Origin: Micromonospora sicca | GTDB lineage: Bacteria; Actinomycetota; Actinomycetes; Mycobacteriales; Micromonosporaceae | Length of the DNA stretch: 64,000 nt | Direction of reading: 5' to 3' | NCBI RefSeq assembly: GCF_003172935.1 | Contig: NZ_QGKS01000181.1 | Span: 1 to 64,000 of the forward strand | Shown: piece by piece, positions 1 to 64,000 of the stretch | Position numbering within the stretch: position 1 is the first letter of the stretch | Layout of the letters: each line of letters opens with the position of its first letter | Program-made: the position numbers and the translations under genes | The notes under the pieces: model-generated | The model's input: the letters and a program-made list of their open reading frames with translations, nothing else | Databases searched by the model: none | Told to the model about the DNA's origin: nothing

Positions 1-114
1 GCCTACGTAAGACCCGTAAGACCTGCACCCGCAGGCGGGGCAGCGGGCCGTGAAGCGTCTAGACCGGTTCATCCGGTCAACGTCGCCCGGCAACGGACGA
101 CTGCCAATCATGAG

Positions 115-993
115 TCACGTTTGCTCACTGAAAGGTAACGGCAGCGCCAGCGCCAACCCGGTCAGCTGCAGCGGGGCGTCCAGAGATTCGCGCATCAGGA
201 TCGGCAACTGGGACAGCAGCATGATGCGTCCACTGGAGAACAGCACCATGACGACCGCGAGGATCAGCAGTAGCCGCCGACCACCGGCCGTCCGCGTCCG
301 GACATCGCCCGCGTCGTCGACGTTCTCAACCGTGGCCGGGCGCCCTGTCGCGGCCGCGACCGTGTCGCCCCTTCCCAGCAGGTACCACGACAGCGCCAGA
401 CAGCCGAGGCAGGCGACCGCCACGACCCGGAAGAGCGGACGCGCCCCGAGATAGGCCAGACCGAGACCTCCGATGCCGAATCCGGTGAACGAACCGATCG
501 ACAGCACGATGCGCATCGTGGCGATCACCGCCGTGGAAGTGGCGGTGTCGTCCCGGCTCTCCACGAGGTCCCGGCTGTGGGCCATCAGCTGCGTGTTGGG
601 GACGCCGACCGCGCAGAAGAAGACGATCCCGACGGCGAGCATCGCCGGGTACGACCGCACGCTCGCCAGGACCGCGTAGCCGGCGGCCAGCCACGCGAAA
701 CCGGCCGGAACGATCACGCGCCGGACGCGGCCCCGGTCGGAGAAGTGGCCCGTCGTGAGCAGCACGGCCATGCCGGCCAGCGCGATGACGACGAAGTTGA
801 CCGTGACTTCGGTGTTCGAGGCGCCCAACTCGTCCCGCGCGAACAACGACAGCGCACCGAGTGCCGTGAACGACGCCGTCGAGCTGGCCAGCATCAGCGC
901 CATCAGCGGCCGGTACGGCGCTACACCACGCCACGCAACCCCCAGCCGACGTTCACCGGGGGCGTCCGGTCGAGCGTCCGTCCGCGCCACCAC
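115..993 (-). pseudogene. C-terminally truncated MFS efflux transporter
   Basis: Encodes about 292 residues of a major facilitator protein of the sugar/drug efflux (SetA/SotB-like) type. The helices of the N-terminal half and the loop motif GHFSDRGRVRR between TM2 and TM3 are visible. The second half begins (LLLILAVVMVLFSSG) but stops inside the next helix at LALALPLPFSEQT, so about 100 residues and several helices of a normal ~400-residue MFS protein are missing. I take the GTG at 993 as start because GGGAGG lies five bases upstream, and the preceding in-frame residues are not transporter-like. The sequence beyond the stop does not resume the family, which suggests a deletion or recombination joint rather than a point mutation. 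Probably non-functional. Confidence 0.7.
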
Positions 994-1051
994 CAACACC
1001 TCCCCTCGGTGTGTGCCGGCGGCCAGAGCTTGGCCGACGGCATGTAGATGG

Positions 1052-1175
1052 TCATCCGACGGCCAGCCCGACATGGTCGGCAAGGAAACCCAGCGCGAAC
1101 GGAGCAGCGAGGACGAGTATCCCGCCGAGCAACTGGGTGAGCGCGTTGGCCGCCGGGGTGAGTGGCCAGGCGGGC
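1052..1175 (-). pseudogene. Fragment of a second MFS transporter (late helices)
   Basis: A 40-residue open segment reads as late MFS helices: PLTPAANALTQLLGG, then ILVLAAPFALGFLADHVGL, then a stop. Neither the N-terminal part nor the last helices are present. It lies just upstream of, and in a different frame from, the truncated MFS gene, so it cannot be that gene's N terminus. It is most easily explained as a relic of the same or a neighbouring exporter after a rearrangement. The call rests on motif resemblance only. Confidence 0.5.
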
Positions 1176-1308
1176 TCACCGGTCACGCGAAATCCGCAGG
1201 TTCTGCGGTCGGTATGGCGGCGAACTGGCGATCAGCGCTCGTGACGAGGGCGTGCGACTCAGCGATGCGCGGCACAGGGACCTGGCGGCTTTGACAACGC
1301 CTGATCGC

Positions 1309-1497
1309 CTATTGACGCGGAACGACGGACAGTCGGAGACCGTCTTGTGTCTCCTCCACTCGTACCCGTTCCCCCTGGACGTGATCGGGCAGCAACGCGT
1401 CGTACAGTTCGGCGTTGCTGATCTCCACAGTGCCGCCGGCGCGGTTGATGAGGACGTTGAGGACGGCGCGTAGGTTGACGTCACTGAGGTACTGCAT
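1309..1497 (-). CDS. Small conserved-looking protein of unknown function (62 aa)
   Basis: Acidic, soluble 62-residue protein beginning MQYLSDVNLRAVLNVLINRA, with no cysteines or membrane segment. I do not recognise the family. Two earlier in-frame ATGs exist (1521 and 1506), but GGAG sits nine bases upstream of the ATG at 1497 and no ribosome site precedes the others, so the shorter form is preferred. Amino-acid composition is that of a real protein. It stands alone between MFS remnants and the glycan operon. Confidence 0.6.
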   Translation of the reverse strand: MQYLSDVNLRAVLNVLINRAGGTVEISNAELYDALLPDHVQGERVRVEETQDGLRLSVVPRQ

Positions 1498-1606
1498 GTC
1501 ATTCATCTCCGTGCTGTTCATTTGTGGGGGTGGGTGCCGCTCTGCTTGCCCCGCCGGGTGGGATGCCGAACCTCCGGCCCGCCGTACCTCGTCGGCCGCT
1601 CGACTT

Positions 1607-3085
1607 TCAGCTGGACCGGCCCTGGACCATCGCCTCGACGAGCGGGGCGAGGGGTACGGTGGCGAAGCCGACCCGGGCGTCGCTGGCGCCGTACGGCAGC
1701 CAGAGCAGGTCGCCGTGGAGCAGCGCTCCGCAGGAGTAGACGACGTTGGGTACGTAACCCTCGCGCTCGGTGTCGTCGGGGGCCAGTAGCGCCCCGGGCA
1801 GCTCGGCGATCACCCGCTCCGGTCGGTGCAGGTCGAGCAGCAGGGCTCCGATGGCGTAGCGGCGCATCGGGCCGACGCCGTGGGTGAGCACGAGCCAGCC
1901 CGCGTCGGTCTCGATGGGCGACCCGCAGTTGCCGACCTGGATCAACTCCCAGCTGCGGCGCGGTCCGTGCAGCGGCACCGGGGCCCGCCAGGTGTTGTCG
2001 TCGGCCAGGGCGGTCAGGCCGATGGTTTCACCGTCGGAGCGGCAGAGTGCGAGGTGCCGGCCGCCCACGGCCCGGGGGAAGAGCGCGATGCCCTTGTTCC
2101 GGGTGCCCGGTCCGCGCATCGGGTCGATCCGGAAGTGACGCAGATCGTCGCTGGTCAGCGCGCGGGGGGCGATCCGTTGACCGTCGTAGGCCGTGTACGT
2201 CGCCCGGTAGGTCGGGGTGCCGGCGTCGTCGACGTACCTGACGAACCGGGCGTCCTCCATGCCGTTGCTCTCCGCCGCCGTGGCCGGCCAGAGCACCCGC
2301 TCATGCAGGAGGGTGTCGGCCGGGAATTCGACGGCATAGCTGGCCGCAGAGGTCCGGCGCAGCTGCTCCAGCGTGTCCGGCGTGGTGTGGCGGTAGAGCA
2401 GATCGGGCGGCAGGTCGCCGAGCGCCCGTTCGAATTCGGCCTCGTCGTAGTGTTCCGGCAGGGTGGCCAGCACGGTGGCGGAGACCTCGTTGTCCCAGCC
2501 CTCCTCGCGCAGCCCGGCGGCGAGCAGGTCCCGTCGGTGCTGGACGTGACCGGGGCGGCCGGTCACCAGCGGCCCCGGCCGCCCCTGCACGGCGAGGTGG
2601 CTCCCGGGCCCCAGCACCGCGCTGGCGAACCCGATGGAGGAGAGGTGACCCTCACCGATCTGGCGCAGGCTGACCGCCACCCGTAGCTGCCCGGGTCGCA
2701 GCGCGGACTGGTCGGGGTGGGCCACCATGGACGGATTGCACAGCGCCGCGGCCTCGACGGCGAACTCGTGACTGAAGTAGGCACCTACCAGCAGCCGGGC
2801 GGTGGGGGAGAGCTGCCGGGTGCGGGTGACTCGGTGCCGGACGAGCTCGTAGTGGTGCTGGAAGGTGCCTTCCAGGTCGCGGTGCCGGTCGCCGAAGTCG
2901 TGCAGGGTCCGTCGGAGCAGCAGCTCCGTCTCGTCCGGGTCGAGGTCCGCGATCCGGTCGACGAGGTCGTGCGCGCGGGTGTGCGCCACCGCGGCGTCCT
3001 CACCCGGGACGAAGAGCTTGATGATGACCCGGCGGGGGTCGGGGGCGAGGGTGAGCCGCTGGCGGGTGGCCGGGGTTCCGGTCAC
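1607..3085 (-). CDS. GH130-family beta-mannoside phosphorylase-like enzyme
   Basis: 492 residues. The C-terminal ~300 residues carry a GH130 five-bladed propeller: an SNGMEDARF segment near residue 276 matches the G-x-E-D-P-R active-site motif (general-acid Asp), with Ala replacing the usual Pro. RNKGIALFPR, GSPIETDAGWLVLTHGV and GYVPNVVYSCGALLHGD follow in family order. Known GH130 enzymes phosphorolyse or hydrolyse beta-mannosides and are related to GT108 mannosyltransferases. The N-terminal ~190 residues are an extra helical region, as in the longer actinobacterial members. The start is a GTG that overlaps the upstream stop by four bases (GTGA), implying translational coupling. It is the last gene of a glycosyltransferase operon. 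No signal peptide, so it is probably cytoplasmic and recycles a mannoside; the substrate is inferred. Confidence 0.85.
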   Translation of the reverse strand: MTGTPATRQRLTLAPDPRRVIIKLFVPGEDAAVAHTRAHDLVDRIADLDPDETELLLRRTLHDFGDRHRDLEGTFQHHYELVRHRVTRTRQLSPTARLLVGAYFSHEFAVEAAALCNPSMVAHPDQSALRPGQLRVAVSLRQIGEGHLSSIGFASAVLGPGSHLAVQGRPGPLVTGRPGHVQHRRDLLAAGLREEGWDNEVSATVLATLPEHYDEAEFERALGDLPPDLLYRHTTPDTLEQLRRTSAASYAVEFPADTLLHERVLWPATAAESNGMEDARFVRYVDDAGTPTYRATYTAYDGQRIAPRALTSDDLRHFRIDPMRGPGTRNKGIALFPRAVGGRHLALCRSDGETIGLTALADDNTWRAPVPLHGPRRSWELIQVGNCGSPIETDAGWLVLTHGVGPMRRYAIGALLLDLHRPERVIAELPGALLAPDDTEREGYVPNVVYSCGALLHGDLLWLPYGASDARVGFATVPLAPLVEAMVQGRSS

Positions 3086-4137
3086 GACCACCGCCGGGCG
3101 TGCTGCAGGGTGGAGATCAGCGCCAGGGTCGACTCCGCGCCCTGGTTGAAGTTGGGGCCGTGCGGGGTCAGCCCGTCGTAGCCGCCGCCGGTCGCCGGGT
3201 CCCACATGGCCATGCCTAGGTCGTTGTCCCCGAGGAACCACCCGACGGCCCGCCCGAGGCCGATCTCCCAGGCCGGGTCACCGGTCACCGCGGCGGCGGT
3301 GGCGCAGGCGTCGGCGAGGGCGGCGACCTCGATGGGCTGCTGGTCGTGGCGCAGCCGAGGGCTGTCGCGTTCCCAGCCTTCAGCGGGTACGACCGAGAGC
3401 CGTCCGTCGCGGAGCTGGACCTCGCACAGCCAGGTCAGCATCCGCAGCCCGGCAGCGAGCAGCGGCGCGTCCCCGCTCAGTTGGCCGGCGGCGATGACGA
3501 CCTCCGCGAGGGCCGCGCTGGCGTAGCTGAGCCGCTGCCGCGGCCACGGCCAACGCGGATCGGGGTCGGCGGGGCCGACGGCGCGGGCGGCGTCGGCCAG
3601 CAGCGCCGCCGCGGCGGCGTGTCCGGGATGGCGACGCAGCACCTCGGCGGCGCCCAGCCCGGCGAAGGCCATCGCGTGCGGCGCGGCCGACCGCCGGACG
3701 GCGCCGCAGCTGAAGGCGACGAGGGCCTCCTCGCGGATCCAGGCGGCCGGGTGGCGGGCGGCGGCCGTCCCCAGCCCCCACAGGGCCCGGCCCCACCAGT
3801 CACCGAGACCGGGCTGGTCGGCCCACTGTCGGTCGTGGCCAAGGCGGTTGTGGAAGGCGCCGCGGCCGTCCTGGGCGTGGGTCAGGAAGGCCAGGTAGCA
3901 CTCGGCCAGCCCGAGCACCTGCGCCGACGGCTCCGGCTCCCGGCTGGCGACCAGCAGACCCCGGGCGACGTCGTCGGTGCAGTAGCCGTGTTCCCGGCGG
4001 ACGATGGCGTGCCGGGCGTGTTCGAAGAGGCCGGTGTCGTCGCTGAGCCGGGCCAGGTGCGTGAAGCTCGGAGCGGGTACCGCCAGCTCCGCGGTGCGGC
4101 AGCGGTCGTCGCGGGGCCGGTCGCGCGTCGCGGTCAC
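3082..4137 (-). CDS. (alpha/alpha) hairpin glycosidase-fold protein
   Basis: 351 residues, often annotated simply as glycosyltransferase-associated. The sequence is a series of helical hairpins with conserved aromatic and acidic patches: HLARLSDDTGLFEHA near the N terminus, HGYCTDDVARGL, AFHNRL, GRALWGLGT and PNFNQGAESTLALI near the C terminus. This is typical of six-hairpin glycosidase-like domains, which are often fused to or encoded beside GT4 enzymes. Start GTG overlaps the stop of the upstream GT4 gene (GTGA) and its own stop overlaps the GH130 start. It probably handles the same oligosaccharide as its neighbours; catalytic activity is not established. Confidence 0.7.
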   Translation of the reverse strand: MTATRDRPRDDRCRTAELAVPAPSFTHLARLSDDTGLFEHARHAIVRREHGYCTDDVARGLLVASREPEPSAQVLGLAECYLAFLTHAQDGRGAFHNRLGHDRQWADQPGLGDWWGRALWGLGTAAARHPAAWIREEALVAFSCGAVRRSAAPHAMAFAGLGAAEVLRRHPGHAAAAALLADAARAVGPADPDPRWPWPRQRLSYASAALAEVVIAAGQLSGDAPLLAAGLRMLTWLCEVQLRDGRLSVVPAEGWERDSPRLRHDQQPIEVAALADACATAAAVTGDPAWEIGLGRAVGWFLGDNDLGMAMWDPATGGGYDGLTPHGPNFNQGAESTLALISTLQHARRWS

Positions 4138-5273
4138 GCCGGCACCGGGGCGACCGCGGGTGACCGACCGGCGAGGAGCCGGCCGGCGAGCGCGTCGTAC
4201 CGCGCCGCCACCGCCGGCCAACGCAGCTCCGCGGCGATCGGCCGGGTCCGTCCGGCGAGGCCGGCGGCCAGGCCCGGCTCGGTCAGGATCCGCCGGATCG
4301 CGGCCGCCAGCGCGGTCGGGTCCTGATGGGGTACGACCAACCCGGGGCCGCCGGTGAGCAGCTCGACGGCGTGCGGGAAGGGCGTGGCGATCACGGGGAC
4401 GCCGGCGGCCACCGCTTCGATCAGCACGCCGGACGTCACCTGTTCCCGTGAGTCGTAGGGCAGCACGACCACGTCGGCGGAGCGGACCAGGGCGCCGAGG
4501 GCGGCCGGGTCGAGGTACGCGGCCTGGTAGTCCACGGCGTGCGCGACGCCGAGTTCGGCGCCGAGGCGGTGCAGGCCGATCCGGTATGCCTCGCCCTGGT
4601 GCTCGATCACCTTCGGATGGGTCCGGCCGGCGACGGTGTACGTGGGGGTCGGGTCGAGGTCCTGCAACCAGGCCAGCGCCCGCAGCGCCCACTCGATGCC
4701 CTTACCGGGACCGAGTAGTCCCCAGGTGAGCAGGTGCGGGCGGGTACGCCTCGGCGTGGGTGCGCCGACGTGGTCGGCGGCGCCGTGCGGGATGACTGAA
4801 ACCTTCGCCGGGTCCACCGCGTAGCCGACGATCAGCCGGTCGTGGGCGGTGTCAGTCATCGTGACGACCGCGCCGGCCACGGCCACGATCTGTTCCAGCA
4901 GCGTCTTCTGCCGGGCCGAGGGCTGACGGAGCACGGTGTGCAGGACCACGATGCTCGGTACGTTGAGCCGGCGCAGCATCGGCAGGACATCCTCGCCGTC
5001 GATCCCGGGGTAGATGCCGTACTCGTGCTGCACGACGGCCACGTCGAAGGCGTTGAGAGCGGTGGCGGCCCCCCGCCAGCCGGCCGCGTTCCGCGCCGAC
5101 CAGGTGTGTACGACGCCGGGTTCGGGGCGCTGGTCGTCGCCGGGGGCGGTGACCCGAACGACGCCGCCGGGCGGGCCGCCGAGGGTGAGGTGGGCGGCGA
5201 GGGCGGAGTTGAAGGTGGCCAGTCCGCACCGGGTCGGTGGGTGGGTGCTCAGGAAGCCGTAGCTGACGGGCAT
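4134..5273 (-). CDS. GT4 family glycosyltransferase
   Basis: 379 residues with the GT-B fold of family GT4. The N-terminal domain opens YGFLSTHPPTRCGLATFNSAL. The C-terminal nucleotide-sugar domain has LTWGLLGPGKGIEWAL, and the E-x7-E motif sits in SGVLIEAVAAGVPVIATPFPHAVELL-type sequence (first Glu in GVLIEAV, second in HAVELL). No signal peptide or membrane segment, so cytosolic or peripheral. The ATG at 5273 is the first plausible start; the open frame upstream is low-complexity and reads as another gene's shadow. It lies 200 bp downstream of a second GT4 and is translationally coupled to the hairpin protein. Donor and acceptor cannot be read from the sequence. Confidence 0.85.
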   Translation of the reverse strand: MPVSYGFLSTHPPTRCGLATFNSALAAHLTLGGPPGGVVRVTAPGDDQRPEPGVVHTWSARNAAGWRGAATALNAFDVAVVQHEYGIYPGIDGEDVLPMLRRLNVPSIVVLHTVLRQPSARQKTLLEQIVAVAGAVVTMTDTAHDRLIVGYAVDPAKVSVIPHGAADHVGAPTPRRTRPHLLTWGLLGPGKGIEWALRALAWLQDLDPTPTYTVAGRTHPKVIEHQGEAYRIGLHRLGAELGVAHAVDYQAAYLDPAALGALVRSADVVVLPYDSREQVTSGVLIEAVAAGVPVIATPFPHAVELLTGGPGLVVPHQDPTALAAAIRRILTEPGLAAGLAGRTRPIAAELRWPAVAARYDALAGRLLAGRSPAVAPVPA

Positions 5274-5473
5274 AGGGTGCCGTGCCTTCCGGTTGTCGGC
5301 CGCCACCGGGGGGACGGGGCGGGCCTCACGAGGTAACGGCGCACGTCGGCCAGCGTGAATGGCCGGCGGAACGGGTTTCGGGGCGGCCGCCGCGTCAGCG
5401 GGAGGTGGGGCCGGCAGCGAACCTGGATCGGACGGGGCCGGATTCACGGGGAATCGTCGGCCCCTGGACAGTA

Positions 5474-6484
5474 TCAGCGTTCCCGCCGACCGATGTCGTC
5501 GTAGACGGCCAGGTAGTCGGTGACCATCCGGTCGGCGCCGAAGCGTTGCCGAGCCCGCGCCCGGCAGCCCACCCGGTCGATCGACGCGACCCGGCCGACG
5601 GCCTCGACGGCCTGCTCGACGGTCTGTACGAGCAGCCCCGTCACCCCTTCGTCGACCACCTCGGACATCGACCCCCGCGCGTACGCCACGACCGGCGTCC
5701 CGCAGGCCATCGACTCCACCACGGACAGGCCGAACGGTTCGTCGAAGGCGATGGGGTGCAGCAGCGCGGAGCTGCCGCCCAGGATCTCCCCGCGCCGGCG
5801 TGGGCCCACGGCGCCGTGGAAGGTGACCCTCTCGCCATCGATGTGCGGGGCAATCTGCTCGCTGAAGTAGCGCTCGTCCTGCACGATGCCGCAGATGCTC
5901 AGCGGCCGGCCGGCCCGCCGGGCGATCTCGATGGCGGTATGGGTGCCCTTGTCGGGGTGGATCCGGCCGAAGACCACCAGCCCGGGGCCGGGGTCCGGGG
6001 TGAACGGCAACCCGTCCAGGTCGACCCCGTGGTGCACCGTGGCGAGGTACTCGAGCCCCGAGATCCGGTCGGCGTCGGAGATGGAGACGTAGGACGATTG
6101 GCTCTTCTCGTACGCCGGCAGGATCCCCGCCCCGGAGAAGCCGTGCACAGTGGTCAGCAGCGGGGCGTGGCAGTGCTCGGCGAAGGCCAGCGGCAACCAG
6201 TCCAGGTGGCTGTGCACGAGGTCGAACTCGGCAGACCGGGCCAGCGCGTGGGAGACGTGCAGCGCCTCCCAGACCCGCCCGTCCATGCTCTGATCCTCGG
6301 CGTACCCGCGTGGGCACACCCCGTCGAGAGTGGCGGAGGTGATCGAGTCCAACGTGGCGAAGAGCGTCACCTGTACGCCCCGCGCGGCGAGCCCATCCGC
6401 GAGCAGACCGGTCACCTGTTCCCAGGGGCCGTAGTGGCGCGGCGGGGTCCGCCATGCCACTGGCCCGAGCAGGGCCACTCTCAC
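5474..6484 (-). CDS. GT4 family glycosyltransferase
   Basis: 336 residues, GT-B fold. It starts VRVALLGPVAWRTPPRHYGP and has the HSHLDWLP and TVHGFSG motifs of the acceptor domain. The donor domain shows VVFGRIHPDKGT and the E-x7-E pair within FDEPFGLSVVESMACGTP. It belongs to the 'glycosyltransferase family 4' group common in actinobacterial sugar clusters, often mannosyl- or glucosyltransferases. The GTG start overlaps the stop of the DUF5994 gene by four bases. With the second GT4 and GH130 downstream, it probably takes part in making an oligosaccharide. Confidence 0.85.
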   Translation of the reverse strand: MRVALLGPVAWRTPPRHYGPWEQVTGLLADGLAARGVQVTLFATLDSITSATLDGVCPRGYAEDQSMDGRVWEALHVSHALARSAEFDLVHSHLDWLPLAFAEHCHAPLLTTVHGFSGAGILPAYEKSQSSYVSISDADRISGLEYLATVHHGVDLDGLPFTPDPGPGLVVFGRIHPDKGTHTAIEIARRAGRPLSICGIVQDERYFSEQIAPHIDGERVTFHGAVGPRRRGEILGGSSALLHPIAFDEPFGLSVVESMACGTPVVAYARGSMSEVVDEGVTGLLVQTVEQAVEAVGRVASIDRVGCRARARQRFGADRMVTDYLAVYDDIGRRER

Positions 6485-7308
6485 CGGGCGGTCGGCTCGG
6501 CGAGGTCGGTCGGATCGAGATGCAGGGTCGCGAGCAGCCCGGCGTGTCGGGCCGTGTCGACCTGGTCCGGCAGCTCCCGTTCGACCCAGTCGGCCCTGGT
6601 GTGCTGACCGCGCCGACGCAGTGCGGAGATGATGGTGTGCCGGGCGATTGTCACGGGCTGCCCCTCGGTGGGAACGTCGTCGGTCCTTCGCTGCCTCGGC
6701 CCGGGTGCTGTCGGCGCGAGCACCGGTTCCACCGGCGCGAACTTCCCGGCCGTTCTGACGTCGGCTCTGCGGGAAGCGACGGTGGCGCGGGCGTCGGGGG
6801 CGGTGCGGAGACTGCCGCCCTCCGTCTCCCAGGTACGCCTGCCCGCGCTGTCGACCCCCGCGTCGGACAGCTTGCCCGCGGCGGCGAGCAGCTGCGGAGC
6901 ATGGACCAGGTTGCCGGCGGTGGCGGCGAGCGCCATCGCTGCCTCGGCCAGGTCGCCTGCGGTTTCCGGCGGGACGACCAGCAGGTCCACCCGGTCGTTG
7001 TTGAGGCAGATCGCGGTCAGCAGGCCGGCAGGCTGACTGGTGAAGTAGCCCAGTCGCAGAATCCTGCCGCCGACGGCAAGGCGGCGCGGACTGCCGTCCC
7101 AGATCCCGGCGTTGAGGACCAGCCGGATGATCGGCCCGCGCAACAGGTCGATGGCGAGGACGAGGCCGGGCAGCTCCGCGAGCGGGTCGGTCGAGCGGGG
7201 CCACCAGCCGCCGTCGAGCAGCGTCCGCGGGGACCGCGTCGGTTCGATCCGTAGGCGTGGCGTCGATGGCGGCGATGGGGGAGCGAGGGGGTCGGTACGT
7301 GGCATCAT
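6481..7308 (-). CDS. DUF5994 family protein
   Basis: 275 residues. The first ~140 residues match the actinobacterial DUF5994 pattern: LRIEPTRSPRTLLDGGWWPRS, then GPIIRLVLNAGIWDG, RILRLGYFTSQPAGL and ICLNNDRVDLLVVPPETA. A low-complexity linker rich in Arg, Ala and Pro follows, then a helical tail (ARHTIISALRRRGQHTRADWVERELP). DUF5994 has no established biochemical role. The start has AAGGA seven bases upstream. It is the first gene of the operon and is coupled to the GT4 downstream by GTGA overlap, an uncommon partnership that may hint at its role. Confidence 0.8.
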   Translation of the reverse strand: MMPRTDPLAPPSPPSTPRLRIEPTRSPRTLLDGGWWPRSTDPLAELPGLVLAIDLLRGPIIRLVLNAGIWDGSPRRLAVGGRILRLGYFTSQPAGLLTAICLNNDRVDLLVVPPETAGDLAEAAMALAATAGNLVHAPQLLAAAGKLSDAGVDSAGRRTWETEGGSLRTAPDARATVASRRADVRTAGKFAPVEPVLAPTAPGPRQRRTDDVPTEGQPVTIARHTIISALRRRGQHTRADWVERELPDQVDTARHAGLLATLHLDPTDLAEPTAR

Positions 7309-7970
7309 GTCGGATCCTTATCGCCGTGACCGCGGCGTGGCGGTGGGTCGTGCGCCGGAATCGCGCAATGAGCCGGGCGGGATACCAGTTCGCCGACCCC
7401 ACCCGGGGCCGGGCCGTTGCTCAGCTCACCCTCTGAGGTGGAGCCGGTGCAGCTGGGCGATGCGGACGGTGCCGACCATCATGGCGACGAACGCGAGCGT
7501 CGCGGCGCAGACTGCCGATCCGGGCCGCGCCGGCGAGGGTCAACGGCGCCCGGGGCGGCGGGAGGCGGCTCGGTCCCGATGCTCCGACGACGGGAGGTCG
7601 GTCGGTCGGGCGGGCCGCTGCAGATCGGGTGCGGTCGGGTACGGACATGGCATCCCTCGGGCGGAGCCGGCGTGGCGGGCACCTCGAAGTGGGATGTCGT
7701 CGATTCCGGGATAGCCCCAGCCTACGCCTGTCCGGACCGGGTTGCTCCGCGTCGCGCGCGCCAAGGGGCCGAGGCTCACCCGAGCGATCCGGACCCGCGC
7801 GCTGTCAGGGCCGGCCTCAGATCCAGGTGGCCGGTGGCACGCGCCGTGGTCGAGGTCGGAGGGCGATGAGTCCGATCATCGGGCGAAATGACCCCGGGTC
7901 AGGCGCCGTCAGTCACTATGCGGTCGATGTGTCCGGAGGCCAATTGGTCCTCCTTCTGTGGCATTCCCCC
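7309..7970. other. 662-base gap without a convincing gene
   Basis: Probably holds the promoter of the minus-strand glycan operon near its left edge. A weak minus-strand frame starts at an ATG at 7648 after GAGGGA; it is proline/arginine-rich, and a second frame continues into a hydrophobic stretch (AVCAATLAFVAMMVGTV) ending at 7435. Together they could be a frameshifted small membrane protein, but nothing identifies it. The rest is GC-rich with no recognisable motif. Confidence 0.3.
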
Positions 7971-7984
7971 TCAGCGGGGGGATG
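7962..7984 (-). terminator. Hairpin overlapping the stop of the 51-aa gene
   Basis: CATTCCCCC and GGGGGGATG form a nine-pair stem (one G-U) around a five-base loop that contains the stop codon. There is no T tract on either strand, as is usual in high-GC actinomycetes. Confidence 0.4.
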
Positions 7985-8126
7985 GCCGGCCGGTCATCCG
8001 CCCTGCGAGCTGCCGCAGCTTCTGCTGGGTGCTCGGCTTCGCCGCCTGGCGTCGCCCGCTCTGCATCAGCTTGCGCGCCTGCGGGCTGTTCAGAAGTCCC
8101 TTGATGCGTTGCGTAACCGATGTCAT
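7971..8126 (-). CDS. Small basic helical protein (51 aa)
   Basis: Begins MTSVTQRIKGLLNSPQARKL and is strongly basic (many Arg, Lys and Gln) with predicted amphipathic helices. No membrane segment. AGGGAGA lies a few bases upstream of the ATG at 8126; the longer in-frame extension is arginine-rich noise. The family is not characterised to my knowledge. It is divergent from the LEA-like/holin/DUF3618 cluster and may share its regulation. Confidence 0.6.
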   Translation of the reverse strand: MTSVTQRIKGLLNSPQARKLMQSGRRQAAKPSTQQKLRQLAGRMTGRPSPR

Positions 8127-8327
8127 CACGTCTCCCTCTGCTCGCCGGCGTCCGCGCCGCCGCCTTCGGTCGTCTCCAGTCTGGGCGATCGCCGGCCGAC
8201 CGGTGGCCGGATCAGCTGATCGACGATGTCGTGCCCGGGTTCGGCGGTCCCGGTGCATGCCTCCGGCAGGGGCCGGGTAAGCGGGCTGCCCGTCGTTCTA
8301 GTCGGAAGTTCTTTGAGGGGAGATCGG

Positions 8328-8975
8328 ATGACGACCCAGAGTGGCTCCGGTTCGCCGCCCAATGCGAGTGGCAAGCCGCAACAGGCTCGGGAGCAGGCCA
8401 CGAAGGTTGGCCATGAGGCGGCACAGGCTGGCGGTCAGATGGCACGGCAGGCCGCCGGGCAGGGCAAGCAGGTCGCGAGCGAGACCAGCCGGCAGGCGCG
8501 AAACCTGGTAGGGGAGGCGTCCGAACAGTTCCGGCAGCAGGCGGAAACACAGCAGAAGCGCGCGGCTGACGGCCTTCGTTCGCTCGGCGCGGAACTGCAG
8601 TCGATGGCCAGCAGGAGCGAGCAGGACGGGGTGGCCAGCGAGGTGGTACGCCGCGCCTCGGGTACGGCCGAGCAGGCCGCCGGTTGGCTGGAGGCGCGTG
8701 AACCGGGCGAACTGGTCAACGAGGTACGCGACTACGCACGCCGGCACCCTGGCACATTCCTCGCCGGCGCCGTCGTGGCCGGGCTGCTGGTGGGTCGGCT
8801 GACCCGCAACGTCGCCGCTGGCGGCCACGAGGAGGGCGGCCAGGGGGAGGGCCAACCAACCGGTCAGGGCTCTCAGCGTGCTGGCATGCCGCCCGAGGTG
8901 TCGCCGGATTCTGGGCAGACCATCAGCGAAGCAGTGGGCACGGCCCACGTACAGCGCAGGGAGGTGGCCCCGTGA
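8328..8975 (+). CDS. LEA-like amphipathic protein with one membrane helix
   Basis: 215 residues. The first ~110 are an Ala/Gln/Lys-rich amphipathic helix with short repeats such as QAREQATK and RQARNLVGEA, resembling late-embryogenesis-abundant or apolipoprotein-like sequence. A conserved-looking segment follows (EPGELVNEVRDYARRHPGTF), then one membrane helix (LAGAVVAGLLVGRL) and a Gly/Gln-rich tail. The ATG at 8328 has GGGGAGA upstream. Its stop overlaps the next start (GTGA). The arrangement with holin-fold and DUF3618 proteins is common in actinomycetes; an envelope or stress role is inferred. Confidence 0.75.
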   Translation: MTTQSGSGSPPNASGKPQQAREQATKVGHEAAQAGGQMARQAAGQGKQVASETSRQARNLVGEASEQFRQQAETQQKRAADGLRSLGAELQSMASRSEQDGVASEVVRRASGTAEQAAGWLEAREPGELVNEVRDYARRHPGTFLAGAVVAGLLVGRLTRNVAAGGHEEGGQGEGQPTGQGSQRAGMPPEVSPDSGQTISEAVGTAHVQRREVAP

Positions 8976-9385
8976 GCGACTCGAGGCCGCACAGTGCCAG
9001 CGCCACCGCCGAGCGGTCCCAGGCCTCGATCGGTGATCTGCTCGGCGAGGTCACCCGGGACATCTCCACGCTGGTGCGACAGGAGGTGCAACTGGCGAAG
9101 GCGGAGGTTCGCCAGGAGGCGAAGACGGCGGGCATGGTCGCGGGGATGTTCGGTGCGGCGGCGATCGCCGGCCTGCTGACCCTGTTCTTCCTGTCGTGCG
9201 CGTTGTGGTGGGGCCTGTCCAACGTCATGGACCAGGGCTGGGCCGCCCTGATCGTCGGCGCGATATGGGCGGTGATCGGAGCCGTTCTCGTCGCGCGAGC
9301 GCGCAAGCAGATGCGGCAGTTGCGGCCGCTACCACGGACGCAACAGACCGCCCGGGAAATTCCGAACGCCCTTCGCGGCCGCTGA
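8972..9385 (+). CDS. Phage-holin-superfamily membrane protein (DUF1469-type)
   Basis: 137 residues. An N-terminal amphipathic helix (IGDLLGEVTRDISTLVRQEV) is followed by two membrane helices, MVAGMFGAAAIAGLLTLFF and AALIVGAIWAVIGAVLVAR, matching the Phage_holin_3_6 family. Chromosomal copies like this are not phage genes; their role is unknown but they are usually found beside DUF3618 proteins. GTG start at 8972, coupled to the preceding gene by a four-base overlap. Confidence 0.8.
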   Translation: MSDSRPHSASATAERSQASIGDLLGEVTRDISTLVRQEVQLAKAEVRQEAKTAGMVAGMFGAAAIAGLLTLFFLSCALWWGLSNVMDQGWAALIVGAIWAVIGAVLVARARKQMRQLRPLPRTQQTAREIPNALRGR

Positions 9386-9405
9386 ACCGCAGGAGAGGAG
9401 ACGTG

Positions 9406-10077
9406 ATGTCGAACGATCCCGAACAGATTCGCCAGGAGATCGAAACGGCCAGGGTCGAGCTGAGCACGGACGTGGACGCGCTGGCCTACAAGGCCAACCC
9501 GCGACGGATCGCGACCGAACGGGTCGACCGCGCTCGCGGCCGCTTCGGCCAGATCAAGGACAAGGTGATGGGCACCGCCACGAAGGCTCGTCACGACGGC
9601 GGCCACCCGGCCTCGGAGGCCCGTCAACGCCTGTCCGGCACCGCCCACCAGACATCCGGCGCTGTTTCCGGTGCCGCTGACCGGGCATCCCATGCCGCCT
9701 CGTCCGTCACCCACCAGGCTCAGGCGGTGCCGCAGATGACACGGGAGCGGGCCGAGGGCAACCCACTCGCCGCCGGCTTGGTCGCCTTCGGCGTCGGGCT
9801 GCTCGCCTCGTCACTAATCCCACCGAGCCAACGTGAACAGCAAGTCGCCCAGCAGGCGAGACAGAAGGCGATGCAGCACTCCGGTCAGGTAAAGCAACAG
9901 GCCACCCAGATGGCTCACCAGGTACAGGACAACCTCCGGCAGCCAGCACAACAAGCCGCGCAATCAGTGAAGTCGACAGCAGGCGAGAGCGCATCCGCGC
10001 TACGCCACCAGGGCACGGCTGCCGCCCAGCAGGTCCAGGGCCAGGCACGCGAGAGCCGAGACGATCTACGCCGCTGA
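9406..10077 (+). CDS. DUF3618 family membrane-associated protein
   Basis: 223 residues. The N-terminal DPEQIRQEIETARVELSTDV matches the DUF3618 signature. A long helical region rich in Ala, Gln and His follows, with a short hydrophobic helix (AAGLVAFGVGLLASSLI) near residue 130 and a Gln-rich amphipathic tail. AGGAGAGGAG precedes the ATG at 9406. It lies 20 bases after the holin-like gene and is the last of the cluster before a strong hairpin. Function unknown; probably envelope associated. Confidence 0.8.
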   Translation: MSNDPEQIRQEIETARVELSTDVDALAYKANPRRIATERVDRARGRFGQIKDKVMGTATKARHDGGHPASEARQRLSGTAHQTSGAVSGAADRASHAASSVTHQAQAVPQMTRERAEGNPLAAGLVAFGVGLLASSLIPPSQREQQVAQQARQKAMQHSGQVKQQATQMAHQVQDNLRQPAQQAAQSVKSTAGESASALRHQGTAAAQQVQGQARESRDDLRR

Positions 10078-10107
10078 GGAAATTGGCCAGGGTTCCGTAA
10101 ACCCAGC

Positions 10108-10134
10108 GGCGACCCGCGTTGTCGGCGGGTCGCC
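10108..10134. terminator. Bidirectional terminator hairpin
   Basis: A perfect ten-base stem (GGCGACCCGC / GCGGGTCGCC) with a seven-base loop lies between the converging DUF3618 and desaturase genes and could end both transcripts. Confidence 0.7.
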
Positions 10135-10183
10135 GTCCATCGTCGGCGGCGTGTCGCGACGAGACCAGCGGGCTGACCGTGGC

Positions 10184-11227
10184 TCAGGTGGAGCCGGCGT
10201 CGTGATCTGGCTGACCAGACCCGACCTCGTGCAGGTGCTCCAGCGCTTGGGCCCAGGAACGCATCAGGGTGGTTTCGTGGTAGGTGATGCCGTGTTCGGC
10301 GCAGAACCGGCGGACCAGTGGTCGAGCGCGGCGGAGGTTGGGTCGCGGCATGCTGGGGAACAGGTGATGTTCGATCTGATAGTTGAGACCGCCGAGCAGG
10401 GTGTCGATGAACCAGCCGCCGCGTACGTTGCGGGAGGTGAGCACCTGGCGTCGGAGGTAGTCGAGTCGCTCGTCGCCGGCGAGGATTGGCATGCCCTTGT
10501 GGTTGGGGGCGAAGGCACTGCCGAGGTAAAGGCCGAGTAGGCCTTGGTTGACGAGGATGAACGCGACGGCCTGCATGGGGCTCAGGACAAGAACCACGGC
10601 ACCGAGGTAGCCGGTGGCGTGCAGGGCGAGCAGCGCGGCCTCTGCGGGGCGTCGCTTGATCCTGCCCGGGTCGACGACAGCCCTGATGCTGTTGGCATGC
10701 AGGTGCAGGCCTTCCAACAGCAGCAGCGGGAAGAACAGGTACGCCTGGTACCGGACCACCAGTGCGCCCAGCCCACGCCGCTTCCGCGCCTGTCCGGGGG
10801 TAAACGACAGCGGCCTGACGACGATGTCCGGATCCCGGCCCTCGGTGTTCGGGTGCGCATGATGCCGGTTGTGCTTTTCCACCCACCAGCCGTAACTGAC
10901 GCCGATCAGCAGGTTGCCGTGGACGAGGCCGACCAGGTCGTTGGCACGACGGGATCGGAGGATCTGGCGGTGACCGGCGTCGTGACCGATGAACCCGGCC
11001 TGCGCGAAGACCACCGCGAGCGCCGCCGCGACGCCCAGCTGCCACCACGACTCACCGAGCCACCCGAACAGCGTCCACGCCCCGAGGTAGCACCCGCCGA
11101 GGGCACCGATGCGCAGCGAGTAGTAGCCACGCCGCCGGTCGAGCAGGCCCGCCCGGCGGATCATGCGCGACAAATCCGCGTACTGACTGCCGCCATGACG
11201 TTCGGTATCCAGGCTTGCATCGCTCAT
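10184..11227 (-). CDS. Membrane fatty acid desaturase (acyl-CoA desaturase-like)
   Basis: 347 residues, integral membrane di-iron desaturase. All three histidine boxes are present: HDAGH at residues 82-86, HNRHH near 119-123 and QIEHH near residue 300, with hydrophobic pairs between them. The order and the Q-x-x-H-H third box fit the front-end/linoleoyl-CoA desaturase group, though no cytochrome b5 domain is fused. It would introduce a double bond into membrane acyl chains. GGAG lies about seven bases before the ATG at 11227; the long in-frame extension upstream appears to belong to another gene. It ends against the hairpin at 10108. Confidence 0.9.
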   Translation of the reverse strand: MSDASLDTERHGGSQYADLSRMIRRAGLLDRRRGYYSLRIGALGGCYLGAWTLFGWLGESWWQLGVAAALAVVFAQAGFIGHDAGHRQILRSRRANDLVGLVHGNLLIGVSYGWWVEKHNRHHAHPNTEGRDPDIVVRPLSFTPGQARKRRGLGALVVRYQAYLFFPLLLLEGLHLHANSIRAVVDPGRIKRRPAEAALLALHATGYLGAVVLVLSPMQAVAFILVNQGLLGLYLGSAFAPNHKGMPILAGDERLDYLRRQVLTSRNVRGGWFIDTLLGGLNYQIEHHLFPSMPRPNLRRARPLVRRFCAEHGITYHETTLMRSWAQALEHLHEVGSGQPDHDAGST

Positions 11228-11501
11228 GGTGGCGCTCCGTCGCATGGCGTTGTCGGTGGTGAACAGCGCACCCGCTACCGGTCGACTTCCGACCAGCCGG
11301 CCGCGGAGTGCACGGGCAGCGGCCGGCCCCGTCTGGGCGACCGAACTGCCGGTGACTCTGCCGCGAAGGGCGGCCAACGCCCCTGACGTGCCTCGGCGCA
11401 GTGCCGCCCCCAGTTGCAGCGCGGCACGGGCTGTTCCGTCGAGACCTGTGCTGCCGGCCCGTTGCCGGGCCTGAAGGCTCGCGCGGCGGCGGTGCCCGTT
11501 C

Positions 11502-11744
11502 TCACCGCGCTGCGGCTGCCGATGACGCCGTGTCCTTGTCCCGCAGCGCCGTGCCGCCGGCGATCGGCGACCTGCCCGCATCGGCGAACGCGCTGTCGCC
11601 CAGGGCCGGAAGATCACCGGCCGGCGCGTCACCTACGGCGCGGCGCCGGCTGGCCCGTACGACGGCCACCGCCGCCGCCACCGCTGTCAGGGACATGGCC
11701 GCCGCCTGCATCAACGGCACTCTTCTACTACGTCGACGCCTCAT
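11502..11744 (-). CDS. Small anchored protein, possibly frameshifted
   Basis: 80 residues: a basic start (MRRRRSRRVPLMQ), a short membrane helix (AAAMSLTAVAAAVAVVRA), then an Ala/Asp-rich tail that stops abruptly. AGAGGGA is about ten bases upstream of the ATG. Directly after its stop, the frame used by the desaturase stays open and reads as a plausible Ala/Gly-rich tail (GTARAALQLGAALRRGTSGA), so the true product may be longer with a frame slip near 11500. Function unknown. Confidence 0.4.
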   Translation of the reverse strand: MRRRRSRRVPLMQAAAMSLTAVAAAVAVVRASRRRAVGDAPAGDLPALGDSAFADAGRSPIAGGTALRDKDTASSAAAAR

Positions 11745-11971
11745 GCCGCACCATCCCTCTCACTTCGAGTCCAAGCTTGTTCTCATCGTGAAGACACCGC
11801 AGCGGCAGTGGGGGTTGTTCGGCGCATTCGACACGGTCGGGTTATTTCGCCCACGATGTGCGCCGTCGCGGAGAAGCCGGGCCAAGGCGGGTGGGAGGGG
11901 CTCGACGGCTCGGCCCGGGACGGGGGCTCCTAGGGGACTGCTCCGGGGCTGGTAGGGGCTACGCTTCTGCC

Positions 11972-13246
11972 GTGATTGGCGTGCAGGGGAGCGGGAGCGA
12001 CGAGCGGCTGCGTCGTATGGAGGCGGTCACCGACGCGACGCTCTCCCAGCTCGACGTCCACGACCTTCTCGAAGAACTCCTCGACCGGGTCCGGGAGGTG
12101 CTGCGGGTTGACACCGCCGCCATCCTGCTGGTGGATGTGCACGCCCAGCAGTTGGTGGCCACCGCGGCGAAGGGGCTGAAGGAAGGGGGCCGGCAAGGCT
12201 CTCGGATCTCCGTCGGCCAGGGTTTCGCCGGCCGGGTCGCACGGGAGAAGCAGCCCGTCAAACTGGACAACGTCACCGCCGCCGACGACCCGATCCTGTT
12301 CGGCAGAGGGGTCCGCTCGCTGTTGGGCGTGCCCATGTTGGCCGGTGGTGAGGTGATCGGCGTCTTGCATGTCGGCTGTCTGGAGCCGCACCGATTCACC
12401 AGCGAGGACGTGCAACTGCTGCAACTCGCCGCCGACCGGGCGAGCCTCGCCAGCCGCACCCGGGCCAGCAGCATCGACCGCACCGCTGCCCTGGCACTGC
12501 AACGCAGCCTGCTACCCACCCACCTACCCGACGCGCCCGGCGTGGACATGGCCGCCCGCTACGTGCCCGGCCACGACGCCGGCGTCGGCGGCGACTGGTA
12601 CGACGTGTTCACCCTCCCCTCCGGCTGGCTGGGCGTCGTCATCGGCGACGTGTCCGGACACGGACTGCGCTCGGCCGTCGTGATGGGGCGTCTCCGCAGC
12701 GCGCTGCGCGCCTACGCACTGGTCTGCGACGACCCGGCCGCCGCGCTCACGCTGCTCGACCGCAAGGTCCAGCATTTCGAGACCGGGAACCTCGCCACGG
12801 TCCTGTACGCGATGATCTCCCCGGACCGGGCCACCGTCCAGATGTCCCTCGCCGGGCACCTGCCACCCATCCTGGGCACACCGGGACAGCCGGCGGTCGC
12901 GCTGGACATTCCCGTCGACCTTCCATTGGGTATGGGCGCCCATCAACCGCCCCGCCGGCGCACCGAGGTCGCGTTCCCTCCCGGGGCGGCACTGATCTGC
13001 TACACCGACGGGCTCGTCGAACGCCGGGGGGAAGTCATCGACGTGGGCATCGAACGGCTCTGCTCAGCCGTCGAACCAGGTCCCGCCGAAACGGTCTGTG
13101 CCCACATCATGACCACAGTCGCCCCCGAACAGGCCACCGACGACATCGCCCTACTCGCCATCCGCGCAACCGACAAGAGTCAGTCACGCGAACCTGACGG
13201 GGCCCGGCGAGGCGGCGGGGTCACGCACCTCGGAGGCCGTGCATGA
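11972..13246 (+). CDS. GAF-SpoIIE serine phosphatase (PP2C-type)
   Basis: 424 residues. A GAF sensor domain covers about residues 20-170 (LSQLDVHDLLEELLDRVREV through VQLLQLAADRAS). A SpoIIE phosphatase domain follows, with GVGGDWYDVFTL and VIGDVSGHG supplying the metal-binding acidic residues, later AGHLPPIL and ICYTDGLVERRGE, and a final TDDIALLAIR. Such enzymes dephosphorylate anti-anti-sigma (STAS) proteins in partner-switching cascades. The GTG at 11972 is the first start after non-coding sequence. It overlaps the next gene by four bases (ATGA), so phosphatase and kinase-like regulator are made together. The target STAS protein is not encoded here in intact form. Confidence 0.9.
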   Translation: MIGVQGSGSDERLRRMEAVTDATLSQLDVHDLLEELLDRVREVLRVDTAAILLVDVHAQQLVATAAKGLKEGGRQGSRISVGQGFAGRVAREKQPVKLDNVTAADDPILFGRGVRSLLGVPMLAGGEVIGVLHVGCLEPHRFTSEDVQLLQLAADRASLASRTRASSIDRTAALALQRSLLPTHLPDAPGVDMAARYVPGHDAGVGGDWYDVFTLPSGWLGVVIGDVSGHGLRSAVVMGRLRSALRAYALVCDDPAAALTLLDRKVQHFETGNLATVLYAMISPDRATVQMSLAGHLPPILGTPGQPAVALDIPVDLPLGMGAHQPPRRRTEVAFPPGAALICYTDGLVERRGEVIDVGIERLCSAVEPGPAETVCAHIMTTVAPEQATDDIALLAIRATDKSQSREPDGARRGGGVTHLGGRA

Positions 13247-14184
13247 GCGTCACCGCCGCCACCAGGACGGACAGCTTTGTTCACCCGGCCCTCTTCTATG
13301 CCGACCGGGAGGAGTACCTGGCCGGCACGGTGCCGTTCATCCAGGCCGGCCTCGCCGCCGATGAGCCGGTCATGGTGGCCGTACCTGGGGACAACCTCGA
13401 TCACATCCGCGCCGCGCTCGGCAGCGACGCGGACCGGGTCCAGCTGCACGACATGAGCGTGGCCGGGCGCAACCCCGGACGAATCATTCCGGGCGTCCTG
13501 CTCGCCTTCGCCGCCGCCCACCCCGGGAAGCGGGTACGCATCATCGGGGAGCCCATCTGGGCCGGCCGCACCGCTACCGAATACCCCGCCTGCGCCCAGC
13601 ACGAGGCCCTGATCAACGCGGCGTTCGCCGGCCGGCAGGCCACCATCCTCTGTCCCTACGACACCAGTCGCCTGGACCCGAGCTGGCTCGACGACGCCCA
13701 CCGCACCCATCCGCTCCTGCAGACGGGCAGCGCGGTGTGGGACAGTCCGCACTACGCCGACCCGTTCGCGGTGGCCGCCGGGTTCAACCTGCCGCTGCCG
13801 GACCCGCCCGCCCACGCGACCGTCGTCACCATCGACCTACCTGCCCTCCCGGCCATCCGCCGGCTCGTCACCGCCGAGGCGGTCGCGGCCGGCCTGCCGC
13901 CGGACCGAGTCGCCGACCTGACCCTGGCGGTCAACGAACTGGCGGCGAACACGGTCAGACACACCAACGCCGGCGGCGCCCTCGCGGTCTGGGCCGACCC
14001 CACGCGGCTGATCTGCCAGCTCACCGACACCGGGCACATCACGAACCCGCTCGCCGGCCGGATTCCGGTGCCACCGCAGCAGCCCGGCAGCCGAGGGCTC
14101 GTCCTGGTCAACCAGCTCTGCGATCTCGTGCGCGTCCACACCAGGCCCGGCGCCACCACGATCCGCCTTCACATGCACCGCTGA
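13243..14184 (+). CDS. MEDS sensor / HATPase anti-sigma regulatory protein
   Basis: 313 residues. The N-terminal ~170 residues form a MEDS (DcmR-like sensory) domain: HPALFYADREEYLAGTVPFI, RVRIIGEPIWAGR and LCPYDTSRLDP. The C-terminal domain is a GHKL ATPase of the anti-sigma/Ser-kinase type, with N box VNELAANTVRHTNAGG and a G-rich lid GSRGLVLVNQLCD. The pair is expected to phosphorylate a STAS partner or bind a sigma factor in response to an unknown signal. It is translationally coupled to the SpoIIE phosphatase, giving a complete switch minus its antagonist. Function of the MEDS domain is inferred. Confidence 0.85.
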   Translation: MSVTAATRTDSFVHPALFYADREEYLAGTVPFIQAGLAADEPVMVAVPGDNLDHIRAALGSDADRVQLHDMSVAGRNPGRIIPGVLLAFAAAHPGKRVRIIGEPIWAGRTATEYPACAQHEALINAAFAGRQATILCPYDTSRLDPSWLDDAHRTHPLLQTGSAVWDSPHYADPFAVAAGFNLPLPDPPAHATVVTIDLPALPAIRRLVTAEAVAAGLPPDRVADLTLAVNELAANTVRHTNAGGALAVWADPTRLICQLTDTGHITNPLAGRIPVPPQQPGSRGLVLVNQLCDLVRVHTRPGATTIRLHMHR

Positions 14185-14243
14185 CGCTCGTACCGCCGGT
14201 GCGGCCGGCCACACCCGGCCGCCGCACGCGTACCGGACGGCAG

Positions 14244-14270
14244 CTGGGCCCGGGCGAGGCCCGGGCCCAG
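14244..14270. terminator. Strong GC hairpin between converging genes
   Basis: A perfect twelve-base stem (CTGGGCCCGGGC / GCCCGGGCCCAG) with a GAG loop, placed between the MEDS-HATPase gene and the DHFR-like gene, which converge. Likely a bidirectional terminator. Confidence 0.7.
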
Positions 14271-14286
14271 ATCCAGCCGTTCCTCC

Positions 14287-14838
14287 CTACTCGGTGACCG
14301 GCTGGTAGGACGCGATGATCACGCCGCTCTTCATGACCCTGCTGTCGGCCAGGCGGAGCGTCGTCCGCGCCTGGCTCAGCGGCGCGGTGACCGAGGGGCC
14401 GCCCTGGAAGACGGGGTGGATCCAGAACCGGACCTCGTCCACCAGCCCCGCCTTGAGCAGGGCGTGGGTGACCGCGCCGTAGCCGTACATCAGGATGTCC
14501 TTGCCGTTCTGGGCCTTCAGCTTGGTGACCTCCTCGACCAGGTCACCCTGCAGTACCTCGGTGTTGTTCCACTCCGGGTCGGTCAGGGTGGTCGAGGCGA
14601 CGTACTTCTTGACGTTGTTGAAGTAGGCCGCGCCGGTGGTCGGGTCGCTCTCGTCCATCTTCGGCCAGGCGGCGGCGAAGCCGTCGTACGTGCGACGGCC
14701 CATCAGCAGCGCGTCGGCCGCGTCCGTCTGCTCGCCGGCGAAGGCCATCGCCTCCTCGTCGAAGAACGGCGCGGTCCACGCCGGGTTCTCGATGACGCCG
14801 TCGAGGGTGATGTAGGTCGAGTTGATGATCCTGCGCAT
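14287..14838 (-). CDS. Dihydrofolate reductase family protein (RibD C-terminal fold)
   Basis: 183 residues. It starts MRRIINSTYITLDGVIENPA, and LLMGRRTYDGFAAAWPKMD, ILMYGYGAVTHALL and RFWIHPVFQGGPSV follow in the order of the RibD C-terminal/DHFR-like family. These are NADPH-dependent reductases of mostly unknown substrate, distinct from FolA. AGGAG lies nine bases before the ATG. No partner gene; it converges with the MEDS gene across a hairpin. Confidence 0.85.
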   Translation of the reverse strand: MRRIINSTYITLDGVIENPAWTAPFFDEEAMAFAGEQTDAADALLMGRRTYDGFAAAWPKMDESDPTTGAAYFNNVKKYVASTTLTDPEWNNTEVLQGDLVEEVTKLKAQNGKDILMYGYGAVTHALLKAGLVDEVRFWIHPVFQGGPSVTAPLSQARTTLRLADSRVMKSGVIIASYQPVTE

Positions 14839-14925
14839 GGCGTTCGCTCCTGGATGTCCGGGTCGGTCTTGGTGACATCCGGAACGTTGCCAGGGCCCAC
14901 TTACGATTCGCTTCAGGTGCGCTTC

Positions 14926-15358
14926 TCAAGGTCGCCCGCGGCCACTGCCTCGCCGCTGCTCCCCCTGCTCGCCGCGCCGGCGGCGATCCTCCCGGACGGC
15001 GCTTCTGACACCTTGCAGCGTCGCGCCCGGTGCGAAGATCAGCGCATACCAGCGGTCCAGTGTGGCGTGCAGTTCGGTGAGCGTGGCGGTCGCCCGTTGG
15101 GTCTGCTCCCGGGAGATCCGCAGCTGCTCGCGGGCGGCCTGCGCCTCCGCCTCCAGCTCCGACACCCGCAGCCGCATCGGTTGCACCGGGGTCAGCGCCG
15201 CGTCGGTGAGCATGTCCGCCGCCTCGGCCTTGAACTTGCCGCGTTGTGACCACGGTGGCGATGGCGGCGACGCCACTGGTGCCGCCCAGCACCCCGAGCA
15301 CGGACAGCAGGACCTGGACCCACTGCGGGGCGCTGGTGGCGGCGAGCGACGGAGTCAT
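14926..15358 (-). pseudogene. Membrane-anchored coiled-coil protein broken by one frameshift
   Basis: Reading begins MTPSLAATSAPQWVQVLLSV with a membrane helix (VLGGTSGVAAIATVV) in one frame. Near 15243-15250 the coding signal moves to another frame and continues QRGKFKAEAADMLTDAAL, then an alpha-helical coiled-coil (SELEAEAQAAREQLRISREQ) to the stop at 14926. A single missing base in the ACAACGCGG region would rejoin the two halves into about 143 residues. The start overlaps the upstream membrane protein's stop (ATGA). Either a recent mutation or a sequence error. Function unknown. Confidence 0.65.
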
Positions 15359-15795
15359 CGGGAGCCGCCGATCCGGCTCTCGAGGCGTGCCTTCTCGATG
15401 CCGCGGACGAGCCGGCGGAGGTCGAGCAGGATCTCCACCGCCCGCCACCATGCACCGACCGCCACCGCGATGATGAACGACGCCGCCGCGACCGCCAGGC
15501 GGCCGGACATCACCGCCAGCGCAACGGCATACATGCCGGCGATGGTGCCGAGCATGAGCATCGACGCGAGTTCGATGCCGAGGCCGGTGGAGATCCTTCC
15601 CGGCCAGGAAAGCCCGACCAGTCCGGCGAGGCCGACCGCGATGAGCCCGAGTTCCCAGCCGATCCGGATCGGGGCCGGCATGGCCATCTCCACAGAGGGC
15701 GGTCGTACGTCGAGCGTGATCAACAGGGCACCGCACACGGGTGCGGTGGCCAGGACCGCGTTTTCAAAAGGTCGCCGGTTACGCAGAATCCGCAT
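15355..15795 (-). CDS. Four-helix integral membrane protein of unknown function
   Basis: 146 residues from the ATG at 15795 (MRILRNRRPFENAVLATAPV). Four hydrophobic segments are visible (around VLATAPVCGALLITL, LGLIAVGLAGLVGL, LASMLMLGTIAGMYAVALAV and AAASFIIAVAVGAWW), followed by a charged tail. Longer versions start at 15819 (ATG) or 15882, but their extra residues are low-quality; a GGAG lies 14-16 bases upstream of 15795, which is not decisive. It is coupled by ATGA overlap to the frameshifted coiled-coil gene, so the two probably act together. I do not recognise the family. Confidence 0.65.
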   Translation of the reverse strand: MRILRNRRPFENAVLATAPVCGALLITLDVRPPSVEMAMPAPIRIGWELGLIAVGLAGLVGLSWPGRISTGLGIELASMLMLGTIAGMYAVALAVMSGRLAVAAASFIIAVAVGAWWRAVEILLDLRRLVRGIEKARLESRIGGSR

Positions 15796-16139
15796 GCTCG
15801 GACACCCCAACTCCTGCATGTTGTGCTGCGGTACCCCGGAGAAGGTGCCGTCGGCTGCGGAGCCCGCGACCACACTGCCCACACTGAGGGACCTACTGCG
15901 GGGGATGGGTGTGACGACTCGCGTCGTTGGTGGCCGACACCTTCAGTCATACCACCGGCCCGCCCCGTCACCAACTGATGAGATCCGACATTTTCCCAGC
16001 TCAGCGCCCTTGTGTCGGCGCCTGGTGGGGGCCGACGCGGTCCGGCGGGCAACCGATGCCGGTGGGTTCTCCCGACGGGCTGGACAAGCCGGTGGATCGA
16101 GAACTGACATCCCACAACGTGTCGGATAGTTTACGGAAC
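15796..16139. other. Divergent intergenic region
   Basis: About 344 bases between two divergent hypothetical genes. It must hold both promoters. I see no clear -10/-35 pair, repeat or operator. The upstream in-frame parts of both flanking genes run into it, so start choices may shrink the gap. Confidence 0.4.
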
Positions 16140-16703
16140 GTGACGGCTGAGGATGGTGCCAACCCGGGGCTCGACGCGCCCGTGCGCGACGAGATCAGTG
16201 ATGCCTGGATGCTGGCGGTGGCCGATGCGGCGCGGCAGCTCGGTCGGGAGCGCGTGCACGTGTGGCTGGCCTCCGGGCAGGTCGCCGACGTGCGGCGTAC
16301 GGGGCCGGCGGACCAGCCGGTGGCGTGGTTCGCGCCGACCAGAGCGGTCGCTGCGCAGACGGCCGACGGGCGGGACTGCGAGGCGCAGGTGGAGACCGCG
16401 GTGGTGTTGGGCCTGGCCCGATGGTCGCCGGGAAACCTGCCGCCGCAGGTCTCCTCCTGGTTCGTGCGGTTGCATCCCATGGGCCTGGCGCTGCACGACC
16501 CGAGCGGGCAGGTCTTCGCCCGCGGCAACGTCGAGGTGTCCACCGAGTGGACCTCCGCCGCGCTGGTCGCTGGCGTGCTCGCGGTCTACGGCGTCGCCGA
16601 TCCCGGCACCGGACCCGAAGCCTCTGCGCCGGTGCCACAGCGACTCATCCATGCCCGGCGGGCGGGGCTGATCGCGGCCGCCTACGTCCCGCTCCACTAC
16701 TGA
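16140..16703 (+). CDS. Hypothetical protein (187 aa)
   Basis: Soluble protein with regular alpha/beta character: DAWMLAVADAARQLGRERVH, WFAPTRAVAAQT, ETAVVLGLARWSPGNLPPQV and VSSWFVRLHPMGLALHDPSG. No membrane segment, signal peptide or recognised catalytic motif. The GTG at 16140 follows a weak ACGGA site; an ATG further upstream (16054) remains open but gives atypical residues. It converges with the zinc ADH gene. Function unknown. Confidence 0.55.
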   Translation: MTAEDGANPGLDAPVRDEISDAWMLAVADAARQLGRERVHVWLASGQVADVRRTGPADQPVAWFAPTRAVAAQTADGRDCEAQVETAVVLGLARWSPGNLPPQVSSWFVRLHPMGLALHDPSGQVFARGNVEVSTEWTSAALVAGVLAVYGVADPGTGPEASAPVPQRLIHARRAGLIAAAYVPLHY

Positions 16704-16740
16704 CCCGAGCAGCCGCCGTGACTCGCTGGGACGCGCCAGC

Positions 16741-17790
16741 TCATCGCGGGTGGATCAGGCACATTCCGCCGGGAGCGGGCGCGTCCATGGCCGCCAACGC
16801 GTCGGGCACCTCGTCGAGGCCGATGGTCCGGGTGACCAGTTCGGCGGGGCGCAGTACGCCCGCGGTGACCAGCCGGAGCAGCTCCGGATAGGCGTGCGCG
16901 GCCATGCCGTGACTGCCCCGCAGCTCCAGCTCGAACGCGATCACGAGCTCCATCGGCAGGGCCGGGCGGCCCTGGGCGGCGGGAAGGAGTCCGACCTGCA
17001 CATGCCGTCCGCGCCGCCGCAGGCTCTCGATCGAGGCGGTGCAGGTGCCGTGACTGCCCAACGCGTCGAGCGACAGGTGGGCGCCACCGCCGGTCGCCTC
17101 CCGGACGGCCGCGGCCACGGCGCCGGGGGCGGTGAGGGCACTGCCGTCCAGGCAGACGGTGGCCCCGCAACTCCTCGCCAGCTCGAGCGCGCCGGGGGCG
17201 ACGTCGACCGCCACCACCTGGGCGCCGCACGCCGCCGCGATCATCACCGCGGACAGCCCCACGCCGCCGCAGCCGTGCACCGCCACCCACTCGCCCGCGG
17301 CGACCCGCCCCTGGCTGACCACGGCCCGGAACGCCGTGGCGAAGCGGCAGCCGAGCGCCGCCGCGGCCGGGTGGTCCAGCTCGTCGGGGAGCCGGACCAG
17401 GTTGACCTCGGCGTGCTGCACCGCCACGTAGTCGGCGAACGAGCCCCAGTGGGTGAAGCCGGGCTGCGTCTGCCGCTCGCAGACCTGCTGATCGCCCGCG
17501 AAGCACGCGGGGCACTGCCCACAGGCGCAGACGAAGGGCGCGGTGACCCGGTCGCCGGGCCGCCAGCCGCGTACGCCGGCCCCGACCGCCGCGACGACAC
17601 CCGCGAACTCGTGGCCGGGGACGTGTGGCGGGCGGATGTCGGGATCGTGTCCCTGCCAGCCGTGCCAGTCGCTGCGGCACAACCCGGTCGCCTCGACCCG
17701 GATGACGGCGCCCCCGGCCGGCGGCACCGGGTCCGGGACGTCACGGACCTCGGGTCGGGCACCGAACTCGTCGAAGATCACCGCACGCAT
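16741..17790 (-). CDS. Zinc-dependent alcohol dehydrogenase (MDR superfamily)
   Basis: 349 residues. Catalytic-zinc ligands appear in ATGLCRSDWHGW (Cys) and PGHEFAGVV (His-Glu). The structural-zinc lobe has CACGQCPACFAGDQQVC. A Rossmann motif (VHGCGGVGLSAVMIAAACG) binds NAD(P). The profile is that of a medium-chain ADH acting on alcohols or aldehydes; the substrate cannot be read. The ATG at 17790 is chosen because CAGGA lies eight bases upstream; 21 extra residues upstream do not match the family. No operon partner; it converges with the hypothetical gene. Confidence 0.9.
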   Translation of the reverse strand: MRAVIFDEFGARPEVRDVPDPVPPAGGAVIRVEATGLCRSDWHGWQGHDPDIRPPHVPGHEFAGVVAAVGAGVRGWRPGDRVTAPFVCACGQCPACFAGDQQVCERQTQPGFTHWGSFADYVAVQHAEVNLVRLPDELDHPAAAALGCRFATAFRAVVSQGRVAAGEWVAVHGCGGVGLSAVMIAAACGAQVVAVDVAPGALELARSCGATVCLDGSALTAPGAVAAAVREATGGGAHLSLDALGSHGTCTASIESLRRRGRHVQVGLLPAAQGRPALPMELVIAFELELRGSHGMAAHAYPELLRLVTAGVLRPAELVTRTIGLDEVPDALAAMDAPAPGGMCLIHPR

Positions 17791-17924
17791 GCGCCGCATC
17801 CTGACATGGTGCGATCCGGCGGGCGGGCCCCACCCCCGCCCGACCTGCGGCAATTGCCGTCAAGCGCCGGTCCGGCCCGGGCCGGCTCGGCTGAAACGGC
17901 TGGAACCGAAGGCGCGGGCGAGCC

Positions 17925-18551
17925 TCAGGCGCCGCGGGCGAACAGGGCCAGGCGTACCCGGTTGGGGCTGTTGGTCTTGGTCATCAGGCTGGTGATGTGG
18001 GTCTTGACCGTGGTGACGCCGATATGCAGCCGGTCGGCGATCTCCGTGTTGGACAGGCCCTCGGCGACCAGGTTCAGCACGTCCTGCTCCCGGGCGGTCA
18101 GGCCCTCGGTCGGCCGCGGCGCCTCGGCGCGGGCGTGCACCGCGCGCTGGACCAGGCGCTGCAGCACCTCCTGGCTGAACGGGCTGTCGCCCGCGGCGGC
18201 CCGGCGGACGCCGTCCAGCAGGTCGGCGGGGGGTGCGTCCTTGAGCAGGAACCCGCAGGCGCCGGCGGTCAGCGCCGGGTAGAGGTGGTCGTCGTCGCCG
18301 AATGTGGTCAGCACCAGGACGCGGGTCGCGGGGCGGTCGGTGAGGATCCGGCTGGTCGCGGTGATCCCGTCGACGCCCGGCATGCGCAGGTCCATGACGA
18401 CGACGTCGGGAACCAGCCGCGCGGCGAGGGAGATCGCCTCGCGGCCGTTGTCGGCCTCGCCGACGACCTCGATGTCGGGCTGGGCGTCGCAGAGCATGCG
18501 CAGGCCCGCGCGGATCAGGTGCTGGTCGTCGACCAGCAGGACGCGGATCAT
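17925..18551 (-). CDS. NarL/LuxR-family response regulator
   Basis: 208 residues. Receiver domain: MIRVLLVDDQHLIRAGLRML, with phospho-acceptor Asp54 in VVVMDLRMPGVDG, conserved Thr in LVLTTFGDDD and Lys in GFLLKDAPP. The C-terminal LuxR helix-turn-helix is EGLTAREQDVLNLVAEGLSN followed by TVKTHITSLMTKTNS. It is expected to be phosphorylated by the histidine kinase whose stop overlaps its start (ATGA). Regulated genes are unknown; the membrane protein upstream of the kinase is a candidate. Confidence 0.92.
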   Translation of the reverse strand: MIRVLLVDDQHLIRAGLRMLCDAQPDIEVVGEADNGREAISLAARLVPDVVVMDLRMPGVDGITATSRILTDRPATRVLVLTTFGDDDHLYPALTAGACGFLLKDAPPADLLDGVRRAAAGDSPFSQEVLQRLVQRAVHARAEAPRPTEGLTAREQDVLNLVAEGLSNTEIADRLHIGVTTVKTHITSLMTKTNSPNRVRLALFARGA

Positions 18552-19822
18552 GCCGGCTCCGGCGTGTGTGGTCCGGCCGAGGTCTCTCGGCCGCGGGGGG
18601 CCGGCGTGCCGGCCGGCGGTACGGGCGAGGCGGCCGGCGCGGGGCCGGGCCCGGGGACCGCGGCCGGGAGGACGGTACGGACCCGCCAACCCGCGCCGGT
18701 CGGGCCTGCCTCCAGCCGGCCGCCGAGGACCTCGACGCGCTCGCGCATGCCGGTGATGCCGTGGCCGCCACCGGGCGGCACCGCCGCCGGCACCCGGCCG
18801 CGCCCGTTGTCGGAGACCTCCCAGTGGACGGCGCCGTCGGCCACGGCAACCGACAGGCGCGCCAGCGCGGACGTCCCGGCATGCTTCGCCACGTTGGTCA
18901 GCGCCTCCTGGGTCAGTCGCAACACCGCCAGACCACGGACCGCATCGAGCGAACCGACCGCCGGGTCGATGTCGGCCTCCACCGTGACACCGGCCTGGCG
19001 GGCCCGGTCGACCGCCGCGCCGAGCGCCGCCGGAAGCGCCGACGGCTCGATCGCGGTCAGCGCCGCGTCACCGCGTACCCCGTCGGGGTTGCGCAGGACC
19101 GCGACCAGCCGGCGCAGATCCGCCAGGGCCGCCGTCCCCGTGCCGTGCACGTCGTCGAACACCTCGCCCACCCGCGGATCCAGTTCGGTGAGCACGTGCC
19201 GGGCCACGCCGACCCGCAGCACCATCGACGCCACGTGATGCGCGACCACGTCGTGCAGCTCGCGGGCGATGGCGCTGCGTTCGTCGGCGCGCGCGGCGCG
19301 ACTCTCCGACTCGCGCCGGCGCTGTTCCGCCGCCGCCCGCTCCTCGGCCTGCCGGCCGAGTTCCCGGGTGGTCCGGATGACCAGGCCGAGCAGCAGCGGT
19401 ACGCCGACCTCCAAGGTCAGCCCGAAGACGCCGGAGAGGAACCGTCGGAACGGGTCGCCGATCGAGTCGGTCAGGTCGACCGTGGACAGCAGCCCGGCGG
19501 CCAGCCAGATGATCCGCGGCCGGTGCGCCCACATGGCCAGCTCGAGCAACGCCCAGCTGGCGCCCACCTGGTTGATCGTCGTGTCGTCGATGATCTGGAT
19601 CGCGACGGCCAGCAGCGCGGCCTGCCCCACCAGGTTGACCAGCGGCCGGCGGTGGAACACCAGCGCGACGGTGAACGCGACCATCGCGAGCACCCACTGG
19701 GTGACCGTCGGGGAGCGTCCGGCCTGGCTGCCGAAGACCAGATAGCCCACGCCGCTGAGGTCGAGCAGCAGCATCCGCACGAACGTGTCGCGCGCGTCGA
19801 ACAGCCGTCCCACCCACCCCAC
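18548..19822 (-). CDS. Sensor histidine kinase (HisKA_3 type)
   Basis: 424 residues. Four or more N-terminal membrane helices (LLLDLSGVGYLVFGSQ through GLTLEVGVPLLLGLVIR) lead to a short coiled-coil, then the HisKA_3 dimerisation motif ARELHDVVAHHVASM with the phospho-acceptor His190. The ATPase domain has LTQEALTNVAKHAG (N box) and VSDNGRGRVPAAVPPGGGHGITGMRERV. The C-terminal ~45 residues are Pro-rich. It overlaps the response regulator by four bases. The signal is probably envelope-related, inferred from the membrane sensor lacking an extracellular loop domain. Confidence 0.9.
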   Translation of the reverse strand: MGWVGRLFDARDTFVRMLLLDLSGVGYLVFGSQAGRSPTVTQWVLAMVAFTVALVFHRRPLVNLVGQAALLAVAIQIIDDTTINQVGASWALLELAMWAHRPRIIWLAAGLLSTVDLTDSIGDPFRRFLSGVFGLTLEVGVPLLLGLVIRTTRELGRQAEERAAAEQRRRESESRAARADERSAIARELHDVVAHHVASMVLRVGVARHVLTELDPRVGEVFDDVHGTGTAALADLRRLVAVLRNPDGVRGDAALTAIEPSALPAALGAAVDRARQAGVTVEADIDPAVGSLDAVRGLAVLRLTQEALTNVAKHAGTSALARLSVAVADGAVHWEVSDNGRGRVPAAVPPGGGHGITGMRERVEVLGGRLEAGPTGAGWRVRTVLPAAVPGPGPAPAASPVPPAGTPAPRGRETSAGPHTPEPA

Positions 19823-19897
19823 CGGATCAGCCTAGGCGCTGCGGCTCGCGGGCCGGAGCGGCGGCGCCCGCCGGCCGGCCGACGAACCGCGCCGCGG

Positions 19898-20824
19898 TCA
19901 TGCGGCCAGCGCCAGTTCCGGGCGGCGTCGGCGAGCGACGACCAGGCCGGCGGCGGTCGCGGTCGCGACCACCAGGGCCGCCACGGCGGCCAGGGTGAGC
20001 GCGTCCGGGCGCAGCAGCGGCTGCCCGCGCAGTGCCTGCCAGGTCAACAGCATCGTGAGTACGCCGTAGGCACCGCCCGCCACGACCAGCAGCCGTACGC
20101 GGGTGTGCTCGTCCAGCCGCGTTCCGACGAACCGGCTCAGCAGGATCGCCAGGATCGGCAGCGCCTGCAGGGCGTGCAGCCCCACGAAATGCCCGATCCG
20201 CAGGTCCCCGCCGGTGGTGCTCCAACCGACCAGCGGCAGCCCGGGCCCCCCGTCCGGTACGCCCACGCTGTGCGCCCCGGCGACCCCCTCGATCCCCGTG
20301 TCCCGGCCGGCCACCATCGGTATTGCCGCCAGCATGCCCAGCAGCGACAAGCCGATCCCCAGCCCGACCGCGTACCCGCCGACCCGGTCCGCGATCGGCT
20401 GACGCAGTACCACTATCCCGATGACGAAGTGCGCGGCGAACAGCACCAGGATCGACGCGCCCATCGCCTGCCACAGGGCGGCGTTCAGCGGGGTCGTCTC
20501 GTTGTAGTGGCTGGTCGTGCCGCGCAGCACCTGCCCGACGATCACCACCATCTCGATCACCGACATCGCGACGATGACCGTGCCCGCCCACTCCGCGATC
20601 CGGCTGCGTCCCGGCAGGAGGGAGAGCATCCAGGCGAGGGTGGCGCCGTACAGCACGAACGACACGGCGAACTTGAACGGCTTGAGCCAGATCGGCACGC
20701 CGGTGAGGACGCGCGGGTCGGCCACGATGCCGACCGCGGAGACGACGGCGAGCAGCGCCATCGCGGAGACGAAGACCATCAGGGGGCGGTGCCAGTGTGC
20801 CGCCCGGTGCAGTGCGCTAGTCAT
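19898..20824 (-). CDS. Multi-pass membrane protein
   Basis: 308 residues with about eight hydrophobic helices, opening MTSALHRAAHWHRPLMVFVS and including IWLKPFKFAVSFVLYGATLA, WQAMGASILVLFAAHFVIGI and HFVGLHALQALPILAILLSR. Conserved His residues in helices (AAHFVIG, GHFVGLHALQ) recall haem-free membrane proteins seen in actinomycetes, but no family is certain. It lies just upstream of the kinase gene on the same strand and may be co-transcribed. Function unknown. Confidence 0.7.
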   Translation of the reverse strand: MTSALHRAAHWHRPLMVFVSAMALLAVVSAVGIVADPRVLTGVPIWLKPFKFAVSFVLYGATLAWMLSLLPGRSRIAEWAGTVIVAMSVIEMVVIVGQVLRGTTSHYNETTPLNAALWQAMGASILVLFAAHFVIGIVVLRQPIADRVGGYAVGLGIGLSLLGMLAAIPMVAGRDTGIEGVAGAHSVGVPDGGPGLPLVGWSTTGGDLRIGHFVGLHALQALPILAILLSRFVGTRLDEHTRVRLLVVAGGAYGVLTMLLTWQALRGQPLLRPDALTLAAVAALVVATATAAGLVVARRRRPELALAA

Positions 20825-21184
20825 ACCTGTAGATGCTCGTGAGCCGCCTTCCCGACCGCGTCCGACCGCGGGCCCCGGTTGCGGCCGGCGGTCGGAGCGT
20901 TGCCTCCTCCCTGGGGAGGAGGCGGCAGTCCGAGCCGGTGGAGGAGGTCGTGGTCCGCGTCCGCCGGACCTGGCGCGCCCGCTCCCACCTGATGCCAATA
21001 GCGCCCGGGGACCCAGGATCATCGGATGAGCGCCGGCGTGGCACGGCTCCGGTCCCTACCCACGGGAGCCGTCCGTACACCTGTGCCGCGGACGAGTGTT
21101 CGCCGCGGTGCCGGTTGCGGCCGGCGGCATGGTGGGCGGCGCCCAGGGTAGACCGAGTTCACCCGATACCAGGTGAGGTGGACG
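20825..21184. other. 360-base divergent intergenic region
   Basis: Separates the membrane protein gene (minus) from hflX (plus). It contains the hairpin at 20902-20923 and otherwise no recognisable gene, repeat or promoter motif that I can support. Confidence 0.4.
20902..20923. repeat. Inverted repeat in the hflX leader region
   Basis: GCCTCCTCC and GGAGGAGGC pair in a nine-base stem with a four-base loop. Because it lies between divergent genes it is not an obvious terminator; it could be a transcription-factor site or leader hairpin. Its GGAGGAGG arm would also hide an anti-Shine-Dalgarno-like sequence. Confidence 0.35.
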
Positions 21185-22330
21185 ATGGCGGGATCATGGT
21201 TGCTCGGCGCCGGTGCCGACCTGCCGGGCGAACGGCCGAACGCCGTGCTGGTCGCGGTCAACCAGGAGGACGGGGCGGGCGACAGCGGTCCGGGTAGCGA
21301 GGTGTCCCTGGCCGAGCTGCGGCGGCTCGCCGACACCGACGGTCTGACCGTCGTCGACGCGGTGGTGCAGAACCGGCCCAGACCCGACCCCGCCACCTAC
21401 GTCGGCTCGGGAAAGGTGGAGGAACTGGCCGCCGTCACCGAGCGAACCCAGGCCGACCTGGTGATCGCGGACGGGGAGCTGAGCCCCGGCCAGGTGCGCA
21501 ACCTGGAGGAACGGGTCGGCGTGCGCGTGGTCGACCGCACTGCGCTGATTCTGGACATCTTCGCCGAGCACGCCCGCACCAGTGAGGGCCGGGTGCAGGT
21601 GGAGTTGGCGCAGATCGCGTACCAGTTGCCGCGGCTGCGGGACGGCGGCCGGACGATGTCCCGGGTCGGTGGTGGCCGGGTCGCCGGCGGCGCCGGGATA
21701 GGTGTCCGCGGTCCCGGTGAGATGCGACTGGAGACCCAGCGCCGGACGCTGCGCCAGCGGGCCACCCGGCTGCGGCGCAACGCCTCGGAGCTGGCTCGGC
21801 GGCGGGAGCGGACCCGGAGCCGAAGGGCCCGCAACCGGGTGCCGTCGGTGTCGATCACCGGCTACACCAACGCCGGCAAGTCCGCCCTGCTGAATCGGCT
21901 CACCGGCGCGGACGCTCAGGTCCGGGACGTGCTGTTCGCCACGCTCGACCCGACCGTGCGCCGGATCAGCACCGGCGAGCTGACCTACACCGTCATCGAC
22001 ACGGTCGGCTTCGTCCGGCACCTGCCGCACCAGCTCGTCGATGCGTTCCGCTCGACGCTGGAGGAGGTCAGCCGCAGCGACCTGACCATGCACGTGGTCG
22101 ACGCCTCGGCGCCGGACGCGCTCGAACAGATCACCACGGTGCACGGGGTGCTGCAGGAGATCGGCGCCGGACAGGTTCCCGAGTTGCTGGTACTCAACAA
22201 GATCGACATTGCGCCGCCGGAGTGGGTCGACGCCCTGCGGCGGGTGTACCCCGAGGCGGTGGCGGTCTCCGCGCTGACCGGCGCCGGCATCGACGAGCTG
22301 CGGGCCGTCCTGGCTGCCCGGCTGGCGTGA
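21185..22330 (+). CDS. hflX: GTPase HflX
   Basis: 381 residues. The N-terminal glycine-rich HflX domain has DPATYVGSGKVEELAA and LILDIFAEHARTSEGRVQVE, followed by the QIAYQLPRLRD / GGRTMSRVGGGR region. The G domain shows G1 GYTNAGKSALLNRL near residue 225, switch II DTVGFVRHLPH and G4 LVLNKIDIA, with a final SALTGAGIDEL. HflX binds and splits stalled or hibernating 70S ribosomes under stress. It lacks the long N-terminal extension of some actinobacterial HflX, so it may be a second paralogue. AGGTGAGG precedes the ATG. Confidence 0.93.
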   Translation: MAGSWLLGAGADLPGERPNAVLVAVNQEDGAGDSGPGSEVSLAELRRLADTDGLTVVDAVVQNRPRPDPATYVGSGKVEELAAVTERTQADLVIADGELSPGQVRNLEERVGVRVVDRTALILDIFAEHARTSEGRVQVELAQIAYQLPRLRDGGRTMSRVGGGRVAGGAGIGVRGPGEMRLETQRRTLRQRATRLRRNASELARRRERTRSRRARNRVPSVSITGYTNAGKSALLNRLTGADAQVRDVLFATLDPTVRRISTGELTYTVIDTVGFVRHLPHQLVDAFRSTLEEVSRSDLTMHVVDASAPDALEQITTVHGVLQEIGAGQVPELLVLNKIDIAPPEWVDALRRVYPEAVAVSALTGAGIDELRAVLAARLA

Positions 22331-22350
22331 CGCCGACGGGAGAGCTGACG

Positions 22351-22510
22351 TCAGGCCTGCCGCCCCGGCTGCACCAATCCGCCACGGGACGGACCGGCGC
22401 GCAGGTAGGTGAGCACCGCCCGGGCCCCCGGACCATCCGGGAGCGGATGGTGCCGACCGGGCAGCCGCACACCTCCGCCGCCTCGGCGTAGGACAGGCCG
22501 ACGCCGTAGG
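22351..22510 (-). pseudogene. Remnant of an ECF sigma factor C-terminus
   Basis: The segment GLSYAEAAEVCGCPVGTIRS is sigma region 4.2 of an ECF sigma factor, of the type that normally ends in the DNA-binding helix-turn-helix. At about 22422-22430 the signal shifts to another frame and continues ARAVLTYLRAGPSRGGLV to a stop at 22351. Region 2 and the rest of region 4 are absent; upstream sequence is unrelated. It is therefore a 5'-deleted, frameshifted relic. Confidence 0.65.
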
Positions 22511-22785
22511 CGTACCCGGTGTCGAACCGGACACGCTTTAACAAGATCATGTCACTATTGGCCGCTTGCCGCCGGCATGCGCCCCTTTAGCGGCTTTTGT
22601 GGCATCTAGGCACTCTGGTGAGTTTCGCTCAATATGCTCCAAAGCGACATCCAGTACTCGACCCAGGGGCTCCTGGCGGGTTCGTGCTGCCCGATCCGCA
22701 CACCACGAGGACGCCGGACCGGCGTTCACCGCGGGGCGGCCGCGGGCCGCGACCGCCGGAACCCACGGAGATGCGTGAGATCCCG

Positions 22786-24306
22786 ATGAAGGACGCGGAA
22801 ACCATGGTCCTGCCCCGGCTCGGGCCGGCGGCGGTCAGTGTCGAGGACCCCTGGGGAGAAGACCAGGGCGCCGACCCGGTCGGTCCGGCGACGGACCCCC
22901 AGCGGTGGCGGGTCGCCGCCTGGCTGGTGCCGGCACTGCTGATGGGCCTGCTCGGCGTCGTCCGGGCCGGCGCACCCGGACTGCGGACGGAAGAGCTCGC
23001 CACCTGGGGCCGGGCCGCGTCGTCCTGGCGGGACAACTGGTCGATGCTCGGCTCGGACGATGTCGCCGTCGGGCCGTACCACCTGCTGATGCGCGCGTGG
23101 GCGGCGGGCTTCGGCACCTCCGATCTCGCCCTGCGCGTACCCTCCATCCTGGCCATGACCGCGGCCGCGGCGCTCGTCGGGGCGCTGGCGGCCCGACTGT
23201 TCGCGCCGGGGACCGGTGTCCTCGCCGGGGTGGTCTTCGCGCTGCTGCCGACGTCGGCGCGGTACGCGCAGGAGGCCCAGCCGTACGCATTGACCCTGCT
23301 CGCCGCGGTGCTCGCCACGTCCCTCCTCGTGGCGGCCATCGACCGGCCGAGGCACTGGCGCTTCGCCGGCTACGCCGGCGCGGTGGTGGTCCTGGGCCTG
23401 TGCAACGTCGTCGCGCTGCTGCTGCTCGTCGGCCACGGCTGGGCCGTGTTCGCCTTCCGGCGCACGGTCGCTGTCCGATGGCTGGCCGCCGCGTCCGTGG
23501 GCGCGCTGCCCGTGGCCGCCCTGCTCTGGTTCGCCACGCGGCACGGCGCGCAGATCGCCCCGGCCTCGCACCCGAGCCTGACCGCGCTGGCCGCGACCCC
23601 CCGGGAACTGTTCGGCGTCACCGCACTGGGGGCCGTGCTGCTCGCGCTCGCGTTGTTCAGCCTCCCGCTGCGGCACTCCGCTGCCATCTACACCGCCTGG
23701 GCGGTGGTGCCGCCGCTCGTGCTGCTGCTCATCGCGCAGGCGACGCCGTTCTGGCGGCCGCAGTACCTGCTCTTCACGCTCCCGGCGTGGGCGACGCTCG
23801 GCGCGGTCGCCCTCGCCCGGGCGGGCACCCGATGGTCCGTGGGTGTGCTGGCGGCGGTCGCCCTGATCGTCGCGCCGGCCCAGTTGGCCGTGCGGGAACC
23901 CGATGGACATCAGCAGGCGACCCGTCAGCTCGCGGAGATCATCCAACCTCGGCTGCAACCCGGTGACGGCGTCGTCTACGGCTCGTCGGATCCGGGAGGT
24001 GGCGGGGTCGGCCGGAACGTGGTGGCGCACTACCTCCCCGCCGACCGCCGGCCGAAGGACCTGCTCGCCACGGCTCCACACCGCGTCGACGGTCGGCTCC
24101 CGGTGTCCGAATGCGCCGACGTCGCCAGGTGCCTGCACGGCGCGCGGCGACTGTGGGTGGTCCGCCTCGGCGAGCAGCCGGACCCGGTGCACGGCATCGG
24201 CGGCGCGAAGGAGCAGCTGCTCCGAAAGACGTATCAGGTGGCGCAGGTCTGGCGACCCACGGGGCTCACGCTGGCCCTGCTGGTGGACGAGCGGACCGAC
24301 CTCTGA
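22786..24306 (+). CDS. Membrane glycosyltransferase (GT39/ArnT-like, GT-C fold)
   Basis: 506 residues with about ten membrane helices. The first periplasmic loop, APGLRTEELATWGRAASSW, carries the acidic residues expected of GT-C enzymes (usually DE; here TEE), and DVAVGPYHLLMRAWA and ARYAQEAQPYALTLL match the Dol-P-sugar-dependent mannosyltransferase-like family. The C-terminal ~130 residues form an extracytoplasmic domain. These enzymes move lipid-linked sugars onto acceptors outside the membrane. The ATG at 22786 is preferred over the one at 22771, which has its ribosome site directly abutting. It is followed 127 bases later by the GT2 gene, suggesting a shared locus. Confidence 0.8.
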   Translation: MKDAETMVLPRLGPAAVSVEDPWGEDQGADPVGPATDPQRWRVAAWLVPALLMGLLGVVRAGAPGLRTEELATWGRAASSWRDNWSMLGSDDVAVGPYHLLMRAWAAGFGTSDLALRVPSILAMTAAAALVGALAARLFAPGTGVLAGVVFALLPTSARYAQEAQPYALTLLAAVLATSLLVAAIDRPRHWRFAGYAGAVVVLGLCNVVALLLLVGHGWAVFAFRRTVAVRWLAAASVGALPVAALLWFATRHGAQIAPASHPSLTALAATPRELFGVTALGAVLLALALFSLPLRHSAAIYTAWAVVPPLVLLLIAQATPFWRPQYLLFTLPAWATLGAVALARAGTRWSVGVLAAVALIVAPAQLAVREPDGHQQATRQLAEIIQPRLQPGDGVVYGSSDPGGGGVGRNVVAHYLPADRRPKDLLATAPHRVDGRLPVSECADVARCLHGARRLWVVRLGEQPDPVHGIGGAKEQLLRKTYQVAQVWRPTGLTLALLVDERTDL

Positions 24307-24433
24307 CCGGTCGCCGCACCCGGGATCGGATGGCGTGGTCCGCTGCGGTGATTGGGGCAACTCGCACTGTTTGACCGTATTGCACGTTTAGGCTCAGCCA
24401 CAGTCGAGTCCGTGGCGAGCAGGAGTCGGACCC

Positions 24434-26350
24434 TTGGGGGGCAATGTGGGCGTCGTCGCCGATAGGCGCCTGTCTTCAGCCACAAAGGACGGAACCTCCG
24501 CCGGCGGCACCCCGGTCGACGACGCGGCCCAGCCGCCGTCCGGTCAACGCCCCGATCGTCGCCGGCTGAACATCAGGGCTCGCCTGGCGTACGCGAGATG
24601 CGGCGCCATCGCCGGCCCCCTGGTCGCGCCGCGGCACCCGCGCGCGGCGGTCGAGTTCCGCCACGCCGTCTCGCCCGCGGCGCGGGTGGTCCTGACGCTG
24701 CTCGTCCTGGTCAACAGCGCGGCCGGGCTGCTGCTCGTCGGGTGGCTGCTGCTTCCCGAGCACGTACCCGGAGCGGGCGTGATCGGGCTCGGCGGCTGGC
24801 AGACGGTGGCGGCCCGGCTCGGCTTCTGCGTGGTCGTCGGCGTCGAGTTGATCCGCCTCGCGCAGAACGTGGTCGTCTGGGTGTTCGCCTTCAACGCCAA
24901 GGACCCGGTCCCGGTCGATCCTCCGGTCGGCCTGCGGGTGGCCCTGCTCACCACGATCGTGCCCAGCAAGGAACCGATCGACGTCGTGGAGCGGACCCTG
25001 CGGCGGTGGAAGCAGATCGTCTACTGCGGTCGGGTCGACGTCTGGATCCTCGACGAGGGGGACGACCCCGCGGTGCGGGAGATGGCCGCGCGGCTCGGGG
25101 TGCGGCACTTCAGCCGGAAGGGCCGACCGGAGTACAACCAGCCGAACGGTGAGTTCCGCGCCAGGACGAAGTCGGGCAACCACAACGCCTGGCGGGCCGA
25201 ACACGAGCACCACTACGACGTGGTCGCCAACGTCGACCCCGACCACGTGCCGCTGCCGAACTTCCTCGAACGCACGCTCGGCTACTTCCGCGACCCGGAC
25301 GTGGCCTTCGTGGTGACCCCGCAGGTGTACGGCAACATGCACCAGAACCTGGTCGCGCACGGCGCCTCGGTCCAGCAGTACCTCTACAACGGCCTCATCG
25401 CGCGCGGCGGAAACGGTCTGGACGCGCCCCTGCTCACCGGCACCGGCCACCTCTACCGGCCATCCGCGTGGCGGACCATCGGCGGCTACCAGGACTCGAT
25501 CATCGAAGACCACCTGACCAGCATCCGGATCCATGCCGCCGTCAACCCGGAGACGGGCAACCAGTGGAAGGGCGTCTACACCCCGGACGTGGTGGCCATC
25601 GGGGAAGGCCCGACCTCGTGGGCCGACTACTTCAACCAGCAGAAGCGGTGGGCCGCCGGCATCTGCGAGATCCTGGTCCGCCGTGACCTGCGCGCGCCGC
25701 GCGAACTGCCGTCCCGACGCCGCTGGCAGTACCGCCTGCTCCAGTTCTACTACCCGAGCGTGGCGGTCAGCCTGCTGCTCGGCAACTTCGCCACCGCCAT
25801 GTCGCTGCTCACCGGGGTGAGTGCGGCCCAGCTCGACGTCACCGTGTGGTCGGTGCTGTGGGGCTCGACCATCGCCACCTGGTTCGTGCTGTGGCTCTGG
25901 CTCCGCCGGTTCAACATCGCCCCGCACGAGCGGGAAGAGATCGGCTTGGTCGGCATGGCGCTGGCGCTGTTCGCCGGTCCGATCTACGTGGCCGCCGGTG
26001 TCGGCGCGCTGCTGCGGCGCAAGCTCGGGTTCGTGGTGACGGCCAAGGGCAAGCTGCGTACCACCGAGTCGCTCGGCACCTTCCGTCTGCACTTCTGCTG
26101 GGCGGCCTTCGCCGCCGGCGTGCTCGGCGCGAGTTTCCTGCTGGACAACGACTTCACCCTGCTCCGGGTGTGGCCGGTCCTGACCCTCCTGATGGGGCTT
26201 GGTCCGCCGCTGATCGCGCTCGCGTCGAGTGTCGCGGCCCGCCGCGAGCAGCAGCACGAGGAGAAGGCCGAGCCCGCCGCTCGGACCGGGAGAGAAGAAC
26301 GTCACCCGCCGAAGTCACGGGTGGCGGCTGACGGGGGTTTGCCATGGTGA
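24434..26350 (+). CDS. Cellulose-synthase-like GT2 polysaccharide synthase
   Basis: 638 residues. Two N-terminal membrane helices, then a GT2 catalytic domain: first Asp in ILDEGDD near residue 207, VDPDH near 266, IIEDH near 355 and QQKRW near 402 (the D, DxD, TED-like and QxxRW motifs of processive synthases). Several C-terminal helices form the channel. It should polymerise a beta-linked glycan from a nucleotide sugar and extrude it. The start is TTG: AGGAG lies exactly eight bases before it, better than the GTG twelve bases on. No PilZ domain is visible, so c-di-GMP control is not indicated. Its tail (EERHPPKSRVAA) is repeated downstream, marking a duplication. Confidence 0.85.
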   Translation: MGGNVGVVADRRLSSATKDGTSAGGTPVDDAAQPPSGQRPDRRRLNIRARLAYARCGAIAGPLVAPRHPRAAVEFRHAVSPAARVVLTLLVLVNSAAGLLLVGWLLLPEHVPGAGVIGLGGWQTVAARLGFCVVVGVELIRLAQNVVVWVFAFNAKDPVPVDPPVGLRVALLTTIVPSKEPIDVVERTLRRWKQIVYCGRVDVWILDEGDDPAVREMAARLGVRHFSRKGRPEYNQPNGEFRARTKSGNHNAWRAEHEHHYDVVANVDPDHVPLPNFLERTLGYFRDPDVAFVVTPQVYGNMHQNLVAHGASVQQYLYNGLIARGGNGLDAPLLTGTGHLYRPSAWRTIGGYQDSIIEDHLTSIRIHAAVNPETGNQWKGVYTPDVVAIGEGPTSWADYFNQQKRWAAGICEILVRRDLRAPRELPSRRRWQYRLLQFYYPSVAVSLLLGNFATAMSLLTGVSAAQLDVTVWSVLWGSTIATWFVLWLWLRRFNIAPHEREEIGLVGMALALFAGPIYVAAGVGALLRRKLGFVVTAKGKLRTTESLGTFRLHFCWAAFAAGVLGASFLLDNDFTLLRVWPVLTLLMGLGPPLIALASSVAARREQQHEEKAEPAARTGREERHPPKSRVAADGGLPW

Positions 26351-27498
26351 GGGTGACCGTTCCGCGGGTCCTGCTGATGCTGAGCGGAGGCGTGCTGGTG
26401 CTGACCTACGGCTTCACCTTGGCGCCCGTCACCAGCTCCGGGGGCCGGGGGGACGCCCGGTCCGACCGGGCGGCGACGGCCGAAGCACAGGAGCCGGCCC
26501 AACCCGGCGCGTCGCCCCGACCGGCTCGAGAACTCTTCCCGCCGGCCGGAAAGACGTTCATCGGTGTCATGACCGAGAAGGGCCCACACGACTTCACCGC
26601 GACGAACATGTTCACGGCGGCCGCCAAGCGTCAGCCACAGGCCATGCTCTTCACCTCGGGGTGGGCGTCCGACACCTTCGACCGGACTCTCTTCGACCAG
26701 ATCAAGGGTCGCGGCATGCTACCGATGCTGGCCTGGGAACCGTGGGACTACCGGCCGGGCGAAGCGGCCCACAGGAAGGGGCTCCCGACCCGCGAGGTCG
26801 ACAGGTTACGGAACGAGCAACCCCGGTACCGGTTGTCCCACATAACGCGCGGCGACTTCGACAGCTACCTGCGGTCCTGGGCCGACGGGATCAAGTCACT
26901 CGGCTACCCGGTGGCCATCCGGTTCGGCCACGAGATGAACGGCTACTGGTACCCGTGGTGCGAGACGGTCAACGGCAACCGGCCGGGCGACTACGTCAAG
27001 GCGTGGCGGCACATACATGACCTGTTCCGGGCCGCCGGGGCCACCAACGTCACCTGGGTATGGAGCCCGAACAACAGATGGGACGACTCGACCCCGAAAC
27101 TCTCCACGCTCTACCCGGGCGATGACTACGTCGACTGGGTGGGCATCTCGGGCTACTACAGCACGGTGTTCACCTCGGAATACCGGTCCTTCGACCTGAT
27201 CTTCAACCAAACCATCGAGGATATCCGCGTCTTCACCAGCAAACCGCTGGTCATCACCGAGACCGGTGCGTCCGACGTCAACGGGCGCAAGGCCGAGTGG
27301 ATCGAGCAGACCTTCCAGCTGCTGTCCAGACACAAGGACATCATCGGATTCATCTGGTTCGAGGTGGACAAGGAGGTGGACTGGCGCATCGCCAGCTCAC
27401 CGGCCGCGGCAAGGGCCTTCGCCAAGGCGGTCGCCGACCCTCGCTACCAGTTCACCTGGTCGCCGGACATGCTCCTGCGCACGGAACTGGAGGATTAG
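26344..27498 (+). CDS. Membrane-anchored GH26 glycoside hydrolase, copy 1
   Basis: 384 residues. An uncleaved-looking N-terminal anchor (VPRVLLMLSGGVLVLTYGF) is followed by a Pro/Ala-rich linker to about residue 65 and a GH26-type TIM barrel. The acid/base Glu197 lies in FGHEMNGYWYPW and the nucleophile Glu306 in LVITETGASD. The family contains beta-mannanases and beta-1,3/1,4-glucanases or xylanases. The start overlaps the GT2 stop by seven bases. Anchored outside the membrane beside the synthase, it probably trims or processes the exported polysaccharide. Closest relative in view is the tandem copy. Confidence 0.88.
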   Translation: MVRVTVPRVLLMLSGGVLVLTYGFTLAPVTSSGGRGDARSDRAATAEAQEPAQPGASPRPARELFPPAGKTFIGVMTEKGPHDFTATNMFTAAAKRQPQAMLFTSGWASDTFDRTLFDQIKGRGMLPMLAWEPWDYRPGEAAHRKGLPTREVDRLRNEQPRYRLSHITRGDFDSYLRSWADGIKSLGYPVAIRFGHEMNGYWYPWCETVNGNRPGDYVKAWRHIHDLFRAAGATNVTWVWSPNNRWDDSTPKLSTLYPGDDYVDWVGISGYYSTVFTSEYRSFDLIFNQTIEDIRVFTSKPLVITETGASDVNGRKAEWIEQTFQLLSRHKDIIGFIWFEVDKEVDWRIASSPAAARAFAKAVADPRYQFTWSPDMLLRTELED

Positions 27499-27630
27499 AT
27501 GTTCCGTGCCCTGCCTGCCGACCAGCATCCGTCCGCGGATGACGACCTGGCCGAGCCGGTCGCTCGCGCCGACAGCGAGGAACGCCACCCGCCGAAGTCA
27601 CGGGTGGCGGCTGAGGGGGTTCTGCAATGA
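27499..27630 (+). CDS. 43-codon residual frame from duplication of the synthase tail
   Basis: Starts ATG immediately after the copy-1 stop and reads MFRALPADQHPSADDDLAEP, then the copied GT2 tail EERHPPKSRVAAEGVLQ. Its TGA overlaps the copy-2 ATG (ATGA), exactly as the synthase stop overlaps copy 1. It probably serves only to couple translation of copy 2; a functional peptide is not supported. Confidence 0.35.
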   Translation: MFRALPADQHPSADDDLAEPVARADSEERHPPKSRVAAEGVLQ

Positions 27631-28808
27631 TGAGGTTGACCGTTCCGCGGCTCCTGATGGTGCTGATCGGCGCGCTGCTGCTGGCCTACGCGTTCGCCAT
27701 CGCACCGATCGCCACGTCCGGGGGCCGGGAGGACGCGCCGTCCGACCGGCTTGCGAAGGCCGAGCCGGGTGCGGTGGTGACGGCCGAAGCCAATGCGGTG
27801 ACAACGGCTGCACCGGGCGCCCCGCCCCCACCGGCTGAGGAATTCTTCCCGCCGGCCGGCAAGGCGTTCATCGGTGTGATGACCGAGAAGGGCCCGCACG
27901 ATTTCACTGCGACGAACATGTTCACGGCCGCCGCGAGACACCGGCCGCAGGTGATGCTCTTCAGCTCGGGGTGGGCATCCGACACCTTCGACCGGACGCT
28001 CTTCGACCGGATCCGTGACCGGGACATGCTGCCGATGCTGGGCTGGGAACCATGGGACTACAAGGTGGACCAGGCGGCCCGCAAGGAGAGGCTGCCGGCC
28101 CGCGAGGTCGACAAGGTCCGGTCCAACCAACCTGCCTACCGGTTGTCCCGCATCGCACGCGGGGACTTCGACAGCTACCTGCGCAAATGGGCGGACGGGA
28201 TCAAGTCGCTCGGCTACCCGGTGGCCATCCGGTTCGGGCACGAGATGAACGGCGACTGGTATCCGTGGTCCGAGGCGACCAACGCCAACCGGCCGGGCGA
28301 CTACGTCAAGGCGTGGCGCCATGTCCACGACGTGTTCGGAGCCGCCGGGGTCACCAACGTGATCTGGGTGTGGAGCCCGAATGCCAGATGGAGCACGACG
28401 ACCGCGAATCTCGCCGAGCTCTACCCCGGCGACGACTACGTCGACTGGGTGGGCGCCTCGGGCTACTACGGCACGGGGGTCTTCTCGAACTACCGGTCCT
28501 TCGACGAGATCTTCAAGCCCACCATCACCGAGATCCGGACCTTCACCAGGAAACCGATGGTCATCACCGAGACCGGCGCCTCCGACGGCAACGGGCGCAA
28601 GGCCGAATGGATCAAGCAGACCTTCCAGCTGCTGTCCAGACACAAGGACATCATCGGACTCATCTGGTTCGAGGTGGACAAGGAGCTGGACTGGCGCATC
28701 GGGAGCTCCCCGGCCGCGGCCAAGGCCTTCGCCGAGGCGGTCGCCGACGCTCGCTACCAGGTCACCTGGTCGCCGAAGATGCTCCCGCGTACCGAGCTCG
28801 TCGGTTAG
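27627..28808 (+). CDS. Membrane-anchored GH26 glycoside hydrolase, copy 2
   Basis: 393 residues. Same architecture as copy 1: N-terminal anchor (MVLIGALLLAYAFAIAPI), a longer Ala/Pro/Thr linker, then the GH26 barrel beginning AFIGVMTEKGPHDF. The acid/base Glu is in FGHEMNGDWYPW and the nucleophile in MVITETGASDGNG, so both catalytic residues are kept. Differences cluster in the linker and surface loops, including Ser for Cys after WYPW and an extra Gly in YYGTGVF. It probably has a related but not identical job. It converges with the TetR gene only nine bases away. Confidence 0.88.
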   Translation: MMRLTVPRLLMVLIGALLLAYAFAIAPIATSGGREDAPSDRLAKAEPGAVVTAEANAVTTAAPGAPPPPAEEFFPPAGKAFIGVMTEKGPHDFTATNMFTAAARHRPQVMLFSSGWASDTFDRTLFDRIRDRDMLPMLGWEPWDYKVDQAARKERLPAREVDKVRSNQPAYRLSRIARGDFDSYLRKWADGIKSLGYPVAIRFGHEMNGDWYPWSEATNANRPGDYVKAWRHVHDVFGAAGVTNVIWVWSPNARWSTTTANLAELYPGDDYVDWVGASGYYGTGVFSNYRSFDEIFKPTITEIRTFTRKPMVITETGASDGNGRKAEWIKQTFQLLSRHKDIIGLIWFEVDKELDWRIGSSPAAAKAFAEAVADARYQVTWSPKMLPRTELVG

Positions 28809-28817
28809 GCAGCCGGA

Positions 28818-29390
28818 TCAGGCTGGCGGGCGCAGGCCGTCGAGGGCGACGCCGAGCACCCGGTCACGCTGGTCCGGCTCCGGGAACTGGGCCATCGTGA
28901 GGCCGCTGACCAGCCGGACCACGTCGTCGAAGCTGATGTCGTCGCGTACCACTCCGGCGGCCTGGGCGCGACGCATCAGCGGCTCGCCCGCGGTGTAGAT
29001 CTCCGTCCGGCAGCTGCGGAAGACCTCGGAGTCGTGCAGCAACTCCTCGGCCAGTGCCCGCTTCGTGGCGACGTACGCGACGAAACGCCGCAACCAGGCG
29101 ACGAGGGCGTCCCACGCGGGCAGGTCGGCCAGCTCTGCGGCGGACCGGCTGAGCGCCCGGACCTCCTCGACGTAGACGGCCTCGAACAGCTCCCGCCGGC
29201 TGGGGAAGTTCCGGTAAAGGGTGCCGATGCCGACGCCGGCCCGTCGGGCCACCTCCTCCAGCGAGGCCGACGCGCCGGCCTCCGCGAACGTCTCCCGGGC
29301 CGCCCCGATCAGCGACTCGTAGTTGCGCCGGGCGTCGGCCCGTTTGGGCCGCCGTGCGAAGACGTCGGGCAGCTGCTCCGCGCTGGTCAT
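28818..29390 (-). CDS. TetR family transcriptional repressor
   Basis: 190 residues. N-terminal TetR helix-turn-helix: AARETFAEAGASASLEEVAR then RAGVGIGTLYRNFPSRRELF. The C-terminal ligand domain (SETR/TetR_C-like) contains FVAYVATKRALAEELLHDSE and a DDVVRLVSGLTMAQFP ending. ATG at 29390 is preferred; GAGG lies 11 bases upstream, whereas the GTG at 29402 abuts its site. It is divergent from an exporter gene with three palindromes between them, the classic arrangement for autorepression and drug-induced export. Confidence 0.9.
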   Translation of the reverse strand: MTSAEQLPDVFARRPKRADARRNYESLIGAARETFAEAGASASLEEVARRAGVGIGTLYRNFPSRRELFEAVYVEEVRALSRSAAELADLPAWDALVAWLRRFVAYVATKRALAEELLHDSEVFRSCRTEIYTAGEPLMRRAQAAGVVRDDISFDDVVRLVSGLTMAQFPEPDQRDRVLGVALDGLRPPA

Positions 29391-29418
29391 GACGTGCGTC
29401 ACCTCGCCGTAGTTGCAT

Positions 29419-29484
29419 CCGGAGGCATGCCTCCGGTAGCTTAGCGGAGGAGCCCCTCCGGAAAGTCCGGAGCCATGCCTCCGG
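29419..29484. promoter_or_regulatory. Three 18-base palindromic operators
   Basis: 29419-29436 is a perfect palindrome (CCGGAGGCATGCCTCCGG). 29444-29461 (GCGGAGGAGCCCCTCCGG) and 29467-29484 (CCGGAGCCATGCCTCCGG) are imperfect copies. Centre spacings are 25 and 23 bases. TAGCTTA follows two of them. They lie between the divergent TetR and exporter genes and are the probable TetR binding sites. Confidence 0.8.
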
Positions 29485-29642
29485 ATAGCTTACCCCGATC
29501 CTCCCACGGATCCGGCGCAGCGGTGGCCGGCGCCGTCGACCAAGCCGCGGCACGCCGGAACCGACCACCCCGAGCCCGCCCGCGCGACGCCTGATTCGTG
29601 GTGGCCAGCCTCCTTTCCCCGTACGCAGATGGAGCTTTCTCC

Positions 29643-31097
29643 GTGACAGAGACCGTTCGGCGCGGCTCGCGCCGGCTCACCTTCTTCGTCCTGGCGGCCG
29701 GCGCCGGGTTCTTCGCGATGCTCCAGTCGCTGATCACCCCGGTGCTGCCGACCATCCAGCACGACCTGCACACCTCCCAGAACACCGTCACCTGGGTGCT
29801 GACCGCCTACCTGCTGTCCGCGTCGATCTTCACGCCGATCCTCGGCCGGGTCGGCGACATGGTCGGCAAGGAGCGGATGCTGGTCGTCTCCCTCGCCGCG
29901 CTCGCGCTCGGCTGCCTGCTCGCCGCCGTCGCGCCGAGCATCGGCGTGCTCATCGTCGCCCGGGTCATCCAAGGCATCGGCGGGGCCGTCTTCCCGCTCT
30001 CGTTCGGGATCATCCGCGACGAGTTCCCCGCCGCCCGGGTGGCCTCCGCCGTCGCCGCCATCTCGGCGATCGTCGCGGCCGGCGGTGGTCTGGGCGTCGT
30101 CCTCGCCGGCCCGATCGTCACCACCCTCGACTACCGGTGGCTGTTCTGGATCCCGATGGTCGTCGTCGGGTTGACCGCCCTCGCCGCGCACCTGTTCGTC
30201 CCCGAGTCGCCGCTCCGCACCCCCGGCCGGATCGACTGGCGGGCCACCGTCCTGCTCTCCGGCTGGCTGGTCGCGTTGCTGCTGCCGATCAGCAAGGGGT
30301 CGGCCTGGGGCTGGACCTCCGGCCGGGTGCTCGGCCTGCTGGCCCTCGCCGCGGTGCTGCTGGCCGGCTGGCTGGTCGCCGAGATCCGCTCCACCAACCC
30401 GCTGATCGACATGCGGATGATGCGCCTGCCCGGGGTCTGGACGACCAACCTGGTGGCCCTGCTGTACGGCGCTTCGATGTTCTCCGTCTACGCGTTCCTG
30501 CCGCAGTTCGTGCAGACCCCGATCGTCGCCGGCTACGGCTTCGGCGCCAGCATCACCCAGGCGGGCCTGCTGATGCTGCCCATGCTGGTCGGGATGTTCG
30601 TCGCCGGCATCCTCGCCGGTCGGCTGGCGTCGCGGTTCAGCGCCAAGGCGCAACTCGCCACCGGCGCCGCCTTCAACGTACTCGCCTCGGCGATGCTGAC
30701 CGTCGCGCACGACACCCGCTGGGAGATCGGTGTCGCCGGTGGCCTCGTGGGCCTCGGCATCGGGCTGGCGTTCGCGTCGATGGCCAACCTGATCGTCGGG
30801 AACGTACCGGCCCGGCAGACGGGCGCCGCCACCGGCATGAACGCCAACATCCGCACCATCGGCGGCGCGATCGGCGCCGCCGTGGTCAGCGGCGTGATCA
30901 CCGCCCACCCGCAGGTGAACGGCCTGCCCCGGGAGGCCGGCTTCACGATGGGCTTTCTGGTCCTCACCGGTCTCGCCCTGGCCGCCGCGCTCGCGGCCCT
31001 GGCCGTCCCGTCCCCGCGGCGCGCGGCGGCCGGCCGACGTCCGACCCCCGCGACGGAGCCGGTCGGAGAGCTGGTGACCGTACCCGCGGGGCGCTGA
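29643..31097 (+). CDS. DHA2-type MFS drug exporter (14-TM)
   Basis: 484 residues, about 14 membrane helices. N-terminal FFAMLQSLITPVLPTIQHDL, motif A-like GRVGDMVGKERMLV, ARVIQGIGGAVFPLSFGIIR (motif C region, normally drug/H+ antiporter) and a late GLGIGLAFASMANLIVGNVP. The GTG at 29643 has GGAG eight bases upstream; an in-frame start 45 bases earlier gives non-family residues. Divergent from a TetR gene with shared operators, so expression is probably substrate-induced. Substrate unknown. A hairpin follows its stop. Confidence 0.9.
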   Translation: MTETVRRGSRRLTFFVLAAGAGFFAMLQSLITPVLPTIQHDLHTSQNTVTWVLTAYLLSASIFTPILGRVGDMVGKERMLVVSLAALALGCLLAAVAPSIGVLIVARVIQGIGGAVFPLSFGIIRDEFPAARVASAVAAISAIVAAGGGLGVVLAGPIVTTLDYRWLFWIPMVVVGLTALAAHLFVPESPLRTPGRIDWRATVLLSGWLVALLLPISKGSAWGWTSGRVLGLLALAAVLLAGWLVAEIRSTNPLIDMRMMRLPGVWTTNLVALLYGASMFSVYAFLPQFVQTPIVAGYGFGASITQAGLLMLPMLVGMFVAGILAGRLASRFSAKAQLATGAAFNVLASAMLTVAHDTRWEIGVAGGLVGLGIGLAFASMANLIVGNVPARQTGAATGMNANIRTIGGAIGAAVVSGVITAHPQVNGLPREAGFTMGFLVLTGLALAAALAALAVPSPRRAAAGRRPTPATEPVGELVTVPAGR

Positions 31098-31105
31098 ACC
31101 GCGGA

Positions 31106-31141
31106 CCGGCGGGCCGGCGGACAACCCCGCCGGCCCGCCGG
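31106..31141. terminator. 15-base-stem terminator
   Basis: A perfect inverted repeat, CCGGCGGGCCGGCGG / CCGCCGGCCCGCCGG, with a six-base loop, nine bases after the exporter stop. Strong GC hairpin without a T tract. Confidence 0.75.
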
Positions 31142-31177
31142 GTGGGTTTCGCCGCGCACGGCGGATAGCCTCACGCC

Positions 31178-32275
31178 GTGGAGGTCCACCGACTCGATCG
31201 CACCGAGGCGCGCCGCATCGCCGTACGCGCCCAACTGCTGGGCGCGCCGCGACCCACCGACCTCGTGACGGTGGTACGGCAGCTGACGCTCCTGCAGATC
31301 GACCCGACCGCCGCCGTCGCACCGAGTGCGGACCTGGTCGCCTGGAGCCGCCTCGGGGCGTCGTACCGCCCTGACCAGCTGCAGCGGGCCCTGGAGCAGG
31401 ACCGGACGCTCTTCGAGCACAACGCGATGGTGCGGCCGGTGAGCGACCTGGGGCTCTACCTGGCGGGTGCGGCCGACTGGCCCAGCCGCGCCACCACCAG
31501 GGAGTGGCTGCGGGCCAACGACGCGTTCCGGCGCGACATCCTCGACCTGCTCGGCCGCTCCGGTCCGCTGCTGTCCCGGGACATCCCGGACACCAGCGTG
31601 GTGCCGTGGCCGTCGACGGGGTGGACCAACAACCGCAACGTCACCCAGATGCTGGAGTTCCTCATGATGCGCGGCGAGATCGCCATCGCCGGTCGCCGGG
31701 GACGCCAGCGCCTGTGGAACCTGGCCGAGCGGATCTACCCGGCCGACCTGCCGGAGCTGACGGTGGACGAGGCGCACCGGCTCCGCAACGAACGCCGGCT
31801 GCGGTCCCTCGGCATCGCGCGGGCCAGGGGGACCGCCCTACCCAACGAGCCGGCCGACGTCGGCGATGCCGGCGAACCGGCGGTCGTCGAGGGCGTCAGC
31901 GGGACGTGGCGGGTGGACCCGGAGGCGATCGGCCGACCATTCACCGGGCGCACCGCCCTGCTGTCCCCGTTCGACCGCCTGGTGCACGACCGCGTCCGGA
32001 CCCTGGACCTGTTCGACTTCGAGTACACGCTGGAGATGTACAAGCCGAAGGCCAAGCGGCGCTGGGGCTATTTCGCGTTGCCGGTGCTGCACGAGGACCG
32101 GCTCGTCGGGAAGGTGGACGCCACGGCGGACCGCAAGAGCGGCGAGCTGGTCGTGCACGCGGTCCACCGGGACGTTCCCTTCACCCCGGCGATGACGGAC
32201 GCGGTGCACCACGAACTCGAGGACCTGGCGTCCTGGCTGCGACTGACCCTCAGGGAGGCGGGCAGCGCTCGCTAG
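31178..32275 (+). CDS. YcaQ/AlkX-type DNA glycosylase family protein (HTH_42)
   Basis: 365 residues of the winged-helix HTH_42 superfamily that includes AlkZ and YcaQ (AlkX) interstrand-crosslink glycosylases. The catalytic Q-phi-D motif characteristic of the YcaQ branch is Gln40-Ile41-Asp42 in LLQIDPTAAV (AlkZ has Q-phi-Q). Later features: LFEHNAMVRPVSDL, LLSPFDRLVHDRVR, LFDFEYTLEMYKPKAKR and GYFALPVLHEDRLVGKVDAT. It probably removes bulky or cross-linking alkyl adducts. GTG start at 31178. Not in an operon. Confidence 0.85.
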   Translation: MEVHRLDRTEARRIAVRAQLLGAPRPTDLVTVVRQLTLLQIDPTAAVAPSADLVAWSRLGASYRPDQLQRALEQDRTLFEHNAMVRPVSDLGLYLAGAADWPSRATTREWLRANDAFRRDILDLLGRSGPLLSRDIPDTSVVPWPSTGWTNNRNVTQMLEFLMMRGEIAIAGRRGRQRLWNLAERIYPADLPELTVDEAHRLRNERRLRSLGIARARGTALPNEPADVGDAGEPAVVEGVSGTWRVDPEAIGRPFTGRTALLSPFDRLVHDRVRTLDLFDFEYTLEMYKPKAKRRWGYFALPVLHEDRLVGKVDATADRKSGELVVHAVHRDVPFTPAMTDAVHHELEDLASWLRLTLREAGSAR

Positions 32276-32347
32276 CCGGTGCGGGCTACGGCAGCGGTCG
32301 ACCCGGAAGCGGAAGTCCGCCCGTGCGGATCGAGTTAGAGTCGGCGA

Positions 32348-33130
32348 GTGAGCGCCCATACCCGCTCAATTCAGGCACTCAGGGCCGATCCCGCCATGTC
32401 CTCACTTCGCCGCTCGCTGGACCACTCCTACGGCGACGCGTCCCACGGGGCCGCGCTGGACGAGTTGTACGCGCGGTTCGTGACGCCGGGCGACCTGGTC
32501 TTCGACGTCGGGTCGCACGTGGGCGACCGGATCGGCAGCTTCCGCCGCCTCGGCGCCCGGGTCGTGGCCGTGGAGCCCCAACCGCTGTGCAACCGCGCCA
32601 TCCGCGCCATCTATGCCGGCGACGACCAGGTCACGCTGGTCGAGGCGGCGTGCGGGGCGTACGCCGGGAACGTCCGCCTGCACGTCAACTCCCGTAATCC
32701 CACGATCTCCACCGTCTCCGCCCACTTCCTCCAGGCGGCGAACGGCGCGGACGGTTGGGCGCACGAGGTCTGGGACGACGAGATCGACGTACGCTGCGTC
32801 ACCCTCGACTCGCTGCTGAACCGGTACGGCGTACCGACCTTCGTGAAGATCGACGTCGAGGGCTTCGAGGGCGCCGTGCTGGCCGGCCTGAACCGCCCGC
32901 TGCCGGCGCTGTCCTTCGAGTTCACCACGATCGAGCGCGCGCTGGCGCGACGGTGCGTCGACCGGCTCACGTCGCTCGGCTTCGACGGCTTCGACGTCGC
33001 GCTGGGCGACGACACCTCGTTCGCCTTCGGGGAGTGGGTGTCGGCGGAGCGGATCATCGCCCACCTGCTGGCGCTGCCGTACCGGGTCAACTCCGGCGAC
33101 GTGTACTGCGTGGGGAAGCGTTCCGGGTGA
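32348..33130 (+). CDS. FkbM family SAM-dependent methyltransferase
   Basis: 260 residues. The FkbM core is clear: DLVFDVGSHVGDRIGSF (SAM motif I), VVAVEPQPLCNRAI, VKIDVEGFEGAVLAGL and LSFEFTTIE. These enzymes O-methylate sugars or natural products. No glycosyltransferase lies next to it, so the substrate is open. The GTG at 32348 has no strong ribosome site; an ATG at 32396 is the alternative and would still keep the whole fold. Confidence 0.85.
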   Translation: MSAHTRSIQALRADPAMSSLRRSLDHSYGDASHGAALDELYARFVTPGDLVFDVGSHVGDRIGSFRRLGARVVAVEPQPLCNRAIRAIYAGDDQVTLVEAACGAYAGNVRLHVNSRNPTISTVSAHFLQAANGADGWAHEVWDDEIDVRCVTLDSLLNRYGVPTFVKIDVEGFEGAVLAGLNRPLPALSFEFTTIERALARRCVDRLTSLGFDGFDVALGDDTSFAFGEWVSAERIIAHLLALPYRVNSGDVYCVGKRSG

Positions 33131-33260
33131 CCCGGGGGCCACGGCATTCTTCCTGACCCGGGGTCGCCCACGGAACCGTTTGCCCGTCCCCGCGACGGGA
33201 ACGCGTGCGGGACCAGCCGTGCGCCGCACGAGGGCGGCGCCGCGAAGGAGGCCGCACATC

Positions 33261-33842
33261 ATGGGCGACAACCAGCAGCCGCTGGCCGGAAAGCGGATCG
33301 CGATCCTCGCCACCGACGGGGTCGAGGAGGTCGAGTACACCCAACCCCGGTCCGCCGCGGAGCAGGCGGGCGCGGAGGTGCATCTGGTCTCTCTGTCCGC
33401 CGGCGAGGTGCAGGCCATGAACCACGACGTCAACCCGGCCAACCGCCACCCGGTCGACCGTACGCTGGACCGGGCCAACCCGGCCGACTACGACGCCCTG
33501 GTGCTGCCCGGCGGGACGGTCAACCCGGACCGGCTCCGGATGAACCCGGCGGCGATGGACTTCGTGCGGGGGTTCTTCCAGCAGGCCAAGCCGGTGGCGG
33601 CGATCTGCCACGGCCCGTGGTCCCTGGTCGAGACCGGAATGGTCGACGGTCGGACGGTCACCTCGTACCCGAGCCTGCGCACCGACATCCGCAACGCCGG
33701 CGGGAACTGGGTCGACCAGCAGGTGCAGGTGGACAACGCCCTGGTCACCAGCCGCCGCCCCAGCGACCTGCCGGCGTTCTGCGCCAAGATGGTCGAGGAG
33801 TTCGCCGAGGGTCGACACGTGCGTCAGATGGCGACCGCCTGA
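33261..33842 (+). CDS. DJ-1/PfpI family glutamine amidotransferase-like protein
   Basis: 193 residues. It starts MGDNQQPLAGKRIAILATDG, and the family Glu pair follows in VEEVEYTQP. The nucleophilic Cys116 lies in PVAAICHGPWSL with the following His, as in PfpI proteases and YhbO-like stress proteins. LVLPGGTVNPDRLR forms the oxyanion region. Members act as general-stress deglycases or proteases; the exact activity is disputed in the literature. AAGGAGG lies ahead of the ATG. Cytosolic. Confidence 0.9.
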   Translation: MGDNQQPLAGKRIAILATDGVEEVEYTQPRSAAEQAGAEVHLVSLSAGEVQAMNHDVNPANRHPVDRTLDRANPADYDALVLPGGTVNPDRLRMNPAAMDFVRGFFQQAKPVAAICHGPWSLVETGMVDGRTVTSYPSLRTDIRNAGGNWVDQQVQVDNALVTSRRPSDLPAFCAKMVEEFAEGRHVRQMATA

Positions 33843-33936
33843 CCTCTGAGCGCTCCGGACCGGGCCGCGTGCCCGGTGCGGAGCGGGCCCGGCGATGCCG
33901 CCACGCCACCGGCCGGTCGGCGCTACCGTCGGCCTG

Positions 33937-34515
33937 ATGGGGCGGATGCGGGGCACCCACGAGCGACCGGCGGGGCTGACCTACCAGCCCGAGCTGGTGA
34001 GCTGCGACGAGGAGCGGTCGTTGCTGACCGCGCTGGCCGCGTACGACTTCCTCGAGGTCCGGATGCACGGGCAGATCGCCCGGCGTACGGTCCGGCGCTT
34101 CGGTTTCGACTACGACTACGGCTCCTTCCAGCTCACCGAGACGGAGGCGTTGCCGGTGGAGCTGCGGGAGGTCCGCGAGCGGTGCGCCGGGCTCGCCGGC
34201 GTGCCGGCGGCCACGCTCGCGCAGGCCCTGGTCACCCGCTATCCGCCCGGCTCGGTCATCGGCTGGCACCGCGACGCGCCGGCGTTCGGGCCGACCGTGG
34301 TCGGGCTCTCCCTGGGCTCCGCCTGCCTGTTGCGCTTCCAGCGCGGCCGGGCCGAGGAGCGCCGGGTGTACGAGGTGGAGCTGGCGCCTCGCTCGGCGTA
34401 CGTGCTCGCCGGGGCGGCGCGGTCGGCCTGGCAGCACAACATCCCGCCGGTGCCGGAGCTGCGCTACTCGATCACCTTCCGACAGCTGCGGACATCCCTG
34501 GCCGGACGCGGCTGA
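33937..34515 (+). CDS. AlkB-like Fe(II)/2-oxoglutarate dioxygenase
   Basis: 192 residues. Iron ligands are His111 and Asp113 in GWHRDAP and His167 in WQHNIPP; 2-oxoglutarate binding is supported by Arg176 and Arg182 in RYSITFRQLR. The YPPGSVIGWHRD and LGSACLLRFQR segments match the bacterial AlkB branch, which repairs alkylated bases by oxidative demethylation. The ATG at 33937 is preferred over an earlier in-frame ATG with poor residues. Follows the DJ-1 gene, a stress context. Confidence 0.88.
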   Translation: MGRMRGTHERPAGLTYQPELVSCDEERSLLTALAAYDFLEVRMHGQIARRTVRRFGFDYDYGSFQLTETEALPVELREVRERCAGLAGVPAATLAQALVTRYPPGSVIGWHRDAPAFGPTVVGLSLGSACLLRFQRGRAEERRVYEVELAPRSAYVLAGAARSAWQHNIPPVPELRYSITFRQLRTSLAGRG

Positions 34516-34637
34516 CCGGGACCAGTACCGGTGGCTTCGCCCGCGATCCGACCCGGGCGTGCCGCCCCGACGCCCGACGTGTGGATGCTCCGACAGCGGG
34601 AAGGCCAGGGCCGTTGGCAGCCGGCAGCGGGAGGGAC

Positions 34638-35333
34638 ATGGGCGCCAGAACCTTCGTGGTGATCGGTGGCACCAGCGGTCTCGGTCTGGCGGTGGCCCGC
34701 CTGCTCGTCGACGAACACCGGGTCGCCGTCCTCGGTGACGTGCCTGACGAGGTCGCCGCGGTCGCCGACGAGCTGGGCTGCGCCGGGCGGATCTGCGACG
34801 TCTCCTCCTACGAGCAGGTCCGGGACGCGTTCGCCGAGGTGGTCGACCGGTACGACGTGATCGACGGGGTGGCGGCGTGCGCCTCGATGTGGGCGGGCGG
34901 TGACCTGGCGGACCTCTCCCCGCAGCGGATCCGGCGGGCCGTGGAGATCAACGCCCTGGGCACCACGTACGTGTTCAAGGAGGCGCTGCACCACCTGCGC
35001 CGGCAGGGTCACGGCAACCTGGTGTACATCGGGGCGCTGGCCGTGACGAAGCCCCGGCCGGGCATCCCGATCTACCGGGCCACCAAGAGCTACGGCAGCA
35101 GTCTGGTCGAGTCGCTGGCCGAGGCCCAGCACAGCAACCGGATCAAGGTGATGGAGCTGCATCCCGGGCCGATGCCGACGCGGTTGCAGGAACGGGTCGG
35201 CGACGAGTTCCTCGACAAGATCTACGCGCTGCCGGAGCAGGTCGCCGCCGAGGTCGTACGGCTGCTGCTGCTCGCCCCCGACGACCTGTACGTCTCCGGC
35301 GAACTCGTGCTCCGCGCGGACGGGCGATGGTGA
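34638..35333 (+). CDS. Short-chain dehydrogenase/reductase (SDR)
   Basis: 231 residues. Cofactor motif GGTSGLGLAVARLL (T-G-x3-G-x-G type), and the catalytic YxxxK appears in PIYRATKSYGSS (Tyr-Arg-Ala-Thr-Lys); the usual catalytic Ser position is in VYIGALAVTK, where Gly-Ala replaces the common Ser, so activity may be altered. NAG is replaced by VAACASM. The ATG at 34638 follows GGGAGGG. Its stop lies within the start of the exporter gene, a seven-base overlap, implying coupling. Confidence 0.82.
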   Translation: MGARTFVVIGGTSGLGLAVARLLVDEHRVAVLGDVPDEVAAVADELGCAGRICDVSSYEQVRDAFAEVVDRYDVIDGVAACASMWAGGDLADLSPQRIRRAVEINALGTTYVFKEALHHLRRQGHGNLVYIGALAVTKPRPGIPIYRATKSYGSSLVESLAEAQHSNRIKVMELHPGPMPTRLQERVGDEFLDKIYALPEQVAAEVVRLLLLAPDDLYVSGELVLRADGRW

Positions 35334-36961
35334 CACCCGGAGGCGCCACGGCCGAGGTCACCGTCTCGGCGTGGGCGCCGTTGCGCACCGCCGTCTACCG
35401 CAGCCTGTGGCTGGCCCTGCTCGCCGCGAACATCGGCACCTGGATGCAGACGGTCGGCGCCCAGTGGCTGTTGATCCACCAGTCGAACGCCTCCACCCTG
35501 GTCGCCCTGGTGCAGACCGCCAGCCTGCTGCCGACGCTGCTGCTGGCCCTGCCGGCGGGCGCCCTCGCGGACACCTTCGACCGACGGCACCTGCTGATCT
35601 CGGTGCAGCTGTTCCTGGTGGTGGTCGCCGCGGCGCTGACACTGCTCACCGCGACCGGCCGGATGCCGCCGGCGCTGCTGCTCACCCTCACCTTCGCCTT
35701 CGGCGTGGGACAGGCGCTGACCCTGCCGGCCTGGGCGGCGGTGATCCCGGAGCTGGTGCCCCGGGACCAGCTCCGGTCGGCCTCGGCGCTGGGCTCGATC
35801 AGCGTCAACGTGGCCCGGGCCGTCGGGCCGGCCGCCGCCGGCGTGCTGATCGCCCGCATCGGGGTGGCCCCGGTCTTCGCCCTCAACGCGGTGGCGTTCC
35901 TGGTCTTCGCGCTGGCGCTGTTCCGGTGGCGGCCCGGCGACGCCCGCGCCGTCGAGGTGCCCGAGCGGTTCACCGCCGCGCTGCGGGCCGGCGGCCGGTA
36001 CGTGCGGCACTCGCCGATCGTGCGCCGGCTGCTGCGCCGCGCGCTGGTGTTCGTGATCCCGGCGAGCGCGCTGTGGGCGCTGCTGCCGCTGGTGGCGGCC
36101 CGCCGGCTGCACATGAACTCCAGCGGGTACGGCCTGCTGCTGGCCGCGCTCGGGGTGGGCGCCATCATCGGTGGGCTGCTGCTGCCGAGGATCCGGACCT
36201 GGATGTCGGCCAACCAGTTCCTGCTGGTGGCCGGGGCGACCTACGGCGGCACGCTGATCGTGGTGGCGTCGGTGCGGATCGTCCCGGTGGTGCTGCTCGC
36301 CCTGCTGCCGGCCGGGGTGGCCTGGGTGACCGTCCTCGCCAACGTCAACGCCGAGATCCAGCTCTTCCTGCCCGGCTGGGTACGCGCCCGCGGCCTGGCC
36401 GTGTACCAGATCGTGCAGGGCGGTGGGCAGGCCGTCGGCGCGTTCGCCTGGGGTGTGGTGGCGGACGCCGCCGGGCTGGCCGCCGCGTTCCTCGTGGCGG
36501 CCGCGCTGATGCTGATCGGCGCGGTGACGTCGCAGATCTGGCCGCTGCCCGACCTGCGCGGGCTGAACAAGGACCCGACCACCTACCGGCCGCCCCTGGA
36601 ACTGGCCCTCGAACCGGATCCCCGGGTGGGGCCGGTGCTGGTGGTGGTCACCTACACCGTCCGGCCCGGTCGGGAGGCCGAGTTCCTGGATGCGATGGAC
36701 CACGTCCGCGGGTTCCGGCAGCGTACCGGGGCGATGCGGTGGGGACTCTTCCGCGAGGGCGAGAGCCCGGCCCAGTTCGCGGAGGTCTACCTGGTGCCGT
36801 CCTGGGATGAGCACCTGCGCCAGCACGGGGGTCGGCTGACGACCGCCGACCGCGAGGCCGAGGAACGGGCCAAGGAACTCGCCGAGGGCGAGCCGGAGGT
36901 GCGGCACCTGCTGCCGGCCGCCGCCGGCCTGGCGCTGGCCGACGACGGTGACCTGGCGTGA
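35327..36961 (+). CDS. MFS exporter (EntS-like) with C-terminal ABM-like domain
   Basis: 544 residues. Twelve helices of the MFS_3 (enterobactin-exporter-like) family: SLWLALLAANIGTWMQTVGA, AGALADTFDRRHLL and GLLLAALGVGAIIGGLLLPR. A C-terminal ~110 residue soluble domain resembles an antibiotic-biosynthesis-monooxygenase (ABM) fold: VGPVLVVVTYTVRPGREAEF, DAMDHVRGFRQRTGAMRWGL and EVYLVPSWDEHLRQH. This fusion occurs in actinobacterial DUF894 proteins. Coupled to the SDR gene, so the exported compound may be an SDR product; substrate unknown. Confidence 0.88.
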   Translation: MVTPGGATAEVTVSAWAPLRTAVYRSLWLALLAANIGTWMQTVGAQWLLIHQSNASTLVALVQTASLLPTLLLALPAGALADTFDRRHLLISVQLFLVVVAAALTLLTATGRMPPALLLTLTFAFGVGQALTLPAWAAVIPELVPRDQLRSASALGSISVNVARAVGPAAAGVLIARIGVAPVFALNAVAFLVFALALFRWRPGDARAVEVPERFTAALRAGGRYVRHSPIVRRLLRRALVFVIPASALWALLPLVAARRLHMNSSGYGLLLAALGVGAIIGGLLLPRIRTWMSANQFLLVAGATYGGTLIVVASVRIVPVVLLALLPAGVAWVTVLANVNAEIQLFLPGWVRARGLAVYQIVQGGGQAVGAFAWGVVADAAGLAAAFLVAAALMLIGAVTSQIWPLPDLRGLNKDPTTYRPPLELALEPDPRVGPVLVVVTYTVRPGREAEFLDAMDHVRGFRQRTGAMRWGLFREGESPAQFAEVYLVPSWDEHLRQHGGRLTTADREAEERAKELAEGEPEVRHLLPAAAGLALADDGDLA

Positions 36962-37212
36962 GCCCGTCCGGCCGGTGTGTCGTCCGACGGCGAGCCACCG
37001 GCTCCGGCGGCTCGTCCGGCGAGCGTGATCGCGCGCATTTCGGGAATGAGCGGCCACGGCGAGCGAGGGGGAGATCGCGCCCGGCACCGCAACGGGCGGT
37101 CGCCCGTTGCCACCGGGCGCGACGAGCCGCGGGCGGACCCCGTCGACGGGCGGGTGTGGTGCGCCGGTCCACCCGCCGATGAAGCAACCCATGGGGGAAT
37201 GGAGTGAGCAGG

Positions 37213-38193
37213 ATGGCTCGAAAGAGCACGATCGGGGTGCGGTCGGTGACCGACGCCCTGGGCATCGAACGGGCAAGTCGGGACCGCCCGTCCGAGGGCC
37301 TGGCCCGGTTCCTGGGCTGGTTCAGCCTCGGGCTGGGCGCCGCCGCCCTCGGCGCGCGATCGCGCGTCAGCCGACTGTCCGGCATCGACGACTCCCGGAC
37401 CGCGCAGACCGTGCTGCGGATCGCCGGGGTGCGGGAACTGGGCCACGCCGCGGCGCTGCTCGTCCCCCGCCGAGCCGGGTGGGGGGCGTGGACCCGGGTG
37501 GCCGGCGACGCGATGGACCTCGCCGCCTGCGGACGGGCGCTGCAGCGGCGGCGCGGGGAACGGCGACGGCGGCTGACGTACACCACCCTGGCGGTCGCCG
37601 GGATCACCGCGGTCGACCTCTACACCGCCGTACGCGTCGCCCGGCGCCGGCGCGCGGACGGCAACGAGGTACACGCTGCGGTGACGGTCAACCGGAACAT
37701 CGAGGACGTCTACCGGTTCTGGCACGACTTCGAGAACCTGCCGCGCTTCATGTACCACCTGCGGTCGGTGCGGATGACGGGCGACCGGCGGTCGCGGTGG
37801 ATCGCGAGGGCGCCGGCCGGCAAGAGCGTGGAGTGGGACGCCGAGATCGTCGACGACCGCCCGAACGCGCTGATCAGTTGGCGCTCGGTGGCGGGCGCAC
37901 GGGTGCCCAACTCCGGCACCGTCCGGTTCATGCGCGCCGCCGGTGGGCGGGGCACGGAGGTGCGCGTCCAGATCAGTTACCGGGCGCCGGGCGGGATGCT
38001 CGGGGCGAAGGTCGCCAAGCTCTTCGGTGAGGACCCCCAGCAGCAGGTCTGCGACGACCTGCGGCGGTTCAAGCAGGTGATCGAGACGGGCGAGATCGTC
38101 CGCTCCGACGCCAGCCCGAACGGCAGCAGCGTCCAGCAACAGGCAAACCAGCGCCCGGCGCGACCGGTGGCGATGCGTGGAGCGGAGTGGTGA
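37213..38193 (+). CDS. SRPBCC (START-like) protein with membrane helices
   Basis: 326 residues. The N-terminal ~130 residues contain hydrophobic stretches (FLGWFSLGLGAAALGA and YTTLAVAGITAVDLY) of the DUF4267-like type, and the C-terminal ~150 are a polyketide-cyclase/START domain: VHAAVTVNRNIEDVYRFWHD, NLPRFMYHLRSVRM and ISYRAPGGMLGAKVAKLF. Similar fused proteins accompany zinc alcohol dehydrogenases in actinomycetes, as here (8 bases before the next start). The ATG at 37213 has GGAG eight bases upstream. Function unclear; a lipid-like ligand is inferred. Confidence 0.8.
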   Translation: MARKSTIGVRSVTDALGIERASRDRPSEGLARFLGWFSLGLGAAALGARSRVSRLSGIDDSRTAQTVLRIAGVRELGHAAALLVPRRAGWGAWTRVAGDAMDLAACGRALQRRRGERRRRLTYTTLAVAGITAVDLYTAVRVARRRRADGNEVHAAVTVNRNIEDVYRFWHDFENLPRFMYHLRSVRMTGDRRSRWIARAPAGKSVEWDAEIVDDRPNALISWRSVAGARVPNSGTVRFMRAAGGRGTEVRVQISYRAPGGMLGAKVAKLFGEDPQQQVCDDLRRFKQVIETGEIVRSDASPNGSSVQQQANQRPARPVAMRGAEW

Positions 38194-38200
38194 GGAACCG

Positions 38201-39376
<1,176 letters not shown>

Positions 39377-39391
39377 CGGAACCATCCACAC

Positions 39392-39422
39392 CGTCGCGCC
39401 GGGCAGCGGGCCCGGCGCGACG
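39392..39422. terminator. 13-base-stem terminator
   Basis: CGTCGCGCCGGGC pairs perfectly with GCCCGGCGCGACG around a five-base loop, 16 bases after the ADH stop and between it and the converging hydrolase gene. Confidence 0.7.
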
Positions 39423-39657
39423 GCGTGCCGCGCCCAGCCGCACGGCCCGGCGTTTCCGGCAACCCCCCCGGCCGCCGGCAGCCTGCTGGAGGTGGTCGGC
39501 CGGGTGATCGCGGTGACCTGCTGCCTCGGCACCATGTGGCAGGTCTTCCGGCGCGACGGCGGGCCGCACCGGGTCACGCCTGAGGGAGCGCGCGGAGCGC
39601 AGGTCGGCGTGGCGGCCGGGGAGCGGCTGCGCCCTGGGATCCCCGGGCGCCGACACC

Positions 39658-40536
39658 TCACCGGTCCAACAGCGCGCGCAGCGCCTTCACCACCTCGGCG
39701 GGCGCCTCCTCGGCCATGAAATGGCCATAGCTGACCGGCACGTGCACCAGGTCGGGCGCCCACGCCCGCCACCTGGCGGCGGCGTCGAAGCCCAGCGCCG
39801 CGCCCCAGTCCTGCTGGAGCACGGTCACCGGCATGCGGAGCCGGTTACCGGCCGCGTGGTCGGCCCGGTCGTGCTCGACGTCGATCCCGGCCGACGCCCG
39901 GTAGTCCGCGACGATGGAGACGACCGCCTCCCGGGAGGCCCGCAGGTAGGCGGCCCGCACGTCGGCCGGGATCGCCTCCGGGTCGCCCGCCCAGACGTCC
40001 AGGAAGTGGCCGAAGAAGGCGTCCGGGCTGGCCGCGATCAACCGCTCCGGCAGGCCGGGCGGCTGCGCCATCAGGTAGAGGTGGAACCCGACGGCGGCGC
40101 TGGTGCCGTGCAGCACGTCCCACATGTCGAGGGTGGGCAGCACGTCGAGCGAGGCGAGATGGGTGACCGCGCCGGGGTGGTCCAGGCCGGCGCGGACCGC
40201 GACCAGGGCGCCGCGGTCGTGCCCGGCCAGGGCGAACCGGTCGTGCCCCAGCTCGCGGGCCAGCGCGACGACGTCGGCGGCCATGGTGCGCTTCGCGTAC
40301 GCCGTGCCGTCGGTGTCCGCGGGCTTGTCGCTGGCGCCGTAGCCGCGCAGGTCGGGGCAGATGACGGTGTGGTCGGCGGCGAGGTCGGCGGCGACGTGCC
40401 GCCACATGAGGTGGGTCTGCGGGAAGCCGTGCAGCAGCACGATCGGGCTGCCGGAGCCGCCGACGGCGGTGTTCAGGGTCACGCCGTCGGCGACGGTGAC
40501 GCGTCGGTAGTCGAACCCACTGATCCTGGGATCCAC
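39658..40536 (-). CDS. Alpha/beta hydrolase (haloacetate-dehalogenase-like)
   Basis: 292 residues. Oxyanion motif VLLHGFPQTHLMWRHV; nucleophile Asp in the elbow LAGHDRGALVAVRAG; catalytic acid and His near YGHFMAEEAP. The H-D-R-G elbow with Asp nucleophile is typical of epoxide hydrolases and fluoroacetate dehalogenases; the CPDLRGYGASDKP motif fits both. So it is either an epoxide hydrolase or a dehalogenase. GTG start at 40536 with AGAGAGG six bases upstream. Divergent from the SARP regulator. Confidence 0.87.
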   Translation of the reverse strand: MDPRISGFDYRRVTVADGVTLNTAVGGSGSPIVLLHGFPQTHLMWRHVAADLAADHTVICPDLRGYGASDKPADTDGTAYAKRTMAADVVALARELGHDRFALAGHDRGALVAVRAGLDHPGAVTHLASLDVLPTLDMWDVLHGTSAAVGFHLYLMAQPPGLPERLIAASPDAFFGHFLDVWAGDPEAIPADVRAAYLRASREAVVSIVADYRASAGIDVEHDRADHAAGNRLRMPVTVLQQDWGAALGFDAAARWRAWAPDLVHVPVSYGHFMAEEAPAEVVKALRALLDR

Positions 40537-40669
40537 GGAATGCCTCTCTGTTCGGATGTCCGGTACGCGCCGAGCCTGCCCGGGGCGGATCAGCGGCGGA
40601 TCAGCGTCCGATGAGTGGCCCGGCCGGCGCGCCGGTGCGGCGACCCCTGCGGTGCCTAGAGTGGGCGAC

Positions 40670-43600
40670 ATGACCAGCCAGACCTCGGTGCGGTTCGGCG
40701 TGCTGGGGCCGGTGGAGGCGGTCGGCGAGCGCGGCCCCGTACCGCTGAAGGGGACCCGGCAGCGCGCCGTGCTGGCCCGGCTGCTGGTCGCCCGGGGACG
40801 GTTGGTGCCGGTCGATCGGCTCGTCGGCGACCTGTGGGCCGAGCCGCCGGAGGGCGCGGTGGCCGCCATCCGCACCTTCGTCGCCGACCTGCGCCGCGCC
40901 CTGGAGCCCGACCGGCCGCCGCGGCAGCCGGCCCGGCTGCTGGTCACCACCCCGCCGGGGTACGCGCTGGCCGCCGCGTCCGACGCCGTCGACGCCTGGC
41001 GGTTCGAGACGGCGGTCGCCGGCGCGGGCGCGCTGCTGGCGGCGGGACGCCCCGGACCGGCCCTCGCCGGCCTGGACGCGGCGCTCGCCCTGTGGCGAGG
41101 GCCGGCGTACGCGGAGTTCGCGGACCAGGGCTGGGCCCGGGGAGAGATCAACCGGCTCGACGAACTGCGGATGCTGGCCGTGGAGCGGCGGGCCGAGGCG
41201 CTGCTGGCGCTGGGCCGGGCCGCCGAGGCCGCCTCCGACCTGCGCGCCCACACGACTGCCCAACCGCTGCGGGAGGACGCCTGGCACCTGCTGGCCGTTG
41301 CCCTCTACCGTGCCGGCCGGCAGGGCGACGCGCTGGCCGCGCTGCGCCGGGCCCGGGAGACGCTGGTGGGGGAGCTGGGATTGGACCCGGGCCCGCGGCT
41401 GCGACAGCTCGAGGCCGACATCCTCGCCCAGGCGCCGCACCTGCGCCCGACGCCGGTCACCGGGCCCGTGCCAGGCGAGCCGCCGACGCTCGCGCCCGCC
41501 GGCGCTGCGGTCTCGACGCCCGCCGGCGCTGCGGTGTCGACGCCCGCCGGCGGTGCGCTGCCGGCCGCCGGCGCTGCGGTGCCGACGCCTGCCGGCGGCG
41601 AGCCGTCGGTGCCGGTGTCCGGTGAGCGGCGCCCGTTCGTCGGGCGCGGCGCGGAGCTGGCCGGCCTGGTACGAGCGGCCGACGAGGTGGCCCGGCGCGG
41701 CCGGCCGGGCCTCGCTCTGGTCTCCGCCGAGGCGGGCGGCGGGAAGACCGCGCTCGCCGAGGCGCTCACCGAGCGGTTGGCCGCCGCCGGCTGGAGCACG
41801 GCCTGGGGCCGCAGCCCCGAGTACGACGGCGCGCCGGTCGCCTGGCCCTGGGCGCAGGTCACCGCAGCGCTGACCGCCGGCTCATCGCCGCCCGATCCCG
41901 GCTCGCCGGCGACCGCAGCGGACGCCGGATCCGGCCCGGACGCGCCGACGGGCGCGACCGGTGGACCGTCCCCCGCCGGGGACGCCGCAGCGGCGGCGGA
42001 CCCCGCCGTGGACCGGTTCCGGCTGCACCGGGCCGCCGCGACCCGACTTGCGGCGGCGGCCGGCCGGCGGCCGGTGCTCGTGGTCCTGGACGACCTGCAC
42101 CGGGCCGACGCGGACACCCTCGACCTGCTGACCGCCCTGCTCGCCGGGCCGGAGCCGGTCACCGGGCCGGTGTTCGTCGTCGGCACGTTCCGCGCCACCG
42201 AGATCTCCCCGGGGCTGACCGCGACCCTGGCCCGGCTCGCCCGGACCGAACCCGTCCGGGTCTATCTCGGCGGCCTGTCGGAGGCGGCGACCGGGGAGGT
42301 CGCGGGCGCCGTCGTCGGGCGGGAGCTGGAACCGTCGACCGTGCGGCTGCTCCACCGGCGCAGCGGCGGCAACCCGTTCTTCGTCCGGGAGCTGGCGAGG
42401 CTGCTCGCGGCCGAGGGCGACGCGGCCCTGGCGGCGGTCCCGGCCGGCGTGCGGGACGTCATCCGGCACCGCCTGGGGCAGCTGCCGGAGGCCACCCGGA
42501 CCGTGCTGCGGCAGGCCGCGGTGATCGGCCGGGACGTCGACCCGGAGGTGCTCGCCGCAGTCGCCGGCGAGGACGCCATGCTCGACGCGCTGGACCGGGC
42601 CGGGCCGGCCGGCTTCCTGACCGGGCCGGGCACCCGGTTCACCCACATCCTGGTCCGCGACACCCTCTACGGGGACCTGTCCGCGCCGCGCCGGGCCCGC
42701 TGGCACACCGAGGTCGGGGAGGCGATCGAACGGCTGCGCCCGGACGACGTCGCCGCGCTGGCGCACCACTTCACCCAGGCCGGCGGCCGAGCCACCGCCC
42801 CGCGCGCCGCCCGCTACGCCACAGCCGCCGCCGAACGGGCCGAACGGCGCCGCAACCCGCACGAGGCGGCCCGCCTCTGGCAGCAGGCGGTCGCCGCCCA
42901 CGACCGGGCGGGTGGGCAGGACGTACGCGGGCGGCTGGGCGCGGTGATGGGGCTGGGCCGGGCGCTGGCCGTGACCGGACACCTGGCGCAGACCCGCCGG
43001 CTTCGGGCCGAGGCCGTCGCCTCCGTCGAGCGAATCGACGATCCGGTGCTGACCGGGACCGTGCTGGCGGCCTTCGACGTCCCGGCCGTCTGGACCCGCA
43101 ACGACGACGAGGACCTCTCCCGCCGGGTCGTCGAGGCCGCCGAACGCACCCTGGCGGTGCTCCCCGCCGAGCAGGCGGAACAGCGCAGCCGGCTGTTGAG
43201 CACCCTGGCCCTGGAGCTGCGCGGCACCACCACCGACCGTGGCCGCCGGGCGGCCGCAGAGGCGGAGGCGATCGCCCGGCGACTCGGCGACCCGGCGCTG
43301 CTGGCCTTCGCCCTCAACGCCCGCTTCATGCACACCTTCCGGCGGACCGGCCTCGCTCCCGAACGTGCCCGTCTCGGCGCGGAGCTGGTCGACCTGGCCG
43401 CCCCGCACCAGCTGGTGACCTTCGAGGTGCTCGGGCACCTCATCGGCCTGCAGGCGCGGTGCGGGCTCGGCGACCTGGCCGCCGCCGACGCCCACGCCCG
43501 CGCCGCCGACCGGCTGGCCGAGCGGTACGAGCTACCGCTCGTCGGCGTCTTCACCCGGTGGTACGCCGCCCTGCGGCCGGCCGTCGACGGGGACCGCGCG

Positions 43601-44107
43601 GCGGCGGAGGTCGCGTACCGGGCCGCCGAGGCTCGGCTCGCCGGCAGCGGGATACCGGGCATGGCTCACGGGCTGCTGCCCCTCGCCCTGCTCGGGCTGC
43701 GGCTGTCCACCAAGGACGACGAGCGCCCCCTGCTCACGGCGGGCGCCGACTGGGGGCCGTACGAGCCGTGGGTGCGCCCGCTGGTCCGGCTCGCCGCCGG
43801 CCGCCCCGCCGAGGCCGCCGCCGCGCTGCGGGCCCTGCCGGAGACGCCGCACGACCTGCTGTCCGAGGCGCGCCTGTGCCTGGCCGCCCGCGCCGCGCTC
43901 GCCCTCGACGACCGGCCCCGGATCGCGCGCCTGTACCCCGAACTGCTGCCCGCCGCCGACGAACTGGCCGGGGCGGGCAGCGGGGCGCTCACCCTCGGCC
44001 CGGTGGCCCGTTACCTCGGCGAGCTGGCCACGGCGCTGGGCCGCCCCGACGAGGCGGCGGCCCACCAGCGGACGGCACGGCGCTTCCGGGTACCGGAAGT
44101 TCGCTAG
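40670..44107 (+). CDS. Large SARP/BTAD-type transcriptional regulator with AAA ATPase
   Basis: 1145 residues. OmpR-type winged helix (RFGVLGPVEAVGERGPVPLK to LWAEPPEGAVAAIRTFVADL), then a bacterial transcriptional activation domain with TPR-like repeats (LDAALALWRGPAYAEF, LRRARETLVGELGLDPGPRL). A Pro/Ala-repeat linker follows, then an AAA domain with P-loop AEAGGGKTALAEAL and Walker B-like LVVLDDLHRADAD, and a long helical C-terminal region. This is the architecture of SARP regulators of secondary metabolism such as AfsR, but no biosynthetic cluster lies beside it. The ATG at 40670 is followed by the standard MTSQTSVRFGVLGPVE start. Confidence 0.9.
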   Translation: MTSQTSVRFGVLGPVEAVGERGPVPLKGTRQRAVLARLLVARGRLVPVDRLVGDLWAEPPEGAVAAIRTFVADLRRALEPDRPPRQPARLLVTTPPGYALAAASDAVDAWRFETAVAGAGALLAAGRPGPALAGLDAALALWRGPAYAEFADQGWARGEINRLDELRMLAVERRAEALLALGRAAEAASDLRAHTTAQPLREDAWHLLAVALYRAGRQGDALAALRRARETLVGELGLDPGPRLRQLEADILAQAPHLRPTPVTGPVPGEPPTLAPAGAAVSTPAGAAVSTPAGGALPAAGAAVPTPAGGEPSVPVSGERRPFVGRGAELAGLVRAADEVARRGRPGLALVSAEAGGGKTALAEALTERLAAAGWSTAWGRSPEYDGAPVAWPWAQVTAALTAGSSPPDPGSPATAADAGSGPDAPTGATGGPSPAGDAAAAADPAVDRFRLHRAAATRLAAAAGRRPVLVVLDDLHRADADTLDLLTALLAGPEPVTGPVFVVGTFRATEISPGLTATLARLARTEPVRVYLGGLSEAATGEVAGAVVGRELEPSTVRLLHRRSGGNPFFVRELARLLAAEGDAALAAVPAGVRDVIRHRLGQLPEATRTVLRQAAVIGRDVDPEVLAAVAGEDAMLDALDRAGPAGFLTGPGTRFTHILVRDTLYGDLSAPRRARWHTEVGEAIERLRPDDVAALAHHFTQAGGRATAPRAARYATAAAERAERRRNPHEAARLWQQAVAAHDRAGGQDVRGRLGAVMGLGRALAVTGHLAQTRRLRAEAVASVERIDDPVLTGTVLAAFDVPAVWTRNDDEDLSRRVVEAAERTLAVLPAEQAEQRSRLLSTLALELRGTTTDRGRRAAAEAEAIARRLGDPALLAFALNARFMHTFRRTGLAPERARLGAELVDLAAPHQLVTFEVLGHLIGLQARCGLGDLAAADAHARAADRLAERYELPLVGVFTRWYAALRPAVDGDRAAAEVAYRAAEARLAGSGIPGMAHGLLPLALLGLRLSTKDDERPLLTAGADWGPYEPWVRPLVRLAAGRPAEAAAALRALPETPHDLLSEARLCLAARAALALDDRPRIARLYPELLPAADELAGAGSGALTLGPVARYLGELATALGRPDEAAAHQRTARRFRVPEVR
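41494..41601 (+). repeat. 24-base tandem repeats encoding a Pro-Ala linker
   Basis: Two near-identical 24-base units (41494-41517 and 41518-41541) are followed by two degraded copies. They encode AGAAVSTP-type repeats joining the BTAD domain to the ATPase domain in the SARP regulator. Length is a multiple of three, so copy number can change without frameshift. Confidence 0.8.
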
Positions 44108-44130
44108 CGCCGCGACCGGAACGCGCGGGC

Positions 44131-45561
44131 TCAGGCGGTGGCCGGGACCTCCGCGCCGGGCTGCGCGGCCGGCTCCTCGCCGGTCCGCCCGGCGGGCGTC
44201 CCCTCGGCGGGCGTCCGCACCGCGAAGGCGTCGAAGGGCTCCCGCGGCGCGGGGACCCGCTCGACGGGGGCCGGCTGGGCGGAGACCGGCTGGGCGGGGG
44301 ACGCCTCGGCGGCCGCGCGGGCGCCCACCTGCGGGTACTCGGCGGTCTCCCCGCCGCCCGCGGCGGCCGCCATCACCGCGGCGGCGGCCAGGTCGGCCAC
44401 CCGCTTCGCCTCGCGCTGCACCCGGGCGCGTACCTCCTTGGCGTGCTGCTCGGCGAGGTCGGCGGCCCGGCGGGCGTCCTCCAGCCGCTTCGTCTCGGTG
44501 GTCAGGTCGCGGCGGACCTCCACCAGGCGCTCCTCCAGCTCGGCGCCCTCCTGCTCGATGCTGGCGATCTCCTGCCGGGACCGGTCGAGCTGCTGGCCGG
44601 CGGTCTCCAGCTCGGCCTGGAGCTGGGCCAGCGCCTCCTGCCGCTGCTGGAGCTCCTGCTGCACGGTGGAGAGCTGCTCCTGGTGCGCGCTCGTCTGCTC
44701 GTCGGCGCGTTCCCGGACCTCGGTGGCGTACTGCTGGGCCTCGGCGACGAGCGCGGCGATGTCCCGCTCGGCCGCGGTGGCCCGGTCGGCCAGCTCCTGC
44801 TCGGCCGCGGCCCGCCGCTCCTCCAGCTCCCGGGCCATGTTGGCCTGCCACTGGGCCAGCTCCTGCTGGGCCTTGCTGCGGTTCGCCTGCACCTCCTGCT
44901 GGATCTGCGTCCGCGCCGCCTTCACCAGCGCCTCGGAGGCGGAGCGGGCCTGCTCGACCTGCTGGTTGCTCTGCTCGGCGATCCGCTTCGCCTCCTGCTG
45001 AGCCCGCTCGTGGGCGGCCTGACCCTCGGTCCGCAGCTTCTCCGCCAGCTCGCGGGTGGCGGTGAGTTCGGCCTGCGCGGCGGCCCGCCGCTCCTCGTGC
45101 GCCTGCTCCTGCTCGGCGCGCCGGGCGTCCAACTCCTCGTCCAGCTCGCGCAGCTCCCGGGCGGCCTGCTCCCGCGCCGCGGTGAGGGCCTTCTCCGCCT
45201 GGGCGTGGAGCTCGGCGGCCCGCTTCGCGGCGGTCTCGCTGATCGCCCCGGCCTGCTTCTCGGCCAGGTCGAGGATCTGCTCGACCATCGGTCCCAGGTC
45301 ACTGAACGAGGCCCGGTCCACCTGCGCCGGTCGCTGCCGCAGCTCCGCCGCCTCGGTCTGCGCCCGCTGCAACTGCACGGTCAGCTCCTGGACCTGGCGG
45401 TACGCCCGGTCCCGGTCGGCGGTCAGCGTGGACACCTCGCCGTCCAGCCGCTTGACGTACCGGTCCACCTGCCGCTTGTCGTAGCCGCGCAGCGCGAGTT
45501 CGAAGCTCGGCCGGGCCGACGCGTCCTCGTGTGGTGCGAACGGTTCCTCGCCGTTGGACAT
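44131..45561 (-). CDS. DivIVA-like coiled-coil protein
   Basis: 476 residues. A short N-terminal DivIVA motif (SFELALRGYDKRQVDRYVKRL) targets curved or polar membrane in relatives. Then about 330 residues of uninterrupted Glu/Gln/Ala-rich coiled coil (AELRQRPAQV to REAKRVADLAAAAV) and a Pro-rich tail. Related actinobacterial proteins include Wag31-like and Scy/FilP-type cytoskeletal elements; a polarity or scaffold role is inferred. The ATG at 45561 follows GGAGG. It is isolated: it converges with the SARP gene and lies 186 bases from the MFS gene upstream. Confidence 0.85.
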   Translation of the reverse strand: MSNGEEPFAPHEDASARPSFELALRGYDKRQVDRYVKRLDGEVSTLTADRDRAYRQVQELTVQLQRAQTEAAELRQRPAQVDRASFSDLGPMVEQILDLAEKQAGAISETAAKRAAELHAQAEKALTAAREQAARELRELDEELDARRAEQEQAHEERRAAAQAELTATRELAEKLRTEGQAAHERAQQEAKRIAEQSNQQVEQARSASEALVKAARTQIQQEVQANRSKAQQELAQWQANMARELEERRAAAEQELADRATAAERDIAALVAEAQQYATEVRERADEQTSAHQEQLSTVQQELQQRQEALAQLQAELETAGQQLDRSRQEIASIEQEGAELEERLVEVRRDLTTETKRLEDARRAADLAEQHAKEVRARVQREAKRVADLAAAAVMAAAAGGGETAEYPQVGARAAAEASPAQPVSAQPAPVERVPAPREPFDAFAVRTPAEGTPAGRTGEEPAAQPGAEVPATA

Positions 45562-45747
45562 TGCGCCATCCTCCGTCGGTTCGCCAGCGCCAGGCCGGCG
45601 GATGACCGCCCCGCAGGGCATGATGAGGCGCAACGGTACCGCCACCCCGGAACGGCCCGGCGGCGTGCCCCACCACCGTCCCGGTGGGATGCCGTGACCG
45701 TTCGGCCGGATCCCGCTCTCGGCCGGCCGGTGCGGTCCCGGAAGCGG

Positions 45748-47025
45748 TCAGCCCGGCACCGGCCGGAGCTCCCGCTCGTCCGCCACCGGCGCCGATCCCG
45801 CCCGGCGAATCGGGCCGCAGCACCCGCCGACGGCCACCAGCAGGCAGCCCGCTCCCGCCACCAGACAGACCGGAGCGGCCCCGTACCGGCCGGCCGCCCA
45901 GGTCAGCAGGGCAGCGCCGGCCGGCCCCAGCGAGAAGTGCGTGCTCCAGAACGCGGAGGTGACCCGGCCCAGCAGGTGATCGGGCGTGATCTCCTGGCGC
46001 AGCGACATCGAGCAGATGCCACCCACGCTGACGCAGCAGAGGTGGACCGCGGCCGCCGCGATGAGGGCGGGGACGGTGCCGGCCAGCCCGATTCCGGCGA
46101 CGGCGACGCCGCAGACGCCGGTCGCGCCGATCCAGGTGACGCCGAAGCCGAGCCGACGGCGCAGCGGGGCCACCAGCAGCGCCCCGGCGACCGTGCCGAG
46201 GGTGGCCAGGCCGAGCACCGTGCCGACGGTCCGGTCCGAGCCGCCCAGGTCGTGCTTGACGTGGTAGATCAGCACGTCGGTCAGGCCGAACGTCAGGAAG
46301 ATGAAGACCGACAGCAGCGCGGTCAGCGACCGCAGCACCGGCTGTCGCCAGAGGAACCGCGCGCCGGCCAGGAACTCGGCCAGCGGTCGCTCGCGGGGCG
46401 GGGCGGCCGCGTCCGGGTCCGGCCGGCGGAGGCGGACCAGCCGGAGGCCGACGGCGGAGAGCGCGAAGCTGGCCGCGTTCACGCCGATCGCCGCGGTGGG
46501 ACCGAACCGGGCCGACACGAGGCCGGCCAGCAGCGGCCCGACCGCGGCGGCCGCGGCGTACGTCGCGTGCAGCCGCCCGTTGGCCTCCGTGATCCGCTCC
46601 CGGTCGACCAGGTTGCGCACCGCGGTCACCGAGGCGACCTGACAGACCATGCCGACCGCCTCGCAGACCGGCAGCACCGCGAAGAGCAGCCACACCTGTG
46701 GGCCGGCGAGCCAGGCCAGCGGGATCAGTCCGTAGAGCACCAGCCGGACCAGGTCACCGACGATCATCAGGGTGCGCCGGTCGAACCGGTCGACGAGCAC
46801 CCCGCCGAACACGCCCGCACCCACCGACGCGACCCCGGCCACCGCGGTGAGCAGGCCCATCCGGGCCACCGAGCCGGTCGCGTGCAGCATCAGCAGCGGC
46901 ACCGCCAGGTAGGCGAAGGAGTCCCCGGCCGCGGAGACCGCCTGCGCGATCCAGTAGGTGACGAAGGAGCGGTCCCGCGCCAGGGAAGGCCGGGCCGGGC
47001 CGGGACCGCGGCGCGGGCTCACCAC
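45748..47025 (-). CDS. MFS transporter (MFS_3 type)
   Basis: 425 residues, 12 helices. YWIAQAVSAAGDSFAYLAVP opens the family, with GGVLVDRFDRRTLM (motif A-like) between TM2 and TM3 and AVGPLLAGLVSARFGPTAAI. Resembles macrolide or siderophore exporters of the EntS/MefA-like group. Start GTG at 47025 or the adjacent in-frame GTG at 47022. Divergent from lutA with only 118 bases between, but no lactate-permease signature, so a role in lactate uptake is not supported. Confidence 0.85.
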   Translation of the reverse strand: MVSPRRGPGPARPSLARDRSFVTYWIAQAVSAAGDSFAYLAVPLLMLHATGSVARMGLLTAVAGVASVGAGVFGGVLVDRFDRRTLMIVGDLVRLVLYGLIPLAWLAGPQVWLLFAVLPVCEAVGMVCQVASVTAVRNLVDRERITEANGRLHATYAAAAAVGPLLAGLVSARFGPTAAIGVNAASFALSAVGLRLVRLRRPDPDAAAPPRERPLAEFLAGARFLWRQPVLRSLTALLSVFIFLTFGLTDVLIYHVKHDLGGSDRTVGTVLGLATLGTVAGALLVAPLRRRLGFGVTWIGATGVCGVAVAGIGLAGTVPALIAAAAVHLCCVSVGGICSMSLRQEITPDHLLGRVTSAFWSTHFSLGPAGAALLTWAAGRYGAAPVCLVAGAGCLLVAVGGCCGPIRRAGSAPVADERELRPVPG

Positions 47026-47143
47026 CCGAGGCTATCCGCCGCGCCGCAACCGGTGGCGCCCGCCGGGTCGTTGAGGGACACTCGACGGATCGCGTACGCC
47101 GCCGCGCGACGGGCCACCGGGACGCGACCTGGAAGGGCTGGAC

Positions 47144-47923
47144 ATGCGGATCGCCCTGTTCGTCACCTGCCTGGCCGACACCCTCTTCCCCGAGGCGGCC
47201 AGGGCGACGGTACGGCTGCTGGAACGCCTCGGTCACCAGGTGGCCTTCCCCGAGGAGCAGACCTGCTGCGGGCAGATGCACGTCAACACCGGCTACCCGG
47301 ACGACGCGCTGCGGCTGGTGCGCCGGCACGTGCGGGCCTTCGCCCCGTACGACGTGGTGGTCGCCCCGTCCGGCTCGTGTGTCGGCTCGGTGCGGCACCA
47401 GCACGCGATGGTGGCCCGCCGGGCCGGCGACGAGCGGCTGGCCGGCCGGGCCGAGGAGGTCGCCCGGCACACGTACGAGCTGTCGGAGCTGCTCGTCGAC
47501 GTGCTCGGGGTGACCGACGTGGGGGCGTACTACCCGCACCGGGTGACCTACCACCCGACCTGCCACTCGCTGCGGATGCTCCGGGTGGGGGACCGGCCGC
47601 TGCGGCTGCTGCGCGAGGTCCGCGGCCTCGACCTGGTGGAGCTGCCGCAGGCCGAGCAGTGCTGCGGCTTCGGTGGCACCTTCGCCGTGAAGAACGCGGA
47701 CACCTCCACGGCGATGCTGGCCGACAAGATGCGCCACGTGCTGGCCACCCGGGCCGACGTCTGCACCGCCGGGGACGCCTCCTGCCTGATGCACATCGGC
47801 GGCGGGCTGTCCCGGCTGCGCGCCGGCGTCCGAACCGTGCACCTGGCCGAGATCCTGGCCAGCACGGAGGCGGGCCGCTCCGGCGACCCGACCGGCCGGA
47901 CTACCGAGGGGGTGGCCCGGTGA
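47144..47923 (+). CDS. lutA: Lactate utilization Fe-S oxidoreductase subunit LutA
   Basis: 259 residues with two CCG domains: QTCCGQMHVNTGYPDDA near residue 45 and AEQCCGFGGTFAVKN near 185, binding an Fe-S cluster as in LutA/GlpC-type proteins. FVTCLADTLFPEAARATV is the family start. With LutB and LutC it oxidises L-lactate to pyruvate and passes electrons to the membrane. GGAAGGG lies ahead of the ATG. First gene of a three-gene operon. Confidence 0.93.
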   Translation: MRIALFVTCLADTLFPEAARATVRLLERLGHQVAFPEEQTCCGQMHVNTGYPDDALRLVRRHVRAFAPYDVVVAPSGSCVGSVRHQHAMVARRAGDERLAGRAEEVARHTYELSELLVDVLGVTDVGAYYPHRVTYHPTCHSLRMLRVGDRPLRLLREVRGLDLVELPQAEQCCGFGGTFAVKNADTSTAMLADKMRHVLATRADVCTAGDASCLMHIGGGLSRLRAGVRTVHLAEILASTEAGRSGDPTGRTTEGVAR

Positions 47924-47948
47924 GGGCGACGGACCGGGAGGGGCGGCG

Positions 47949-49412
47949 ATGACGGAGACGTTCCTCGGCCTGCCCGCGACGGCCCCGCCCGGGGTCGGCC
48001 ACCTGCGCGGCGACGAGCCTTTTCCGGTCGCCGCCCGCCGCGCCCTGGCCGACCCCCAGCTCCGCCGTAACCTGCGGCACGCCACCGGCACCATTCGGGC
48101 CAAGTCGTCGGCGGTGATCAGCGAGGTGCCGGACTGGCCGGAGCTGCGGGCCGCCGGGCGGGCGATCAAGAGCGACACCATGGCCCGCCTGCCCGAGCTG
48201 CTCGAACAGCTGGAGGCGGCGGTCACCGCCGCCGGCGGCACCGTGCACTGGGCGACCGACGCGGTCGAGGCGAACCGGATCGTCACCGACCTGGTCCGGG
48301 CCACCGGCGCCGACCGGGTGATGAAGGTCAAGTCGATGGCCACCCAGGAGATCGGCCTCAACGAGGCGCTCGAGGCCGCCGGGATCGAACCGGTCGAGAC
48401 CGACCTGGCGGAGCTGATCGTCCAGCTCGGACGGGACCGGCCCAGCCACATCCTGGTCCCGGCGATCCACCGCAACCGGGCCGAGATCCGCGAGGTCTTC
48501 CTGCGCGAGATGCCCGGGGTGGACCCGGCGCTGACCGACGAGCCCGCCGCGCTGGCCGCCGCCGCCCGGCGGCACCTGCGCGCCACCTTCCTCAGCACGA
48601 AGGTGGCCGTCTCCGGGGCGAACTTCGCGGTCGCCGAGACCGGCACCCTCGCGGTGGTCGAGTCCGAGGGCAACGGGCGGATGTGCCTCACCCTGCCGGA
48701 GACCCTGATCACCGTGATGGGCATCGAGAAGGTCATCCCCACCTGGGACGACCTCGGGGTCTTCCTGCAACTGCTGCCCCGGGCGTCGACCGGGGAGCGG
48801 ATGAACCCGTACACCTCGATGTGGACCGGGGTCACCCCGGGCGACGGGCCGCAACAGGTGCACCTGGTGCTGCTGGACAACGGCCGCAGCGCGGTGCTCG
48901 CCGACGAGGTGGGCCGGCAGGTGCTGCACTGCATCCGCTGCTCGGCGTGCCTCAACGTCTGCCCGGTGTACGAGCGCACCGGCGGGCACGCGTACGGGTC
49001 GGTCTATCCCGGGCCGATCGGGGCGGTGCTCTCCCCGCAGCTGACCGGGGTCGCCGACAATGCCTCCCTGCCGTACGCGTCGTCGCTCTGCGGGGCCTGC
49101 TTCGACGCCTGCCCCGTGATGATCGACATCCCGTCCGTCCTGGTCCACCTGCGCGCCCGGCACGTGGCCGAGCGCCGCGCGGCGCACCGGATGCCGAGCG
49201 CCGAGGCGGTCGCGATGGCCGCGGCCGCGTACACGATGGACCATCCCCGGCTGTACGCGGCCGCGCAACGCGCCGCGGGGCTGGGCCGGATCGCCGGTCG
49301 CGCCCTGCCCCCGCCGTTGAACGGCTGGACCGCCAGCCGGGACATGCCGGCCGCGCCGCCACAGACCTTCCGGCAGTGGTGGTCGGAGCGGAGGCGTGAT
49401 GATCGCCCGTGA
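47949..49412 (+). CDS. lutB: Lactate utilization Fe-S protein LutB
   Basis: 487 residues. The first ~300 residues form the LUD domain (VMKVKSMATQEIGLNEALEA, TGTLAVVESEGNGRM). The C-terminal ferredoxin-like part has two 4Fe-4S motifs: CIRCSACLNVCPVYE and CGACFDACPVMIDIP. It is the electron-transfer subunit of the LutABC L-lactate oxidase complex. It starts 25 bases after lutA and overlaps lutC, so the three are co-translated. Confidence 0.94.
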   Translation: MTETFLGLPATAPPGVGHLRGDEPFPVAARRALADPQLRRNLRHATGTIRAKSSAVISEVPDWPELRAAGRAIKSDTMARLPELLEQLEAAVTAAGGTVHWATDAVEANRIVTDLVRATGADRVMKVKSMATQEIGLNEALEAAGIEPVETDLAELIVQLGRDRPSHILVPAIHRNRAEIREVFLREMPGVDPALTDEPAALAAAARRHLRATFLSTKVAVSGANFAVAETGTLAVVESEGNGRMCLTLPETLITVMGIEKVIPTWDDLGVFLQLLPRASTGERMNPYTSMWTGVTPGDGPQQVHLVLLDNGRSAVLADEVGRQVLHCIRCSACLNVCPVYERTGGHAYGSVYPGPIGAVLSPQLTGVADNASLPYASSLCGACFDACPVMIDIPSVLVHLRARHVAERRAAHRMPSAEAVAMAAAAYTMDHPRLYAAAQRAAGLGRIAGRALPPPLNGWTASRDMPAAPPQTFRQWWSERRRDDRP

Positions 49413-50025
49413 CGTCACGCTGGCCCGGCTCCGCGCCGCCCTGGCCGCCGCACCTCCCACGCCGGTACGTCACCGGCCGGGCCACCGCCGGCAGGGGGAG
49501 CTGCCGCCCGGCGACCCGGAGCTGGTCGACCTGCTCGCCGAGCGGCTGACCGACTACCGGGCCCAGGTGTACCGGGCCACCGGTGCCGCCGTCGCCGACA
49601 CGGTCGCCGGCATCCTCGCCGCCGAGGGCGCCACGGCGGTGGTGGTGCCGCCCGGGCTGCCCGCCGACTGGCGACCGGGCGGGATCGAGGTGGTGGTCGA
49701 CGACGACCTGTCCGCCGACCGGCTGGCCGAGCTGGACGCGGTGGTCACCGCGGCGGCGGTCGCCGTCGCCGAGACCGGCACCATCGTCCTGGACGCCGCC
49801 GCCGACCAGGGCCGGCGGATCATCAGCCTGCTGCCCGACCGGCACGTCTGCGTGGTGCGCCCCGAGCAGGTGGTGGCCACCGTGCCGGAGGCTCTCGCCC
49901 GGCTCACCCCGGGCCACCCGCTGACCTGGATCAGTGGGCCCTCGGCGACCAGCGACATCGAGCTGAACCGGGTGGAGGGTGTGCACGGCCCGCGCCGCCT
50001 GCACGTCGTCCTCACCGACGGGTGA
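49399..50025 (+). CDS. lutC: Lactate utilization protein LutC
   Basis: 208 residues of the LUD_dom family: AEGATAVVVPPGLPADW, ELDAVVTAAAVAVAETGTIV and LTWISGPSATSDIELNRVEG, ending with GPRRLHVVLTDG. Third subunit of the lactate-oxidation complex. The ATG at 49399 is preferred over the GTG three bases earlier because GAGG then lies four bases away. It overlaps the end of lutB. Confidence 0.92.
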   Translation: MIARDVTLARLRAALAAAPPTPVRHRPGHRRQGELPPGDPELVDLLAERLTDYRAQVYRATGAAVADTVAGILAAEGATAVVVPPGLPADWRPGGIEVVVDDDLSADRLAELDAVVTAAAVAVAETGTIVLDAAADQGRRIISLLPDRHVCVVRPEQVVATVPEALARLTPGHPLTWISGPSATSDIELNRVEGVHGPRRLHVVLTDG

Positions 50026-50079
50026 CCGGTCACCACGTGGCCGCCTTTCCCGGTCACGGGAGGGCGGGGGACGACCGGA

Positions 50080-51064
50080 TCAGACCGGGAAGTCCGGGTT
50101 AACGGCCGTCAGCCGGACCGTGAAGCCGTCCGGGCCGCGGTGCAGCGCCACGTGGCTGCAGGACTGGTGGGAGATCCAGAGGCCCAACCCGCCGGGGAGC
50201 CGTTGGTCGCCGGGAGGAGGCCGGCGAACGGGTCCTTCGGTCCGTCGCCGCCGTCGCTCACCGTGACCACGATGCGGTCGGCGCCGCTCCACAGCCTCAT
50301 CGACACGGGTGGGAGACCGTGGCCCTGGGCGTTGGTCACCATCTCGCTGACCGCCACCACCAAGTCCTCGACGTCGTCGGCGGGGAGCTGCCCCCGGTCG
50401 GCGGCATGGACGGCGGCGCGGGCCTGCGCGGGCGTCGGGTCGGCCAGCTCGACCACCGGCACCGTCCGCTGCACCGGGTCGAGCAGCATCGCCCGCGGCT
50501 CGGCCAGGTAGCTGGTCGGCTCGGTGTAGACGCCGGTGGGCACGTGACTGCCGTCGGGCCGGGCCACCCGGGGATGGGTGCGGGCCACGTCCGTCAGCAC
50601 CCGGGGCGGGGTGACTCGGGTGTCGTACGCGCACATGCTCCAGAGCGGGAAGTCGTCGTAGGCATGGTTGACGGCGGACTCGTACCGCGCCCACCAGTCC
50701 CACGTCGAGCCGAGCGCTTCGGAGGGCAGCTCACCGACGATGCGGATCTGCTGGGCGCCGTCGGCCACGAACGCGGCGAGCAGCTTCCGGTAGGAGCGGA
50801 TCGCGGAGGTCGGCCGGTCGTAGACGGTGCCGCCGGGCAGGAACGTCACGCCCGAGCCGGCGGGCAGGGCCTGCCGGACCAGCTCGGCGTGGCGCCCACC
50901 GAAGCTCACCACGGCCGGCTCGCCGGCCTCGACGCCACCGAGCAGGAAGGCTCGACGCCACCGAGCAGGAAGGGCAGCACCACGGCGAGCAGGTGCTCGT
51001 CCGAGTCGAACAGGAGGGCCTCGTGGTAGTAGCCGACGTGGCCGGCGGCGGCACCGGTCCTCAT
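50080..51064 (-). pseudogene. MEDS-HATPase regulator broken by two frameshifts
   Basis: The reading starts ATG at 51064 (GHVGYYHEALLFDSDEHLLA), a MEDS domain. At 50928-50973 a perfect 23-base tandem duplication shifts the frame; the coding continues as SFGGRHAELVRQALPAGSGV and on through the GHKL ATPase (VSEMVTNAQGHGLPPV). Near 50190-50197 one base seems missing and the last residues (GLGLWISHQSCSHVALHRGP) are in another frame, ending at 50080. Without these changes it would be a paralogue of the intact 13243 gene. It overlaps the MEDS-STAS gene by four bases (ATGA). Confidence 0.75.
50928..50973. repeat. Perfect 23-base tandem duplication inside a coding frame
   Basis: Two identical adjacent copies of a 23-base unit (CTCGACGCCACCGAGCAGG plus AAGG). 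One copy restores the reading frame of the MEDS-HATPase gene, so the second is a frame-breaking insertion, typical of slipped-strand replication. Confidence 0.9.
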
Positions 51065-51860
51065 CGCATGACCTCGACCCGGACGTCGGGGAGGTCCAGC
51101 AGCTCGACCAGGCGGGCCGCGGACGACCGGGAGGTGCGCAGGACGGCGGTGACGCCGCGACGCCGGGCGTGCTCGCCCAGGTGGATCAGGCAGCGATGGT
51201 CGATGAACCGGAGGTCCATCCCGTCGACCACCAGCCGGCCGTCGACCGGCTGCGGGTCGGCGCGGTCCAGCGCGGTGGCGAAGAGCCGGTGGTTGGACGG
51301 GTCCAGCTCGCCGGCCAGCGCGACCGCGCCCTCGTCCGGGTCGGCGGCGTACAGGCGGAACAGCACGTCGGCGTTGGTCTCGGGGGTGCAGGCAGGCCAG
51401 TTCGGCGATGGCCCGTTCTCCCGGCGCAGATCGCCGACATCGGATTGACGCACATGTAGCGGTCGATGAGGTGCTCGTACCGAGTGAACGCGTCCCGCTG
51501 GGCGGGAGTGCGGACCAGTGAGGTCGTCTCGGCCGCCACCCGGAAACCGGTGTAGCCGTCGGCCAGCGCGTCCGCCGTGGCGGCCGCGTAGTGCCGCACC
51601 TGGGTCTCCGGGTCGATGACCTCCTCGCGCCGGTAGGCGTCGTCGACGGGAACCATCCGGGCGGCCCCGGTGCGCAGCGCGTCAGCGAGGCCGGGCAGGC
51701 CGTCCAGGCGGTGGGTCAGCGAGCCGCGCCTGCTCGGCGCCGCGAGCCAGACCCGCTCGCCGGCCGCGAGGAAGGCCATCGCGCGGGAGTCGAGCACGGC
51801 CGGGTCGTCGTAGGCCCAGCAGAGGTGGTCGTACGCAGGGGGCGCGGCGTTGCTGGTCAA
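51061..51860 (-). pseudogene. MEDS-STAS protein with two frame breaks
   Basis: TTG start at 51860 with GAGGA seven bases upstream. A MEDS domain (YDHLCWAYDDPAVLDSRAMA to RYEHLIDRYMCVNPMSAICA) leads, after breaks near 51417-51420 and at the five-G run 51382-51386, into a STAS domain (ETNADVLFRLYAADPDEGAV, VDGMDLRFIDHRCL). Removing one base at each break gives a continuous protein with GERAIAELACLHPETNAD at the joint. The STAS phospho-Ser position is replaced in FIDHRC, so this anti-anti-sigma domain would not be phosphorylated in the usual way. Coupled to the MEDS-HATPase gene. Confidence 0.7.
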
Positions 51861-52098
51861 GCGGGCTTCCTCATGGCGCCTGCTTATTCCGCTCCGCGGG
51901 AACGGCCATTCGTGCCGTCCCCGGTGCCGCGGTCCGGTCCCGCCCGGCGGGCCTCCCGGTCCGGCCGGGTGGCCGGGCCGGAGGCCCCCCGGTGGCGGGT
52001 CGGACCGTCGCGGCGCACTGCCGCAGCAGGACCGGCCAGCCGCCGTCGCTCCTTGTAGGTGGCCACGAGCGGTAAGCCCAGACTCTCCGATAGTCCGG

Positions 52099-53202
52099 TC
52101 AAGCGGCCTGCAGGTTCCGCCACGCGGTCGACTCCAGGGGCGGGTCGGGCAGCTCGAACTCGGCCCAGTTGTTCCAGTACGCCACCGCGTCCACGTCGGC
52201 CTGCTGGCGCAGCCAGGTGACGTGGTCCCGCAGCGCCTGCGCCCGGCCGGCGCCGGTGGTGTCGGTGGTGGTCCGGCTCAGCCCGTACTCGGGGACGAGC
52301 AGCCGGAGCCCGGGGTACGCGGCGCGGATCTTGCCGAACGCGACGCCGAACATCCGGGCCGCCGTCCAGTACGTCGAGGTGTCCCGCGAGTAGCAGTCCA
52401 CCCCGTAGTGCGTCATCCCCGGGTAACCCCAGTCCGTCGGGTTGCCGCGCCCCTCGTCCAGCCAGTACCGGGTCACGATCGGGCCGTGCCCGAGGACGTA
52501 CCGCCGCCTGGGATGGGCGGCCACGATCTGGGCCAGCCGGGTCGCCGTGGCCCGGTACGTCGCCGGGGCGACATCGCCCATCGGCTCGTGGTACCAGGTC
52601 AGGTAGATCGGCCGGGTCAACCCGTCCAGCCAGGTGGTGAGCTGCTCGACGTCGTCCTTCCACGAGACGTGCATGACGGCCGCCGGCGCGTCGACGAACT
52701 TCCCGGCGGTCAACGGGGGCAGCTCCGGCAGGGCGTCCGCGTCGCCGGTGTCCGACCCGAAGTCCCGCATGTAGCGGATGGCCGGGTAGTCCGCCACGAT
52801 CCGCTGGGTCCGGGCGCCCTTCTCGGCGCTCATCCCCACCAGCGTTGGCACCGTCACCATGGCGGTCGCGGTCGCGGTCCGTCCGGCCGCGTCCCGGACC
52901 GTGGCGGTCAGGGTCACCGTGCTCCGGCCGGCCAGCACGGTCACCGTGAAGCGGGCCGGGTCGGTGCCGCTCGGGGTGATGGTGACCCCCGCCGCGGTGG
53001 TGGTGAGCTGCCAGGTCAGCGGCACGCCCAGGTCGACCCGGACCGGGGTGTCCCAGGCCGCGCCGGTGGGGTCGCTGACCCGCCCGGAAAGGGTGAGCAC
53101 CCGGGAGTCCGGATGGTAGGCGTCGACGACGACGGTGGTGGACTGGCCGGGCAGCAGCACCGCCGGGCTGACGGTGACGGAACGGATGACGGGAGCGGCC
53201 AT
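52099..53202 (-). CDS. GH-like TIM-barrel protein with Ig-like N-terminal domain
   Basis: 367 residues. The first ~125 are a beta-sandwich, Ig-like (VIRSVTVSPAVLLPGQSTTV, VTLTATVRDAAGRTATATA). The rest is a TIM barrel starting LVGMSAEKGARTQ, with likely catalytic acids in YLTWYHEPMGD and LLVPEYGLSR, and YWNNWAEFEL near the end. The layout resembles GH26-like clan-A hydrolases but lacks their FGHEMNG motif. No signal peptide or anchor, unlike the two GH26 copies. GGAGG lies six bases before the ATG. Function uncertain; a phage-derived or intracellular enzyme is possible. Confidence 0.65.
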   Translation of the reverse strand: MAAPVIRSVTVSPAVLLPGQSTTVVVDAYHPDSRVLTLSGRVSDPTGAAWDTPVRVDLGVPLTWQLTTTAAGVTITPSGTDPARFTVTVLAGRSTVTLTATVRDAAGRTATATAMVTVPTLVGMSAEKGARTQRIVADYPAIRYMRDFGSDTGDADALPELPPLTAGKFVDAPAAVMHVSWKDDVEQLTTWLDGLTRPIYLTWYHEPMGDVAPATYRATATRLAQIVAAHPRRRYVLGHGPIVTRYWLDEGRGNPTDWGYPGMTHYGVDCYSRDTSTYWTAARMFGVAFGKIRAAYPGLRLLVPEYGLSRTTTDTTGAGRAQALRDHVTWLRQQADVDAVAYWNNWAEFELPDPPLESTAWRNLQAA

Positions 53203-53344
53203 GGCGTGCCTCCGAGGGTGTGCTCCAGGGCCGCCGGCCGCACGTCGCTGGGTGGCCAGGAGTGCCCTGACCTGCGTATTTACCAGCTTGCGTCAGTCCG
53301 TCGACGTCGCCAGCACCTCGGCAGATGGCGCAAAAGACGACGGC

Positions 53345-53634
53345 TGACCGGGTACGCCGCCGCCCAGGATCAGGGGCCGCACCTGCGCTCCGGCGACGCG
53401 CACCGGGTGGCCCGGCTGCACGACCGCTACGTCCGCCCGGACCGGCGCCGGCACGGCGTGGGGCGGGCGCTGCTCGCGGCGGTGTCGGACCGGGCCGCCG
53501 GGTGGGTCCGGTACCTGGAATGGCAGGCCCACCGGGAGCGGGCGGCTCCCTTCTACGAGCGGCTCGGCCACCGCGGCGAGCCCTGCCCGCAGCCGGAGTA
53601 CCCGACCTTCATCCTCGACTTCAGGTCGCGCTGA
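53345..53634 (+). pseudogene. C-terminal fragment of a GNAT acetyltransferase
   Basis: About 95 residues carry the core of a GNAT fold: HDRYVRPDRRRHGVGRALLA (the acetyl-CoA-binding R/Q-x-x-G-x-G/A motif) and WQAHRERAAPFYERLGHRGE. Sequence upstream of about 53345 is unrelated and in the neighbouring gene's region, so roughly the first half of the enzyme is missing. It is probably non-functional. It sits between the GH-like gene and the 2H phosphoesterase gene, suggesting that insertion of the neighbour truncated it. Confidence 0.6.
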
Positions 53635-53659
53635 CGCTCCGGCACCGGGAGGGCGACGC

Positions 53660-54184
53660 TCAGGCCAACGGGTGGGAGATGCCCCGGGCGTGGTCGGTGA
53701 TCGCCGCCCCGACCACCGTGGCGGTCAGCGGCAGCACCTCCAGGCAGCGGCGCACCGCCGCGGCCATCAGGGCGTTCGGCACCCGCATGGACAGCGTGCA
53801 GTGCGGCACCCACCGTCCCGGCTGGTAGTGCTCGACCAGCGTGATGCCGGCGCGGGCCAGCCGGTGGTGCACCTGGGCGTGGTGGGCGAGCAGCTCGGTG
53901 GTGGGCGTCGGCCCGAGCCAGAGCACCCGGCCGACGAACTGGCCGGCGTGCTGGAACTCCAGCCGCAGCGGCGCGGCCACCACCGTCCCGGCGAGAGCCT
54001 CGGCGACCTGGTCGGGGTCGAAGCGGGCGGCGACGGCGAGCGAGACGTGCGGGCGGTGCCGCTGCTCCAGCAGCGACCGCATGCTCTGTACGCCCTCGGA
54101 CTCCAACGCGTCCCAGAGCACCCGGATCCGCCGGGTGGCGTCGGTGTCGAGATACAGCTCCAGCGCCGCGACCACGTCGCTCAC
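53660..54184 (-). CDS. 2H phosphoesterase (2'-5' RNA ligase-like)
   Basis: 174 residues of the 2H superfamily. The two H-x-T/S-x motifs are HVSL near residue 54 and HCTL near 133, the catalytic pair of 2',3'-cyclic phosphodiesterase / 2'-5' ligase enzymes. LEFQHAGQFVGRVLWLGPTP lies between them. Substrate unknown; RNA-end or nucleotide-sugar metabolites are possible. GTG start at 54184 with a weak site. It is divergent from the DinB gene. Confidence 0.8.
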   Translation of the reverse strand: MSDVVAALELYLDTDATRRIRVLWDALESEGVQSMRSLLEQRHRPHVSLAVAARFDPDQVAEALAGTVVAAPLRLEFQHAGQFVGRVLWLGPTPTTELLAHHAQVHHRLARAGITLVEHYQPGRWVPHCTLSMRVPNALMAAAVRRCLEVLPLTATVVGAAITDHARGISHPLA

Positions 54185-54256
54185 CCTAGAGGTGAGGTTT
54201 GCCCGGCCCCGAGGGCGGTACTGCCCGGGTGGCACCGACATGGAGGAGCGTGGACC

Positions 54257-54766
54257 GTGGATGTGACGGACCTGCTGGCGGAGGCGTACGGGCGGCTGCC
54301 CGACCTGGTCGGCGCGGCGGTCGACGGGCTCGGTCCCGAACAGCTGCGGCAGCCACCGGCGCCGGGAGCCAACACGGTGGGCTGGCTCATCTGGCACCTG
54401 ACCCGGATCCAGGACAGCGGCGTCGCCGACCTGCTGGGCGAGGAGCAGGTCTGGGTCTCCGGGGACTGGGCCGGCCGGTTCGGGTTGACCGCCGACCCGA
54501 ACGACACCGGCTTCGGGTACACGACCGAGCAGGTCCTCGCCTGCCGCCCGGAGAGCGGGCAGGCGCTGCTCGACTACCACCGGGCGGTGGCCGAGCGGAC
54601 CGGGGCGTACCTGCGCGGGCTGCGGCCGGGAGACCTGGACCGGGTGGTGGACGAGAACTGGGACCCGCCGGTGACCGCCGGCGTCCGGCTGATCAGCCTG
54701 CTGGAGGACAACCTCCAGCACGCCGGTCAGGCCGCCTACGTGCGGGGGCTCATCGAGCCTGGTTGA
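54257..54766 (+). CDS. DinB superfamily protein (mycothiol-dependent-enzyme-like)
   Basis: 169 residues, four-helix bundle of the DinB/MDMPI type: TVGWLIWHLTRIQDSG supplies the first metal His, SGDWAGRFGLTADPNDTGFG the middle segment and LLEDNLQHAGQAAYVRGLIE the second His cluster. Members use mycothiol or bind metal; function of this subgroup (DUF664) is unknown. GTG start at 54257 with GGAGG ten bases upstream. Upstream of SCP2. Confidence 0.75.
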   Translation: MDVTDLLAEAYGRLPDLVGAAVDGLGPEQLRQPPAPGANTVGWLIWHLTRIQDSGVADLLGEEQVWVSGDWAGRFGLTADPNDTGFGYTTEQVLACRPESGQALLDYHRAVAERTGAYLRGLRPGDLDRVVDENWDPPVTAGVRLISLLEDNLQHAGQAAYVRGLIEPG

Positions 54767-54874
54767 CGCCGCGCCGGCCGGGAAGGCTGCCTGGGGCTCA
54801 CCCGGATCGGGTGAGTTGAACTCACCCCACCGCCGGGGATCCTGCGGGGACGACCGGGGACGGGAGGGGGACCG

Positions 54875-55252
54875 ATGGGCGTCTCGGCGGTTGAGCACCT
54901 GGAACGGGGGGTCGCGGGCCGGCATCCCGAGCTGCCGGAGAACACGGCCGGCACGCTCCGCCTCGACCTGAACGACGGCGGGCACACCGAGCACTGGTAC
55001 CTGACCATCGACCACCAGAACGTCCAGGTGGCCCGCTCCGCCGACGAGGCCGAGCTGATCGTCCGCGCCGACCGCGAGGTCTTCGACCGGCTGGCCGCCG
55101 GCCGGCTCCACCTCGTCGCGGCGCTGCTGAGCAACGACCTCACCGCGCAGGGAAACCTCCGGTTGCTGTTGACGCTGCGCCGGCTCTTCCCGGGTCCGCC
55201 CGGCGCCCGGCACCCGCGCGACGCGGCCTGCGGGCGGGGTGGCACGGCATGA
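54875..55252 (+). CDS. SCP2 sterol-binding-domain protein
   Basis: 125 residues of the SCP-2 fold: TLRLDLNDGGHTEHWYLTID, EAELIVRADREVFDRLAAGR and LLSNDLTAQGNLRLLLTLRR. Such domains bind hydrophobic ligands. In actinomycetes they often precede glycogen-debranching-like enzymes, as here: the stop overlaps the next start (ATGA). GGGAGG precedes the ATG. A ligand or folding role for the enzyme is inferred, not shown. Confidence 0.8.
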   Translation: MGVSAVEHLERGVAGRHPELPENTAGTLRLDLNDGGHTEHWYLTIDHQNVQVARSADEAELIVRADREVFDRLAAGRLHLVAALLSNDLTAQGNLRLLLTLRRLFPGPPGARHPRDAACGRGGTA

Positions 55253-57306
55253 GGCAGGAGCTGGTGAGTGTCGTCGCCGGCAACTCCTTCGCGGTCAGCG
55301 ACGCGCAGGGTGACATGGAGGTGGACCCGCGCGCCCCCATCGGGCTCTTCTCCTTCGACACCCGGTTCATGTCCCGCTGGGTGCTCACCCTCGACGGGCA
55401 GCGGCTGCACGCCCTCTCCCGGGACGACATTGCCTACTTCGAGACCCGGTTCGTGCTGGTGCCCGGCGCTGCCAGTCACTACGTGGACGCCGCCGTGTCG
55501 GTGATCCGGCACCGGTCCATCAACGACAGCTTCAACGAGCGCATCACCGTGCTCAACCACGCCACGGAGCCCACCGAGTTCGTCCTGCGCATGGAGATCG
55601 GCAGCGACTTCGCCGACACCGCCGAGATCGGCCATCCGGCGCCCCGCCGGGTCACGGCCACCGCCGACTCCGACCGGGGCGAGCTGCGGCTGTGCTACCA
55701 ACGGGAGCGGTTCACCCGGGAGACCGTCGTGTCCAGCACCACCTCCGCCGCCGTCGACCAGGGCGGGATGACGTTCCGGATCCGGGTCGAGGCCGACGGC
55801 GAGTGGAGCACCGACCTGCACGTCGGCGCGGTGATCCACGGCGCCGGCGGGCGGGACCTGCGGGCCAGCCTGGAGTCCCACCGGCACGCCGTACGTTCGA
55901 CCATGCGGGAGGAGCTCGCGCGCTGGCTCGACCGGGCACCGCAGCTCGTCGCCGAACGCGACTCGGTGGAGTCGGCGTACGAGTGCGCGCTGACCGACCT
56001 GGCGGTGCTGCGCTACACGCCGCTGGCGTACCCCGAACGGGTGCCGGTGGGCGGCCTGCCCTGGGCGATGGCGCTGTACGGCCGGGATGCCCTGATCACC
56101 TGTCTGGAGACGCTGCCGTTCACCCCGGAGCTGGCCTCGGCCACGCTGCGGCTGCTCGCCCTGGTGCAGGGCGGCCAGCTCGACGACCACCACGAGGAGG
56201 AGCCGGGCAAGATCCTGGCCGAGCTGCGCTACGGGGAGGCGGCCGCCTTCGGCGACCAGCCGACCGGGCCCTACTACGGCGCCGCCGACACCACCCCCCT
56301 CTTCGTCATCCTGCTCGACGAGTACGAGCGGTGGACCGGGGACACCGCGCTGGTCCGGCAACTGCGCCACCCGGCCCGGATGGCGTTGGACTGGATCGAC
56401 GACTACGGCGACTCGTGCGGCGACGGCTACCTGCGCTACCAGCGGCGCAACACCCGTGGCGGCCTGGTCAACCAGGGCTGGCGGAACTCGCCCGACGCGA
56501 TCGTGGACCGGCGCGGGCGCCAGCCCGGCTTCCCCCGGGCCACCTGCGAACTGCAGGGGTACGCGTACGACGCGAAGATCCGGGGGGCCCGGCTCGCCCG
56601 GGAGGTCTGGGACGACCCGGGGTACGCCGACCGGCTGGAGACCGACGCCGCGCGGTTGCGGCAGCGGTTCGACCGGGACTTCTGGCTGCCCGATCGGGAG
56701 TACTACGCGCTGGCGCTGGAGCCGGACGGCACACCGGTCGACGCGCTCACCTCGAACCTCGGCCACCTGCTGTGGAGCGGGATCGTGGCGCCGGAGCGCG
56801 CCGGCGCGCTGGCCGCCCACCTGTGCGGCCCGGACCTGTTCAGCGGCTGGGGCGTGCGGACGTACGCCGACGGGCAGTGCCCGTACAACCCGGTCGGCGC
56901 GCACCTCGGCGCGGTGTGGCCGGCGGACAACGCCCTGACCGCGTCTGGTCTGCGCCGCTACGGGTACGACGCCGAGGCGGCCCGGATCACGGCCGGCATC
57001 TTCGCGGTGGCGGAGACGCTCGGCGGTTCGCTGCCCGAGGTGATCGCCGGCTATCCGCGCGAGGTCACGAAGTACCCGGTCCAGCTCCCGGTCGCCGGCC
57101 GGCCGCAGTCGTGGTCGTCCGGGGCGCTGCTGATGCTGCTGGGCACCCTCCTCGGACTGCGTCCCTGCGGAGACAACCTGCTGGTCGACCCGGCGATGCC
57201 GGCAGGGTTCGGCCGGATCGAGCTGCTCGACGTGCCGGGCCGCTGGGGCCGCGCCGACGCCTACGGGCGGGACCGGGCCTCCGGCGGCCGACCCCGGCGG
57301 CGCTGA
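55249..57306 (+). CDS. Amylo-alpha-1,6-glucosidase / glycogen-debranching-like enzyme
   Basis: 685 residues. The N-terminal GDE_N_bis domain (NSFAVSDAQGDMEVDPRAPI, GLFSFDTRFMSRWVL) leads to an (alpha/alpha)6 barrel of the GH133-like group: GLPWAMALYGRDALITCLET supplies the general acid region, GGLVNQGWRNSPDAIV the substrate-binding Trp/Asn and GVRTYADGQCPYNPVGAHLG a second acidic site. It should hydrolyse alpha-1,6 branches of glycogen-like glucans or process trehalose-linked glucans. Coupled to SCP2. No signal peptide. It converges with the Pr6Pr gene. Confidence 0.87.
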   Translation: MRQELVSVVAGNSFAVSDAQGDMEVDPRAPIGLFSFDTRFMSRWVLTLDGQRLHALSRDDIAYFETRFVLVPGAASHYVDAAVSVIRHRSINDSFNERITVLNHATEPTEFVLRMEIGSDFADTAEIGHPAPRRVTATADSDRGELRLCYQRERFTRETVVSSTTSAAVDQGGMTFRIRVEADGEWSTDLHVGAVIHGAGGRDLRASLESHRHAVRSTMREELARWLDRAPQLVAERDSVESAYECALTDLAVLRYTPLAYPERVPVGGLPWAMALYGRDALITCLETLPFTPELASATLRLLALVQGGQLDDHHEEEPGKILAELRYGEAAAFGDQPTGPYYGAADTTPLFVILLDEYERWTGDTALVRQLRHPARMALDWIDDYGDSCGDGYLRYQRRNTRGGLVNQGWRNSPDAIVDRRGRQPGFPRATCELQGYAYDAKIRGARLAREVWDDPGYADRLETDAARLRQRFDRDFWLPDREYYALALEPDGTPVDALTSNLGHLLWSGIVAPERAGALAAHLCGPDLFSGWGVRTYADGQCPYNPVGAHLGAVWPADNALTASGLRRYGYDAEAARITAGIFAVAETLGGSLPEVIAGYPREVTKYPVQLPVAGRPQSWSSGALLMLLGTLLGLRPCGDNLLVDPAMPAGFGRIELLDVPGRWGRADAYGRDRASGGRPRRR

Positions 57307-57333
57307 GCGGTCGGTCAGTCCCCGACGGGAGGG

Positions 57334-58071
57334 TCAGCGCTGCCCGGCGGTCGTCTCCTCGGGCTCGGTCTCGGTGGCGGGCGCGGCCTCCGGGCCGGGC
57401 GCGGCGGTCGCCGGGCCGCCGGCGGCGACCCCGGGGCGGCTCGCACCCCGCCGGGCCAGCCCCCGGTCGACGCCGACGAGGAGCAGACCGAGCAGCCAGA
57501 ACGCTAACGCGAAGAAGAGCGAGCTGAGCCCGACACCGCCGTAGCCGAGCTGCCCCGCGTCGATGAACGGGTACGGATAGCGGTGCACGACCAGCCCGCG
57601 TGCCAGGGCGAACCCGAGGTACGCCAGCGGGAAGGCCAGCCACCAGGCCGCGTACCGGGGGCGTAGCCGGCCGCGCCGGTCGAACAGCGCCCAGTCCGCG
57701 ATCGCGAGCAGCGGCACGACGGTGTGCAGGAACTGGTTGCCCAGCGCCTCGCCGAACGCCCGGTCCGGCTGGACCATTGCGAACGGGCTGGCCGGGTTGG
57801 CCAGCACCAGGTGGTAGACCACCCCGGTGATGGTGATGTAGAGGGTCACCGCGCCCTTGAGCGCCGAGGGCGGCTCGGGGCGGTCCTGCCAGGCCCGCCA
57901 GGCGGCGTAGCCGGCGAAGAGCCCGGCCGCCACGTTGCTCTGGATGGTGAAGTACGGCAGCAGCCCGGTCACCGTGGCCGGGCCGAGCGCGGTGAGCACG
58001 ATCCCGGCCAGCACGCTGATCACGCTCGCCAGACGGAAGCCGAGCGCCACCCGCCGACGCCGCAGACTCAT
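57334..58071 (-). CDS. Pr6Pr family membrane protein
   Basis: 245 residues with six membrane helices: VALGFRLASVISVLAGIVLT, LLPYFTIQSNVAAGLFAG, ALKGAVTLYITITGVVYHLV and QFLHTVVPLLAIADWALF. Conserved His residues in YHLVLA and FLHTVVP fit the Pr6Pr (FAR-17a/AIG1-like) family, recently linked to hydrolysis of lipid-like substrates in related proteins. The C-terminal tail is Pro/Ala-rich and cytoplasmic. ATG overlaps the rsdA stop (ATGA), placing it in the sigD operon. An envelope role is likely but untested. Confidence 0.85.
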   Translation of the reverse strand: MSLRRRRVALGFRLASVISVLAGIVLTALGPATVTGLLPYFTIQSNVAAGLFAGYAAWRAWQDRPEPPSALKGAVTLYITITGVVYHLVLANPASPFAMVQPDRAFGEALGNQFLHTVVPLLAIADWALFDRRGRLRPRYAAWWLAFPLAYLGFALARGLVVHRYPYPFIDAGQLGYGGVGLSSLFFALAFWLLGLLLVGVDRGLARRGASRPGVAAGGPATAAPGPEAAPATETEPEETTAGQR

Positions 58072-59246
58072 CGGGGCAAGCTATCAGCCCCGTCCGGCCG
58101 GGCAGCAGCCGCTCGGCCGGCGGCCGGGTGGCCCGGCGGCAGCGGCCCGGACCGCGCCGGCGGTGGGCCCGACCGGGGGAGCTGGTTCGTATCGTCCGTC
58201 GCCGTCGGAGCAGTTCCGCCCGAGGCGGTCGGGGGGAGTCGCCGCGGGGTTGCCGGTGGTTTCCGCTCCGGTGCGCCATCTCCGCTCGCCGGCGCCGTCG
58301 GGCCCGACTCCTCGGGGGTGTGGGGACTGGGCCGGGACGGGCGGTCGGGCCGCGTCGGCAGGGCCGGCTGCGTTCGCTCCGCCGAAGGTTCCGTGGCGGA
58401 CGGGATCATCACGACGGCCGGTGCGCCGGTGTCGCCGCCCGCGTCGTGCGGCCCGGTCGGCGCCGGGCTCGACGGGGTGCCGGGCGGTGTCGTCGACGCG
58501 GACGTCGTCGGGGCACCCGGCGCCGGCTTCGGCGGGTCGGCCGTCGGCAGTCGTTGCCGCAGGTCGTCGAGGTCGACCCGGAGCCGGGCCCGGTGCTCGT
58601 CGTCGCCGAGCGCGGCGAGCAGAGCTGCGGCCCGCTCAAGGTGGGCGCGGGCGTCTGCGTATCGGCCGGCGGTGAGGTCGCGTCGGGCCTGGTCCAGCAT
58701 CCGATCGATCTCCTGTTCGGTACGCAGCGACTCGGCCCGCTCGGTCCAGATCAGTTCGGCGACCGGCCAGAGCAGCCCGCCCGGTTCCGCCCTGGCCGAC
58801 CCGAGCCAGAGACCGCCGGTCATCGTCAGCAGGGTCAGTGCCGATCCGGCGAAGACCCGCCCATACCGTCGTGGCGCCCGCCCGGGGCGGTGTCGTTTCC
58901 GCCGCGCCGCCGGCACCACGTCCGCCGCCGGTGGCATCGCGGGCGCAGCACTCCGCCCGCCGCGCGTCGGGTCGGACCGCTCGTCCGCCGTGGTCGCGTC
59001 GTCGCGCCCGCCTCCGGCCGCCGTGGCGGTCTCCGGGCTCGTCGGTAGCCGATCCGGTCCGGCGACAGAACCCGACGCCGCGGCGTCGACAGCCGCGGCT
59101 CGGGCCTCCAGTTCGGCGTGCCAGTCGGTCAGCAGGGCGGCGACCGGGTCATCGGCGGCCGGTGGCTCGCCGCGACGGATCGCGTCGAGCAGTTCGTCGT
59201 CCCGCAGCACCGGGTCCTCAGGTGGGGGAGGAACGTTGGAGGTCAT
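58068..59246 (-). CDS. rsdA: Anti-sigma-D factor RsdA
   Basis: 392 residues. The N-terminal DDELLDAIRRGEPPAADDPV segment matches the RsdA sigma-binding region that captures SigD. A Pro/Thr/Ala-rich linker follows to a single membrane helix (VFAGSALTLLTMTGGLWLG) and an extracellular helical domain (IDRMLDQARRDLTAGRYADA) with a long disordered tail. RsdA-type anti-sigmas are released by regulated proteolysis. It overlaps sigD by four bases and precedes Pr6Pr, so membrane sensing, sigma factor and membrane enzyme are co-expressed. Confidence 0.85.
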   Translation of the reverse strand: MTSNVPPPPEDPVLRDDELLDAIRRGEPPAADDPVAALLTDWHAELEARAAAVDAAASGSVAGPDRLPTSPETATAAGGGRDDATTADERSDPTRGGRSAAPAMPPAADVVPAARRKRHRPGRAPRRYGRVFAGSALTLLTMTGGLWLGSARAEPGGLLWPVAELIWTERAESLRTEQEIDRMLDQARRDLTAGRYADARAHLERAAALLAALGDDEHRARLRVDLDDLRQRLPTADPPKPAPGAPTTSASTTPPGTPSSPAPTGPHDAGGDTGAPAVVMIPSATEPSAERTQPALPTRPDRPSRPSPHTPEESGPTAPASGDGAPERKPPATPRRLPPTASGGTAPTATDDTNQLPRSGPPPARSGPLPPGHPAAGRAAAARPDGADSLPR

Positions 59247-59824
59247 CGGATCACCGCAGCCAGGGTGTCCCCGGCGACGGCGCGCAGCCGGGTGAGCGCG
59301 CGGTGCTGCACCAGCCGTACGGCACCACCGGTCATGCCGAGCACCGTACCGACCTCGTCCGCGGTCATGCCGACCGCCAGCCGGAGAACCAGGATCTCCC
59401 GGTGGATCGCCGGCAGTTGGGCCAGCAACTCGTTGAGGCGGGCGCCCAGGTCGGCGGCGAGGGCCAGTGGTTCCGGCCCGGGCGTGGGGTCGGCGGTGTC
59501 CGGCACGTCGGCGACGCTGTCCGTGCGGTCCCGGCTCGCCGTGCGGCAGGCGTCGGCGACCTTGCGCGCAGCGATGCCGTAGACGAAGGCGAGGAAGGGC
59601 CGACCCTGGTCGGTGAAGCGGGGCAGCGCGCGAAGCACCGCGACGCAGACCTCCTGGGCGACGTCCTCCGCGGTCGCGCCTCCGACGCCGACATGGCCCA
59701 ACCGGGCCAGGCTGTAGCGCACGACGATCGGTCTGATCTGTGTCAGCACCCCGGCCACCGCCGCGGGATCACCGGCGACGGCCCGACGCACGAGGTCGGG
59801 ATGCGGTGTGTCCATCGAGGTCAA
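59243..59824 (-). CDS. sigD: ECF sigma factor SigD (ShbA-type)
   Basis: 193 residues. Region 2: RRAVAGDPAAVAGVLTQIRP with RYSLARLGHVG and AEDVAQEVCVAVLRALPRF; region 4: LAQLPAIHREILVLRLAVGM and DEVGTVLGMTGGAVRLVQHR. Length, order and the VAQEVC / FLAFVYGIAARKVADA segments match the actinobacterial SigD family. It should direct a regulon for envelope or nutrient stress under RsdA control. TTG start at 59824 has GAAGG six bases upstream; the ATG at 59815 is an alternative. Divergent from the subtilisin gene. Confidence 0.9.
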   Translation of the reverse strand: MTSMDTPHPDLVRRAVAGDPAAVAGVLTQIRPIVVRYSLARLGHVGVGGATAEDVAQEVCVAVLRALPRFTDQGRPFLAFVYGIAARKVADACRTASRDRTDSVADVPDTADPTPGPEPLALAADLGARLNELLAQLPAIHREILVLRLAVGMTADEVGTVLGMTGGAVRLVQHRALTRLRAVAGDTLAAVIR

Positions 59825-60093
59825 TGAGGGCCTTCCGGTGCGGCTCGCTCGACCGTAGCCGCCCTCCGTCGTACCGCCAAGGGGTGAAACGCCGCGATTC
59901 CCGGCGGCGATAACCCGACAGGAGAGGGCCCCGGCGACCTGGCGTCAGCGACGTCGGGTCAGTCGCTATGCGGCTTTTCCAACAAATCTGTATATTTCCA
60001 ATAACGAATAGCTTTGCACCCTGGCCCGGCACCGCCGGCTGCGACAACCTCGGCATGGGCCAACCGCCCCTACCGCACGTGGAGAGGAACCCC

Positions 60094-61311
60094 ATGCGCA
60101 AGACACTGGGCGTCGCGATGCTCACCGGCATCGTCGTCGCCGCCTCGGCCACCGGCGCCAACGCCGCGCCGCGCGCCGAGGCGCAGACCGCCTACATCGT
60201 CGTCCTCCGCTCCGACGCCAACTCGTCGTCGGTCGCCACCGAGCAGGCCAGGGCCAACGGCGCGAGCCTCGGCCACATCTACCAGTACGCCCTGCGCGGC
60301 TACTCGGCCCAGATGAGCGCGACGGCCGCCGCCCGCATCGCCCGAGACTCGCGGGTGCTCTTCGTCCAGCCCGACGGGGTGGCGACCGCCGACGCCCAGA
60401 CGACGCCGACCGGCATCAACCGGGCCGACGCCGAGCTGAGCCCGACCGCGAAGATCAACGGCGTGGACGAGCGGGTCAACGTCGACGTGGCGGTCATCGA
60501 CACCGGCATCGACCTCACCCACCCGGATCTCAACGTCTACACCGCCGGGGCCAAGAACTGCTCCACCGGCACCAGCGCGAACGACGGCAACGGCCACGGC
60601 TCGCACGTCTCCGGCACGATCGGCGCGCTGGACAACGGCGTCGGTGTGGTCGGCATGGCGCCGGGTGCCCGGCTCTGGCCCGTCCGGGTGCTCAACAACG
60701 CCGGCAGTGGCACCTTCTCCGACATCATCTGCGGCATCGACTACGTGACCGCGCACGCCAGCGAGATCGAGGTCGCCAACATGAGCCTCGGCGGCTCCGG
60801 CTCCGACAGCGCCTGCGGCAGCAACAAGGACGCCATGCACGAGGCCATCTGCAGGTCCGTCGCGGCCGGTGTGACGTACGTCGTCGCCGCCGGCAACGAG
60901 ACCGACAATGCCGCCAACCACGTGCCGGCCGCGTACGACGAGGTCATCACCGTCAGCGCGCTCGCCGACTTCAACGGCCTGCCCGGTGGCGGCGCGGCGG
61001 CCACCTGCCGCAGCGACGTGGACGACACCATCGCCGACTTCTCGAACTTCGGCGCGGACGTGGACCTGATGGCCCCGGGTGTCTGCATCTACTCCACCTG
61101 GAAGGGCGGCGGCTACAACACCATCTCCGGCACCTCGATGGCCAGCCCGCACGCCGCCGGTGGCGCCGCCCTCTACAAGGCGACCCACCCGACGGCCAGC
61201 CCCAGCGCGGTCAAGTCGGCCCTCCAGTCGGCCGGTACGACCAGCTACAGCTGGCCGGCAGGCGACCCCGACGGGATCCAGGAGAAGCTCCTGAACGTCG
61301 CCACCTTCTGA
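60094..61311 (+). CDS. Secreted subtilisin-like S8 serine protease
   Basis: 405 residues. Signal peptide with a basic start and hydrophobic core (MRKTLGVAMLTGIVVAASAT) and a probable cleavage after ANAA, then an inhibitor I9-like propeptide (QTAYIVVLRSDANSSSVATE). Catalytic triad: Asp136 in AVIDTGIDLTHPDL, His168 in GHGSHVSGTIGA and Ser348 in GTSMASPHAAGG, with oxyanion Asn268 in VVAAGNETDN. Extra Cys residues suggest disulphides in the secreted form. GGAGAGG precedes the ATG. Alone between sigD and the small anchored-protein gene; the AT-rich 270-base region upstream holds its promoter. Confidence 0.94.
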   Translation: MRKTLGVAMLTGIVVAASATGANAAPRAEAQTAYIVVLRSDANSSSVATEQARANGASLGHIYQYALRGYSAQMSATAAARIARDSRVLFVQPDGVATADAQTTPTGINRADAELSPTAKINGVDERVNVDVAVIDTGIDLTHPDLNVYTAGAKNCSTGTSANDGNGHGSHVSGTIGALDNGVGVVGMAPGARLWPVRVLNNAGSGTFSDIICGIDYVTAHASEIEVANMSLGGSGSDSACGSNKDAMHEAICRSVAAGVTYVVAAGNETDNAANHVPAAYDEVITVSALADFNGLPGGGAAATCRSDVDDTIADFSNFGADVDLMAPGVCIYSTWKGGGYNTISGTSMASPHAAGGAALYKATHPTASPSAVKSALQSAGTTSYSWPAGDPDGIQEKLLNVATF

Positions 61312-61388
61312 TCCTCGGCCGTACTGGCAGGAGGAGCCGCAGCATCCGGGTCGGCTGCCCGCAGGACGGGCGGCCGACCCGCCTCGGC

Positions 61389-62171
61389 TCAGCGCGAGGT
61401 CGGGCCGGTCGAGGCCGGCAGGTTCCCCGACGGGCTGGTGGGCCGCCCGGTCGGGTCCCCAGGGGTATCCGGCGTGGACGGTGCGCGGTCCGGTCGGCCG
61501 GTGACCTGGCCGGTCGGTTCGCCGCCGGTCTTGCCGCTCGGGCTGACCGTCCGGCCGCCCGGGTTGTTCCGAGCGTCGAGCACCCGATCGCAGTAACCAG
61601 GCACCTTCTCGCGTCCCCCCGCAGCCGAGAGCAGTTCGGCGAAGCGGGGGCTGTCCAGCATCCGGTGGCGGTTGCCGTTCTGCTCGGCCCGGTAGGCGGT
61701 GCAGAGCCCGACCAGGGCCGGTGAGGCCGTCGCCGGGTCGGACGGGCCGCCGGCTGCGGTGGGGGAGACGGTGGGGCCGCCGGTCGGCGTGGGACGCCCA
61801 GCAGCGCTCGCGCTCGGTGGCGTCGTGGTGTGGTCGGCGCCGCTCCGGGATCCGGGCAGGGCGCCGGTGGCCGCGGCCAGCGCCACGCCGCCGGTGGTGG
61901 CGGCCAGCAGGGCCGCGAGGGCGACCTTCGCGCTGAGCAGCCCGGCGAGGATCCGCCGCTCGGGGCCGGCGGCCGGCCCCGGAACCGAACCCGCCCGCGC
62001 CGTTCGGAACGCCTCCAGGGCGACCCGCTCGCCGGCCAGCTCGTGCGGGCGGGCGGCGGCCCGGACGGCGGTGAGTAGTCGGACGAGCGCCTCCGGACCA
62101 TCCGGCGGGTCGGCGACGGGACCGACGAGCAGTCGCTCGACGGCCTCCTGGTCCATGCGGTGTGCGTTCAT
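61389..62171 (-). CDS. Single-helix membrane protein with Pro/Thr-rich tail
   Basis: 260 residues. A ~75-residue cytoplasmic helical part (VERLLVGPVADPPDGPEALV) is followed by one membrane helix (LLSAKVALAALLAATTGGVALAA), a Ser/Thr/Pro/Gly linker and a small folded domain (LVGLCTAYRAEQNGNRHRML, SAAGGREKVPGYCDRVLDAR) before a disordered end. The layout resembles anti-sigma partners encoded beside ECF sigma genes, but no sigma gene adjoins it here. GAGGGA precedes the ATG at 62171. Function unknown. Confidence 0.6.
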   Translation of the reverse strand: MNAHRMDQEAVERLLVGPVADPPDGPEALVRLLTAVRAAARPHELAGERVALEAFRTARAGSVPGPAAGPERRILAGLLSAKVALAALLAATTGGVALAAATGALPGSRSGADHTTTPPSASAAGRPTPTGGPTVSPTAAGGPSDPATASPALVGLCTAYRAEQNGNRHRMLDSPRFAELLSAAGGREKVPGYCDRVLDARNNPGGRTVSPSGKTGGEPTGQVTGRPDRAPSTPDTPGDPTGRPTSPSGNLPASTGPTSR

Positions 62172-62288
62172 CTCGTGTCCCTCAGCGCCGTCGCTCGACG
62201 CGACGTCACATGGGAACCCTGCGTACGCCCCCGATTCCGCAGGTGAGATCGATCACCCCGCGCGGCAACGGGCCGTGTGCCCCTGGGC

Positions 62289-62795
62289 TCAGCCCATGGT
62301 CTTCGCCCCGTCGATCGACTCGCGGAGGATGTCCGCGTGCCCGGCGTGCTGGGCGGTCTCCGCGATCAGGTGCAGCAGCACCCGCCGCACCGACCAGCTC
62401 GCGCCCGGTTCGAACCAGGGCGCGGTCGGTAGCGGGTGCGCGGTGTCCAGGTCGAGCGTGGCCACCAGTTCGTCCGTCGCGCGGGCGACCCGGTCGAACT
62501 CGTCGAGCAGGCCGGCGAGCGTCTCGCCCTCCTGCATCCGGAACTGGCCCGCCCAGTCGACCGGCTGGCTCCGCATGGCCTCGGCGCCGCCGACCGCGAA
62601 CCGCATCCACCGCTGCTCGACGATCGTGACGTGTTTGATCAGGCCGCCGAGGCAGAGCTCGCTGACCGTGCTGCGCTGTGCCGCCTGCTCGTCGGTCAGC
62701 CCGTCCACCGTCTGCCGGAGGAAGCCGCGGTGCCGACGCAGCGTGGCGAGCAGATCCGCCCGCTCACCGGTGACGACCTGCTCGGAAACGCTCAT
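62289..62795 (-). CDS. DinB superfamily protein (DUF664-like)
   Basis: 168 residues. Metal-binding His positions lie in LCLGGLIKHVTIVEQRWMRF and LLHLIAETAQHAGHADILRE, the pattern of DinB/mycothiol-dependent enzymes of unknown substrate. The N-terminal RADLLATLRRHRGFLRQTVD is the first bundle helix. GGAAGGG lies upstream of the ATG. Unrelated in position to the DinB gene at 54.3 kb but from the same superfamily. Confidence 0.85.
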   Translation of the reverse strand: MSVSEQVVTGERADLLATLRRHRGFLRQTVDGLTDEQAAQRSTVSELCLGGLIKHVTIVEQRWMRFAVGGAEAMRSQPVDWAGQFRMQEGETLAGLLDEFDRVARATDELVATLDLDTAHPLPTAPWFEPGASWSVRRVLLHLIAETAQHAGHADILRESIDGAKTMG

Positions 62796-62926
62796 GATGT
62801 CTGCCCTTCCTTGACGACTGCGACCACGATATGGCCGGCCACCGACAGTCCCGCGTCACTCCACGGCGGACGCCCGCACGTTCCCAGCGGTTGCCGATCC
62901 GCCCGGCCCGCGGTGCACTGAACTAC

Positions 62927-63826
62927 ATGGGTGTAGTCAAGGTGGGAACCTCGTCCTGGGCCGACCAGCAGCTGGTCCGCTCGGGCTGGTACCCGCGGGC
63001 GGTCAACACCCCGGCCGGCCGGCTCGGCTGGTACGCGGAGCGGTTCGCGCTGGTGGAGGTGGACACCTCCTACTACGCGATCCCGCCGCCGGAGACCGCC
63101 GAGGGCTGGGTGGCGGCCGCCCCGCCCGGCTTCACCTTCGACGTCAAGGCGTTCAGCCTCTTCACCGGCCACCACACGCCCGTGGCGGCGCTGCCGCGGG
63201 ACCTGCGCCCGGCCGGCGGCCCGAGCCGGATCCGCTGGCGGGACCTGCCCGCCGGGGCGTACGACGAGCTCTGGGACCGGTTCCGGGCGGCGCTGGCGCC
63301 GATCGCGGCGGCCGACCGGCTCGGCGCGGTGCTGCTGCAGTTCCCGCCGTGGCTGGCCCGGAGCGCGGCGGCCGAGCGGCGGATCGCCGAGCTGGCCCGG
63401 CGGTGCCGACCGTGGCGGGTCAGCGTCGAGCTGCGGCACTCGTCCTGGTTCACGGAGGACACCGTCGTGGACACCGTGACCTTCCTGCGCGAGCACGGGC
63501 TGACCTACGTCTGCGTGGACATGCCGCAGGGGCACGCTTCCTCGGTGCCGCCGATCCTGGTCGCCACCGCCGACCTCGCCGTCGTCCGGTTCCACGGGCA
63601 CAGCGCCGCCTGGGAGAGCGGCGACAAGCAGGACAGGTTCCGGTACGCCTACGGCGACGAGGAGCTGCGGCGCTGGTCGGTGCTGCTCACCGAGCTGGCC
63701 GACCAGTGTGCCGAGCTGCACGCGCTGATGAACAACTGCTGCGGCGACCAGGCCCAGCGCGACGCGGCCCGCCTCGCCGGACTGCTCGGCGTCGACGTCA
63801 CCCGGGCGCGGGCCGCCGCCTCCTGA
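62927..63826 (+). CDS. DUF72 family TIM-barrel protein
   Basis: 299 residues. VKVGTSSWADQQLVRSGWYP and YYAIPPPETAEGWVAAAPPG are the DUF72 start motifs; FTFDVKAFSLFTGHHTPVAA, LGAVLLQFPPWLAR and RVSVELRHSSWF follow, ending with LMNNCCGDQAQRDAARLAGL. DUF72 proteins form TIM barrels with metal-binding residues but no defined reaction. ATG at 62927; upstream in-frame residues do not fit. Partner genes give no clear hint. Confidence 0.9.
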   Translation: MGVVKVGTSSWADQQLVRSGWYPRAVNTPAGRLGWYAERFALVEVDTSYYAIPPPETAEGWVAAAPPGFTFDVKAFSLFTGHHTPVAALPRDLRPAGGPSRIRWRDLPAGAYDELWDRFRAALAPIAAADRLGAVLLQFPPWLARSAAAERRIAELARRCRPWRVSVELRHSSWFTEDTVVDTVTFLREHGLTYVCVDMPQGHASSVPPILVATADLAVVRFHGHSAAWESGDKQDRFRYAYGDEELRRWSVLLTELADQCAELHALMNNCCGDQAQRDAARLAGLLGVDVTRARAAAS

Positions 63827-63898
63827 CGCCGTCGCCCGAGGTTTCCCCGGTCCCGGGCCGGGTACCGGCGGAGCCGAGGCACGACGGAAGGGGAGCGC

Positions 63899-64000
63899 GT
63901 GAGCCAGCGGGACGAGGCGGCGACGGGCCGGCCGGACGACCGGGACCCCCGGGCGACCCGGGAAGCCGAGGAGGCGCACGGCGGCAGCATGGCGCCCGGC
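63899..64000 (+). CDS. Partial gene running off the right edge
   Basis: A GTG at 63899 with GGGGAG seven to eight bases upstream opens a frame reading VSQRDEAATGRPDDRDPRAT then continuing Glu/Ala-rich to the window end. Only 34 codons are visible, so no family can be named. Confidence 0.5.
   Translation, partial: MSQRDEAATGRPDDRDPRATREAEEAHGGSMAPG

Follow-up and report, generated by a model that had tools for sequence, protein, structure and literature searches.

A predicted surface-polysaccharide system pairing a CslA-type synthase with membrane-tethered GH26 enzymes in Micromonospora sicca

What might an actinobacterium build, or break down, with a processive glycosyltransferase whose gene runs directly into a tandem pair of genes for GH26 glycoside hydrolases? 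The question is raised by a locus in the 64,000 nucleotides of Micromonospora sicca DNA that we analyzed (contig NZ_QGKS01000181.1, positions 1 to 64,000; hereafter the window). The surface glucans of actinobacteria are known from work on the CslA-GlxA system of Streptomyces. For the M. sicca locus, the original prediction proposed an exopolysaccharide system made up of a GT-C membrane transferase, a processive GT2 synthase and two membrane-anchored GH26 enzymes, encoded in one direction. Pfam searches and the open reading frame coordinates bear out this gene content and orientation, with four plus-strand genes between positions 22786 and 28808. The features discussed below are:

22786..24306, plus strand: GT-C transferase gene (Pfam PMT_2, E 1e-06)
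24434..26350, plus strand: GT2 synthase gene (Pfam Glyco_trans_2_3, E 3.9e-15)
25502..25510, plus strand: IED triplet, the catalytic-base motif of GT2 (TED in CslA and BcsA), located from aligned rows
26344..27498, plus strand: GH26a gene (Pfam Glyco_hydro_26, E 4.2e-17)
27627..28808, plus strand: GH26b gene, tandem paralogue of GH26a (Pfam Glyco_hydro_26, E 9.5e-20)
26266..27488, plus strand: copy 1 of a duplication unit, starting within the GT2 3' end and extending across GH26a (84% identity to copy 2 over 1218 aligned bases)
27549..28798, plus strand: copy 2 of the unit in the same alignment, in which GH26b is preceded by leftover sequence from the GT2 3' end

The overlaps that had been claimed between these genes hold for a single junction, GT2/GH26a, where the frames share 7 bp; at the other two junctions the genes are separated by 127 and 128 bp. 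The GT2 start codon is uncertain (TTG at 24434 or GTG at 24446).

Among proteins of solved structure, the BcsA cellulose synthases are closest to GT2 (profile E 6.5e-39), and the AlphaFold model of GT2 (pLDDT 85.8) has BcsA (4p00) as its best Foldseek match. The D, DPD and QQKRW motifs are present, and IED occupies the TED position. The C-terminus of the model consists of helices and a disordered tail without a beta-barrel, and no PilZ domain was found in GT2 by Pfam. The original prediction took the absence of PilZ and of a BcsB-like subunit as a departure from cellulose systems; the absences themselves stand (for BcsB, among the four genes) but they are not distinguishing, because the nearest synthases, the actinobacterial CslA proteins, likewise lack BcsB and have only a partial PilZ domain, as described in the available part of the published study (PMC11022532).

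In a tree of 88 rows, from which the repeated genomes L130, L132, L133 and L141 were removed, a single branch splits 49 GH26-partnered from 26 GlxA-partnered rows, with SH-aLRT support of 98 on the GlxA side and 91 on the GH26 side (quick tree search, no bootstrap). The GT2 of the window falls outside the CslA clade, on the opposite side of the branch with support of 98, and is 40-48% identical to five CslA-type rows; by this tree, rooted on a long-branched outgroup, its clade is the sister of actinobacterial CslA. All 51 core GH26-partnered GT2 rows carry IED and all 54 GlxA-clade rows carry TED, the four repeated genomes having been left in these row counts. We considered the change from TED to IED as a sign of a mixed-linkage product and did not accept it, because the mixed-linkage synthase RiGT2 keeps TED and plant CslA and CslC have VED. 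We know of no sequence signature in the GT2 clade for a product with both 1,3 and 1,4 linkages.

The closeness of GT2 to CslA is equally compatible with a cellulose system of the usual actinobacterial kind: GH26 would do the job of CslZ on a plain beta-1,4-glucan, and no new polymer would be made. The available text on CslA-GlxA reports that this pair produces cellulose in vitro, with GlxA as the membrane-anchored partner whose truncation lowers CslA activity (PMC11022532); CslZ is a tethered glucanase that, together with LpmP, is required for glycan exposure (PMC9040799). The best match of GT2 to BcsA in the PDB fits such a system, and the catalytic glutamate pair and predicted tether of GH26 described below would suit a CslZ-like role. 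However, GlxA is encoded in none of the 32 named loci that carry GH26 and was not found in the M. sicca genome, IED uniformly replaces TED, and the closest relative of GH26 is an enzyme that cuts mixed-linkage glucan. We regard such a plain cellulose system as unlikely.

In the genus, GT2 was detected in 41 of 151 genomes and close GH26 homologs (one to three copies) in the same 41, adjacent to GT2 and with GT-C upstream; these first-pass searches scored at most 8, 10 or 12 candidates per genome, depending on the search. The co-occurrence is above chance. Of 49 loci with GH26 downstream on the same strand (repeated genomes removed), 42 have overlapping GT2 and GH26 frames, 6 have a spacing of 0-30 bp and 1 has the two genes far apart, with genes in the relatives called by a codon-usage script that gives approximate starts. 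These counts support the originally proposed combination of synthase and hydrolase in one polysaccharide system. GH26-partnered GT2 is also present in Kitasatospora, Dactylosporangium, Streptomyces, Frankia and Geodermatophilaceae, and the gene order is kept across several families. Among 80 named loci, GH26 is found in 32 (one of them by a weak match), GlxA in 41, GH6 only in one and neither in six, and no locus combines GH26 with GlxA. The GlxA family is present in three of the 151 genus genomes, none of which has a GH26-partnered GT2; GH6 was not found in the 32 GH26 loci, its matches lying beside CslA-clade synthases only. Within the IED clade, seven relatives (L121, L122, L154, L155, L156, L159 and L169) lack both GH26 and GlxA in the flanking sequence covered around GT2, and L158 shows a weak GH26 match only. 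At L117, GH26 is retained beside a GT2 without the DxD, ED and RW residues.

The surroundings of the cassette vary. Single-linkage grouping placed 27 loci in seven neighbourhoods, with 18 chained into one, a pattern that is no more than suggestive of a cassette mobile between neighbourhoods. The TetR and MFS genes downstream of the window cassette (28818-31097) were rejected as members, being conserved (94-97%) beside L104 only, among 53 loci surveyed after removal of the repeated genomes. In 7 of these 53, genes for a GH3 enzyme and a sugar ABC transporter lie directly upstream of GT-C; an eighth locus has the permeases alone. Such genes would also fit a locus serving degradation or recycling, with GH26 cutting outside beta-glucan for uptake and the adjoining GT2 either unrelated or the maker of the recycled stock; the variable GH26 copy number and the degradative nature of the closest relative, Lic26A, are consistent with this scenario. 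Against it, the remaining loci, window included, showed no GH3/ABC genes within about 6-9 kb on each side; GT2 and GH26 share genomes, overlapping frames and a conserved order; and GH26 is predicted to be anchored, not released. We consider a degradative function very unlikely.

Both GH26 enzymes are catalytically intact as judged by their residues: the acid/base and nucleophile are E197 and E306 in GH26a (codons at 26932 and 27259) and E206 and E315 in GH26b (codons at 28242 and 28569), and in an alignment of 95 rows, repeated genomes included, the acid/base Glu is found in 94 and the nucleophile Glu in all 95. The closest profile match is Lic26A, a lichenase of C. thermocellum (E 2.7e-64, 73% of the profile covered), and in the GH26a fold, the one modelled (pLDDT 87.6), Lic26A is again closest, with a TM-score of 0.89 by target length, followed by GH26 xylanases (0.66 and 0.69). 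This nearest-relative evidence would fit lichenase activity on mixed-linkage beta-glucan. The cassette enzymes share their closeness to lichenase with the other GH26 of the genome, which also has Lic26A as its best match. The original prediction allowed for a mannose- or glucose-based polymer. A mannan or glucomannan product, with GH26 as a mannanase, would agree with the primarily mannanase activity of GH26 enzymes (available part of PMC13390465), with the production of mannan by plant CslA synthases (available part of PMC8306620) and with the weak resemblance of GT-C to a mannosyltransferase. The best mannanase matches, however, reach E 1.8e-17 and 2.5e-17, 47 orders of magnitude weaker than Lic26A, with only 35-55% of the profile covered, and mannanase folds score 0.47-0.58 against 0.89. 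Since GH26 is nearest to Lic26A and not to mannanases, beta-glucan is the likelier product; the mannan half of the prediction is weakened, and we consider mannan improbable.

The GH26 pair, also part of the prediction, is the two-copy form seen in the window; the tandem array ranges from one to three copies. A recent duplication was ruled out despite the 84% DNA identity: in a 39-row tree, three further species supply the copies that cluster with GH26a, and one other species the copy that clusters with GH26b, and, as paralogue groups are common to several species, the duplication appears to be old and the array to predate these species.

The proposed membrane anchoring of the GH26 enzymes holds as a prediction, with a hydrophobic N-terminal segment without a lipobox and, in the GH26a model, a helix at residues 6-25 followed by a low-confidence linker. 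Of 63 core GH26 rows, 45 have both halves of the anchor motif, and miscalled gene starts seem to explain some of the remaining 18. Identity was 0.36-0.39 for the GH26 anchor, 0.22 for the linker that follows it, 0.25 for GlxA and 0.27 for the CslZ control, in a comparison of non-independent pairs from which many GH6 rows were skipped where the gene caller missed the hydrophobic start. We did not take conservation of the anchor to show that GH26 is a subunit of the synthase: it is suggestive only, because GlxA, the published anchored partner, scored no better than the CslZ control. A tentative idea is that GH26 is a true subunit, its helix docking on GT2 like the anchors of BcsB and GlxA and its active site editing the emerging chain, so as to set a 1,3/1,4 pattern or a length beyond the reach of any single synthase.

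The GT-C protein scores 107.9 bits against the NCBIfam MT1671-like mannosyltransferase model, far below the cut-off of 900, and is therefore not a member of that family. It has eight hydrophobic segments, and its first membrane helix is followed by an acidic pair, EE; at this position, 54 aligned rows show DE in 23, EE in 15, AE in 8, gaps in 4, GE in 3 and NE in 1. An acidic pair in the first outer loop is a motif of GT-C transferases that use polyprenyl-phosphate sugars. GT-C adjoins GT2 in 40 of the 41 genomes, both genes being at contig ends in the 41st; in a Bailinhaonella locus it is on the other strand. As an essential part for the clade GT-C was ruled out: none was found beside GT2 in the Kitasatospora, Dactylosporangium, Streptomyces and Frankia loci, and the alignment with the window protein breaks off at residue 344-403 in 9 of the 23 loci compared. 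Across the clade, GT-C appears to be accessory and dispensable.

Taken together, the comparisons suggest that Micromonospora and other soil bacteria have a cell-surface polymer system that has not been described before. We favor, with a probability of about 0.57, a dedicated surface-polysaccharide system in which a CslA-type synthase works with a membrane-tethered GH26 that cuts, edits or releases beta-glucan. The comparative evidence for this system lies in the protein families, catalytic residues, co-occurrence, difference of partner from the sister clade, IED/TED split and coupled gene order; the seven IED-clade relatives that lack GH26, the GH3/ABC genes in 7 of 53 loci and the degraded GT2 of L117 run against it. 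In the mechanism that we infer, which extends to product, donor, physical complex, editing and the role of GT-C, GT2 would use a nucleotide sugar, most probably UDP-glucose, to build a beta-linked glucan and would export the growing chain by a membrane channel of its own. GH26, co-expressed through the overlapping frames and held outside by its N-terminal helix beside the chain exit, would trim, edit or free the chain there, filling the role that in Streptomyces is split between membrane-bound GlxA and the tethered hydrolase CslZ. The lichenase-like GH26 hints at a polymer with mixed 1,3/1,4 linkages or a 1,4-glucan rather than mannan, and a polyprenyl-phosphate sugar may serve GT-C as the donor for decorating the polymer or its anchor.

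A sister synthase with a partner wholly different from that of CslA-GlxA is present in about a quarter of the sampled genus genomes. The clear difference of partners between sister clades, together with one fixed residue difference by the catalytic base, constitutes a natural experiment that bears on the role of the partner of a processive synthase and on how product linkage is set. The named carriers include soil type strains held in collections, so the system is directly testable. If GH26 is indeed a subunit, this would be a synthase-hydrolase holoenzyme; a mixed-linkage glucan would, to our knowledge, be the first from Actinobacteria.

Among the matches listed in a search of open-licence PMC text (title and abstract opening), no paper on a GT2-GH26 pair was found. 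The cassette resembles CslA-GlxA-CslZ of Streptomyces in its sister-clade synthase, the lack of BcsB, the nearby hydrolase gene and the filamentous actinobacterial hosts, but has GH26 in place of GlxA and GH6, IED instead of TED, tandem GH26 copies and, in Micromonospora and near genera, an added GT-C. With BcsA-BcsB-BcsZ it shares the GT2 fold, the DxD, ED, QxxRW and gating-loop motifs and a hydrolase gene adjoining the synthase gene; it differs in that PilZ was not found, BcsB is not among the four genes and the hydrolase is a GH26, whereas BcsZ is a GH8 enzyme. The mixed-linkage glucan synthases RiGT2 (Romboutsia ilealis) and BgsA (Sinorhizobium meliloti) are likewise bacterial GT2 enzymes with the D, D, D, QxxRW motifs, a likeness to which the lichenase-like GH26 of the window adds; unlike the window GT2, RiGT2 has a PilZ domain and TED. 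The RiGT2 paper, which does not mention GH26 in its main text, places the two in groups of their own, and they are outside our 88-row tree. Lic26A (endoglucanase H of Clostridium thermocellum) is the closest solved relative of GH26 in sequence and fold and has the same catalytic Glu pair, but it is a secreted, cellulosomal, degradative enzyme, whereas the window GH26 proteins have a predicted N-terminal anchor and are encoded behind a synthase gene. Finally, WpsE of Actinoplanes missouriensis is a GH26 protein encoded in the exopolysaccharide cluster of a related actinomycete, but that cluster, in the available part of its description (PMC13390465), is predicted to be Wzx/Wzy-dependent rather than synthase-dependent.

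The four genes of the original prediction, encoding a GT-C transferase, a GT2 synthase and two GH26 enzymes with predicted anchors, are present at the predicted positions, and Pfam supports the family assignment of each. Of the overlaps that had been predicted along with a single direction of transcription, the one between GT2 and GH26a stands (7 bp); the other two of the three junctions have none. The features, in a genome of 7.88 Mb, are:

22786-24306, +, GT-C transferase
24434-26350, +, GT2 synthase (first codon uncertain, TTG 24434 or GTG 24446)
26344-27498, +, GH26a
27627-28808, +, GH26b
29417-29486, 20-nt inverted repeat (arms 29417-29436 and 29467-29486, 95% complementary) just upstream of a TetR gene, possibly an operator

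Among solved proteins, BcsA is the best match of the GT2 by sequence and also by the fold of its model (pLDDT 85.8; top TM-score 0.50-0.56, with a high overall rmsd); the model contains no PilZ barrel. The nearest sequence relatives of the GT2 outside its own clade have GlxA and a GH6 enzyme as neighbors, the same combination of genes as in the CslA-GlxA-CslZ cellulose synthase of Streptomyces (PMC11022532, PMC9040799).

Among 80 relatives with organism names, the best 80 of at least 572 confirmed, the GT2 gene is accompanied by GH26 at 32 loci (including one weak match, L158, 96 bits), by GlxA at 41, by GH6 only at 1 and by neither at 6; GH26 and GlxA occur together at none of these 80 loci. 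The GH26 loci come from Micromonospora, Dactylosporangium, Kitasatospora, Streptomyces, Frankia, Streptosporangiaceae, Modestobacter, Blastococcus and one Chloroflexota MAG. GH26 is located upstream of GT2 in all three Blastococcus and both Modestobacter loci, on the same strand in one Modestobacter locus (L157) and on the opposite strand in the other four. In the GT2 tree, a quick search without bootstrap and with a long-branched outgroup, a single branch parts 49 GH26-partnered from 26 GlxA-partnered synthases (SH-aLRT support: GlxA side 98, GH26 side 91). The tree includes 88 of 131 rows, after removal of alternate GlxA rows, 11 near-duplicates and six divergent-triad rows; 13 rows are outside the partner count, including three GH26-partnered GT2s of divergent triads, which together with one more row form the outgroup. 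At the catalytic-base motif, the GlxA clade has TED in all of its 54 rows (52 accompanied by GlxA, one by GH6 alone and one located at a contig end), and the GH26 side has IED in all 51 core rows, in 6/6 Geodermatophilaceae/Actinoplanes rows with a GH26 match and in 7/7 partnerless rows; both Chloroflexota rows have VED, and the degenerate L117 has LEG. Five IED-clade synthases from Actinoplanes-group genomes (L121, L122, L154, L155, L159; the first two assigned to this group by the tree) have neither GH26 nor GlxA alongside. At L117:7061-9268 (genome G187), a GT2 of the clade has lost the DxD, ED and RW residues with GH26 still adjoining; this synthase seems to be inactive or to have taken on another function.

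Within the genus, window-type GT2 (at least 67% identical) is present in 41 of 151 genomes, and close GH26 (at least 55% identical) in the same 41; the window GT2 is 77-87% identical to 13 named Micromonospora records, which makes Micromonospora the likely genus. GT-C adjoins GT2 in 40 of the 41, the exception being G079, where both genes are at contig ends; given that GT-C relatives are found in 112/151 genomes, only the adjacency counts. GlxA is present in 3/151 genomes, exactly those with CslA-type and without window-type GT2, too few for the non-overlap with the 41 to be significant alone. One genome (G062) has two cassette loci, and in another (G124) the GT2 and GH26 genes are at contig ends. 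In 49 loci with GH26 downstream on the same strand (four duplicates removed, five Geodermatophilaceae loci with upstream GH26 left out), the reading frames of the two genes overlap in 42, lie within 30 bp in 6 and are apart in 1.

The number of GH26 copies per locus is one in 28 of the 41 genomes, two in 2 and three in 11. The two window copies (26266-27488 and 27549-28798; 84% identical) stem from the duplication of a unit that begins within the GT2 3' end, and both copies cluster with those of other species and are therefore old. Divergence between species is greater for GH26 (70-73% identity between L104 and the window) than for GT2 (93-94%). From these sequence comparisons, we read the array as probable paralogue birth and loss with function retained.

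Divergent GT2, GH26 and GT-C genes are grouped elsewhere in the genus in differing gene orders, forming three triad types (L090, L092, L099; L091, L093, L096, L098, L107; and L094, L095, L108, with GT2 recognized by Pfam in L094 and L095 only); hence the tie of the three functions has arisen or been kept more than once. One such triad (L090:3480-13722, genome G008) adjoins type VII secretion genes (EccE and an AAA protein with a beta-helix). In the Chloroflexota MAG (L163:1985-11174), two GT2 genes lie amid three GH26-like genes, one of which is missing the acid/base Glu; one GT2 has another long membrane portion fused to it, and this portion has only a sub-threshold YfhO match. In L023, L024, L025, L106 and L134, the GT-C match stops near residue 345 with GT2 and GH26 intact; the C-terminal domain of GT-C seems lost or replaced. 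In same-family genomes, an HSP70/MreB-like and Kelch-domain protein directly follows GH26 (L116:10491-13547, L119:10202-12544, L120:10886-13297).

Both catalytic glutamates are kept in GH26a and GH26b; among 95 GH26 rows collected, a set with some short calls, a few duplicates and rows from other triads, the acid/base Glu is kept in 94 and the nucleophile in 95. The top fold match of the GH26a AlphaFold model (pLDDT 87.6) is Lic26A, the C. thermocellum lichenase (TM-score 0.89 by target length), followed by GH26 xylanases (0.66 and 0.69) and mannanases (0.47-0.58). The GH26 profile matches Lic26A with E 2.7e-64 (positions 85-357 of 374) and the best mannanases with 1.8e-17 (a protein labelled YdhT) and 2.5e-17. 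Lic26A is also the nearest solved relative of the other GH26 of this genome, of a GH26 from another triad and of one from the Chloroflexota MAG, so this closeness marks a side of the family rather than lichenan as the substrate.

Both enzymes start with a hydrophobic segment that lacks a lipobox; in the GH26a model it is a helix, which leads via a disordered linker to a barrel of high confidence. Among pairs with mean catalytic-domain identity of 0.55-0.58, identity is 0.36-0.39 in this segment and 0.22 in the next linker, compared with 0.27 for the CslZ segment and 0.25 for the GlxA anchor; the GH26 segment of other triads reaches 0.38 at catalytic identity 0.65. Conservation above both controls would suit a helix with a partner, in a test that is weak because it does not single out GlxA, the known partner.

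GH3 and ABC sugar-transporter genes adjoin the cassette in 7 of 53 loci, directly upstream of GT-C (L023:11281-16810, L024, L025, L134, L136, L140, L150; in L023, GH3 is ~0.2 kb upstream on the same strand), and permeases alone are upstream of GT-C in an eighth (L138), all Micromonospora-type; L112 and L113 have a different ABC transporter within a few kb, and the window has no GH3 or ABC-transporter genes within the stretch compared. The species with these flanking genes may therefore take up cut glucan, either as food or to recycle their own polymer.

We propose that the GT2 synthase would make and export a beta-glucan, which the tethered GH26 would trim or edit at the exit. The comparison shows the families, the catalytic residues, the gene linkage and a partner differing from that of the sister clade; the sugar, its linkage, a complex and a role for GT-C we infer. 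Against this mechanism are seven relatives of the IED clade that have neither GH26 nor GlxA beside them in the stretch compared, some near contig ends; the degenerate L117 GT2 with GH26 retained and the GH3/transporter flanks also count against it.

Among the matches listed from the open-licence literature, none describes GH26 together with a CslA-type synthase. The CslA-GlxA system is already described (PMC11022532); RiGT2 and BgsA are known bacterial mixed-linkage synthases (PMC10374906); and WpsE, a GH26 within a Wzx/Wzy cluster, was reported in 2026 (PMC13390465).
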